DNA of 42,924 nucleotides from the NCBI GenBank assembly GCA_903919615.1, contig CAIXIX010000468.1, positions 1 through 42,924 on the forward strand, in the 5' to 3' direction. Shown here one piece after another: positions 1 through 42,924 of the stretch; the first letter of the stretch is position 1; the number at the start of each line of letters is the position of its first letter. The notes below the pieces were generated by a model. That model did no database searches, had not been told where the DNA came from, and saw nothing but the letters and a program-made list of their open reading frames with translations. The translations under genes were made by a program, and so were the position numbers. This DNA is from an uncultured Chthonomonas sp. (GTDB lineage: Bacteria; Armatimonadota; Chthonomonadetes; Chthonomonadales; Chthonomonadaceae).

Positions 1-1
1 C

Positions 2-352
2 GAGGGTCTCGACCTACTTTTCATCGAGAATGTAGGCAATTTGGTTTGCCCGGCATCCTATGATCTCGGCGAAAGCATTCGTGTGGTTCTTCTCTCGGTA
101 ACAGAGGGTGAGGATAAGCCGCTAAAGTATCCAACAATTTTCAAAGATATCGATCTGGCCATAGTGACAAAGGTTGATCTAGCGCCTTATCTCGACTATA
201 ACCTGAATCAGGCAATCGAAAACATCCATAACGTCGCACCTCAGGCTGATGTCATCACCCTGTCTTCGAAAACGGGAGACGGGATTGAGGAGTGGTACCG
301 CTTCCTCAACGCGAGAGCATTCAGCCGCACCAGTGAACAGGGGGCTGTATGA
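2..352 (+). CDS. hypB: Hydrogenase nickel-incorporation GTPase HypB (C-terminal part)
   Basis: HypB is a GTPase that, with HypA, delivers nickel to the large subunit of [NiFe] hydrogenase. The window opens inside the gene. The frame is open from base 2 and reads through the highly conserved HypB block [20 protein letters not shown]. The guanine-specificity motif appears as TKVD at about bases 167-178, and the C-terminal region reads [15 protein letters not shown]. The N-terminal P-loop and any His-rich stretch lie outside the window. The stop overlaps the hypF start (ATGA, 349-352), so the two genes are translationally coupled. The TTG at base 41 is an internal leucine, not a start. The family call is secure; only completeness is unknown. 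Confidence 0.95.
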
Positions 353-2661
353 CGGTCCCCCGCACATACGGACGGATGCGGATCGTTGTTCGAGGAGTTG
401 TACAGGGAGTCGGGTTTCGGCCGACGGTGTATCTGATTGCGCGCGAATTGGGCCTTACGGGCTGGGTATCGAACTCCGCCCAGGGTGCGACCATCGAGGT
501 AGAGGGCGATCCCGAACGGATGAACGCTCTCCTGATGCGGCTCAGCACAGATCTGCCGCCGCCTGCCTGCATACACAATATGGAGCCTACAACGCTCGAA
601 CCTGCAGGTTACACGAGCTTTACGATTCGGGAGAGCACGGACACCGGCGCCAAGCGTGCGCTAGTGCTGCCGGACCTTGCAACCTGCCCCGATTGTCTGC
701 GCGAGCTGTTGGATCCGGCCGATCGACGCTACCTTTACCCTTTTCTTAATTGCACGCATTGTGGTCCGCGATATACGATTCTAAACTCCCTGCCCTACGA
801 CAGGGCAAACACAACGATGAGTAGTTTCGTGCTCTGCCCGGCATGTCGCGAAGAGTACGAAGACCCGCGAAACCGAAGGTTTCACGCCCAGCCAACTGCA
901 TGCCCGGACTGCGGTCCGCAGTTAGCGCTTCTCGATGCTGGCGGGAGACCGATCGCAACGCGACATGAAGCGTTGCTAACCACGGCAGAGGCAATTCGCG
1001 CTGGTTGCATCGTTGCCATAAAAGGCATAGGCGGGTTCCACCTCGTTTGCGATGCGTGTAACTCCGATGCGGTTCTAACCCTTCGAGCGCGCAAGCACAG
1101 AGAGGCGAAACCGTTTGCGATAATGGCGCCGAATGTACCGTGGATTGAGACCGTCTGTCGCATATCCGACCTGGAACGTCGCCTGCTTCGAAGCGCGGAA
1201 GCTCCCATCGTGCTGTTAGCTCGAATGTCTCCTGCGGACGGTTTGATCTCTTCAGAAGTGGCGCCAAATCTGCCATCCCTTGGCGTGATGCTTCCCTACG
1301 CACCCCTGCACCATCTGCTGGTGCGTGAGCTTGGGTTCCCGATAATCGCCACAAGTGGAAACCTTCGCGATGAGCCGATCTGCACCGACAACGACGATGC
1401 ACTTACGCGTCTCGCCGGTATCGCGGATCTCTTTTTGATGCACGATAGGACAATTGCTCGCCCAGTAGATGACTCGCTTATCCGCGTGCTCGTTGGCCGC
1501 GAAATGATGGTTCGACGAGCCCGAGGCTATGCCCCGCTGCCGCTTCAGATGCCTGCAGCTTCGGCGCCCATGCTTGCGGTCGGAGCGCACCTGAAGAATA
1601 CGATCGGAATTGCATTCGGCGGTAATGCCTTTCTCAGCCAGCACGTTGGCGATCTCGAAACGCTGCAGGCGACCCGACTATTCCAAAACGAGATTTCCGA
1701 TCTCTGCGGCATCTACGAGGTGAAGCCCGAGCTAATCATATCGGATCGCCATCCAGACTACTTTTCGACACAGTTTGCTGAGGAACTTGCCGGTAGATTT
1801 AATGTACCGTTATATCAGGTACAGCACCACCATGCCCACGTGCTTGCGTGCTGTACTGAAAACGAAGTAATGGGGATTGTGACGGGGTACGCGTGGGATG
1901 GCGTTGGGTATAGCGATGACGGAACTGTGTGGGGTGGCGAAACTCTCACGGTTGAAGGTGTAGATTACAGGCGTGCGGGAGCGCTGCGCTCTTTCCGGCT
2001 TCCCGGTGGAGACGCAGCAGCACGAGAGCCAAGACGCAGCGCAGCAGGCATTCTGTTTTCGCTCAAACATGAAGTCGACTTTCCAGAAGCAGCTTCCTGG
2101 TTTCGAGACGGCGAACATTACGCACTTCAGCAGATGCTGGAGCGCGGCTTTAACTCTCCCCTCACTACCAGCGCGGGCAGATTGTTCGATGCAGTAAGCT
2201 GCATCACCGGCCTGCGAACGATATCAAATTACGAAGGGCAGGCTGCGGTCGAATTGGAGGCAGTAGGCAAGGCGCATTTGCCTTCCTGGAGCGGCAACGC
2301 ATACGTTATGCCGATTGTCGCCGCGCCCGATGAACCGTGCGTACTTGACTGGGGTCCCATGTTCAAGGCGGCAATTGCAGACGTAAAATCAGGAATTACG
2401 GTTGGAGAGATCTCGTGCCGATTCCACTCGTGTCTGGCCGATGCAATCACACAATCGGCCATAGTGATTGGCAATGAAACGGTTGCACTGACAGGCGGCT
2501 GCTTTCAGAACGGACTGCTGTTAACGCTCACTGTCGAGCGGTTGCAGCGTGCGGGATTGCGTCCGATCTGGCATCAGCGTGTTCCGCCGGGAGATGGGAG
2601 TATCTCCCTGGGGCAATTGGCAGCGGGCGCAGCGCTGATGAAACGAAAGGAAGAAAACTAA
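349..2661 (+). CDS. hypF: Carbamoyltransferase HypF
   Basis: HypF converts carbamoyl phosphate to a thiocarboxamide on the C-terminal cysteine of HypE, the source of the cyanide ligands of the [NiFe] hydrogenase iron. The 770-aa length is normal for the family. Domains in order: acylphosphatase-like (about residues 10-95, [14 protein letters not shown]); two zinc fingers with cysteines at 113, 116, 135, 138 and 163, 166, 185, 188 (C-x2-C-x18-C-x2-C twice); a YrdC-like domain (about 205-390, [14 protein letters not shown]); and a Kae1/HypF carbamoyltransferase domain with HHHAH and [11 protein letters not shown]. All expected motifs are intact. The ATG overlaps the hypB stop, and the TAA shares one base with the ATG of hypC (TAATG). 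It is part of a polycistronic hyp unit. Confidence 0.98.
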
Positions 2662-2915
2662 TGTGTCTTGCAATTCCGGGGCGCATCATTTCGATTTCAG
2701 CAGGCGACGGCACGGGAGCTACTGCATTGGTCGATTTCGGCGGTGTAGAACGTGAAGTTAGTCTGGCATGTCTCCCAGAGGCTGAAATAGGCCAGTACGT
2801 TCTGGTTCACGTTGGCATCGCATTGGAAATCGTCTCGGACGAGGAGGCGCAAGAGGTCTTCTGCTATCTTGAGAAGATCGGGGAATTGGCGGAGCAGATT
2901 GGTGAGAGCCAATGA
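2661..2915 (+). CDS. hypC: Hydrogenase assembly chaperone HypC/HupF
   Basis: Small chaperone (84 aa, normal length). It binds HypD and carries the Fe(CN)2CO unit to the hydrogenase large-subunit precursor. The protein begins with the diagnostic MCLAIPGRI, in which Cys2 is the essential conserved residue for HypD and iron binding. The rest is the OB-fold-like beta-barrel segment ([20 protein letters not shown], then [15 protein letters not shown]). The gene overlaps hypF by one base at its start and hypD by four bases (ATGA) at its end, which fits stoichiometric co-translation with its partner HypD. HypC and HybG paralogs cannot be separated by sequence alone, so which hydrogenase it serves is unknown. 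Confidence 0.97.
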
Positions 2916-4012
2916 AATATCGAGACGAGTATCGGGATCCAGATGCTGTTAGCGGTTACGTCGATGCATTGAACAGCATCACAACGAAGCCGTGGACGAT
3001 CATGGAGATCTGTGGTGGCCAGACCCATGCGATCGTACGGTACGGCATCGACAGGCTGCTGCCAGAGCTAATAACTCTGGTCCACGGTCCGGGATGCCCC
3101 GTTTGCGTTACGCCAATGGAGATGGTGGATCGCGCCTGCGAGATCGCCGCCTTACCAAACGTTACGTTCTGCTCCTTTGGCGACATGCTTCGCGTGCCAG
3201 GCGCTGAAACGGACCTGCTGCAGGTTAAGGCTCGAGGTGGCGATGTGCGGATCGTCTATTCACCGCTCGATGCCGTCAAGCTGGCAGCTCAGCTTATGGA
3301 TCGCGAAGTGGTGTTCTTCGCCGTAGGCTTCGAAACTACCGCCCCGGCGAATGCCCTCGCGGTGCATCAGGCGAAACTGTTGGGACTCAAGAATTTTTCC
3401 GTGCTCGTCTCGCACGTGCTAGTACCACCCGCCATGGAGGCGATTCTCTCCTCTCCGAGCTGCCGCGTACAGGGTTTTCTGGCCGCAGGGCACGTCTGTT
3501 CCGTAATGGGCACACAAGAGTACGTCCCGCTTGCCGAGCGGTACAAAACTCCCATCGTCGTTACCGGCTTCGAACCGCTCGATATTCTTCAGGGCCTAAC
3601 GATGTGCGTTCAGCAGCTTGAAAACGGCAGATATGAAGTCGAAAACCAGTATGCGCGCGTCGTTCGACGCGACGGCAATGTGGTGGCTCAAGAGCTAATG
3701 CAGAAGGTGTTCAAGGTTACCGAGCGGCACTGGAGAGGCATTGGCGACATTCCGCAAAGCGGGCTTGGGCTATCGGATGCGTATGCAGACTTTGATGCCG
3801 ATACTCGATTTCCTGCCGTGGCTGATACCGTATCCAAAGCGCGAGAGCTTGCCAGCCTGTGTATCAGCGGAGAGATAATGCAGGGGCTTAAGAAGCCGAC
3901 CGACTGCCCGGCATTTAATCGCGAGTGCTCGCCTGAGCATCCTCTCGGCGCGACCATGGTATCCACAGAAGGCGCCTGTTCCGCTTACTATCGATACCGG
4001 CGCAGAGGTTAG
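2912..4012 (+). CDS. hypD: Hydrogenase maturation protein HypD
   Basis: HypD is the [4Fe-4S] scaffold protein on which, with HypC, the Fe(CN)2CO centre is built using cyanide from HypE. The length of 366 aa is typical. Visible family motifs: [15 protein letters not shown] near the N terminus, [25 protein letters not shown], the [13 protein letters not shown] block, and the C-terminal cysteines that ligate the cluster ([20 protein letters not shown], then EGACSAYY). Nothing essential is missing. Its ATG overlaps the hypC stop, and hypE follows after 7 bases. It acts in the cytoplasm before the hydrogenase subunits are assembled. Confidence 0.98.
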
Positions 4013-4019
4013 ATAAGAC

Positions 4020-5078
4020 ATGACTGAAATAATCGAATTTTCTCTTAGTTGTCCGGCGCCGAAAGGCCATCCCGAGTGCGTGGTGATGGCGCATGGCGGC
4101 GGCGGCAGGATGATGCACCGTCTGATCGAAGAGGTCTTTGTTGGCGCGTTTGCCAATCCGCTGCTCGAGGCGCGCCACGATAGCGCCGTCCTTGACGTGG
4201 GCGGCGCCTCTCGCATTGCGTTCACCACAGATAGTTATGTAGTGAAGCCACTCTTTTTCAGAGGCGGAGATATTGGGTCAATCGCGGTTAACGGAACGGT
4301 AAATGACCTTGCGATGTCTGGCGCCAGGCCACGGTGGATAAGCGCAGGATTCATCATTGAAGAAGGCTTTCCTCTCGCAGACTTACGTCGAATCGCCGTA
4401 TCGATGCGTGAAACAGCAGATATTGCGGGCGTACAAATTGTTACCGGCGATACAAAGGTGGTGGATCGTGGCAAGGGCGACGGCGTGTTCATCAACACGG
4501 CTGGAGTTGGAATTGTATCGCATAACCTGACGCTTAATCCGGCGGAAGTGCAGGCTGGCGATGTTATTTTGCTCTCCGGCGATATTGGCAGACACGGAAT
4601 CGCAATCATGCTGGAGCGCGAAGGCCTGAACATGCAGAGCGCCATCGATAGCGATTGCGCCTGCGTCGCAGGGGCCGCGTTGAAATTAATCACCGCGGGC
4701 ATACCGGTCCACTGCATGCGAGACCTCACCCGTGGTGGACTGGCATCCTCTCTCGTAGAGATCTCCGAAGTGAGTAACCTACACTTGCGAGTAATCGAGA
4801 CTGCGATCCCGGTTCGCGACGACGTCCGAACCGCATGCGAACTTCTGGGCTTCGATCCGCTCTATATCGCGAATGAAGGCAGGTTCATAGCTATCGTGCC
4901 ACAGGAGTATGCTGAGCAATCACTTCAACTACTTCGAAGTGATCCGGTATCAGCAGGAGCCGCAATAATAGGGCGCGTGCTGCCAGATTCTGATGGCATT
5001 GTGACTATGGTTACGGAGATCGGTTCCAGCCGGGTCATCGATATGCTGAGCGGGGAGCAGCTTCCGAGGATTTGTTAA
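4020..5078 (+). CDS. hypE: Hydrogenase expression/formation protein HypE
   Basis: HypE dehydrates the thiocarboxamide that HypF places on its C-terminal cysteine, in an ATP-dependent step giving a thiocyanate that donates CN to iron on HypCD. The 352-aa protein has the PurM/AIR-synthase fold. Visible features are the N-terminal glycine-rich [46 protein letters not shown], the ATP-domain segment [15 protein letters not shown], and the diagnostic C-terminal PRIC with the acceptor cysteine as the last residue (Cys352). It is the last gene of the hyp run. No strong intrinsic terminator follows; a palindromic repeat starts about 70 bases downstream. No hydrogenase structural gene is in the window. 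Confidence 0.98.
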
Positions 5079-5147
5079 AATTAGGCAGGTTTAAGGTGTT
5101 AGGTTTTTGGGTGTTAAGACGGAAATCACGGCTGCGGTTGGATGTGC

Positions 5148-5218
5148 AAGTCCCTCTCCACGGCAAGAGCAAATCAAAGGCCAGCACTGCCTGTGAATCC
5201 GTGGAGAGGGATTTAGGG
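5148..5218 (+). repeat. Palindromic interspersed element, copy A
   Basis: The left arm AAGTCCCTCTCCACGG (5148-5163) pairs with the right arm CCGTGGAGAGGGATTT (5199-5214), with one G-T style mismatch. About 35 unrelated bases lie between them, and AGGG(TG) follows the right arm. The same arms recur at 10805-10871 and, inverted, at 11115-11187. The stem is preserved although the innermost bases differ between copies. There is no U-tract, so it is unlikely to be a simple terminator. It lies in the 367-base gap between hypE and the next gene. Confidence 0.8.
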
Positions 5219-5397
5219 TGAGGACCGCATTTCCGCACTTCGCGCAGGATAAACAGGTTGTAAGATGGCTGCTTGCTGCGACCGCGACTTGCACAAGCCC
5301 ATCATGAGTACAGCGAGCGACGAACTCATATCGAGAGCACCCGAACAACCTTAACAGAGACATAGGAAAGTTGTTGCTGGTACATTCTGCAACTTGC

Positions 5398-5439
5398 TGC
5401 TATAATGCACGCATTCTGTCTGGGTAGTTTTAGGGGAGA
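5398..5439 (+). promoter_or_regulatory. Extended -10 promoter and RBS of the stalk-domain gene
   Basis: TGC-TATAAT (5398-5406) is a consensus extended -10 element. No good -35 hexamer is visible 16-18 bases upstream, as is usual for extended -10 promoters. The ribosome-binding site AGGGGAGA (5432-5439) precedes the ATG at 5446 by six bases. The predicted leader is about 33 bases. This makes 5446 an independent transcription unit rather than the end of the hyp operon. Confidence 0.6.
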
Positions 5440-5445
5440 TCTTGC

Positions 5446-6156
5446 ATGAGAACCACGCGTGGATTCCGGGTAGTTGTTGCAGCAAGCGGCCTGCTTGTTG
5501 TCTCTGGCGCAGGTTGGGCATTGCAGAATGTATCCAGAGTACTTGTTGAGGGTCAGCTTGCTTCCACCGACGTGCGGGTGATTAATGGCAAGACCTATGT
5601 GCCATTGAAGGACATCGCAACGGCGCTGCACCTGAACGTCATCGCAAGTGGCGACAGCATCAACCTCACTCGATCTGGCGGAGCAAATCAGGTCGAGGGT
5701 CTGCATGGCACGATTGCCGGTCCCGAAGTCTTTACAGGCAAATGGCGCTTCTGGGCACGTTCTGTGCAGCAGGTCGACTCCTATACCGCGAAGTACAGTT
5801 CGGATCATGAGACATTCGCTCCGCGCAATCCGGGCGATACGCTTTATGTTGTCGATTGCAAAATAAAGAACGCGCAGACAAAGAACCAGGAGATGATAAT
5901 GACGCAGCGTCAGGCTGGCCACACCGCCCTGACGGACGACATGGAGCACTCCTATCAGCCGCTCGGTTACGATGCGCACAACGAGAACGGCCCTTACGGC
6001 GGCCCCACCCTGCTGCCTGGCGCCGCAGGCGAATATGCGGTCATTTTCAGCGCTCCAAAAGGGATCAATCTCTCTAGCTTTGTGGTAACGATCTTCAGCC
6101 AGCCCGGTGATAACGACAAGGGAACAGACCTGCGGATTACTATACCAAAGCAGTAG
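5446..6156 (+). CDS. Secreted stalk-domain (Cu amine oxidase N-terminal-like) protein
   Basis: A 236-aa exported protein of unknown exact role. Residues 1-27 form a signal peptide (Arg-rich start, then a hydrophobic run ending near GWALQN). Residues about 30-75 match the stalk or copper-amine-oxidase-N1 fold, with the hallmark DVRVINGKTYVPLKDIATAL. These domains are structural adhesion or presentation modules and do not imply amine oxidase activity. The remainder (about 90-236) looks like a secreted beta-sandwich of the DUF4352/telokin-like type (DTLYVVDCKIKNA, then a proline/glycine-rich loop and AGEYAVIFSAPKG). The start is fixed by a strong RBS and an extended -10 promoter. The gene is monocistronic. 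The N-terminal domain call is good; the C-terminal one is tentative. Confidence 0.75.
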   Translation: MRTTRGFRVVVAASGLLVVSGAGWALQNVSRVLVEGQLASTDVRVINGKTYVPLKDIATALHLNVIASGDSINLTRSGGANQVEGLHGTIAGPEVFTGKWRFWARSVQQVDSYTAKYSSDHETFAPRNPGDTLYVVDCKIKNAQTKNQEMIMTQRQAGHTALTDDMEHSYQPLGYDAHNENGPYGGPTLLPGAAGEYAVIFSAPKGINLSSFVVTIFSQPGDNDKGTDLRITIPKQ

Positions 6157-6592
6157 GGACGAAGAGGTGTTGGGTTTTAGGTTTTAGGTAGGCAACCTAG
6201 CCTAACGGATGAATCCGCCACCTGCCTCGCAGGGAAGTGCGCGGGCGGCGCGGGAAGTACGCCGCGAGGAAGCGGTGCGCCAGCGAGCCGTCATGTCAAA
6301 AGAACATAAGCGACTGGTGAGATCCCCCTCCTGCCAGTGCAGACAACTTCCATCAACAGGACACTTCCCATCTAGCACGCCTGAGGCTCACGTCGTAATG
6401 ACGTGTCTGGTGAGCGCTTCTTTGTTCGATGATCACCATGGTCGCCACCATCCAAAGGAGCATCACCAGTCCTGGTCTTCTTGTAATTCCGTCTAAGAAT
6501 CTGCCTTTGACGGTGAGCGGCGATAGGTACGAAATGTGTTCGCTCCGGATGCAAATTCCGTGCTATTAGCGCACAATTACGGCCGTAGAATA
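6157..6592. other. 436-base intergenic region, no convincing gene
   Basis: Between the stalk-protein stop and the GNAT gene. It begins with a GT-rich stretch (6165-6190) sharing AGGTGTTRGGTTTT with 5094-5107 downstream of hypE. An open frame at 6209-6496 lacks an RBS and any recognisable domain, so it is not annotated as a gene. No tRNA, terminator or strong promoter was seen. Confidence 0.6.
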
Positions 6593-7060
6593 CTAAATGC
6601 TTTTCTCAAAATACACGCTGTTAGGGTCTTTGGTGTAGTCGCCGAAGGGGCCGCGCCGGGTAAAGCCGGCGCGCTCGTATAACCGGATTGCGTCCGTTTG
6701 GTAGATTCCGGTTTCGAGTCTCAGAACAGAGATCCCGCTCTCAGCAGCGTGCTCTTCGAGGCGCTGTAACATTGCACGGCCCAACCCCTGACCGCGGAAT
6801 TCTGACCGGACAAACATTCTCTTTAACTCTCCGTACGCGGGATTCTCTGTGTCAAAATATTTAATCCCCCCGCATCCAGCCGGTTTCCCATCGACTCGCG
6901 TTACGAAGAAGTAGACATTATCGCGAATGAGCTTATCGACGCTGAATGCGTGTCGGCTCTCTTCAGGGTAGTCGTGCTGATGCAGAGCCTCATCCAATTC
7001 CGATATCAACTGAACCGCATCCGGCGTGTCGGGGCGCTCCATGTGAATATCGATTTCCAT
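6593..7060 (-). CDS. GNAT family N-acetyltransferase
   Basis: A 155-aa acetyl-CoA-dependent acyltransferase of the GNAT superfamily; the substrate is unknown. The acetyl-CoA binding motif A is clear: LKRMFVRSEFRGQGLGRAML (R-x2-G-x-G/A type). It is followed by LRLETGIYQTDAIRLYERAGF, the usual motif B, and a C-terminal YFEKSI. The length is typical for a single-domain GNAT. It starts 15 bases after the stop of the upstream minus-strand esterase, so the two are probably co-transcribed. The RBS in front of the chosen ATG is weak; an in-frame ATG at 7042 is the alternative start. Confidence 0.88.
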   Translation of the reverse strand: MEIDIHMERPDTPDAVQLISELDEALHQHDYPEESRHAFSVDKLIRDNVYFFVTRVDGKPAGCGGIKYFDTENPAYGELKRMFVRSEFRGQGLGRAMLQRLEEHAAESGISVLRLETGIYQTDAIRLYERAGFTRRGPFGDYTKDPNSVYFEKSI

Positions 7061-7075
7061 TAATTCAGGACCATT

Positions 7076-8263
7076 CTACCGGAACAACCGGGGCGTAAAG
7101 TCGATAAGATAGTCTCGCCAATTGAGCCATGTGTGGCCGCCGGCAGACTCGTGGTAGATCACGTCAAAACCATATTTCTTATACATGGCAACGGTGGCTG
7201 TGTTGGTTGCAAACAGGAAATCCTCTTTGCCGATCCCGAACCAAAAAAGTTTCAGCCCTTTCTTTGTGTCCGGGCTCTGGAGAACTGCGCGGTGCTCCAC
7301 CGCCCAGGGGAACTCAGCAGGTGGTGTCGTTGCGGCCCTTGCTTGACCAAACGGAACGATGCCAAACAGCCCAGAGCTGTAAACTCCCACGTATGCAAAC
7401 GCGTCCGGCTTTGTCGCCATTGCATTTAGTGTCTGAAAACCACCCATCGAAAGTCCGGCGATCGCTCGATCGGCGCGGTCATTCTTCGTCCTGTAATGCG
7501 ATTCCACATAGGGCATTACGTCGCCAACAAAGTCCCTTGTGAATTCGTCTGGTGCCGGGAGCGGGCTGCCCGGTCCAAACGATCGCGTGTGTCCTGCCGG
7601 CATCACGACGATCATTGGTTTTGCCTTGCCTGCTGCAATCAAATTATCAAATATGAACCCTGCGCGGCCCACGGTCGTCCAGGCGTCGTCCGTATCGCCT
7701 GCTCCATGCAGCAGATAGAATACGGGGTATTTCGCGCTGACCTTTTCGTAACCCGGCGGAGTGTAGATGTGCATCCGGCGATCGAAGCCGAGCCTGCTGG
7801 AATGGTAGGTTATTACAGCGACCGCGCCGTGTGGAACTTCGCGGGTGTCCATCAGTTCCGAGCCCGGCACGACACTGAGGGACCAGGCATTGCCAACCGA
7901 CTCTGTAGTCGCTCCATTTTTCGGATCGAGAGTAGCTACGCCATCCACCTGGAACGTATATCGATATGCTCCCGGAGTCACTGGATCTGTCGTAAGCTCC
8001 CAGATTCCGTCCTTGTCGCGTCGCATAGCGCCACCTTTTACCTTATCGAAAGGAATATCTCCGGCATTTAAACGCACACTGGAGGCCTTTGGCGCAAGGA
8101 TCTTGAATGTGATTGTATGGTCGGGCGAGACTACCGGGGAATTGAAATCTGGAGGCCGGGCCGCGGGTGGCTGACCTATTGCCGGCCCAACCGCCCAGAT
8201 GCCTAGAAAACATGCGGATATGAAGAGTGTTGGTCGCGAGGATAGGCAACGCTGCTGTAACAT
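7076..8263 (-). CDS. Secreted esterase (putative feruloyl/enterochelin esterase-like, esterase D family)
   Basis: A 395-aa alpha/beta-hydrolase of the PF00756 (esterase D) family. Residues 1-30 form a signal peptide (FISACFLGIWAVGPAIGQ). Residues about 45-135 form an E-set/CBM48-like beta-sandwich (ITFKILAPKASSVRLNAGDI, then AYRYTFQVDG), and the catalytic domain follows (HIYTPPGYEKVSAKYPVFYL). The nucleophile is Ser272 in GLSMGG and the probable catalytic His is His377 in GGHTW. Relatives act on feruloylated xylan or enterochelin-type esters. The divergent GH9 gene makes a plant cell-wall role likely. The start is chosen at 8263 because AAAGGAG lies 6 bases upstream; the frame continues another 87 codons, but those would lack an RBS and run into the GH9 coding sequence. 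Confidence 0.85.
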   Translation of the reverse strand: MLQQRCLSSRPTLFISACFLGIWAVGPAIGQPPAARPPDFNSPVVSPDHTITFKILAPKASSVRLNAGDIPFDKVKGGAMRRDKDGIWELTTDPVTPGAYRYTFQVDGVATLDPKNGATTESVGNAWSLSVVPGSELMDTREVPHGAVAVITYHSSRLGFDRRMHIYTPPGYEKVSAKYPVFYLLHGAGDTDDAWTTVGRAGFIFDNLIAAGKAKPMIVVMPAGHTRSFGPGSPLPAPDEFTRDFVGDVMPYVESHYRTKNDRADRAIAGLSMGGFQTLNAMATKPDAFAYVGVYSSGLFGIVPFGQARAATTPPAEFPWAVEHRAVLQSPDTKKGLKLFWFGIGKEDFLFATNTATVAMYKKYGFDVIYHESAGGHTWLNWRDYLIDFTPRLFR

Positions 8264-8387
8264 GGTACGCTCCTTTGATGGCTGCCGCGCCCCGGCTAAA
8301 GCCAGTCGGACACGTTTCATCAAGAGTTTACCCTGCGTTCCAAGTGTTGCCATGCTTCCACGGAGAAGTGCAGCGAGGAGGCTCAAA

Positions 8388-10736
8388 TTGTATAAATCCA
8401 CGATTTCGAAAGTAGTTTTCGCACTTGCGATGATGGTGATAAGCGCAGGGTCACGTGCTGCAGATATCCTCGATGTATCGCCACTAACGGATTCTATCGT
8501 GATTGTCCATTTTAGCGATGGCAAAGTGATCCACCACGTGAAAGGTCAGAAGCGCACCGATGAGACCGTGATCACCGATCCGCTTGATAATCGGACATCG
8601 TTGATTACTGGCTCGTATCAACTATCCAGCGACACGGATGCAAAGTACAAGACGGCAGGCGTTCCTGTTGCCGTTCAGTGGAAAAGCAAGGGTGTCGACT
8701 TCGCATGGCACGTCGATCGATGGGAGAACAACCATGCGGTGAATGACAGGCCCGACCATGTCGACGAACACTGGATATACCTATTCTTACAGGATCGCAT
8801 GCTGCGCGGCGCCAGATATACCCTGGAAACCGGCAAACTAGCGGCAAACGGCCATACCTGGTCATGGGTCTACGACGATCGTAAATTGCGATCGGAAGCG
8901 GTACATGTCAACGATATCGGGTACTCCACGACGGCGCCGTATAAATACGCTTACGTTTACCACTGGATGGGCAGTATTGGTAGCGAACGGCAGATCACTT
9001 CGCGAGCCGGACAGCAATTTCACGTTCTGGACGCTAACACTCGCACGTCCGTCTTCGACGGACCTGTAAAGTTTCGATTCAACGGATACCAGGCAGAAAC
9101 CGGTCAGATAGGCGACACACCTCACGGCAACTTTGAAAATGCGGAAGTTAGCGAGTGCGACTTTTCGCGTTTCAATACGCCGGGACAGTATGTAGTCTCG
9201 GTAGACAGTGTGGGTTGCTCTTTTGCGTTTACGATCGGCCCGGACGTATATCGCGAGCCCTATCGCGTCATAACGCGAGGGCTCTATCACAACCGCAGCG
9301 GCATCGCGCTAACGAAGCCCTACACCGACTTTGAACGCCCGGCGCCGCACAATCCGCTCATCACTCCAGGCTTTGCCGGGAAGCTTAAATACACAACCTC
9401 GCGGTTTATCGATTGGAAGAACGAGGACGCCGATTTAGCGGACAAGCCCGCAATCGAAGCAGGTATCAAAGGCCCTATCGATGTGTGGGGATGGTACCAG
9501 GATGCAGGAGATTGGGACAGCTACTACACCCACCTTCGTGTTCCGGAAGAGCTTCTGCTCGCCTATGAAATCAATCCAAGCGGCTTTTCAGATCATGACC
9601 TGAACATTCCTGAGAGCGGCAAGGGAATACCTGATATCCTTGGCGAAGCTTCGTGGCTTCCGCGATTCTGCTTTCGATTGCGGCACGAACTCCTGAAGAA
9701 AGGATATGCAACGGGTGGCATCGGTCTGAGAATCTGTGGCGATCATTTCGGTGGCGATGGCGAAGGCGTGCCCTCTTATCTGGATATAAACCGCACCTGG
9801 ATAGCATCCGGTGAAGATCCTGTATCCACATTCGGCTATTCAGGCGTCGCCGCCCACCTCGCCTATGTTTTGAAAAAACTGGGCAAGACCGATCTGGACG
9901 GCATCGACTGGAAAAGAGAGGCGATTGAGAGCTATACGTGGGGTCTTGCCAATACGCGCCCGGGCGATGTGGAAAAGGCAAAGCCCAATCGCGCCTACGC
10001 ATCTGCAGCACTGTTTCGACTGACTGGTGAGGAGCGGTACGAGGCGCAGTTAAAGGCCGACACCGAGTCTGTCCGGGCAGATGTCAGGAACCTGGAAGGT
10101 GTCTATCTTTACGCGGCGGCCGTATATCTTCTTGGCGAACCGGCGACTGGGAAGCGTGATCCTGCCCTCGCCACAAAGCTGCGGAGCGCCATTCTTCATA
10201 CGGGTCAAGCCTATGTCGAGTCTGCCGACAAGCGCGCACTGCGCTGGGGAGGCGACTGGAATATGCCGATGCTTGTCGGCCAACAGACGACTCCGCTAAT
10301 CATGGCGCTGGCCGTGTCGTGGGCGCTTGAGAGAGAAACGGATGCGGAAGTAGCGCGCAAGATGTTATCGGTGCTGTTTACCACGGCCGACTATTTTCTC
10401 GGCACAAACGCATTGAATACAACCTGGGCCACGGGGCTGGGACCACGCAGCCCAAAGTCTGTGTTTCATATGGACGCCTGGTACAACGGCAAGGATGGTC
10501 CACACCCAGGAGTGATTCCCTACGGGCCCTGGAAAAAAGCGAAAGAGCAGGGTCAGGGTCCGTGGGATAACGACTGGGCCAATAAGTCGGTTAGCCCGCC
10601 GATCGATGAGTGGCCTGGAGGCGAGCGATGGTTCAATAATCGCTGTTCGCCAATGTCATCTGAGTTCACGATTCACCAGACGATCGCTCCTTCGGCAGCG
10701 ATATACGGGATCCTGTGTGGGGTGCCGAAGCAATGA
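8388..10736 (+). CDS. Glycoside hydrolase family 9 (cellulase-like), secreted
   Basis: A 782-aa secreted enzyme. Translation most likely starts at TTG 8388: AGGAGG (8376-8381) sits 6 bases upstream, and the first residues are a clean signal peptide (MYKSTISKVVFALAMMV, ending near SRAA). An N-terminal beta-rich segment comes first, followed by a CelD_N-type Ig-like domain (AVHVNDIGYSTTAPYKYAYV, then FNTPGQYVVSVDSVG). The GH9 (alpha/alpha)6 barrel follows. The catalytic-base motif is DAGDWD (372-377), and the C-terminal region SSEFTIHQTIAPS probably holds the acid Glu. GH9 enzymes invert beta-1,4-glucan linkages, though exo-glucosaminidases also occur in the family. It is divergent from a secreted esterase across 124 bases. 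An in-frame upstream extension would overlap the esterase start and is rejected. Confidence 0.88.
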   Translation: MYKSTISKVVFALAMMVISAGSRAADILDVSPLTDSIVIVHFSDGKVIHHVKGQKRTDETVITDPLDNRTSLITGSYQLSSDTDAKYKTAGVPVAVQWKSKGVDFAWHVDRWENNHAVNDRPDHVDEHWIYLFLQDRMLRGARYTLETGKLAANGHTWSWVYDDRKLRSEAVHVNDIGYSTTAPYKYAYVYHWMGSIGSERQITSRAGQQFHVLDANTRTSVFDGPVKFRFNGYQAETGQIGDTPHGNFENAEVSECDFSRFNTPGQYVVSVDSVGCSFAFTIGPDVYREPYRVITRGLYHNRSGIALTKPYTDFERPAPHNPLITPGFAGKLKYTTSRFIDWKNEDADLADKPAIEAGIKGPIDVWGWYQDAGDWDSYYTHLRVPEELLLAYEINPSGFSDHDLNIPESGKGIPDILGEASWLPRFCFRLRHELLKKGYATGGIGLRICGDHFGGDGEGVPSYLDINRTWIASGEDPVSTFGYSGVAAHLAYVLKKLGKTDLDGIDWKREAIESYTWGLANTRPGDVEKAKPNRAYASAALFRLTGEERYEAQLKADTESVRADVRNLEGVYLYAAAVYLLGEPATGKRDPALATKLRSAILHTGQAYVESADKRALRWGGDWNMPMLVGQQTTPLIMALAVSWALERETDAEVARKMLSVLFTTADYFLGTNALNTTWATGLGPRSPKSVFHMDAWYNGKDGPHPGVIPYGPWKKAKEQGQGPWDNDWANKSVSPPIDEWPGGERWFNNRCSPMSSEFTIHQTIAPSAAIYGILCGVPKQ

Positions 10737-10804
10737 TGGAGGCGCGCAGAGTGTGCCTGGGTGAGGGTCATTTCATGCACGGCGAGAACTTCCGAAGGGG
10801 CCGG

Positions 10805-10875
10805 AAGTCCCTCTCCACACGAGCGATAGCAAGACAGACATTTACCGCACTAATCGTGTGGAGAGGGATTTAGGG
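10805..10875 (+). repeat. Palindromic interspersed element, copy B
   Basis: The left arm AAGTCCCTCTCCACACGA (10805-10822) pairs with TCGTGTGGAGAGGGATTT (10854-10871), 17 of 18 positions, followed by AGGGTG. It has the same orientation as copy A. The inner stem (ACACGA/TCGTGT) differs from copy A (CGG/CCG) but still pairs, which argues that the hairpin itself is selected. Confidence 0.82.
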
Positions 10876-10918
10876 TGTGGCCAGAACTCGGACGCTCTTC
10901 GGTATGCTTCGATGACTT

Positions 10919-11071
10919 ATGTTTGTGGAGGCAATGCTTCTCAGTGAGAAGCGAACCGTTGAATCCGATCTCGAACGAGCGGAATATCTGAAAGAATACG
11001 GCTTCAGGACTCTGAGATTTGCAAACGAAGAGGTACACACGGAGCTGGACGGTGTGTTTCAGATGATCTAG
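10919..11071 (+). pseudogene. C-terminal remnant of a DUF559 endonuclease-like gene
   Basis: A 50-codon open frame ending in TAG at 11069-11071, too short for a whole gene. Its translation, ending RFANEEVHTELDGVFQMI and preceded by ERAEYLKEYGFRTLRF, matches the end of DUF559 (PD-(D/E)XK, Vsr-like) proteins: (D/E)-x2-R-x2-L-x3-G-(F/Y)-x-V/T-LRF-x-N-x-E-V, then a leader to L-x-G-V. The N-terminal half with the DAE/LW region and the catalytic residues is absent; an in-frame stop lies just upstream at 10913. It is flanked by copy B before and inverted copy C after. It is best read as a decayed or truncated gene, although an expressed fragment cannot be excluded. Confidence 0.62.
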
Positions 11072-11114
11072 CTTGCGTGTGAGGGACTAGGTTGAAGGTA
11101 CTGCAGATCGGCGT

Positions 11115-11187
11115 CACCCTAAATCCCTCTCCACGGACTCACAGCTGGTGTTGAATGCCGTATTGCTCTCGCCGTGGAGAGGGACTT
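11115..11187 (-). repeat. Palindromic interspersed element, copy C (inverted)
   Basis: CACCCTAAATCCCTCTCCACGG (11115-11136) and CCGTGGAGAGGGACTT (11172-11187) are the arms of copies A and B in opposite orientation. Together with copy B, this places the DUF559 remnant inside a symmetric unit bounded by AAGTCCCTCTCCAC at 10805 and GTGGAGAGGGACTT ending at 11187. Confidence 0.82.
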
Positions 11188-11207
11188 GAGCTGCCGCCCC
11201 ACTGAGG

Positions 11208-12020
11208 TTAGCCGAGCACTTTGCCGTTTTCGTAGACGGTTGGAAAGTGTTTCCCTTTAAGGATCTCGCCGGGCTGAACCTCTACATTGTGCTCAACGAT
11301 ATGTGTCTTGCCAGGGTCTTTCTCATAACGGGTATAGCCTGGCATGTAGTGAACTGCGATACCGGGACGTCCACGCTCACTGCGGTTAGGCGGCGAACCG
11401 TGCCACGTAAGGCAGTGATGTATACCGGCATGCCCCTTTTTCACTGGCATCGGAACGGGCGTTACATCAACACCCTCGGGCAGTTGGCTCAGGTCTGGCG
11501 TGGGCGCAAAATCCTCCATACGCGTACCGATCGTGCCGCCCTTGTGCGGTCCCCATTTATGGCTACCAGGCACCATCCACATGCAGCCGTTTTCTACATC
11601 GACATCATCTAACGCGACCCAGACGCTCACGAGATCGGCCGGCTGAATGATTGGCCAGTACGGGTGATCCTGATGCCAGGTTGTAGGTCCACCGACCTTT
11701 GCGGGCTTATACTGAACCTGATCATGCCAGACTCGGATCGTATCTGTGCGCATCACGGCAGCCATCATCTCGCACATGATCGGATTGAACAAGTGCTGAT
11801 AAAAGAGGTCATCGGCCTCCCAGATGTTGACGATCTGGATGACAACGTTCTGTCTGTCTCCCGTCATGTTCCGGTTCGCTTCCGGGGACCTCTGGCCGCG
11901 ATTTTCAGCCACCTGATACAGGCGCTCGCGCATTGCGTCGGCATGCTCGTCAGACATCACTCGGCCCGCCTGAAGGTATCCACTCTCGTCAAACTCCGCA
12001 ATCTGTGCCTCGGTTAACAT
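11208..12020 (-). CDS. Phytanoyl-CoA dioxygenase (PhyH) family protein
   Basis: A 270-aa Fe(II)/2-oxoglutarate-dependent oxygenase-like protein of the PhyH family. These enzymes hydroxylate or halogenate diverse small molecules, and the substrate cannot be told here. The iron-binding facial triad is present: His116 and Asp118 in WHQDHPYW, and His207 in LTWHGSPPN. An Arg that could hold 2-oxoglutarate follows (SERGRPG). The family N terminus reads MLTEAQIAEFDESGYLQAG. The ATG at 12020 is preceded by GGGAGA at 8 bases and is chosen; an upstream ATG at 12065 would add 15 residues, and the longer open frame overlaps the divergent gene's coding start. No signal peptide, so cytoplasmic. Confidence 0.85.
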   Translation of the reverse strand: MLTEAQIAEFDESGYLQAGRVMSDEHADAMRERLYQVAENRGQRSPEANRNMTGDRQNVVIQIVNIWEADDLFYQHLFNPIMCEMMAAVMRTDTIRVWHDQVQYKPAKVGGPTTWHQDHPYWPIIQPADLVSVWVALDDVDVENGCMWMVPGSHKWGPHKGGTIGTRMEDFAPTPDLSQLPEGVDVTPVPMPVKKGHAGIHHCLTWHGSPPNRSERGRPGIAVHYMPGYTRYEKDPGKTHIVEHNVEVQPGEILKGKHFPTVYENGKVLG

Positions 12021-12192
12021 CCTGTCGTTCTCCCGATATAGAGGTAAGGTGCGAGCGAGTTCCATAATGCGATGGGATTCTCCTTCGTTGGTTGAAAAAA
12101 CTGCGTAGGAGCGCATTGCAGGATTAGACAGCATCAACCGCAAATGAATTGCTTGTCGGCGACACTCAATCCAGTAGTGAGGCGAGAACACC

Positions 12193-13248
12193 ATGGATAC
12201 GCAAAACACATGTCTTCAATGCGGCGCCATCCTCCTAGATGGAACCGATGCCTGTTCCTCTTGCGGCTGTGCAATCTCACAGAAAACCGATTTCACTCCA
12301 GACGCACCTGTTTCATATTTGCCTCCGGTCGCCACGTTCGTGCCGGAACAACATCCCGTACTGTATGACTCAAACCAGGACAATCCAAATTACGTGCCTC
12401 ACTACATGCAACCGCAGCCGGTAGTTGATCAATCGGTAATACCACTAGAGGTAATGCAGTGTAGGTGGCATTGGGGGGCATTCGGCTTGCCCTTCTTCTG
12501 GATGCTGAGTCACAAGATGTTCGGCCTCGCTGCGATGCTGCTGCTTCTGTCGATAGCATCCCTGGTTGCCCTGGGTCTCTTCATAAAGCTAGTACCTCTG
12601 TTCTGGCTCGCCAGTTTGGGCATCTCGATCTACGTTGGTCTCGCCGGCCACAAACTAGCGTGGAAGAGACGAACTTACCCCGGTGGATTGCTAGAGTACT
12701 GGCAAGTTGAACGTGCCTGGCAAATTGGCGGCATCGTGATGCTCCTGACTCCGATTGCGTTTTCACCGATACTGGCTGCTGTTCTCTTTCCAGTGTTTGC
12801 GCAGGCCAGGTCGAAAGCAAGAGCTGTCACCTGTATGTCTAACGAGAAGCAGTCCGCGCTTGGCACATTGATGTACGTTCAAGACTATGATGAGCGATTT
12901 CCCCCAGCCTCACAGTGGATGGATACGATTAATCCTTACCTCAAAAGCGACGAGTCGTATCGGTGCCCGCAGGTGGCGCCAGGCGAAACGAATCCTAATG
13001 GGCCGTTTGGATATGCAATGAATAGCTATCTCAACCGGAAGAACCTAGCCGATATTAAACAACCGGAAGCGGCTTTTCTAATGTGGGATTCTAATAACCT
13101 GGCAAAAAACGCATCTGACCCAATGAATAGCATTGCCTATCCATTGCGACACAATATATTCGACAACATCAGCTATGTTGATGGTCATGTTAGAGGACTT
13201 AAAGGTGACGAGATTCAGGCGGCGTTGGATGGGATGAAAGGGAAGTGA
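12193..13248 (+). CDS. Zinc-ribbon/membrane protein with prepilin-type H-x9-DG tail
   Basis: A 351-aa protein with three recognisable parts. (1) An N-terminal zinc ribbon with CLQC and CSSC pairs (about residues 8-25). (2) A membrane region resembling DUF2628-type proteins: RWHWGAFGLPFFWMLSHKMF, then two hydrophobic helices and GHKLAWKRRTY. (3) A further hydrophobic helix that exits through LFPVFAQARSKARA, continues as CMSNEKQSALGTLMYVQDYD and ends in an RHNIFDNISYVDG segment, the H-x9-DG motif of Armatimonadota/Planctomycetes DUF1559 pilin-like proteins. The usual prepilin leader peptide is missing; the third hydrophobic helix takes its place. The ATG has a weak GAGGCGAG element upstream. 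Function unknown; a surface or pseudopilin-like role is inferred. Confidence 0.7.
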   Translation: MDTQNTCLQCGAILLDGTDACSSCGCAISQKTDFTPDAPVSYLPPVATFVPEQHPVLYDSNQDNPNYVPHYMQPQPVVDQSVIPLEVMQCRWHWGAFGLPFFWMLSHKMFGLAAMLLLLSIASLVALGLFIKLVPLFWLASLGISIYVGLAGHKLAWKRRTYPGGLLEYWQVERAWQIGGIVMLLTPIAFSPILAAVLFPVFAQARSKARAVTCMSNEKQSALGTLMYVQDYDERFPPASQWMDTINPYLKSDESYRCPQVAPGETNPNGPFGYAMNSYLNRKNLADIKQPEAAFLMWDSNNLAKNASDPMNSIAYPLRHNIFDNISYVDGHVRGLKGDEIQAALDGMKGK

Positions 13249-13317
13249 GGGAGTGAGGAAATGCGGCGCCTGCCGGTAGTAGTCCATATTATTTGCAGAG
13301 CAGCGAACCAAGTTTAG

Positions 13318-14688
13318 TTATTGTGGTGAGGCTAGTTTGGAGGCGAATTCAGGGAGGGTATCCGTCAGGATCTCCAGGATAGCAGATCGCTCTTCTGGCG
13401 ACGCTGTGATTGATTCGAACGGTTTTGAACTGTCTTTACCAGTGAGGATTTCTACAAGGCGGGAATATACATAATTTCGAGCTCGGTCTGGCAGCGTTCG
13501 AAAGGCTTCCGAGTAGATCATGTAGCTGCAGCGGTACTTCATCAGTCGTGTCTTCAGGTCCAGTTGTCTCAGGGAGCGTCCGCGGCTCATCATCGGACCT
13601 TCCTGCTCAAACTTACGTGCGAACCAGTTGGAAGGCGAGATCGGGCTTTGCAGTGCAGGTTCCTCGGCAAACAGCAAAGATCGGACAAGAGGTTCACAGA
13701 CACTGACAATACGGCTGCGCATGCTATCCGAGTGGTACCCGGCCGGACGGTTCAAATCTTTGTTCAGAGCTTCGTCGTATCGTTCCGCGATTCTCGTTTG
13801 GTAGTTCGCCCGAACTAACAGATTTTGAATGTGCGTCTGGTGCTCGGCCACCATGAGCGAAGCGATATCGCTTGTTGGCGCCAGATAGTGCGACGTCTCG
13901 AAGTACCTAGCGAGGCTGCTAATGTTAGCTCCGACATTTCGATCGAAGGTGATATTATCACGGCCGCCGTGAACCAGTGAGTTCCCCATATGGCGAATAC
14001 CACCGTGCTTGCCTGTTACGTACCACCCACCCCAACGCTCCTCCATGGGGCTGGTTTCGTCGGTGAGGTAGGTGCCTGCGCTATATTCCGGCTGTCCGTC
14101 AAGATGTGTGTAGACTGACCTGAAAATGTTGCCTGGGACCTTGTTGCTCATCGCAGTCTCATGGCACTGCAGGCATTCGTCGGTACCACGTTTGAACGTC
14201 AATTTACCGGATTTGTCTTGATCGGCAGTGTAGAAAACCATGCCCAGTTTTGGATCCATGGCGGCAGCCTCGATCACAGAGCTGCCCTGAACCCATCCGA
14301 TATAGGTGTTGTCATTAAAGTAGAGCGCACGTGGATTCGTGGGCGAGATGAGTTCGCGCTGAAAACTTGTTTTGGAGAAGACCAGGATTTGGGATTCTAT
14401 TGGAATGTGGAGCTGTGAGAGCAGGCTTTGCAGCACACCTTGCCTGCCAGAAGGTGATAAGCGAACCTTGCCTTCGTCAATCTGTTTCTGAAGCGTGGTG
14501 ATCGCGTCGGTCGGAGTGCTCTGGCGATATCGTATCGCTTCGTCCTCGCTGTCCTCATTGTCTGAATGAACTGCTGCAGATGGCAGAACAATCGAAACGA
14601 TGAGTAATAGCGTTGAAACTAACGATATAATAACCGTCGTCCACGAAGATACACGCGCTCCAACAGGCTTTGTGTCCATAACCACCAT
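13318..14688 (-). CDS. Membrane-anchored single-heme c-type cytochrome-like protein
   Basis: A 456-aa protein with an N-terminal signal anchor (TVIISLVSTLLLIVSIVLP, about residues 19-37) and one heme c attachment site, CLQCH (Cys172-His176). The rest is a conserved but functionally uncharacterised domain (AGTYLTDETSPMEERWGGWY, then HYLAPTSDIASLMVAEHQTH and many helices). The protein should face the periplasm, where heme is attached. It is divergent from the Rrf2 regulator across about 70 bases, which contain an inverted repeat. The ATG at 14679, three codons in, is an equally good start. The electron partner is unknown; redox or sensing roles are both possible. Confidence 0.7.
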   Translation of the reverse strand: MVVMDTKPVGARVSSWTTVIISLVSTLLLIVSIVLPSAAVHSDNEDSEDEAIRYRQSTPTDAITTLQKQIDEGKVRLSPSGRQGVLQSLLSQLHIPIESQILVFSKTSFQRELISPTNPRALYFNDNTYIGWVQGSSVIEAAAMDPKLGMVFYTADQDKSGKLTFKRGTDECLQCHETAMSNKVPGNIFRSVYTHLDGQPEYSAGTYLTDETSPMEERWGGWYVTGKHGGIRHMGNSLVHGGRDNITFDRNVGANISSLARYFETSHYLAPTSDIASLMVAEHQTHIQNLLVRANYQTRIAERYDEALNKDLNRPAGYHSDSMRSRIVSVCEPLVRSLLFAEEPALQSPISPSNWFARKFEQEGPMMSRGRSLRQLDLKTRLMKYRCSYMIYSEAFRTLPDRARNYVYSRLVEILTGKDSSKPFESITASPEERSAILEILTDTLPEFASKLASPQ

Positions 14689-14697
14689 TTCTGCGAT

Positions 14698-14732
14698 GAT
14701 AGCACGTTTTTCCGTAGGGTATAACGTCTATC
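14698..14732. promoter_or_regulatory. Inverted repeat, candidate Rrf2 operator, with -10 element
   Basis: GATAGcACGTT (14698-14708) and AACGTCTATC (14723-14732) are inverted copies (one unpaired base) separated by 14 bases. They lie in the divergent interval between the cytochrome and the Rrf2 gene. The right arm overlaps TATAAC (14720-14725), a likely -10 for the Rrf2 gene, and GGAG follows at 14745-14748. The position suits autoregulation and co-control of the cytochrome, but binding is inferred. Confidence 0.5.
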
Positions 14733-14759
14733 AGCCTCATCTGTCCGGAGTTTTTGTTA

Positions 14760-15221
14760 ATGATCTCTCAGACTGCCGAATATGCATTGCGTGCCATGGC
14801 GCATCTTGCAAGCAAGCCCACTGAGCCGCAAACAGCACAGCAGATTGCCGCAGTTACATTGGTGCCATTGCACTACCTATCTAAAGTGTTACAAGCGCTT
14901 GCGAGAGCTGGCCTTATCCACTCACAGCGCGGCTTGCATGGCGGCTTCACGTTGATAACTCCGCCAGAAGAGCTCTCGGTATACGATATCGTGCAGGCGG
15001 TCGATCCTATTCAGCGCATTAAACGCTGTCCGCTTGGCCTCGCTGCGCACGGCGAAAATCTCTGTCCGCTTCATAAACGATTGGACGAGGCGATGTGCGA
15101 GGTGGAGCAGTGTTTCAGGGCCTCCAATCTTGCAGAGCTTCTCGCACAAGAGTCGAGCAGTCGACCACTCTGCCCGGTGCCAATGCCCGTAACAAGAGCA
15201 GCCGTAGATCTAGCCGATTAA
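14760..15221 (+). CDS. Rrf2 family transcriptional regulator
   Basis: A 153-aa winged-helix regulator of the Rrf2 family (IscR, NsrR and RsrR relatives), starting MISQTAEYALRAMAHLA with the recognition region PLHYLSKVLQALARAGLI and wing QRGLHGGFTL. Cysteines at 90, 102, 113 and 118 (RCPLGLAAHGENLCPLHKRL, then MCEVEQC) could bind an iron-sulfur cluster. Their spacing differs from classical NsrR/IscR, so the sensed signal (NO, iron-sulfur status, redox) is not decided. ATG 14760 is chosen over the TTG at 14754; GGAG lies 11 bases before the ATG. It is divergent from a c-type cytochrome gene and tail-to-tail with a YwiC-like gene; the two reading frames overlap by 4 bases. Confidence 0.9.
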   Translation: MISQTAEYALRAMAHLASKPTEPQTAQQIAAVTLVPLHYLSKVLQALARAGLIHSQRGLHGGFTLITPPEELSVYDIVQAVDPIQRIKRCPLGLAAHGENLCPLHKRLDEAMCEVEQCFRASNLAELLAQESSSRPLCPVPMPVTRAAVDLAD

Positions 15222-16093
15222 GTGCCGCGCAGTGCGAAAACCAAAAAGAGGCTAAACCACAGCGCAATTGTGGCCTCAGCAATGCCCAGGTACTTAAGCC
15301 GCGGCAGCGCCGGTTTTAGCAGAACCCAGCCAATCAACCCACGGGTTAGCGCTGGCGCAAACGCAACGGCCATCAGCATGCCGTGTGCGGGCCACTCAAC
15401 AGCCAAAACAAATACCCCGGCCCCAACAAAGAGAGTTAAGACAAGGTTCAAGTAGCCCGTGGCAAACTTTGTCGGCTGCGTCCAGTCGGCCCTGTGCTTC
15501 ATCGCATCGAGCCTCATCTTCACATAAACCACTCCGCCTGAATAGTAGATAAAATTGACTGCCCACAGTAATATCGCGGAGCGGTCAAGGCGGCCTGACG
15601 AAATAAGGTATGCGGCTGGTCCGGTCGCTGTGAGCGCTGCAACGCCGACGATCTCTCCGACGGTAGTGCGGTCGAACCTCGATCTTGGTTTCACAATTAC
15701 AAAGAGCGTGAATAACGCAAGCGACGGCAGTACTGCAAGCGCCAACAACCGCATTGACGCCGCGTCCCCGCTCGGCCCAGCCACTAGAGGTAGCCCAAGC
15801 AGCAGCGCAAATATGCCGTAGAGGATCGTCCAGCAGCCTGCAATTATGTTCGACCTTCGGCGCCAGAAAAGTGAAGCCGCATTCCGAGCTGCAAACGCAA
15901 GAAATGCAGCACCAGCAAGTTCCAACAACCGCATATCACCAGGATGACCGCCCAACACTCCACCAACTAGAAGGGGCAAGAGCAGCATCACCCACGCGCC
16001 ATGCTCTCTTGGTAAAGGCGCAGATTTTAGCAGTCCTTCGGATTCGAACTGCGTTCCTGTGGTTCCTGTTCGCGAAAATCTTTCGATCGTCAT
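15218..16093 (-). CDS. YwiC-like integral membrane protein
   Basis: A 291-aa polytopic membrane protein with about eight to nine hydrophobic segments. The family signature PREHGAWVMLLLPLLVGG near the N terminus identifies the YwiC-like family; Bacillus ywiC lies beside fnr and the nar genes, but its function is not established. The ATG at 16093 (MTIERFSRTG) is chosen because AAAGG lies about 8 bases upstream. Longer in-frame starts would place translation before or at the predicted transcript start near 16157. The 3' end overlaps the convergent Rrf2 gene by 4 bases. A textbook promoter with an overlapping palindrome precedes it, suggesting tight regulation. Confidence 0.75.
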   Translation of the reverse strand: MTIERFSRTGTTGTQFESEGLLKSAPLPREHGAWVMLLLPLLVGGVLGGHPGDMRLLELAGAAFLAFAARNAASLFWRRRSNIIAGCWTILYGIFALLLGLPLVAGPSGDAASMRLLALAVLPSLALFTLFVIVKPRSRFDRTTVGEIVGVAALTATGPAAYLISSGRLDRSAILLWAVNFIYYSGGVVYVKMRLDAMKHRADWTQPTKFATGYLNLVLTLFVGAGVFVLAVEWPAHGMLMAVAFAPALTRGLIGWVLLKPALPRLKYLGIAEATIALWFSLFLVFALRGT

Positions 16094-16153
16094 CCGATCG
16101 CCTTTCAGCCGTGCCGCTGGCTTCGCAGCACCTAATTGGATAAGACTATCCAT

Positions 16154-16192
16154 ATTTTGTAAAATGATATTACTGGAAAGTTGCCGTGTCAA
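16154..16192 (-). promoter_or_regulatory. Promoter of the YwiC-like gene with overlapping palindrome
   Basis: On the minus strand TTGACA (16192-16187), a 17-base spacer and TATCAT (16169-16164) form a near-consensus sigma-70 promoter. The inverted repeat ATTTT-GT-AAAAT (16154-16165, plus-strand reading) overlaps the -10 and the predicted start site, the position of a repressor site. The neighbouring Rrf2 protein is a candidate binder, but this repeat does not resemble the one at 14698-14732. Confidence 0.6.
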
Positions 16193-16346
16193 GGTCTATT
16201 CGGAGTTATGGGGCCATTTCGGCTCAACTAAAGCAACAAATCCGCCGTTTTGTGGAGAAGTCTGGCCCGTCAGTCGCCGAAAGACAGTTCGTTTCAATGA
16301 TTGTCGGTCTGAGTTGAACTGTCCGTCAGTTTCCGTCGTCTGTAGC

Positions 16347-16375
16347 TTGACAGCTTCCTTGCAAACATCTATAAT
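16347..16375 (+). promoter_or_regulatory. Consensus sigma-70 promoter of the PQQ-propeller gene
   Basis: TTGACA (16347-16352), exactly 17 bases, then TATAAT (16370-16375): both hexamers match consensus perfectly. The predicted start is near 16382, giving an unusually long leader of about 180 bases before the ATG at 16562. The leader contains a possible 37-codon reading frame at 16411-16524. Confidence 0.8.
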
Positions 16376-16410
16376 GGATCAGAGTGTAAGCGCAAGGAGT
16401 GTGAGTTTTC

Positions 16411-16524
16411 ATGCCCTTCGTGCTGAACGGTATTTTGAGAACGCCACAGATGAACACGCTGCATTCTGGCTATCGCTTGATGCATGATGTGTGTTGTCTA
16501 AATTGGCGATGCCAATGGCAATGA
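16411..16524 (+). CDS. Possible 37-codon leader ORF (uncertain)
   Basis: ATG at 16411, TGA at 16522-16524, within the long leader of the PQQ-propeller gene. AAGGAG lies 11 bases upstream of the ATG, a little far. The predicted peptide begins MPFVLNGILRTPQMN and has no recognised motif. It could be a regulatory upstream ORF or chance. The main gene starts 37 bases after its stop. Confidence 0.25.
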   Translation: MPFVLNGILRTPQMNTLHSGYRLMHDVCCLNWRCQWQ

Positions 16525-16561
16525 TAAACGTGTAACCGACCAATCAGGGGGGTTTTGGATC

Positions 16562-18262
16562 ATGACTTCTGCCCGTCAGTATCGTCCGTTGCGTGCGCGC
16601 AATGTTGGCGTTGCGCTCATTGCGCTCGCCGCGCCGCTCGCACTGATGACCAATCTCCACGGCAGAGCTGCCGCAGAGACAGCTGTCAGGCATGCAGCGA
16701 GACGCGCCGCAGGATCAGTGACGACTCCGCTGTCTGTCGACTGGAAATTTACCGGCACTTACTTCAGCAGTAATCCTGCGTCCCCGACTCTCTCAGCCGA
16801 CACCGCATATTTTGTTTCCGGCAATGCTGTATACGCCGTAGCCCTAGATACAGGTGGGCTAAAATGGCGGTATCCGGCCGATACTGCAGCATATTTGCCA
16901 AAGCTTGTTGAGTTTACTCCGACCTTAGCAAATGGCAAACTTTTTATCTCGGCTCCCGATGGGCTATATGCGCTTAGTGCCGCTGATGGGAAACTGCTCT
17001 GGCGGTTCGCGCCTGCGGGCAAGAGCCAGGTGCTTGGATCCCCGATTGTTTTAGAGAACACGGTCTACTTCACCTGCCAGAACGGCAGGATGTATGCCGT
17101 TGACGGAACAACGGGCGAATTTGCGGGCGGAGCGTACTCCCTCCCGAACCGGCCAGCCGGCATCGACATCGGCGGTGACCTCGGCGCAGAACCCTCGATC
17201 TATAATGGCGAACTGTTCTACGTGACCTCGAGCCAGGATCTTCATGCGAGGAACATTGTTAGTGGCGTAAACCGGTGGACGGTTCATCTCTCAAACGATA
17301 TCTCCGTCGCGAAGCCCGTTTTCTACGGCGATGGCTTCTATCTCTCTCTTGGCAGCACCTTCTCAAGCTGGAAGACCAACGGTCAGGTGCGATGGTCGAT
17401 CTCCCTCCCGACGGATGCCGCAGTACCGCCCGTTGTTGATGAGAATGGCACGGCTTATATCGTGCTAGGCGATCGATCTGTATACTCCATAAACTCGCAT
17501 GGCAAGGGGACCTGGAGAAAAGCTGCACACATTCCAAACCGTGCGTTAGCACAGCCAGTAGTCACGAACAACTTGTTGATTGTTACGACTGCATTGGGTG
17601 GGATAACAGCATTCGACACGGCGACGGGCGAACTCAAGTGGAACTACAAGCTGACTCCAAGTTCAGACGATCCAGAGAACGTTCCAACAATTACCAGCGT
17701 TGCGTCTCGCACTGTGGTACAGGGGGATACGCTCTACGCACTTTCCGATGACGGTTCTCTAACCGCATTCCGACACGACGCTATCGATTCAGATCCTCCA
17801 GTAATCGACAAGCTTGAACCCGAAAACGGCGTTGTGATCAATGGACGACCGCCGGTTCACATCAGCGCACATATCGTTGACGAAGGATCGGGCCTCGATC
17901 TCAGCACGCTCACACTGAAGCTCGATGACCAGTTGATTGGCAGGCGCGATGCAACCGATGAGCCTGCAAAGGGCATTGCCGACAATGGCTTCAGCTGGAA
18001 AGCCGACACCAATACCATTGAGTACACGACGATTGAATCGGACACGGGCGGGAAGTCAAGCCAGCTTGCAGATGGCCATCACACAATTACGGTAACCGTT
18101 AAGGACTGGAAAGGCAACCAGCTAAACAAGACCTGGAACTTCATCGCCGACGATACCGTTAAGAAGATCCGTAAATCCGACACGGCTAATGGCCCTGGTC
18201 GCGGTGGCCCGGGCGTTGGTCCTGGCGGACTTGGCGGTGGCAAGGGTGGTGGTGGAGAGTAA
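16562..18262 (+). CDS. Secreted PQQ-type beta-propeller protein with Ig-like domain and Gly-rich tail
   Basis: A 566-aa exported protein. An N-terminal signal peptide (residues about 1-40, hydrophobic core VGVALIALAAPLAL) is followed by PQQ-like propeller blades (about 50-400) with repeated motifs such as VYAVALDTGGLKWRYPAD, LYALSAADGKLLWRFAPAG and TAFDTATGELKWNYKL. These outer-surface propellers often lack a cofactor; no dehydrogenase signature was seen, so enzymatic activity is not claimed. Residues about 410-540 look like an Ig-like sandwich (DGHHTITVTVKDWKGNQLN). The last 25 residues are almost all Gly and Pro with a few charges. GGGGGG upstream is the RBS. It has its own consensus promoter and an intrinsic terminator downstream. 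Confidence 0.8.
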   Translation: MTSARQYRPLRARNVGVALIALAAPLALMTNLHGRAAAETAVRHAARRAAGSVTTPLSVDWKFTGTYFSSNPASPTLSADTAYFVSGNAVYAVALDTGGLKWRYPADTAAYLPKLVEFTPTLANGKLFISAPDGLYALSAADGKLLWRFAPAGKSQVLGSPIVLENTVYFTCQNGRMYAVDGTTGEFAGGAYSLPNRPAGIDIGGDLGAEPSIYNGELFYVTSSQDLHARNIVSGVNRWTVHLSNDISVAKPVFYGDGFYLSLGSTFSSWKTNGQVRWSISLPTDAAVPPVVDENGTAYIVLGDRSVYSINSHGKGTWRKAAHIPNRALAQPVVTNNLLIVTTALGGITAFDTATGELKWNYKLTPSSDDPENVPTITSVASRTVVQGDTLYALSDDGSLTAFRHDAIDSDPPVIDKLEPENGVVINGRPPVHISAHIVDEGSGLDLSTLTLKLDDQLIGRRDATDEPAKGIADNGFSWKADTNTIEYTTIESDTGGKSSQLADGHHTITVTVKDWKGNQLNKTWNFIADDTVKKIRKSDTANGPGRGGPGVGPGGLGGGKGGGGE

Positions 18263-18293
18263 TCTCTGCTTGACCGGGTTTCCAAAATGAGAG

Positions 18294-18335
18294 ACGCCCG
18301 TGTGCAGTTGCTGCACACGGGCGTTCTGTTGTCTT
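18294..18335 (+). terminator. Intrinsic terminator after the PQQ-propeller gene
   Basis: ACGCCCGTGTGCAG (18294-18307), loop TTG, CTGCACACGGGCGT (18311-18324): a perfect 14-bp stem followed by TCTGTTGTCTT. The stem is symmetric, so it may also serve the converging ankyrin gene on the minus strand, although that side has a poorer T-tract. Confidence 0.85.
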
Positions 18336-18375
18336 AAGGCAACATCTCACTCTGAGATGAGAAATGATGCAGACT

Positions 18376-20157
18376 TTAGCCGCCGGACTTTTTTATGATG
18401 TCGGTGAGTGTAGTGTTTCCTTGCTTCTGTGCGACCTGCAGTGGAGTCTCATCGCGGCTATTCGCTCTGTGCACATCCGCGTGGTTTGTCAGCAGCAGTT
18501 TCACTGCCTCCACCTGCCCGGCTCTAATTGCCTGTGTCAGTGGAGTCTGCCCATCTGTCTGAATCTCATTTGCAGTGGCTCCATTCTCCACGAGCCACTT
18601 TACAGTTTCCAAGTGCTGCCGCATGAGCGCAAGGCTGAGTGGTGATTGTCGCATCGAATTAAGGGCATTCAGGTCGCCGCTCTGCTTAAATAGGAAAGGC
18701 AAACGCGAAATGTCTCCCATCGCAGCTGCTGTGTATAGACTGTCTTGACTGCCATGCGAACGAAGCAGGTTATATATCTCCGTGTTATTGTTTTCAGCCG
18801 CAATTTCCAACAGCGGCAGCGACGTACCGCGAATTGACTGACGTTCTAGCTGGATATGTTGGTTTGTGTTAACCGGAGTTATCAGTGGTGGGCTCTTTAT
18901 GATACGGTCCCGAATCATGCTCGTCAATTCTGCATGGGCGCCATGTTCGATTAATGTGCGGACCATTTCTATCTTCCCAAGCATCACGGCGATCCAGAGC
19001 GCCCTTGAAATATCTGGCTTCGCACCCGCCCGTAAGAGACAAAACAGAGGCTCGGTTGACTTGCACATTACAGCACGTTCGATCGGCAGCTCTCCTTCTT
19101 CGTCCTCGAGATCGAGTACCTTACGGTCTCCCAAAAGAAGAGTTATGGCAGGCACGTCCTCAAATCGAATGGCGGTGGCGAGGTCTGGCATGATGCCAAT
19201 TTGCCGCAGCTTGAGATAGTCCTTTCGACGCAGAGGCTCTCTCATTGCACGTTTCAAAATTGCATCGGCGCCGGGAGCACGATTAGAAACTATTTTCGCG
19301 AAGTGATCGATGATGCGGTCTATCTGAGATGGGTCCCCTTCACGAAGCGCGATGGTCAGCGCTGATTGCTTGCGCCCTTGCCCGGCGGTGGCGTCAGCGC
19401 CAGCATCCAACACCATCTGGAGCGCCACGTCATCATGAAGATCGACTGCAATTGCTGCTGCAGACCCATGCCTCGCATCACCGACGTTTAACTCTGCCCC
19501 AGACTTCACCAGCGAAATGAACAGATCACGATCTCCTGCAGCCAATGCCTCGCTGACCGTTGGCTCAATACCGCGGTTTTTGATCAGATCGTAAATCTTG
19601 CGAGCCGAAGCTGCATTTTTCCGAATCGACTCATACCCAGGCGACATCCGCAATCCTCTAAGCTGATCGAGCGTATTACTAGCGGCGTTCTCGATGGGCG
19701 GAACAAGCGGTCGATCGTCTTGCAGCGCAAGACCAAGGGAGGTTCGAACGCACAGTGCGCGTGGGTCTGCGCCCGCATCTAAGAGCAGAGCAACATCCGC
19801 CACATCTATTCTTTCTATTGCGTATCCAAGTGGGGTTTGGCGCGAGCTATTGGTCACTTTGACATTTGCCCCAGCCTTTACAAGTATCGAGACAATCTTA
19901 GGTTTTCCAAGCGTTTCTGCGATCATAAGGGCGGACTCACCGGGACCAGACCAATCGATGTCGCCCCGAGTCGTCTTGGTGTTCGGATTGGCGCCGAAGG
20001 CCAGTGCCCTTCGTACACCTACAACATCTCCAGTGCGGATGGCGTGAATAAGACGCCGACGCATGGTTCTAACCCAGACATCACGTCCAACCACAACTAC
20101 GCACGCGACAATCAGGAATGCAACAGCTGCACTCTGTAATCTGTTTTTGGCGGACAA
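18376..20157 (-). CDS. Membrane-anchored ankyrin-repeat protein 1
   Basis: A 593-aa protein with one N-terminal transmembrane segment (AAVAFLIVACVVVVGRDVWV) followed by ankyrin repeats across the whole length. Typical repeat pieces are DGQTPLTQAIRAGQVEAVKL, NSRQTPLGYAIERIDVADVA and LLLDAGADP. Ankyrin repeats mediate protein-protein contacts; no catalytic domain is visible. It starts at TTG 20157, supported by GGGAG 5 bases upstream. It lies 116 bases downstream of a clear paralog of nearly the same size (600 aa); the C-terminal 150 residues align almost without gaps (for example SLYTAAAMGDISRL against SLYIAAAMGDLGEL), pointing to a tandem duplication. Topology predicts a short cytoplasmic tail and an outside ankyrin domain, or the reverse. 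Confidence 0.85.
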   Translation of the reverse strand: MSAKNRLQSAAVAFLIVACVVVVGRDVWVRTMRRRLIHAIRTGDVVGVRRALAFGANPNTKTTRGDIDWSGPGESALMIAETLGKPKIVSILVKAGANVKVTNSSRQTPLGYAIERIDVADVALLLDAGADPRALCVRTSLGLALQDDRPLVPPIENAASNTLDQLRGLRMSPGYESIRKNAASARKIYDLIKNRGIEPTVSEALAAGDRDLFISLVKSGAELNVGDARHGSAAAIAVDLHDDVALQMVLDAGADATAGQGRKQSALTIALREGDPSQIDRIIDHFAKIVSNRAPGADAILKRAMREPLRRKDYLKLRQIGIMPDLATAIRFEDVPAITLLLGDRKVLDLEDEEGELPIERAVMCKSTEPLFCLLRAGAKPDISRALWIAVMLGKIEMVRTLIEHGAHAELTSMIRDRIIKSPPLITPVNTNQHIQLERQSIRGTSLPLLEIAAENNNTEIYNLLRSHGSQDSLYTAAAMGDISRLPFLFKQSGDLNALNSMRQSPLSLALMRQHLETVKWLVENGATANEIQTDGQTPLTQAIRAGQVEAVKLLLTNHADVHRANSRDETPLQVAQKQGNTTLTDIIKKSGG

Positions 20158-20229
20158 TTCAGCTCCCTTGTGAGCGCTTGAGTAAAATATCGAGACTCTA
20201 TCTCAGATATTTTGTCGGGGTAAACATGC

Positions 20230-20262
20230 ACAGTGTTCGCCGGCATAATTGTTGGCGACACG
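20230..20262 (-). terminator. Possible weak hairpin after ankyrin gene 2
   Basis: On the minus strand, GTGTCGCC and GGCGAACAC (with one bulged base) bracket about 12 bases, directly downstream of the 20274 stop, followed by a TGTTT stretch. The stem is short and the U-tract poor; it could attenuate rather than end transcription into ankyrin gene 1. Confidence 0.3.
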
Positions 20263-20273
20263 ATTGACCAGTA

Positions 20274-22076
20274 TCAGGCGCCATATTGCCTCAATATCTG
20301 TTCAAGCTTCACGTTCTTGAGTTTCACCGCGAGGTTAAGCGGAGTTTCGCCGCGGTCGTTACTGCGTTTCGGATCTGCCTTGTGTTCCAACAACAGCTGC
20401 AGGCCTCTGGTATCGCCCGTCTTGACACAAAAAGTCAAGGGAGTCTGTCCGTCCAGCTGCAGGATATCGGCGCTAGCCCCCGCTTTTAGCAGCCATTCCG
20501 CAGCATCCCAGTGGCGCCGGATTAGCGCTAACCCAATTGCGGATTGCCTCAACGAGTTAAGAGCATCCAGGTCTTCGCCTTTGGCCCTTAGTCGTTTCAG
20601 CTCCCCCAGGTCTCCCATTGCAGCGGCAATATAGAGATTTGCAACTGCGCCATGTTTCTTCAGTTCGCCATATATCGCAGAGGAGCCCATTTCGGCTGCA
20701 ATCTGTATAAGAGGCATTGGGCCGTCTCCGCCGGTTTGCCGTTCAAGCGCTAAGTACCCCTTGTTCAGACTGGAGCGCTCGATCATCAACCTCTTTTCAG
20801 TTACCGTCAATGTACTCGAACGAGGTGCAAGTTTCGCCCCCGCGTCGAGAAGCAAACTAACTTTGACTGAATTAGCGGTTTCTACGGCAAGCCTTAATGC
20901 AACACATTTATTGGGATCCGCACCGCGTTCCAGCAAACATTTGACGACAGCGGGTGGCCCAGCCTGTTCCAAAGGATAAGCGCTATCATCGAAGGGCAAA
21001 TTGGGACTGGTTCCATGAGAAAGCAGGTATTTGATTGCTTCAACATCTGCAAATCTTATTGCGGTCTGTAAATTGGGGATCACACAGGCGGATCGCAACA
21101 GCAAGTATTGCGGTCGCTCCGAGACGTTCGCCATCAACCGGCCTGCGATCTTCTGGGCGCCAGGTTTGTTTTGCCGCAGCCGTTTGACTGCATGATCGAC
21201 AATCAATGTTGTCAGCAGACTTTCGCGGTTTTCAGTTGCAACACTAAAGGCTGACCTTTCGCCGGCAATGACGGTCGCATCGGCGCCAGCATTAAGGAGC
21301 TCGGTAAGTAAAGCAGTATCGCGCATTTGCACGGCAATTCTTACCGGATTTAGCCCAGCCTTATCCGAGGCATTGATGTCTGCACCTGAACTCAATAGTG
21401 CGCGAAAACGCGCAAAATCTCGTACGCTCAGCGCGTCGACGAGTGCTGGCTTCGCTCCATGATCCACAAGCATATCGTAGATCGCACGAATGGTCCGCTG
21501 AGACGAGCTAGCCTTCGCCATACTGTTGGCCCCTTTTATATGCGGGTCGAAGAAGTTCAGGGCGCGGTACGCAGTCATTCGGATTGGCAGTTCAATCTCA
21601 TTTTGTCGTTGTTCAATTCCCAATATAGAAACGCGCGGCACTGCGATTGCCTGCATCTCACCAGGGTCCAATGCAGGCTGATTCGGATTTGCGCCCGCTT
21701 GCAAGAGATCGTGAACGACTACAACGTTGCAATTTGCAATCGCCATAGCGAGGCTGCTGTCGTGCGCGTTCGTAAGAGCATTTACGTTAGCGCCAGCCTG
21801 TATCAGGCTCTTGCAGATATCAGTACTGTTGATACTGGCAGCTACCACAAGCGCCGGATCGCCTGGCAGCGCGATATTAACTTCTCCTTCTTGCGCCGTC
21901 GCATTTGGACTGGCGCCGAAAATTAGTGCTCGTGCTGCAGCGTCTGCGTCTGCATTGTGAATCGCCCTGAACACGGCTCGATTTGCCACACGGTGCACCA
22001 CATCACGGACTAAAAACAAGCCCAGGAGAGCAGTCAGCAACAGAGAAAAGCCACTCTGTTTCTTTAGCCGTTTCAT
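20274..22076 (-). CDS. Membrane-anchored ankyrin-repeat protein 2
   Basis: A 600-aa paralog of the next downstream gene. The start at 22076 gives MKRLKKQSGFSLLLTALLGL, a basic start and a single transmembrane helix; GGAGA lies 9 bases upstream. Upstream in-frame ATGs would add 58 residues without an RBS and are rejected. Ankyrin repeat fragments include GDPALVVAASINSTDICKSL, LLDAGAKLAP, LQLDGQTPLTFCVKTGDTRG and RGETPLNLAVKLKNVKLEQI. No effector or enzymatic domain is seen. It is divergent from a phytanoyl-CoA dioxygenase-like gene across 156 bases and is probably co-transcribed with ankyrin gene 1. Confidence 0.85.
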   Translation of the reverse strand: MKRLKKQSGFSLLLTALLGLFLVRDVVHRVANRAVFRAIHNADADAAARALIFGASPNATAQEGEVNIALPGDPALVVAASINSTDICKSLIQAGANVNALTNAHDSSLAMAIANCNVVVVHDLLQAGANPNQPALDPGEMQAIAVPRVSILGIEQRQNEIELPIRMTAYRALNFFDPHIKGANSMAKASSSQRTIRAIYDMLVDHGAKPALVDALSVRDFARFRALLSSGADINASDKAGLNPVRIAVQMRDTALLTELLNAGADATVIAGERSAFSVATENRESLLTTLIVDHAVKRLRQNKPGAQKIAGRLMANVSERPQYLLLRSACVIPNLQTAIRFADVEAIKYLLSHGTSPNLPFDDSAYPLEQAGPPAVVKCLLERGADPNKCVALRLAVETANSVKVSLLLDAGAKLAPRSSTLTVTEKRLMIERSSLNKGYLALERQTGGDGPMPLIQIAAEMGSSAIYGELKKHGAVANLYIAAAMGDLGELKRLRAKGEDLDALNSLRQSAIGLALIRRHWDAAEWLLKAGASADILQLDGQTPLTFCVKTGDTRGLQLLLEHKADPKRSNDRGETPLNLAVKLKNVKLEQILRQYGA

Positions 22077-22232
22077 AGCAAGAAGTCTCCATGCGTGCTC
22101 GAACGATTTCGATTGAAGAACGGACCGAACACGGCGTGACGCTTCACGATTACGAAGGAACCGGATGCATATTAAGTGAATTGCTGGGGGGATCGGGGCC
22201 GCAAAGCGCGCCGATCGGGGGGATACGATGCC

Positions 22233-23051
22233 ATGGCGCTTTCTGCCCAACAGATTAATTTCTTTGAGACGTTCGGGTTTCTAGTGTTCCCGAACCTGCT
22301 ATCCGACGACATCGGCTGGATTACGGATGAATTTACTACTATTCACAATACCGCATCCGGCCCAAAACACGATGGCACAAAACGAACGTGCATCGTCCCG
22401 TTCATTGATCAGAGCGCAAAAATGTGCTCGCTTCTGGATCACCGTGACATTGTTGAGATTGCTGCATCCCTGCTTGGCGCCGATTTCAACTATCTCGGCG
22501 GTGATGGCAACTACTATACGGGCGACACCGGATGGCATTCGGACGGCTGGCACGACACAGGTCTATTTATTAAGATGGCGCTTTACCTGGATCCAGTTCG
22601 AAAAGATTCGGGATGTCTGCGCGTCATTCCTGGCAGTCAGGTGCTTGGCAATAACTGGCTGTTGAAAGTGCGTGATGTGAACCGATCACGCGAAGCATTT
22701 GGAATCGAGCCGAGCGCCGTGCCGGCAGTGCCATTGGAGAGCAATCCTGGGGATCTGGTGGTCTTCAATCATAACCTGCACCATGCAGCCTTTGGCGGCA
22801 ACAACTCACGGAGAATGTTCACGCTTAACCTGTCTCACCACGCTGAAACAGAGCCACAGATAGCGGATTTGACAGGCTATATCAACAGCCACGGCAGATT
22901 CTGGCTTGATCAGCTTCATTCAAGGACGATGCGCGAAACGGCCTCTCCGGAAAGAATGAGGCACCTGCAGCAGATCATCGAGCTCGAGGGCGGCCTTGCA
23001 GACGCATCCGCAAGGTGTCGTGCCAGCATGGCCGAACCAAGCCGGGGGTGA
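22233..23051 (+). CDS. Phytanoyl-CoA dioxygenase (PhyH) family protein
   Basis: A 272-aa non-heme iron, 2-oxoglutarate-dependent oxygenase-like protein, distinct from the first PhyH-type gene in the window. The family N terminus is MALSAQQINFFETFGFLVFP. The iron ligands are His102 and Asp104 (GWHSDGWHD) and a distal His near 183/184 (NLHHAAFGG), followed by SRRMFTLNLSHH, which would supply the 2-oxoglutarate Arg. The ATG at 22233 follows a GGGGGGA element by about 9 bases; an in-frame GTG at 22176 would add 19 residues of unlikely composition. The stop lies only 6 bases from the stop of the converging membrane-protein gene. Substrate unknown. Confidence 0.85.
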   Translation: MALSAQQINFFETFGFLVFPNLLSDDIGWITDEFTTIHNTASGPKHDGTKRTCIVPFIDQSAKMCSLLDHRDIVEIAASLLGADFNYLGGDGNYYTGDTGWHSDGWHDTGLFIKMALYLDPVRKDSGCLRVIPGSQVLGNNWLLKVRDVNRSREAFGIEPSAVPAVPLESNPGDLVVFNHNLHHAAFGGNNSRRMFTLNLSHHAETEPQIADLTGYINSHGRFWLDQLHSRTMRETASPERMRHLQQIIELEGGLADASARCRASMAEPSRG

Positions 23052-23057
23052 GGGCTA

Positions 23058-23789
23058 TCAGCGTGTTGCGCGGTGTCGCCCGAAACGTGCGGACGGGGGT
23101 GCGAAGCGCGCTAGCGCTCGCTGCGCTCTCGCATTCACGACTCCCGCAACCGCTCCGAGACCAGCCGCAGCTATCGAGACTGTTAGGATAACCTCCAAGG
23201 ACATCAACCAGAAACGCAGCACATGTCCAGACGCAATTGCAGCCAGAACGCTCAACCCGCCGACCAAGAGGGTATAGATCGAACTGGAGCGCGCTGCCTC
23301 GGCTACAGGAGTGAGTCCGCGTTTCAACTGCGAAAAGGCTGGCAGCCAACCGATGGCTGCGCCAATTAAACAGTCTGTGCCGAACATGATATTGACTGTC
23401 AAATGCGACAGATTCATGAGGCAATCGATACCGATGAAGACACATGCACCTGTGACTGATCCGACCATTAAGTTCAAGGCCATCCAGGCAGGCAGCGGTA
23501 GTTGATGTTTGGCGGCTCGATGCTCTCTGAGAAGAGATCGTCCGATGACATGTGGGTCTCCAAACTGCCGCATTGACGCCCTTGTTGCTTCCTCGGTGGC
23601 GGCGCCAAGCTCACAATGCGCTTCGATCAGTCTGGTCAGATGAACGCGAACCTCTGTGCGTATGATGTCGCGCTCCTGATATGTCATGCATTTGATCAGA
23701 GGAAGACACAAATGATCCAGATAGTCTTCGACGCCGGTGTATGCGCCCGTGCCTGACTCTAAAGAGTCAGCTTCATGCAGTCTGTTCAT
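23058..23789 (-). CDS. Membrane protein with permease-prefix/HAAS-like domain, PadR partner
   Basis: A 243-aa protein with an N-terminal helical domain of the DUF1700/HAAS or permease-prefix type (about residues 15-90: YQERDIIRTEVRVHLTRLIE, then ATRASMRQFGDPHVIGRSLL). Four to five hydrophobic helices follow, then a basic C-terminal tail. Such proteins commonly sit directly behind PadR regulators and are thought to transmit envelope signals or act as anti-regulators. Its start overlaps the padR-like gene's end by 17 bases (23773-23789), so the two are translationally coupled. The last about 20 residues are Ala/Arg-rich and not conserved-looking. Confidence 0.75.
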   Translation of the reverse strand: MNRLHEADSLESGTGAYTGVEDYLDHLCLPLIKCMTYQERDIIRTEVRVHLTRLIEAHCELGAATEEATRASMRQFGDPHVIGRSLLREHRAAKHQLPLPAWMALNLMVGSVTGACVFIGIDCLMNLSHLTVNIMFGTDCLIGAAIGWLPAFSQLKRGLTPVAEAARSSSIYTLLVGGLSVLAAIASGHVLRFWLMSLEVILTVSIAAAGLGAVAGVVNARAQRALARFAPPSARFGRHRATR

Positions 23790-24120
23790 CGGGTTCTCCC
23801 TTCATTACTCGATCAAGCACGGCGCTAAAGTCTTTCCATAGACGGCTGCGGCGCTCTAATTCAGCGAGGCCCTTTGTCGTTATGGTGTATATCTTTCTCG
23901 GCGGACCGCTTTCCGATACCTGCCAATCTCCTGCGATCATTCCATCGTTTTCTAACGCGTGCAACGCGGGATAGAGAGTGCCCTCTTTAAAGGCGAGAGC
24001 CTGGCCACTGAGCCTTTCAATCTCACGCGCAAGGCCGTAACCATGCTGCGGTCCATTGTTAAGAACCGACAGTACAATCATCGGCGTATTGCCTTTTATC
24101 AATTCGCGGCCGAAGTCCAA
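23773..24120 (-). CDS. PadR family transcriptional regulator
   Basis: A 115-aa winged-helix repressor-type regulator: DFGRELIKGNTPMIVLSVLN, then GPQHGYGLAREIERLSGQAL, FKEGTLYPALHALENDGMI and the wing SGPPRKIYTITTKGLAEL, all diagnostic for PadR. The single-domain length is typical of the PadR-s1 subgroup. Translation starts at TTG 24120; GGAGG lies 6 bases upstream and there is no better ATG. It overlaps the following HAAS-like membrane protein by 17 bases. A perfect inverted repeat over its own promoter suggests autoregulation. The ligand is not known. Confidence 0.92.
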   Translation of the reverse strand: MDFGRELIKGNTPMIVLSVLNNGPQHGYGLAREIERLSGQALAFKEGTLYPALHALENDGMIAGDWQVSESGPPRKIYTITTKGLAELERRSRLWKDFSAVLDRVMKGEPDEQTA

Positions 24121-24132
24121 TACTTGCCTCCA

Positions 24133-24177
24133 GTACTACATTGGACACTATAGTACCTCGGATTTCAATATAGTCAA
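24133..24177 (-). promoter_or_regulatory. padR promoter with operator-like inverted repeat
   Basis: Reading the minus strand: -35 TTGACT (24177-24172), 16-base spacer, -10 TACTAT (24155-24150). The perfect inverted repeat GTACTA (24133-24138) - 12 bases - TAGTAC (24151-24156) covers the -10 and the transcription start. PadR proteins typically bind such TA-rich dyads; binding by this protein is inferred. Confidence 0.65.
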
Positions 24178-24197
24178 GTCGATTCATTTACTGTTTC

Positions 24198-25139
24198 TCA
24201 ATTTCCCGAAATACTGTCCACGTTGGCGAAGATCTCGCGTAACTTCACGGTAATCTCATCAGGCAGTGGCGGGGCCAGGATTGACTGTAAGTTTTCGCGG
24301 AGATGCTCTACGCTGCTTGTTCCTGAGAGCACCACATCGATCCCGGGTTCATGGCTGCAAAACCGATACCCGGCATCGGTGATGCTGGTGCTGCATTGTG
24401 CAAGAAAGCCAAGAGGATTTGAGAGATCAATTTCGGCGCCATCTACAAGGCCCCGGGCGATGAGACCTTGCATTGCCTCCTTCAGCGCATCAGGCTGACT
24501 GAGCGCTCGGCGAACTGCGAACATGCAAAGAGTGCCGATGTTGTTGAGCGTTGTGTACTGAAGCACTCTGTCTCTGGCGGACTGATTGAGGAGATTGAAG
24601 CCAGTCATGATCACGTCCCAGAAACTAGCTTCCTCTTCAACGAGGCGAGAAAGCATCTGATGCGATGGATCTGGACCGAATGTTTCAGTGATCCCGATAA
24701 ATCGGATCTTGCCCTCTGCCTGGACCTTTTTCAGCGCGGGCAAAAGCTCTTCACATGCATAGGGATATTCGTCCACCGTGACCGCGTGGAGATGAAACAC
24801 GTCAATGTAGTCGGTCTCCAGTCTTTGAAGGCACGCCTCTACTCGCAGGATCATATCGGCGGCAGAGCACCACGCGTCCTGCCAATCCACTCCTGCCTTG
24901 GTCGAGATCACAATGCCATTTCGCGGCACACCCCGCAGCGCCCTGCCCACCACAGCTTCGGTGCCATAGGACTCAGCCGTGTCGATAATGTTGATTCCGA
25001 GGTCAATTGCTTCTCGAACTACAGCAATGGCACTCTCCTCTGATTTGCCAATTTTGAGACCGAGACGACTGTGACCGCCGCACCCAAGCCCTATGCGGCT
25101 GACACTCAGCCCCGTACGACCGAGAGTTGTGTATTCCAT
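24198..25139 (-). CDS. Aldo/keto reductase
   Basis: A 313-aa NAD(P)H-dependent oxidoreductase of the AKR superfamily, (beta/alpha)8 barrel. The N terminus is MEYTTLGRTGLSVSRIGLG. The catalytic tetrad is visible in order: Asp and Tyr in DTAESYGTE, Lys in VISTKAGVDW, His in VFHLHAV. The C-terminal cofactor region is DVVLSGTSSVEHLRENLQSI. The ATG at 25139 has GAGGAG about 11 bases upstream; the open frame extends further but without family similarity. The substrate is unknown; neighbours do not give a pathway. Confidence 0.92.
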   Translation of the reverse strand: MEYTTLGRTGLSVSRIGLGCGGHSRLGLKIGKSEESAIAVVREAIDLGINIIDTAESYGTEAVVGRALRGVPRNGIVISTKAGVDWQDAWCSAADMILRVEACLQRLETDYIDVFHLHAVTVDEYPYACEELLPALKKVQAEGKIRFIGITETFGPDPSHQMLSRLVEEEASFWDVIMTGFNLLNQSARDRVLQYTTLNNIGTLCMFAVRRALSQPDALKEAMQGLIARGLVDGAEIDLSNPLGFLAQCSTSITDAGYRFCSHEPGIDVVLSGTSSVEHLRENLQSILAPPLPDEITVKLREIFANVDSISGN

Positions 25140-25499
25140 TTGCTGGGTGTCTCCTCTTTCGTCATATGTCCGATCATTGCAGTTCAGGTAAGCTATTATG
25201 ACGCACTGGCACGCGGTGCAGATTCTAACCACAAACAGACGCAAATAAATGCGAATTAGCAACAACAAATCGTGATAAGCCACTGCGCAGTGTGGAGCTA
25301 CTTGGGCTAGCAATCACAATTCGATAGGACTTGGCCGCTTACTGCTTTCGGGACCTCGCTCCCCTCCCTAACCCTCCCCTGATTCGCTGGCAAGCTCGCA
25401 GGAGCGGGAATGACATCTTCGCCGCCGGAAGCGATCGCATCACGGTCAACGGATGTACATCGGACGAGGTATACATCACTTGAACGACAGAGGATAAAG
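25140..25499. other. 360-base divergent interval with a CT-rich imperfect palindrome
   Basis: Between the aldo/keto reductase and the serine hydrolase. At about 25362-25412 there is a C-rich stretch (CTCCCCTCCCTAACCCTCCC) followed by an imperfect stem (CCTGATTCGCT / AAGCTCGCAGG) and GAGCGGGA, resembling dispersed palindromic elements. No gene, tRNA or clear promoter is seen. Confidence 0.5.
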
Positions 25500-26708
25500 A
25501 TGGAATTGAACCTTTTATTATCGCGAGCCGTGGTGGCCGTTACGTGCTTGCTGCCTGCTCTGGTTATAGCGGATGCAGCATTCGCAACCCCGATTGCGCC
25601 ACCCACGACGCAAGACAAATCGAAAGGAGTGACCGCAGTGCTGCAGCCATTTGTTGATCGACATGCGCTGGCGGGAGCAGTGGCTCTCGTTGCCGATCGC
25701 CGGGGTGTTTTGAGCGTGGAGTCCGTTGGCTGGGCGGATATCGCAGCAAAGAAGCCTCTTAAGCCAGACGCTATCTTTTGGATTGCATCGCAGTCCAAGC
25801 CGATCACGGCGACAGCGTTCATGATTCTGGTGGATGAGGGGAAGGTCCACCTCGATGATGCGGTTGAGAAGTACCTGCCCGAATTTAGAGGGCAATGGCT
25901 GGCTATTGAGCATGACAACGATCATCAGCTTCTCAAGCACCCATCGCATCCAATCACAATACGAGAAGTTCTCTCGCATACGAGCGGCCTGCCTTTCGCA
26001 TCCTCGATCGAGAACCCGACCCTGGATCAACGTCCATTGAGCGAGCGCGTGGTAAGCTACGCCGTATCGCCCCTGCAGTTTGAACCAGGGAGTAAATACA
26101 GTTATGCAAATGCAGGCATCAATACGGCGGGGCGTATTATTGAAGTCGTAAGCGGAATGTCGTACGAGAAGTTCCTGGATACGAAACTCTTCGAGCCACT
26201 GGGAATGAAGGACACAACCTTCTGGCCCAACGCAAAGCAGATAGGTCGCATTGCTAAATCATATCGGCCCAACCAGGCAAAGGACAACCTCGAAGAGATC
26301 ACTGTGGGTCAGCTTCGGTACCCGTTAAACGATCGCACGAACCGATTTCCGATGCCGGCAGGAGGGCTCTTCTCAACGGCTGCGGACCTGGCAACCTTTT
26401 GCCGTATGATCCTTAACGGCGGCGAGATGAATGGAAAAAGGTATCTCTCCGAAAACGCTATTAGGGAGATGATCTCTAAGCAGACTGGAAACCTACCGGA
26501 TGGCTATGGGCTTGGATGGTCGACTGGAGGAGGCAATTTTGGACATGGCGGCGCATACGCGACCAATATGAACATCGACACGAACCATGGCGACGGCCTC
26601 ATTACAATATGGATGGTTCAGCATGCCGGATACCCATTGAATGGCGATCAGGCTTACGGCGCGTTCCGTCAGGCGGCAGATGCTGCCTTTGGCAAGCCAA
26701 AACAGTAG
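25500..26708 (+). CDS. Exported class C beta-lactamase-like serine hydrolase
   Basis: A 402-aa member of the beta-lactamase/esterase/DD-peptidase (PF00144) family. The signal peptide spans residues 1-29 (VVAVTCLLPALVIADAAFA). The catalytic S-x-x-K is Ser97-Gln-Ser-Lys100 (WIASQSKP). The Tyr motif is YAN in KYSYANAGIN. The third motif is HGG (NFGHGGAYAT) in place of KTG, common in the esterase/peptidase branch. Real beta-lactamase activity is therefore not implied; D-aminopeptidase or esterase roles are equally likely. The ATG at 25500 follows AGAGGA by 5 bases, and 30 in-frame codons upstream are rejected. The SDR gene follows after 30 bases and may be co-transcribed. Confidence 0.88.
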   Translation: MELNLLLSRAVVAVTCLLPALVIADAAFATPIAPPTTQDKSKGVTAVLQPFVDRHALAGAVALVADRRGVLSVESVGWADIAAKKPLKPDAIFWIASQSKPITATAFMILVDEGKVHLDDAVEKYLPEFRGQWLAIEHDNDHQLLKHPSHPITIREVLSHTSGLPFASSIENPTLDQRPLSERVVSYAVSPLQFEPGSKYSYANAGINTAGRIIEVVSGMSYEKFLDTKLFEPLGMKDTTFWPNAKQIGRIAKSYRPNQAKDNLEEITVGQLRYPLNDRTNRFPMPAGGLFSTAADLATFCRMILNGGEMNGKRYLSENAIREMISKQTGNLPDGYGLGWSTGGGNFGHGGAYATNMNIDTNHGDGLITIWMVQHAGYPLNGDQAYGAFRQAADAAFGKPKQ

Positions 26709-26738
26709 AGGACAGGGACCAGGGAAAAGGGAAGAGAT

Positions 26739-27485
26739 TTGGATATAAGAGGCAAGGTTGCGCTGGTTACGGGTGGGGGCACGGGGTTGGGCAGGGAGAT
26801 TTCTCTTGCGCTGGGGCGAGAGGGCATGACAGTTGTTGTCTCTTACTCGCGATCGCAAGAGGATGCGGAGGGAACCGCTGCCGACATTCGTGCTGCGGGC
26901 GGCGAGGCATCCACGCTCCAGGCGGACCTGGCTAGCACTTCTGCGGCTAGGCGTCTCGTTGCCGATGTTGAGGCTGCGCATGGCAGACTCGATCTTCTAA
27001 TACACAATGCCGGCACGACGCGATTTATTGCGTTCAAAGATATCGATGCGGTTACGGATGAGGCCTGGGACGAGATTCTGGCTGTTAATCTGAAGGCGGC
27101 ATTTGCCCTAGCGCAGGCTGCCGCGCCGATTATGCGACGAAATGGCGGTGGTCAGATTATCACCACCAGCTCTATAGCTGGGCTTGCCCCTATTGGAAGC
27201 AGTATTCCCTACGCAGTTTCAAAGGCAGCGCTAATTCATCTGACAAAGTGCCTGGCTGTCGCATTGGCGCCGGATATTCGAGTGAATACCGTCGCGCCAG
27301 GGCTCATATTGACCCGGTGGGTCGCAGGGTTCTCGACAGAGCATATCCAGGCTGCAACCGAAAGCTCATTGCTGAAACATACGGCTGAGCTTGAAGATGT
27401 TTCGAACGCGTTTGTGATGCTGGCCAAAAACAGCAGTATCACGGGTCAAGAGATCGTGGTTGATTCTGGCCAGCTCATGGTCTAG
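26739..27485 (+). CDS. Short-chain dehydrogenase/reductase (SDR)
   Basis: A 248-aa classical SDR, NAD(P)-dependent. The Rossmann motif TGGGTGLG is at residues 11-18, followed by LIHNAG and the catalytic Ser (TTSSIAG), Tyr158 and Lys162 (YAVSK). The C-terminal region has VNTVAPGLILTRW and ITGQEIVVDSG, as in FabG-like enzymes. The exact substrate is undetermined; fabG-type ketoacyl reduction or a sugar/alcohol dehydrogenase role are both possible. It starts with TTG 26739 after a purine-rich GGGAAGAGAT stretch. Its TAG stop shares the palindrome CTAG (27482-27485) with the converging gene's stop. Confidence 0.9.
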   Translation: MDIRGKVALVTGGGTGLGREISLALGREGMTVVVSYSRSQEDAEGTAADIRAAGGEASTLQADLASTSAARRLVADVEAAHGRLDLLIHNAGTTRFIAFKDIDAVTDEAWDEILAVNLKAAFALAQAAAPIMRRNGGGQIITTSSIAGLAPIGSSIPYAVSKAALIHLTKCLAVALAPDIRVNTVAPGLILTRWVAGFSTEHIQAATESSLLKHTAELEDVSNAFVMLAKNSSITGQEIVVDSGQLMV

Positions 27486-29137
27486 TCTTGTCGGCGACTA
27501 CCCCAGGCTCTTTTAGCCCAGGCATCCATCGCGCCGTACTTATCCTCCCACGTGGTGTACATCGCACCGACGATGCCGTGGATTGATTTTGTGTTTGCCT
27601 CCCAATCTGCGATAGCGGCGCCATCGTCGTCGCTATCGTAGTAACCTGAGAGGATCTGCTTCAGCCCCATGTCCGCAAAAAACGAGCAGTTCTTCCCTTT
27701 CAGATCGCCATGCCAGTTCACGATACCGATGCCAGGATCGAGCCCTTTCCAGGATCCCTTTATGGTGCCGTTAACCGCATAGTAGTTGTCTATCGCATTG
27801 TGCATTGGGTCGAACATATCGTTCCACACCCAGATCTCAGCATCCGGCCGCACATCGCGAATAATCTGCGCGGCTTTGTGAACATTCCATGCGAGCAGTT
27901 CGCCCGCCGTCATATGCTTTGCCTGGCAGGCTGCGCACTGATTCATACAGCGCATCTCGTCGTGGGACATGAAAAATGCCGCAGGATGGAGCAGTTCGTT
28001 AGCCTGTTTGATCTCAGCACGCCAGTCGTCGAAGATTTTGGGTTCGCTCAGGCAGTAGGTTAGCCTGTCCTCATAGACCAGGAAAGGGTGGTAGTAGCTA
28101 ATGCGAATGCGATCGCCCTCTTTGATGCGCGATGTCGGCGTCAAACGCACAACAGGCGGATCATGATACGCAGCCCAGGGATGAAGTTGAGTATCGACGA
28201 TTTTCTGGTAGTCTCTTCCCTCTTCGAACTCTGTGCCATTTTCGGCTCGCACGGTTAAAGGACAGCCGGGTCGCCTGAGAACATTGACCAGCCCGATCTC
28301 TTCGATTTTGAGGTCGGCCCACCACATTTTTCCGCTCTTGCCAGACCATGTTCCCAGGTAGAGGTTTGCGTTCTCCGTTTTCAGGCTATTAAATGACAGA
28401 TCATAGTGCTTCCAATCCTGCGTGGGGTCGCAATGGAAGGTCTGAAAGCTTACACTGGCGGAGGCATCTTGATTGAGCACCTTCACTTCTGGATAGGCGC
28501 CGGCCAGATTTTCGGTCTTAACCCACACCGAGATCCGATACTGCCGATAGGGATGCAATTTGATGGGTTGTGCTATGCGAGTATGCTGGGCAGAATTCTT
28601 GCTAAAGCTCTCCATGCGCAGCGAAGTCGATCCACCATGCGTCACCTGGTGATCGGCAAAAGTGGTTATGCCTTCATCGTCCTGAAAGCCCCACCCCACC
28701 ATATGGTCGCCCTTGTAGCTATCAAAATTACCATTGACAACCTTTGTCGGATTATCCGGCTGAAAGTTGAGAGTGCCGCCGGCGGCCGAAAACAGCGCAT
28801 CCTTGCTGAGCACGCCCTCTACATAGTTGCGATCCGGATCGCCGCCCATGACGATAGCGACGATGGCGATGCCATTCGCTTTGGCTTCGGCCTTTAGTTC
28901 AGCAGCCTTGGAGGCAGCTACGTTAGCCGAAAGCGCGAGACCATTGTAACCCGCCGCATGCGCCGCGGGAAGCCTGGCAATGACTCTATCGACCTCTTTG
29001 GGATCGTTCATGTCTCGCCAGATGAATAGCCATCGCTTCTGGATGTTCGAGGTCTGCGCAGACGCCGTGGAATGGCAGAATCCGATCGGCGCTATTGCCA
29101 GAACGATTGCAAAACAGATTCTAAGTAACCGAATCAT
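27482..29137 (-). CDS. Secreted GH20-like hydrolase with inserted carbohydrate-binding domain
   Basis: A 551-aa exported protein (signal peptide residues 1-27, ending STASAQ). The first about 110 residues start a TIM-barrel-like fold (RWLFIWRDMNDPKEVDRVIA). A CBM-type jelly-roll is inserted at about 125-270 (GNFDSYKGDHMVGWGF, then VKTENLAGAYPEV). The C-terminal barrel carries a GH20-style Asp-Glu pair (Asp393-Glu394 in SHDEMR), a Cys-rich loop (CMNQCAACQ) and WVWNDMFDP. The fold call is inference from these motifs; no exact family is claimed. It follows a GH2-like gene on the same strand after 54 bases that contain an operator-like palindrome. Confidence 0.6.
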   Translation of the reverse strand: MIRLLRICFAIVLAIAPIGFCHSTASAQTSNIQKRWLFIWRDMNDPKEVDRVIARLPAAHAAGYNGLALSANVAASKAAELKAEAKANGIAIVAIVMGGDPDRNYVEGVLSKDALFSAAGGTLNFQPDNPTKVVNGNFDSYKGDHMVGWGFQDDEGITTFADHQVTHGGSTSLRMESFSKNSAQHTRIAQPIKLHPYRQYRISVWVKTENLAGAYPEVKVLNQDASASVSFQTFHCDPTQDWKHYDLSFNSLKTENANLYLGTWSGKSGKMWWADLKIEEIGLVNVLRRPGCPLTVRAENGTEFEEGRDYQKIVDTQLHPWAAYHDPPVVRLTPTSRIKEGDRIRISYYHPFLVYEDRLTYCLSEPKIFDDWRAEIKQANELLHPAAFFMSHDEMRCMNQCAACQAKHMTAGELLAWNVHKAAQIIRDVRPDAEIWVWNDMFDPMHNAIDNYYAVNGTIKGSWKGLDPGIGIVNWHGDLKGKNCSFFADMGLKQILSGYYDSDDDGAAIADWEANTKSIHGIVGAMYTTWEDKYGAMDAWAKRAWGSRRQD

Positions 29138-29172
29138 CGCTATGTCAATCTCCTTAGACGGGGAATGCGTGC

Positions 29173-29191
29173 TGATTTCAGATTGAAATCA
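29173..29191. promoter_or_regulatory. Perfect 19-base palindrome, candidate operator
   Basis: TGATTTCA-GAT-TGAAATCA: 8-base arms around a 3-base centre, beginning one base below the stop of the GH2-like gene and ending about 35 bases upstream of the GH20-like start. No U-tract follows on either strand, so an operator is more likely than a terminator. The cognate regulator is not apparent in the window. Confidence 0.5.
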
Positions 29192-31642
29192 TTATCCGAT
29201 TAGCCCATGGAGAGCTGCGTTCAGAAACTGCCAGCCTGTTGCGCCCCGAATCAACCCATCGTGCTGATCACCTAGCCCGCCGTGGGGCCGAAGTGTTGTC
29301 AGGAGCATGCGCCCACCACCTTCGGTCTGCACGTCAACCAGGTACCAGGTTTCCTCGTATGACCTTGCATCTATTCGACGCAGAACTGGGTTAATCACTG
29401 CGCCCGGCCACCTTTTTCTCATTTCATCCGGCCTTATTGCCACGTCTGTGGCCAGGCCATAGAACTGGAGATCGGTAAATCCTTCGTGTATGAACTTATC
29501 CCAGATGACATGTGGCTCAAGTAGCTTCATGGCCTCGCGCCAAAATGGAAGTTTCACAACGGGTATGCTGTCATTCGGGCCGATGTACACGAACGCTCTC
29601 CCACCGGCCTCCAAATGAGCGGCTACTTCAGAAGTGGCTGAGGAGGCCACGATTACATCAGCTCTCTCGTCTTCGCTCAACAGGGTAGCGCCATCTGCAC
29701 CGTTGAAGATTCCCAATGGGTCCACTACTCTGTGAGCAGGCAAACTATCGCGGTTCGTTTCTGGAGCGATCCATAGCGACCAATCGTTGGAAATCTCGTC
29801 GCCGTCATCTCCAGTCATCTGGATGCATAGCTGGAATTTTCGCATCTCGGTAGCTTCGGGCAATTTCAGCTCGAGCTGTATAAGCTGAACCACGTCACCG
29901 GAACCGATGTACTGATCAAGAAGATCGACGTGCTGATGGATTACAGAATTACCACAGGCATCGAGGAGTGATATGTCCCCAGATGCAGCATGATAGGCAT
30001 TTCCATAATTGGATAGACCGAGATATGGATATATCGTCGAGCCAGAAACGTGCACATGAACGTCCTCATATGAAGGTCGATCGCCACCGGCCTGCCATCT
30101 GCGCCTTCGGGGCCACGAAAGCAGCAGAACACGATCTGCATTGAACCGCGAAAATTCAGAGCGCGTGTACCGGGGCTCGCGCGCGTCGTCCAGCATCCCG
30201 GCAATCGAGATCGGGGTATCGTATAACCCCGTTACCACATAGCCAGACATTTCACCATAGCCGCGTACGAACTCCAGCGTGTGCTTGCGATGCAGCAGTG
30301 TCTGTTTTCGCTGCCCTTCGAGCAACTCTTGCCATCGCAGTATCAGAGGCTGGATTCGCCCTGGAGCGCCTGCAGCATTCATATCCCAGCGCACACCTGT
30401 TGGATTTATCGCTTGGTCGTCGCTGGTCCACCAGGGCAACAACTCGCCATTCGTCTGTCGTAACAGCTCGATATTGCGACACGCGTCTGCATCGCAGAAC
30501 TCGCCAGATAACCACGGTCTTGCGGTTCGCCAGCCAGCCTGGAAGTAATCAAAGGTCGGACGCAAAAACTGCAGATCACAGTACAGGTGATAGTCGTAGT
30601 AGTCTGCATACTCCTTTAGCAAACCACCGTAGCACTCGCCGCCTCCGCTGTTGTCTCGAACCAGGCGAGATCCTGTTAGATCTCGTACGAGCTCATAGAG
30701 ATACTTGAGTACAGGGGCCGGGCATGATCCCGATAGCTCACAGCCGATGGTCCAGAGGATAATGCAGCTATGCTTGCGAAGCTGCTTTACGATAGCCCGT
30801 ATCTCGCTTGTAGCGTGATGCCAGTCGGATTCGATTAATTTTGGCAGCCAAAGCGGGAGCTCAATCCAGACCGTGAGCCCGGCCTCCTCACACAGCTCAA
30901 CGTAGCGCTGCGTCGGAATCCATAGGCAGCACTTAACCCCATTGTAACCAAGGGCAATGAGATTTGCGATTTCCGACCGCACTACATCATCTGGTGGATT
31001 CGGGCAGTTGTATCCCGGGTACCAACCCCAACTCAGAGCATATCGTGGATAGTATGGCTTACCATCCAGCAATATCTTAGAGCCAGATACAGTAGCGCGT
31101 GGTTCTGCGGCGGCGTGTTGAGCTGGAAGCGCTTCGAGCAGCCAGACGTCCTGCCAAAGTCCCGAAAACAGCCAGCCAGATACGTACGGCAAAAACCCCG
31201 CCAGGATGCGATCTGTTGGGTACTCCTCACCACCAGCGCCTGTAACGACAATTTCGATGTCAAGGAACTCCGGCCAGCGCTCGTCAAGCTTGAGAGTAGA
31301 AGGTACAGCGATATTAAAGCTATCCCATGCCCCAAGATGTTCGCCAGCTGGTTTGCCGTTCACCGAGACCGTCGCCGCGTAGGAAACGGCACCAAAATTA
31401 ATGTAGAGAGCTCTGGTTGTGCGAAGCGAGGCGCCCAGTTCGACGCGGAGGGTATAGCAATATGGTCCGGTATCGTTACGAGCGATGCCGTAGTCTACCC
31501 AGCAGCCAGGAACAGGTACATACTTCGCGGATCCGCCTCGCGTTGGAGTGAACATCCAGGTGCCAGAAATCTGGCCAGGGAGCGCATCAATTCGAATTTC
31601 TGGTAACTCGCCCAAGCCAATCATTCCTCGATGTTGCAGCAT
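29192..31642 (-). CDS. Cytoplasmic GH2-like glycoside hydrolase (divergent active site)
   Basis: An 816-aa protein without signal peptide. Residues about 25-170 are the GH2 sugar-binding jelly-roll (YTLRVELGASL, then VSVNGKPAGEHLGAWDSFNI). The TIM barrel follows almost at once (LLDGKPYYPRYALSW; the middle Ig-like domain seems absent or very short). The acid/base candidate is Glu302 in WTIGCELSG and the nucleophile Glu381 in WLSGEFCDA. The residue before Glu302 is Cys, whereas the clan usually has Asn. A long beta-rich C-terminal part (about 500-816) is unassigned. The start is uncertain: ATG 31642, ATG 31624 and an internal TTG are possible; none has an ideal RBS. It probably forms an operon with the downstream GH20-like gene. 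Confidence 0.72.
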   Translation of the reverse strand: MLQHRGMIGLGELPEIRIDALPGQISGTWMFTPTRGGSAKYVPVPGCWVDYGIARNDTGPYCYTLRVELGASLRTTRALYINFGAVSYAATVSVNGKPAGEHLGAWDSFNIAVPSTLKLDERWPEFLDIEIVVTGAGGEEYPTDRILAGFLPYVSGWLFSGLWQDVWLLEALPAQHAAAEPRATVSGSKILLDGKPYYPRYALSWGWYPGYNCPNPPDDVVRSEIANLIALGYNGVKCCLWIPTQRYVELCEEAGLTVWIELPLWLPKLIESDWHHATSEIRAIVKQLRKHSCIILWTIGCELSGSCPAPVLKYLYELVRDLTGSRLVRDNSGGGECYGGLLKEYADYYDYHLYCDLQFLRPTFDYFQAGWRTARPWLSGEFCDADACRNIELLRQTNGELLPWWTSDDQAINPTGVRWDMNAAGAPGRIQPLILRWQELLEGQRKQTLLHRKHTLEFVRGYGEMSGYVVTGLYDTPISIAGMLDDAREPRYTRSEFSRFNADRVLLLSWPRRRRWQAGGDRPSYEDVHVHVSGSTIYPYLGLSNYGNAYHAASGDISLLDACGNSVIHQHVDLLDQYIGSGDVVQLIQLELKLPEATEMRKFQLCIQMTGDDGDEISNDWSLWIAPETNRDSLPAHRVVDPLGIFNGADGATLLSEDERADVIVASSATSEVAAHLEAGGRAFVYIGPNDSIPVVKLPFWREAMKLLEPHVIWDKFIHEGFTDLQFYGLATDVAIRPDEMRKRWPGAVINPVLRRIDARSYEETWYLVDVQTEGGGRMLLTTLRPHGGLGDQHDGLIRGATGWQFLNAALHGLIG

Positions 31643-31747
31643 TGCCGGCGGGCGGGCTAGGCAACTTCGCCCAGGTTACCCAACTTGACGCAGGAGTTTA
31701 GCCAACTATCCGAGAAGCGTGACATCGGATTGCTGGAGGTGGATTAC

Positions 31748-33667
31748 GTGAAAAGTAAGTTACTCGCTTATATCGTCCTTACCTGCGCCATTCATGGAAT
31801 TGCATCCGCAGACACTAGGATTACGCTCAAACCCGAAATGGTAATCAATGAGAGCGCCTTCGGCGATGCATCGGCGCTCGTCGATGAGCAGGATAAGATT
31901 GGAGACCCTGCCGCTGGGAAGGGTGCACCGCCCTCGAAACCTTACTTTGGAGGATGGACAGCATGGCATTACCCGCTGCATCTCGTGGTAGATCTTGGCA
32001 GCGCTGTGCCACTTACCAAACTGATGATTTACAATGAGACTGGCGGCGCACCAATCGAAATCGAGACTGGAACGCCAGGCAACTGGAAGAGCCGGAAGGT
32101 CATGCTCGATGGATACAAGGCATGGAAGACATTTCCGATTAATGATACTTCAAGATACATTCGCCTCACGTGGTTTCAACCTGCGAACATCCCGGAGATC
32201 GCGGTCTATGCAGACAGTCGGCCATCCCCTACTCAATTGGATGGTCCCAGCCTTCTATTGCCAAAGCCGGTTACGATGGATCAGTTCATTGGAACCAACG
32301 CCTTCATCGATGACCCGATCGACCTGCTCGCTGCCGTTGTAGGCACGGTTCGAGAGTATCACAACTGGTCGTGGGATACAGAGGCGCCGGATGGGAAACG
32401 GCGGTTTCAGCCGAGTGGCGCGGCAGGTGGCAATGCCTGGTACTTCGACGACTACTATCAGAAGCTGCACTCGGCAGGAGTTACCGTTTGTCCCGCGATT
32501 CAGGGCGGAAATCCGACGCTGTTTCCTGGATTGGACAACGACGCTAAGCCAATTAAGGCAGGAGCGGACTCTGAGGATGCCGCCTCCTACCTGCTGCATG
32601 CCCAACACCTCTTCCAGTATGCGGTACGGTATGCGGGCGTAAAGGTCGCTGATAGACTGATCGACCTTGGCCCTGGGCAGCCGCATTCCTCAGGATTGAA
32701 GACACTTCACTATTTTGAGAACTCCAACGAGCCGGATAAAACCTGGAAAGGCAGAGACGGTCGTTTTTCGCCTGCTGAGCTAGCGGCAATGTGCAGCGCC
32801 GATTACGATGGAGATATGCGCAAGATGGGAAAGGCAGTGGGCATTAGGAACGCCGACCCAACGGCGCAACTTGTGCTTGGCGGTCTCTCGGATATGAGCC
32901 TGCCCTATCTTCGAGCCATGAAATTCTGGGCTGACACACACAGAAACGGCGACTTTCCTGCGAACGTCATCAATCTGCACCACTACAGCTCCGATGGCAC
33001 TCCAGAGCAGCCGTTCAAAACAACAGGCATCAGCCCTGAGGCGGATCACCTGCGCGAGAAGCTTGCCGAGATCGTTCAATGGGTTCACGTAAACTTGCCG
33101 GGCCGCGAAGTGTGGCTCTCCGAATTTGGGTACGACACCGACCTGCGCTCCCCATTCCATGCTCCCGCGGTGGGCAAATGGTCTGGTGAAGAGACGCAGG
33201 CGATCTGGATGGTACGCAGCTACTTTGCACTCGCTCAGGCCGGTGTAGATCGCGCGATGATGTTTATGTTCCGGGACACAAAATCGACTGGAGGCGGCGT
33301 CTTCGAAACGAGTGGGCTGGTTACAGAGAAGGGTCAATGGAAGCCAAAGCCCTCCTACTACTACGTCGCCACACTGAAGAACAGACTCAAAGGCCTCAAG
33401 TATGTGGAGACCATCAAGACCAATCATCCCGATGTGATCGCTTGTCGTTTTGCAAGCGATAGCGGCAAAGGCGCCATTGCAGTGTGGCGAGGAACAGCAT
33501 ACGCTGAGATATCCAACAATGTTAAGATCCCGGTAAAAGTTGGGGCTGCAACAAGGGTTGATTTTAAGACCGGCAGCACTACAGGCGCAGAATCTCAGAT
33601 TGCCGTAAACGGCGGCAAAATTACTCTCGATGTCTCCGAGCAGCCGACGATAATTCTTTACCCGTAA
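31748..33667 (+). CDS. Secreted clan GH-A glycoside hydrolase with N-terminal discoidin-like domain
   Basis: A 639-aa exported enzyme. The GTG at 31748 is chosen as start: GGAGGT lies 7-8 bases upstream and the first residues (MKSKLLAYIVLTCAIHG) form a signal peptide. Residues about 25-155 look like a discoidin/F5-8 type carbohydrate-binding sandwich (AWHYPLHLVVDLGSAVPLTK). The TIM barrel has the clan GH-A acid/base Glu328 in ENSNEPD and the nucleophile Glu459 in WLSEFGYDT, with HHYSSDG between. The family (GH39-, GH5- or GH128-like) cannot be settled by eye. It is divergent from the GH2-like gene across about 105 bases. An in-frame upstream extension of 21 codons is rejected. Confidence 0.78.
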   Translation: MKSKLLAYIVLTCAIHGIASADTRITLKPEMVINESAFGDASALVDEQDKIGDPAAGKGAPPSKPYFGGWTAWHYPLHLVVDLGSAVPLTKLMIYNETGGAPIEIETGTPGNWKSRKVMLDGYKAWKTFPINDTSRYIRLTWFQPANIPEIAVYADSRPSPTQLDGPSLLLPKPVTMDQFIGTNAFIDDPIDLLAAVVGTVREYHNWSWDTEAPDGKRRFQPSGAAGGNAWYFDDYYQKLHSAGVTVCPAIQGGNPTLFPGLDNDAKPIKAGADSEDAASYLLHAQHLFQYAVRYAGVKVADRLIDLGPGQPHSSGLKTLHYFENSNEPDKTWKGRDGRFSPAELAAMCSADYDGDMRKMGKAVGIRNADPTAQLVLGGLSDMSLPYLRAMKFWADTHRNGDFPANVINLHHYSSDGTPEQPFKTTGISPEADHLREKLAEIVQWVHVNLPGREVWLSEFGYDTDLRSPFHAPAVGKWSGEETQAIWMVRSYFALAQAGVDRAMMFMFRDTKSTGGGVFETSGLVTEKGQWKPKPSYYYVATLKNRLKGLKYVETIKTNHPDVIACRFASDSGKGAIAVWRGTAYAEISNNVKIPVKVGAATRVDFKTGSTTGAESQIAVNGGKITLDVSEQPTIILYP

Positions 33668-33723
33668 AGTGCAAACAACCGCACAGTGTGTTCTGTCATT
33701 GATTGCATCGGAGCCCTCAAATG

Positions 33724-33790
33724 GTAGTGGCGCCGCTTGCGGCGCGTATTATCTCCCTCTCCCCGCTTGCGTGGGAGAGGGTTGGAGTGA
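33724..33790. repeat. Dispersed motif plus short REP-like hairpin (copy D)
   Basis: GTAGTGGCGCCGCTT (33724-33738, continuing as a GCCGC-TT-GCGGC hairpin) is followed by CCCTCTCCC (33755-33763) / GGGAGAGGG (33773-33781) and TTGGAGTGAGGGG. The second stem recalls the CCCTCTCC/GGAGAGGG arms of copies A-C but is tighter. It occupies most of the 159-base gap between two plus-strand genes. Confidence 0.7.
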
Positions 33791-33826
33791 GGGGAATTCA
33801 AGGTTTGGCACTGACTATCTGAGATT

Positions 33827-34420
33827 ATGGAGATTAAGGCAACCGTGAGCGGTTCAAATCTACTGCGAGACCTGCCGGAGGTGATCACCGGTGAGCGAGT
33901 GCTGATAAGGCCATTTCGGCAGGGCGACGGCGCGGCGCTCTGGGAGGCGATCGAAGAGTCTCGCGATCACATCGAGCCCTGGTTACCCTGGGGACCAAAA
34001 CACACCTGCACCGACGACTCCGAGGAGTACTCACGGCGAATGCAGGCACAGTGGCTGCTGCGCGAGAACCTGGCGCTCAGTATCTGGCTGCGCTCTGACG
34101 GACGCTTTCTAGGCGGAACAGGGCTGCACAATATCCGCTGGGACATCCCTGCCTTCGAGATCGGTTACTGGCTTCGGAAGAGCGCAGAAGGCTTTGGATA
34201 TATGACGGAGGCGGTAAGCCTTTTGACCGAAACATGCCTTAGTGAGCTCGGCGCCAAGCGCATTGAGATACGCGTTGCTACTGGCAATCTTCGTAGCGCT
34301 GCCATACCTCGACGGCTCGGTTATGAGCTCGAGGGCACACTACGCAACTCCAGCAAACTGTCAAATGGTGAAGTGGTGGATATGCTGGTGTTTGCGAAAA
34401 TTCCTCTGGTGGAGGGGTAG
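33827..34420 (+). CDS. GNAT acetyltransferase, RimJ/RimL type
   Basis: A 197-aa acetyltransferase of the Acetyltransf_3 (RimJ/RimL/SpeG-like) group: VITGERVLIRPFRQGDGAAL, then FLGGTGLHNIRWDIPAFEIG, WLRKSAEGFGYMTEAVSLLT and the acetyl-CoA region KRIEIRVATGNLRSAAIPRR. Relatives acetylate ribosomal protein N termini or small molecules; the substrate here is unknown. ATG 33827 has a weak RBS. A GTG at 33845, with AAGG 5 bases upstream, is a credible alternative start, six codons in. It is followed by a converging membrane-protein gene 44 bases away. Confidence 0.9.
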   Translation: MEIKATVSGSNLLRDLPEVITGERVLIRPFRQGDGAALWEAIEESRDHIEPWLPWGPKHTCTDDSEEYSRRMQAQWLLRENLALSIWLRSDGRFLGGTGLHNIRWDIPAFEIGYWLRKSAEGFGYMTEAVSLLTETCLSELGAKRIEIRVATGNLRSAAIPRRLGYELEGTLRNSSKLSNGEVVDMLVFAKIPLVEG

Positions 34421-34464
34421 CTGGCGCCAAATTAACGTCTTACCAACTTACCCGATGACCTTTC

Positions 34465-36513
34465 TTACGGCCAAAACGCATAGGTGGGAATCTTGAATGC
34501 GATCCCGATGAGGGCCCAGATGCTTCCAATGACGCATTCCGCCATGATTACGCCAAAGAAGAAGGGAAGCGCCTGCCGGTATGCCCTCAATCCGCCATAA
34601 CGGAGCAGCGACATTTTGATGGCCCAGGCTATCAGCAGCGGCAGCCACAGGAGACTGAGCGACCAGGAGCTGGATACTGCATAGCCAACGGGATGGAATG
34701 GGAACCAGGGCAGCCGCATTCGCAGCATGTTCATCAGCAGTGTGAAGCAGAGGCCAATCCCAATCGCGGTGCGATTGTTCATCTGCTGCTGAATGCTCAG
34801 CGGCGTCGCAATCCAGCCCTTCATGCGAAGCCATGGCTCCGAGCCGAAGATCATCATTACGTTCGGCGGAGCGATCTTGACCGATGCGCCATATCGATAT
34901 CCCTGATCAATATTTGCCCAGAAGCCACAAAGTGCGCCAAATACGATCGCCAACATCATCGCGACAAACATCGGGCGGTACTTGCCGCCCGCCCTCTCAG
35001 TGATCTTGTAGGCTTCAAGCTGGATTGGCATCGGGTGGCTTCTATACGCCCGGTTAAACCCGTAGAACAGCGAGAACATCCCAAGGTCGGTTCGACCCAT
35101 GTGGCCCGTGCCAGCTACCGAGGTGATGATGCTATCTGGCCCGGCGTGATGCATGTCGTGAGCGGGTGGTCCCAATTCCGCGCGCATTCGGGTTATTGCG
35201 ATTGCTAACGTAAAGTAGATCGCGAAGAAGATGAGAATCATCATCGAACTCATGCCGGCAACATGGCAGAAGAGGAAGATCCCACTGCATCCAAGTACGA
35301 TGCCTGCAGCTGCTGTGCGGTACGAGAGCGCTTCGTGGCTATCCTGTAGGTCAACCTTCGGTTTGAACAGGGAGCTGACAATGAAAATCAGCCGGCTCCG
35401 GCTCGTCCAGAGAGCAAAGAGCGCCAGCCCAATATAGCAGCCAAACGACTGAGATTCGGTGTACGGAAAGCCTGGCGTATCATTGAATGCATACATCGCT
35501 CCGATAACGGCTTCCAGGCGCCATACCCAGGCAAAGAACCAGCAGGAGAAGAGCAGGTCTACGGGAAGCAGCATTCCAAGCGCGACACCGAAGGGATAGA
35601 CCGCAATGGGGGTCCAGCCAATCGCGTTCCATGGCGGCGTTGTGATGTAGGTGTTTAAGTCCTGCATCGGCCCAAACCGCTTCAGAGGAAGCATCGGGAT
35701 CGAAGGGTACAGAAACGCCAGCCCGTTCCATAGCTCCAATATTGCTGAAATTGCTACGCCGTACCAGAAGAGGCGGGAGCTGAAAATCTGCGTCTTTGGA
35801 TTCACGAGTTCAAGCGGCAGTTGAACCAGCGGATAGGCGAGCCTTTCACTCTCGGTCCACTGCTTACGCAAGATGGTATTGATGCAGAGCATCACAAAGC
35901 ATAGCGTCGAGAGAAACGCTGTCCACCAGAGAATCGGCCGCATCCACGCATTGATATTGTTCGCCTTGTAGAGATTGCCGGTGCCTAGGTAAAACTCATC
36001 CAGAGCGGCCTTGTCGGAAACGGTTAGCCATTTTGGAAGGTGCGGAATTATCTCTGTGAGCCAGCCATTTTCAGGAGTAGCAAATCGATGCACGTGCGCC
36101 AGAATCGGGGTTAGAACCTCGATCATGTCATGGCCCGTAATTGCTGTCCCAAGTGCAAGCATAATGTAGACGGTTAGCAACTCACCGGGAGCGAACGCGA
36201 GTTTGGGAAGAAACCGCCGGACTAATCCATTGATAAGTATCAGGGTGGAAAAGAGAAAAACGACGTTGAAGAATACGGATATGGTAGTGGGGTGCCCCTG
36301 ATAGCGAGTCACCTCCATCATAACGACCCAGTACGCGTTAAATGGCATCAAGACGAGCGCAAGCAGAACGGCACGAAGTGTAACCATCTTATTCGAAGAT
36401 GGTCCGCTGGAATCTTGATCTTCAGGTTTCGAGAACGTGCTGACAGAAGCATTGGCTGCTGACTGTTCTGAGCTGGATGGACCGGATGGTGGAGTTGGCG
36501 ACACTGCAGGCAA
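34465..36513 (-). CDS. DUF6785-type polytopic membrane protein
   Basis: A 682-aa membrane protein with about 12-14 transmembrane segments and a Ser/Pro-rich cytoplasmic N-terminal 40 residues. Characteristic blocks are APGELLTVYIMLALGTAITG, LPLELVNPKTQIFSSRLFWY, ITRMRAELGPPAHDMHHAG and SVAGTGHMGRTDLGMFSLFY. I recognise these as the DUF6785/DUF6784 family found in Armatimonadota and related phyla; its function is undefined, with transport suspected. TTG 36513 is the start: GGAGT lies 6 bases upstream. The position next to carbohydrate hydrolases hints at uptake of a breakdown product, an inference only. Confidence 0.75.
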   Translation of the reverse strand: MPAVSPTPPSGPSSSEQSAANASVSTFSKPEDQDSSGPSSNKMVTLRAVLLALVLMPFNAYWVVMMEVTRYQGHPTTISVFFNVVFLFSTLILINGLVRRFLPKLAFAPGELLTVYIMLALGTAITGHDMIEVLTPILAHVHRFATPENGWLTEIIPHLPKWLTVSDKAALDEFYLGTGNLYKANNINAWMRPILWWTAFLSTLCFVMLCINTILRKQWTESERLAYPLVQLPLELVNPKTQIFSSRLFWYGVAISAILELWNGLAFLYPSIPMLPLKRFGPMQDLNTYITTPPWNAIGWTPIAVYPFGVALGMLLPVDLLFSCWFFAWVWRLEAVIGAMYAFNDTPGFPYTESQSFGCYIGLALFALWTSRSRLIFIVSSLFKPKVDLQDSHEALSYRTAAAGIVLGCSGIFLFCHVAGMSSMMILIFFAIYFTLAIAITRMRAELGPPAHDMHHAGPDSIITSVAGTGHMGRTDLGMFSLFYGFNRAYRSHPMPIQLEAYKITERAGGKYRPMFVAMMLAIVFGALCGFWANIDQGYRYGASVKIAPPNVMMIFGSEPWLRMKGWIATPLSIQQQMNNRTAIGIGLCFTLLMNMLRMRLPWFPFHPVGYAVSSSWSLSLLWLPLLIAWAIKMSLLRYGGLRAYRQALPFFFGVIMAECVIGSIWALIGIAFKIPTYAFWP

Positions 36514-36564
36514 AACGCACTCCTATACCGGATTATTCACAGGCTTCACAATGCAAGGCGCGGC

Positions 36565-36580
36565 AAGCAGCGCCACTACC
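36565..36580 (-). repeat. Dispersed GGTAGTGGCGC motif
   Basis: Reads AAGCAGCGCCACTACC on the plus strand, one substitution away from the inverted form of 33724-33738; it lies in the 254-base gap between the DUF6785-type gene and the response regulator. Confidence 0.5.
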
Positions 36581-36767
36581 GTCCGTGAACAACGCGGGCT
36601 ATGTACGATAAACCGGGATCTCTTACCACCAGTTAGTAATACAAATGGCGGCAGAGTTACAGACCTGATTTTAAGACATCCGGGAGTTTAAGTCAACAGC
36701 AATCATTAGGCTCGCAACAAACTTCACCAATACAAATAATTCCGCGCTATGTGAGCTGACAAAATAG

Positions 36768-37484
36768 TTAGTCTGGACGATCGGAACCCACATCGGAAAG
36801 TTTATACCCGTATCCTCGTACGGTAAGCAGCAGTTGTGGCTGTTCTGGATTCTGCTCAATTTTACATCTAATTCGTCGTATACAGACGACAAGTGCTTTG
36901 ATGCCCAATTCTGCGTCGTAACCCCATACCTGCTCGAAGATCCAGTCGTTCGCAAGCGCTCTGCCTCGGTTGCGCGCGAGCAGAAGAAGAGTGTCGAATT
37001 CGCGCGAAGTGAGGCCAGCAGGTTTGCCAGAGATGACAGCATCATGCAGATCCAGATCGATCTGAAGCGCCCCAACCGTTATCTTACTGGATCCGATCTC
37101 CCGATGAAACGAATCATATTCGCGGGTGCGTCGGAGATGCGCCCGAACCCTTGCGAGGATCTCTTGGGGCTCAAATGGCTTCGTGATGTAGTCGTCTGCG
37201 CCTACTTCCAGGCCAATCATCTTATCCGCGAGCGCATCTCGCGCCGTTAAGAGCAAGATCGGCAGATTATGCCTTGAGCGCGCTCGCCTGCATACGGAAA
37301 TTCCATCCATATCCGGAAGCCCAATATCAAGCAGCATAATGTCAAATGCTTCGGCGTCCAGAAGTTGGAGCGCTTCCGCCCCAGTTACCGCCGTGGTGCA
37401 ATGGTATCCATCCATTGCGAACAGGCGTACCAGTGGGTTGAGCACGAATCGATCATCATCGACCAGCAGCAGCTTTCCGCTCAT
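36768..37484 (-). CDS. OmpR/PhoB family response regulator
   Basis: A 238-aa two-component regulator. The receiver domain (residues 1-115) has the acidic pair Asp9/Asp10, phospho-acceptor Asp53 (LLDIGLPD) and Lys in TKPFEP. The C-terminal winged helix of the Trans_reg_C type is about 135-232 (LTSREFDTLLLLARNRGRAL, then RIRCKIEQNPEQPQLLLTVR and GYGYKL). It follows a PAS histidine kinase by 2 bases. OmpR-family members bind direct repeats of about 11 bp period; exactly such repeats lie upstream of this operon (40002-40042) and of the divergent ferritin-like gene (40082-40122). Confidence 0.95.
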   Translation of the reverse strand: MSGKLLLVDDDRFVLNPLVRLFAMDGYHCTTAVTGAEALQLLDAEAFDIMLLDIGLPDMDGISVCRRARSRHNLPILLLTARDALADKMIGLEVGADDYITKPFEPQEILARVRAHLRRTREYDSFHREIGSSKITVGALQIDLDLHDAVISGKPAGLTSREFDTLLLLARNRGRALANDWIFEQVWGYDAELGIKALVVCIRRIRCKIEQNPEQPQLLLTVRGYGYKLSDVGSDRPD

Positions 37485-37486
37485 CG

Positions 37487-38686
37487 TTACAGCCCCCCGA
37501 TCTGCAGAATATCGGCTTCACGCCGCGCCACAATGCTGTCGTGTCTGTCACCATGTTCCTCATTGTATGCTGCGCATGGCAGCCAGACGGAGACGCGAGC
37601 CCCGTGTTCCATACGGTTTGTAACTGATATCTCGCCCGAATGCGCTTCAACGATGCGTTTTGCGCTGAAGAGACCAAGACCCGTTCGGTTGCTGCGCGTT
37701 GTGAAAAACGGTTCAAAAACCTGACTTAAGCACTCTTCGGGAATTCCTGGACCGGTATCAAAAACATCAACCCGCAGTCTATTTCCCTCTCGGTTCACCG
37801 CGACGACAAGCTCGCCACCCTCTGCGGCCATGGCATCGAGGCCATTTAACACCAGATTTATAAACAGGTGCTCGAGGCGGCGAGGGTTACCATAGGCAGG
37901 CGGAGCATCCGCTGCGGGCGATTGAGTGAGCACTACATTATCGATTTCCGCCTGGCCCCGAACCAGTTGAAACACGAATCTGATCACTTCGGTCACATCT
38001 ACGGGGCCAGATTCTGTAGGCGCCTCATTGGATAACGCCAGGAGAGAATGTGTTAACGCGTAGAGCCGATCAAGCTGCTGAGCCAGAAAATCGCTCGTCT
38101 CCGGAAGATGGGATGCCGCCGTTCCCAATCGCAGCGAAGTAAGAATATTGCGTAGATCGTGCGCAATTCCGGTTGCGAGGGCCCCTACTGCGCGCATTTG
38201 GGTGGTTGCCAGCAAAATCTGCTGGGCGCTGTGAAGCTCCGCTGCCTGCTGCGCTAGGCGCTCTTCCAGCCTCGATGCATGGTTCTCCACCTCAGCCTGC
38301 AGGCGTCGGGTTTCGGTAACATCCAGGAAGGTCCAAATTCGGCCCACGAGTTCTCCGTCTTCGCGGAGGACTGGCGCCGTGTGGCGACGCAGGATCCGTG
38401 GCACCGGGCGGACGACCTGAATCTCATCTTCCTGTTCGAGATTAGGATCACGATATACGCGGTCGATCACTTCGGCAAACTCTAAAGGGTCTTTAACCCT
38501 ATCCAGCGCCAATCGCCTCATCTCTTCTCTCGGAAGCACGCCAACCGCTTCGGAATCTATGCCAAAGAGCTCATTAAATCGCTGATTGCACAACAGATCC
38601 GTGCCTGTAAGATCGGTCATCAGGATGCCGTAGTCCGTCGCCTGAAAAAGTGCGCGGAGAAATCCATTGTTATGTTTACTGGGCAT
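37487..38686 (-). CDS. PAS-domain sensor histidine kinase
   Basis: A 399-aa soluble kinase with no transmembrane segment. The PAS domain spans about residues 5-120 (LFQATDYGILMTDLTGTDLL). A coiled coil follows (ENHASRLEERLAQQAAELHS), then the dimerisation/phospho-acceptor region with His176 (GIAHDLRNIL) and a HATPase_c domain with LFINLVLNGLDAM (N box), DTGPGIPEE and FFTTRSNRTGLGLF (F/G2 boxes). The ATG at 38686 is chosen: GGGGAGA lies 9 bases upstream, and it overlaps the preceding kinase gene by 11 bases. The response regulator gene follows after 2 bases. Confidence 0.93.
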   Translation of the reverse strand: MPSKHNNGFLRALFQATDYGILMTDLTGTDLLCNQRFNELFGIDSEAVGVLPREEMRRLALDRVKDPLEFAEVIDRVYRDPNLEQEDEIQVVRPVPRILRRHTAPVLREDGELVGRIWTFLDVTETRRLQAEVENHASRLEERLAQQAAELHSAQQILLATTQMRAVGALATGIAHDLRNILTSLRLGTAASHLPETSDFLAQQLDRLYALTHSLLALSNEAPTESGPVDVTEVIRFVFQLVRGQAEIDNVVLTQSPAADAPPAYGNPRRLEHLFINLVLNGLDAMAAEGGELVVAVNREGNRLRVDVFDTGPGIPEECLSQVFEPFFTTRSNRTGLGLFSAKRIVEAHSGEISVTNRMEHGARVSVWLPCAAYNEEHGDRHDSIVARREADILQIGGL

Positions 38687-39941
38687 CGCTGTAACTCTCC
38701 CCGAGTTCGATCGGCATCTCGACCCGAAACCACGCGCCCTCACCGGACACGCTATGAAACGTCATCTCACCCTGGAGGACTGTGCTAAGTCGGTGGGCTA
38801 TCGCTAGACCGAGGCCAGCGCCGCGGCCAGAGTTGCCGGAGCCACAGTAGTAGGGCTCAAAAACCCGTGACAGCTCTTCCAGACCGATACCTGTTCCCGT
38901 GTCCGACACGGTTAGTGCCCATTTATTTTCATCAACCCGGGTCGCGCTTACCGTCACCACTCCCTGTTGGGTGTACTTGAGCGCATTTGCAACTAGGTTC
39001 AGGATCACGTGGCGCAGTTTGGCGGCATCTGTAGTCACCGGAGGCAATTCGGCATCGATATCGTAGCTAACTGGAACTTCGTTAGGCACCGATGAAACCG
39101 CTCCATGCTGGATACATTGCTGCAAGAATTCGGAGACTGCAATCGTCTCAAGCGATATTCGGCTCTTTCCGGCCTCGACCTGATCGTATAGCACCAGTTC
39201 GTCTAGCATTGTTGAGAGCAATTGGGTTCGATTATCCAGGGCATCAATCTGGTTTGCCCTGCGTCCCGGGTCTGGCTCGTTTCGAAGCAGGTATAACTCG
39301 GTCCTCATAGAGGTTAGCGGATGCCTGAGGTCGTGTATCACCATCGAAACGAAGTTACGCTTTTCTTCGGCGGTTTTCTCTAGCTGCCGGGTATACCGTG
39401 CCTCCTCATCAATGCGTGCCTGGATCGTTCGTTCACGTTCAAGCTCCGCGCTAACCCTCATTGCAAGCAGCGAAATAAATCGTATGTCGTCGTCGCCTAG
39501 CAGATCATCTACGCGATCGTCCAGAAAGCAGAGCGTCCCAATGGGCTCGCCAGCACTGTTCCATACTGGCACGCCTAAGTAACGCCGAAGCTTCAATCTG
39601 ACAACGGGATGGTGACAAAAAACAGGATGCTGCGCAGCATTCTGGATGAGCAAGGGGCTGCGATTCTTAAGCGAGTACTGACACAGCGTATGCTCCAGCG
39701 CGAATGTATCGGTGCGGGCGAAGAGCCGATGTCTGTTGGCAACTGTTTTGAACCTCAGGCATTCCCCATCTCTCAGGTTCAGCATCGCCATCGTCCGGCG
39801 GGGCGCGCGCTCACTACTGTCGCCTCCGGCTGCGCTGTAATATTCGGAGACCGCCTCGATTATGCGGGTGTACACCGCTTCAGGATCTGTCGAATAGAAA
39901 AGGCTCGTCTGCAGCAGAGCGTCAACTATACCGGGGGTCAC
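38676..39941 (-). CDS. GAF-domain sensor histidine kinase
   Basis: A 421-aa soluble kinase. The GAF domain is at about residues 20-170 (RYLGVPVWNSAGEPIGTLCF). A helical linker, a HisKA domain with His203 (MVIHDLRHPLTSM) and a HATPase_c domain (ILNLVANALKYTQQG, then DTGTGIGLEELSRVFEPYY and GAGLGLAIAHRL) follow. The GTG at 39941 is proposed as start: AAAGGA lies 9 bases upstream and the preceding frame has no family resemblance. An in-frame ATG at 40055 is the alternative but would lie inside the promoter repeats. It is first in an operon with the PAS kinase and response regulator. GAF ligands vary; none is evident here. Confidence 0.9.
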   Translation of the reverse strand: MTPGIVDALLQTSLFYSTDPEAVYTRIIEAVSEYYSAAGGDSSERAPRRTMAMLNLRDGECLRFKTVANRHRLFARTDTFALEHTLCQYSLKNRSPLLIQNAAQHPVFCHHPVVRLKLRRYLGVPVWNSAGEPIGTLCFLDDRVDDLLGDDDIRFISLLAMRVSAELERERTIQARIDEEARYTRQLEKTAEEKRNFVSMVIHDLRHPLTSMRTELYLLRNEPDPGRRANQIDALDNRTQLLSTMLDELVLYDQVEAGKSRISLETIAVSEFLQQCIQHGAVSSVPNEVPVSYDIDAELPPVTTDAAKLRHVILNLVANALKYTQQGVVTVSATRVDENKWALTVSDTGTGIGLEELSRVFEPYYCGSGNSGRGAGLGLAIAHRLSTVLQGEMTFHSVSGEGAWFRVEMPIELGESYSDAQ

Positions 39942-40001
39942 AGGCGATAGTCCTTTCAAAGTGAACCGTTTAACGGAAGCAGCTATAGAATGACGGATAC
40001 A

Positions 40002-40042
40002 GATTACAAACAGGTTACAGGATGGATACGGAATTGTTACGC
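40002..40042 (-). promoter_or_regulatory. Four 11-bp-spaced direct repeats upstream of the two-component operon
   Basis: On the minus strand, in transcription order: GCGTAACA (40042-40035), CCGTATCC (40031-40024), CTGTAACC (40020-40013) and TTGTAATC (40009-40002), each 11 bases apart, consensus NNGTAAYC. The last two are the best. A -10-like TATAGC follows at 39987-39982. The geometry fits tandem binding of an OmpR/PhoB-family regulator such as the one encoded at 36768-37484. The first two repeats are degenerate. Confidence 0.6.
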
Positions 40043-40081
40043 AGAGGCGTCTCAAGCGTATCCGTTTAAGCGCTATACAAT

Positions 40082-40137
40082 TTGTAACCTTGCTGTAACC
40101 CGGAGGTAACCCGATTCTAACCTGCCTCTCCTACACT
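40082..40137 (+). promoter_or_regulatory. Pho-box-like repeats and -10 of the ferritin-like gene
   Basis: TTGTAACC (40082), CTGTAACC (40093), AGGTAACC (40104) and TTCTAACC (40115) recur with an exact 11-base period. They end 9 bases before a TACACT -10 (40132-40137), taking the place of a -35 element, as boxes do in PhoB-type activated promoters. Transcription would start near 40144. Assignment to the neighbouring response regulator is inference. Confidence 0.7.
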
Positions 40138-40207
40138 GAGCTCATCGGCACAACGATAGAAGTCGGCCGAAACATTTGGGAGCACTCATTGCTTAGGAGA
40201 AGATACA

Positions 40208-41032
40208 ATGCCGGACACAAAAGTAAGTGAAACTGCATCCGCTTTTGCTCTTATGAACCGACGGAGTCTCGTAACGCGAGCTGGCAGCGTCGCTTTCGGC
40301 GCGGCTACTGCGGCGCTCTTAGCTGGATGCGGGGGCGGGAATAGTTCGTCCAAGACAGCGGGCAATATGGATCAATCGATTCTGAATGCGGCAGCTACAG
40401 CCGAGGCGCTGGCCACTGTCATGTATTACAACATAATTAACGTGCCCGGCTCCATCTACCAGACTGGCGCAATAAGCAGTAATGCCCCAGACAAGGCGTA
40501 CCTCGTCGCGGGGTACGAGCAGGAGCTCAGCCATTACAACTTCCTCGTTGCTCATGGTGGAAAGCCGCTTGCCACAACATTCTACTTCCCAACAAATATG
40601 TTTACCGACCCGCAAACAACCGTAAACACTCTTGTTACACTGGAAGACGCGTTTATTGCGGCCTATCTAATTGGCGTCCGCGATTTCTCATCGACCGCGC
40701 TGAAAGTGATCGCTGGCCAGATTATGGGAGTTGAAGCGGAGCATCGGGCGCTTGCACGTGTTATCACGAACGACCTTAACCTGACCTCCGTATCGGGTCT
40801 GGCAGGCGCTGAGGGTGTTGCTGCCCCCGGGGCGACAGCAAATAACCTCGCGTATGAGCGGACTTTCAGCACGGCTTTGCCGGATATCTCGCATGTGGTT
40901 ACCGCGCTCGGTCCATTTGTAACACCGGGATCAACCGGTTTCGCCGCAACGGCGTACCCATTAAGTGTCGCAAATGGCGCTGCGCCATCCGCGGGACAGA
41001 CCATGGTTACGCTGGCGGGTACAACGCCGTAA
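40208..41032 (+). CDS. Ferritin-like domain Tat lipoprotein
   Basis: A 274-aa exported protein of the ferritin-like (PF13668-type) family, related to bacterial desiccation-associated proteins. The N terminus has a twin-arginine start (MNRRSLVTRAG) and a lipobox LAGC with Cys41 as the lipidation site (ALLAGCGGG). Glu/His helices typical of four-helix ferritin folds follow: AEALATVMYY, YEQELSHYNFL, TLEDAFIAAYLIGV and VEAEHRALARV. Metal binding is expected but which metal is not decided. AGGAGA lies 7 bases before the ATG. Its promoter carries four direct repeats that may bind the adjacent response regulator. A strong terminator follows at 41128. No enzymatic role is known for close relatives. 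Confidence 0.82.
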   Translation: MPDTKVSETASAFALMNRRSLVTRAGSVAFGAATAALLAGCGGGNSSSKTAGNMDQSILNAAATAEALATVMYYNIINVPGSIYQTGAISSNAPDKAYLVAGYEQELSHYNFLVAHGGKPLATTFYFPTNMFTDPQTTVNTLVTLEDAFIAAYLIGVRDFSSTALKVIAGQIMGVEAEHRALARVITNDLNLTSVSGLAGAEGVAAPGATANNLAYERTFSTALPDISHVVTALGPFVTPGSTGFAATAYPLSVANGAAPSAGQTMVTLAGTTP

Positions 41033-41127
41033 CCCGTATAATGCCAAAAGTCACACAGTGCTTTGCAGGACGCTTTGTGGCAATGAGGTAGACAAATCTT
41101 GTATAACGAGAGTTGTATCCACCTCGG

Positions 41128-41158
41128 GCCCGTTCCATATCGATGGAACGGGCTTTCT
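41128..41158 (+). terminator. Intrinsic terminator after the ferritin-like gene
   Basis: GCCCGTTCCAT (41128-41138), loop ATCG, ATGGAACGGGC (41143-41153), then TTTCT: a perfect 11-bp GC-rich stem with a short T-tract. It separates the ferritin-like gene from dprA and argues against the longer dprA reading frame. Confidence 0.85.
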
Positions 41159-41171
41159 CACCAATTCCATC

Positions 41172-41206
41172 TTTACCCCGGGTACCGATACGGTATACTC
41201 GTTTCC
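41172..41206 (+). promoter_or_regulatory. dprA promoter, probably giving a leaderless transcript
   Basis: TTTACC (41172-41177), 16 bases, TATACT (41194-41199); the ATG at 41207 follows the -10 by only 7 bases. No ribosome-binding site is visible. The likely transcript therefore starts at or next to the A of the ATG. Confidence 0.55.
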
Positions 41207-42484
41207 ATGACTTCGCCTTATCCGACAAACAGCGCTTCGGACGATGGTGAGATTCTCGATGCCCGGTCCGCATATAGCGCTCCACCTTTAAGTGATGCCG
41301 CAATGCGTGCGTTGATGCGGCTCGCTAATCTGCAGCTAACGCCTCGCATGCTGACCTCCTTACTGGACCACTTTGACTGGGATGCAGAGCGTATCTTCGA
41401 GGCATCCGACGATGACCTCGATTCTGTGCCGAACTTAAATGGCAGGCAGGCGGTTCGAATCCGGGATGATTCACTGGACGTGACAGAACGCCAACTCCGA
41501 TGGATGGAGAAGACCGGTTCAAAGATATTGCTTGCAAACCGGCCCGATTTCCCATCGCAGCTTCTAGAGATCCCCGACTTACCTCCGATGCTCTTTGTGC
41601 GCGGTTCCATCCAACCTCGCGACGAGAGTGGCGTAGGGATTGTTGGCTCCCGACAGGCGAGCCCATACGGACTTGCAGTGGCAGATCGGTTCGCACAGGA
41701 TCTCGCAGAAAATGGCGTCACCGTCATTAGCGGCGGGGCCATCGGTATCGACACAGCGGCACATAGCGGCGCTCTGCGCGCGGGTGGTAGAACGATCGCA
41801 ATTCTTGGCTGCGGAATCGATGTCGATTATCCCCGCGTCAATCACGATCTGTTCGAACAGATCGTCGATGGAAACGGCGCAATTGTATCCGAATATGCTC
41901 TCGGTTCGCCACCCGATAGCTTTCGGTTCCCGCAGCGCAACAGGCTTATTAGCGGGCTCTCCCTCGGCACATTGGTCGTAGAGGCTCCCCGGCAGAGCGG
42001 ATCCTTGATTACCGCGCGGTTTGCGGCCGAGCAGGGCCGCCCCGTTCTCACCGTTCCAGCAAATATCGACAGACCCAACGCAACTGGATCGAATGACCTT
42101 TTGAAGGATGGCGCCATTCCGGTAACTGAGACTGCCGATATCCTTCTGGCCCTACGGCTAATGCCCACAGCCGCCAGGAAGCCACAGCAATTTGCAATGC
42201 GATTCGAGGCCGAAACAGAAGCATCTGCGCCAATAGTCGCTTCCGGACCGTCTAAGGATGATATTGAGAGGGTTATCCGGAACCTACCAGAGGCTCAGAA
42301 GCTTTTGCTGCTGAACCTGAGTGAGACTCCGAGCAGGTTGGACACCCTTGCCGAGTTGAGCGGATCGAGCGCGTCCTCCGCCTCTGCCGAGCTTACGATG
42401 CTTGAAATTGGCGGATATGTGAGACGACTGCCTGGCAACTGCTTTATCCTGGTTTCCGAAAGGTTTAGAGCGCAAAGAAGTTGA
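41207..42484 (+). CDS. dprA: DNA-processing protein DprA
   Basis: A 425-aa DprA/Smf protein. It binds incoming single-stranded DNA and loads RecA during natural transformation. The N-terminal helix-hairpin-helix/SAM-like region (about residues 20-90) is followed by the Rossmann-type DprA fold with VGIVGSRQASPYG, VISGGAIGIDTAAHSGAL, FRFPQRNRLISGLS and EQGRPVLTVPANI. A C-terminal winged-helix (DprA_WH-like) is seen at about 355-425. Start ATG 41207: the longer open frame would cross the terminator stem and lacks family similarity. The DUF2237 gene follows 17 bases later. Presence of dprA is consistent with, but does not prove, competence. Confidence 0.95.
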   Translation: MTSPYPTNSASDDGEILDARSAYSAPPLSDAAMRALMRLANLQLTPRMLTSLLDHFDWDAERIFEASDDDLDSVPNLNGRQAVRIRDDSLDVTERQLRWMEKTGSKILLANRPDFPSQLLEIPDLPPMLFVRGSIQPRDESGVGIVGSRQASPYGLAVADRFAQDLAENGVTVISGGAIGIDTAAHSGALRAGGRTIAILGCGIDVDYPRVNHDLFEQIVDGNGAIVSEYALGSPPDSFRFPQRNRLISGLSLGTLVVEAPRQSGSLITARFAAEQGRPVLTVPANIDRPNATGSNDLLKDGAIPVTETADILLALRLMPTAARKPQQFAMRFEAETEASAPIVASGPSKDDIERVIRNLPEAQKLLLLNLSETPSRLDTLAELSGSSASSASAELTMLEIGGYVRRLPGNCFILVSERFRAQRS

Positions 42485-42501
42485 GTTGCGCAAGGTAGAT
42501 T

Positions 42502-42870
42502 ATGGGAATAAGACGAAACGTACTGGGCACCGAGCTGCAGATGTGCAGCGAAGAGCCCTTGACCGGTTTTTATCGCGATGGATGCTGCAACACGGGCCCG
42601 GACGATTTAGGGCTGCATATCGTATGTATCGTAGCGACGGATGAGTTTCTGCGGTTCAGCAGGATGGCTGGCAACGACCTGTCAACTCCCGTTCCCGAAT
42701 ATGGTTTTCCGGGCGTTAAACCGGGTGAGCGCTGGTGCCTGTGCGCAATGCGGTGGCAAGAGGCCCTTGAGGCTGGCGTTGCGCCTCCGGTGGTACTGGA
42801 TGCCTGCAATGAACTTTGCCTCGAGTGGCTGTTGCTGGACGATTTAAAGCAGTACGCCTACGAGGCGTAG
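42502..42870 (+). CDS. DUF2237 family protein
   Basis: A 122-aa cytoplasmic protein of the DUF2237 (PF09996) family, recognised by RNVLGTELQMCS, GFYRDGCCNTGPDDLGLHIV, RMAGNDLSTPVPEYGFPGVK and PGERWCLCAMRWQEALEAG. The length equals the family norm. It contains many conserved cysteines (GCCN, WCLC) that could bind a metal or form a redox centre; no biochemical function is established. It starts 17 bases after dprA with a weak AAGGTAG element and is probably co-transcribed with it. Confidence 0.92.
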   Translation: MGIRRNVLGTELQMCSEEPLTGFYRDGCCNTGPDDLGLHIVCIVATDEFLRFSRMAGNDLSTPVPEYGFPGVKPGERWCLCAMRWQEALEAGVAPPVVLDACNELCLEWLLLDDLKQYAYEA

Positions 42871-42909
42871 CGCAGTTAATCCATATGCATCGTAAGGCAC
42901 AGGCGCAGC

Positions 42910-42924
42910 AAGCGGCGCCACTAC
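42910..42924 (-). repeat. Dispersed GTAGTGGCGCCGCTT motif, cut by the window edge
   Basis: AAGCGGCGCCACTAC, the exact reverse complement of 33724-33738. The copy is truncated by the end of the window, so whether the remaining parts of the repeat follow cannot be told. Confidence 0.6.

Follow-up and report, generated by a model that had tools for sequence, protein, structure and literature searches.

A conserved four-repeat operator predicted to link an OmpR-family two-component system to a ferritin-like lipoprotein gene in Chthonomonadaceae

The closest described counterparts of the locus analysed here are the PhoB, MtrA, and GlnR systems. PhoB binds head-to-tail on 11-nt direct repeats and contacts the sigma subunit (PMC4415409). 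The consensus of Streptomyces coelicolor MtrA has been stated as GTAACCNNNNNGTAACC (PMC12323332), and for this global regulator hundreds of sites have been predicted (PMC5650626). GlnR boxes are GTnAC-n6-GTnAC and GaAAC-n6 repeats, arranged in an a-b-a-b series of four (PMC10704036). As for the target, tardigrade and Deinococcus members of PF13668 are metal-dependent metabolite phosphatases; RvFeMP-1 is a dinuclear-metal enzyme of this kind, and survival of drying falls when DRB0118 is lost (PMC11616004).

The window, that is, the whole stretch of DNA analysed (42,924 nt, contig CAIXIX010000468.1), belongs to a 7.4-Mb genome of the family Chthonomonadaceae (Armatimonadota), coded G000 in the comparison. 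We consider it very likely that the four-repeat site found before a ferritin-like lipoprotein gene is a genuine switch, familiar in type and serving a new, dedicated target. The operator is real and conserved, and the pairing of regulator and target is convincing. A phylum with sparse regulatory work gains a testable trio of regulator, operator, and target, and PF13668, a stress-linked and poorly understood family, is now linked with one particular signalling system, a link that offers a route to its cues.

Two divergent arrays between the operon and the lipoprotein gene

The locus comprises the following features.

36768–37484, minus strand: OmpR/PhoB-family response regulator (Pfam Response_reg and Trans_reg_C)
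37487–38686, minus strand: PAS-domain histidine kinase (Pfam PAS, HATPase_c, HisKA; likely start ATG 38686)
38676–39941, minus strand: GAF-domain histidine kinase (Pfam GAF, HisKA, HATPase_c)
39982–39987, minus strand: alternative -10, TATAGC, by inspection
39987–39992, minus strand: possible, weak -10, CATTCT, 9 nt past the last minus repeat, proposed by inspection
40000–40043, minus strand: predicted four-repeat operator facing the kinase/regulator operon, TGCGTAACAAT TCCGTATCCAT CCTGTAACCTG TTTGTAATCTG
40081–40124, plus strand: predicted four-repeat operator of the ferritin-like gene, TTTGTAACCTT GCTGTAACCCG GAGGTAACCCG ATTCTAACCTG, 11-bp direct repeats of TTTGTAACC type
40132–40137, plus strand: probable -10, TACACT, exactly 9 nt past the last repeat, read from the sequence
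40208–41032, plus strand: target gene, Tat lipoprotein of the Ferritin_2 family (PF13668)

The plus-strand array was confirmed where the initial annotation had placed it: the octamers TTGTAACC, CTGTAACC, AGGTAACC, and TTCTAACC start at 40082, 40093, 40104, and 40115, with an exact 11-bp period, and the -10 follows nine bases on. Exact GTAACCNNNNNGTAACC matches occur at 40084 and 40095, and the consensus of the arrays is TTTGTAAYC. A scan for sigma-70 consensus promoters and terminators found none, and neither did a search for RNA families; the lack of a consensus promoter is expected where an activator replaces the -35 element. On the minus strand, the words GTAACA, GTATCC, GTAACC, and GTAATC run from 40040 to 40002 with the same period. 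These four repeats had been described as weaker; their presence was upheld, their weakness was not, as a matrix derived without the window scores the plus array at 25.9 and the minus array at 25.7, with ten shuffled windows reaching at most 13.0.

The three genes of the operon lie close together, with overlaps or almost no gap between them, the PAS kinase starting before the GAF kinase gene ends. The GAF kinase likely starts at GTG 39941, 9 nt after AAAGGA (ribosome-binding site, 39951–39956), and with this start the minus array is not part of the coding sequence. The listed start, TTG 40055, was rejected: its open reading frame would take in the minus array, and the sister species, Chthonomonas sp. 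bin-780 (G001), congeneric with the window's genome, starts at the position of GTG 39941. In the regulator, D9, D10, D53, and K102 are invariant among eight orthologs, the phospho-acceptor aspartate and the acidic pocket being kept, and the solved structures nearest to its profile are RegX3 and MtrA, the latter as second-best. The system thus presents the features of the OmpR/PhoB family, namely a receiver with a winged-helix Trans_reg_C domain, a conserved acidic pocket, and 11-bp repeats conserved beyond chance, to which the regulator is predicted to bind.

The resemblance to the E. coli Pho box lies in the 11-nt direct repeats, in the OmpR/PhoB-family regulator, and in an array beside the -10 that replaces the -35. 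The locus differs from it in its consensus (GTAAYC, within TTTGTAAYC, instead of CTGTCAT), in that no phosphate genes were seen next to it, in an almost single target, and in kinases with GAF/PAS sensor domains only. The claim that the repeat is unlike the Pho box therefore stands as regards CTGTCAT, but its core is identical to the S. coelicolor MtrA consensus GTAACCNNNNNGTAACC, and the motif is not new, having already been published for Streptomyces MtrA. Compared with MtrA of Streptomyces and Mycobacterium, which shares this core, we observe four repeats, one main target, other partner kinases, and another phylum. MtrB, the partner of MtrA, is a membrane kinase, whereas the sensor domains of the partner kinases here are limited to GAF or PAS, with no HAMP domain found by Pfam. 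The GlnR box of actinomycetes has the same 11-nt period, but it serves nitrogen genes and alternates two half-site types, in contrast to the single repeated type of this locus.

Conservation in the family and rarity of the pattern

Comparison with related genomes bore the arrays out. The lipoprotein subfamily is present in 8 of the 17 family genomes, and four repeats with an 11-bp period recur at all nine of its promoters (eight genomes, G005 twice). A TANNNT hexamer starts about 9–10 nt past the array in eight of the nine (spacing judged by eye), the exception being G009, with about 20 nt before the candidate -10. The array is the top of its locus in 9/9 cases and beats every shuffle in 8/9 with a leave-one-out matrix, to be read with the qualification that the matrix is derived from the same promoters, which leaving one out corrects only partly, and that related genera are not independent. 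The G001 array scores 15.0, and one of ten shuffled loci hits 17.7; in G002, G012, and G014, which form one genus, the later repeats are degenerate.

The gene order varies. In G000 and G001 the ferritin-like gene and the operon diverge; in G002, G005, G009, G012, and G014 the gene comes immediately after those of the PAS kinase and the regulator, and in G003 it lies about 2.3 kb downstream of them. Close orthologs of the PAS kinase (E < 1e-60) are found in exactly the eight lipoprotein-bearing genomes, and those of the regulator in the same eight plus G006. The GAF kinase has an ortholog in 2 genomes only, so the “two-kinase system” of the initial annotation describes this genus and not the family. 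The co-occurrence of array, target, PAS kinase, and regulator throughout the family supports, at the level of sequence, two further proposals made there, that the array would belong to the neighbouring OmpR-family regulator and that it would form a Pho-box-like activated promoter for the ferritin-like gene.

Two loci depart from the common arrangement. G006 has the regulator ortholog but lacks a close lipoprotein ortholog, and no array lies in the vicinity; its locus (G006:C166, L172 7385–9794), which carries homologs of the regulator and the PAS kinase, may be a relic, or may act on a different target. In G005, a second ferritin-like copy with its own four-repeat array (G005:C13, L062 6130–6173) lies on a 7-kb contig from which the regulator genes are absent. 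The array thus follows the target, which suggests that this copy may be regulated in trans.

The operon-facing array is less widespread. In the sister species, the divergent layout is kept and intergenic similarity is low, with GTAACC pairs conserved in both orientations; it retains two of the four minus-array repeats as a tandem pair, and the two operon-proximal repeats of the window align with its GTAACC repeats. Matrix scoring found no convincing array at operon starts in other genera. Autoregulation, as originally suggested, is therefore backed within the genus by a regulator-facing array, weaker in the sister species, and does not extend to the other genera; for this genus only, it is plausible that the operon is autoregulated through the second array.

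The pattern is rare. GTAACC-N5-GTAACC with up to 2 mismatches has 10 matches in the window, 6 of them in this region, compared with 1.16 on average and at most 4 in same-window shuffles (n = 100). When the four-repeat pattern was searched in the whole genome, allowing at most 3 mismatches over its 24 positions and with the reversed pattern as control, three overlapping or opposed matches were obtained here, on both strands, and one elsewhere, against 0 for the control. The latter match (G000:C540) was discarded as chance, since it sits inside an open reading frame on another contig, and no other intergenic array of this kind is present in the 7.4-Mb genome. A blind search of the 17 genomes gave nine matches: six on the plus side at ferritin-like promoters (one being an overlapping register in the window), the minus array of the window, the intragenic G000:C540, and G012:C87, before a prepilin-like gene. 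The four-repeat pattern is thus almost confined to ferritin-like promoters; in G001, G002, G012, and G014 the arrays have degenerated too far to match it and were located by position and matrix.

The 11-bp-period regulon that a genome scan had been proposed to define was sought by pattern searches, in which the four-repeat pattern proved nearly unique to the locus. A broad regulon was rejected, as two-repeat sites with up to 1 mismatch numbered 23 versus 38 in the reversed control; three-repeat sites in eight genomes gave scattered matches away from these promoters, and few in the control. Ferritin_2 genes of Acidobacteria, Actinobacteria, other taxa, and Armatimonadota outside the family showed no comparable array, which is thus not a general feature of PF13668.

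A separate series of four repeats, TTAAYC-type and also with an 11-bp period, was found on the minus strand at G012:C87:88010–88048 (L116 1501–1539), 67 bp before the prepilin-like gene (ORF 505–1434). Another regulator of the OmpR family may use it as its operator.

The ferritin-like lipoprotein

The target protein matches the PF13668 profile at 50.8 bits, the curated cut-off being 24.7, and its signal peptide was assigned by inspection, from an NRRSLV twin-arginine motif and an LAGC lipobox. Residues E66, E106, H109, E146, E176, and H179 are invariant, suggesting an intact dinuclear metal site. A profile search with the target retrieved no PDB chains by sequence; a fold search with the predicted model, of moderate confidence (mean pLDDT 59.7), gave RvFeMP-1 as the nearest solved fold. 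In addition to the fold, the lipoprotein shares with RvFeMP-1 and DRB0118 the Pfam family and the pattern of glutamate and ExxH metal ligands, and it differs from them in having two ExxH motifs (E106/H109 and E176/H179), a feature of classical di-iron proteins. Three residues past E146 there is no aspartate as a counterpart of the catalytic Asp135 of RvFeMP-1, and DRB0118 likewise lacks it, the residues of the lipoprotein and RvFeMP-1 having been matched by motif and not by structural superposition. Neither an “iron storage” nor a “phosphatase” role should be assumed from this model-based comparison, and the metal or stress handling suggested in the initial annotation is no more than a possible role.

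Elsewhere in the window's genome, at L063 (G000:C513) 763–2457, there are two adjacent Ferritin_2 genes of another subtype, where the four-repeat pattern has no match.

Proposed mechanism and alternative explanations

The reading that we consider likely is that of a dedicated two-component system with a divergent regulatory region, whose phosphorylated regulator would bind the repeats and activate the lipoprotein gene in the fashion of PhoB. A cytoplasmic kinase, the PAS kinase across the family and also the GAF kinase in this genus, would phosphorylate the OmpR-family regulator, molecules of which would then occupy the four TTTGTAAYC repeats of 11 bp in head-to-tail order. With the repeat closest to the promoter standing in for the -35, 9–10 bp ahead of the -10, the bound regulator would bring in RNA polymerase much like PhoB and so turn on the ferritin-like lipoprotein, an exported protein that probably has a dinuclear metal site. 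For this genus, with its divergent operon, the second array would probably serve for autoregulation. The best reading of the pattern searches is that the switch would have nearly one target. We infer regulator binding, the direction of the effect, and autoregulation; the position of the array points to activation instead of repression, and the missing -35 and the constant spacing agree with activation beside the -10.

An arrangement in which the arrays serve a different member of the OmpR family, perhaps a global regulator of the PhoB/RegX3 sort, the adjoining operon being incidental, would draw on the abundance of OmpR-type regulators in these genomes (paralogs of 37–42% identity) and on the fact that GTAAC-type repeats are common to several members of the family, such as MtrA and GlnR. 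We judge it unlikely: a global regulator should leave many sites, whereas the four-repeat pattern is nearly absent elsewhere in the 17 genomes and two-repeat sites are no commoner than in the reversed control (23 versus 38), and the target and the PAS kinase co-occur in exactly eight genomes. That the repeats are a chance product without function is extremely improbable; short words do recur by chance, and the repeat core has only six bases, but the shuffles, the genome-wide rarity with zero control matches, and the recurrence at nine homologous promoters speak against it.

It is also conceivable, if doubtful, that the neighbouring regulator represses the ferritin-like promoter, or that the minus array forms the upstream portion of a single operator shared with the plus array. 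The arrays adjoin the promoter, a position from which repression is also feasible, their two cores are separated by 43 bp within a single intergenic region, and the operon-facing array is absent outside the genus. Repression, however, fits less well with a weak -10 that lacks a -35 match and with the conserved 9–10 bp spacing, which suit an activator, and against a single operator the minus array points to the operon, with its proximal pair conserved in the sister species.

Beyond activation by the adjoining system, we put forward only tentatively a wider view, in which several genera of one Armatimonadota family would share a nearly one-target switch for a Tat-exported ferritin-like enzyme, of the metabolite-phosphatase kind linked to desiccation and oxidative damage, and one genus would have been rewired to divergent autoregulation by two soluble kinases.

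Finally, in one genus (orthologs in L058, L059, and L061) the recognition helix of the regulator reads YRLRKKIE or YRLRRKIE, not RRxRxKxE, and in the same genus the repeats drift from GTAACC to GTAATG/GTAATT. A co-variation of recognition helix and repeats is possible, on the basis of this single lineage.
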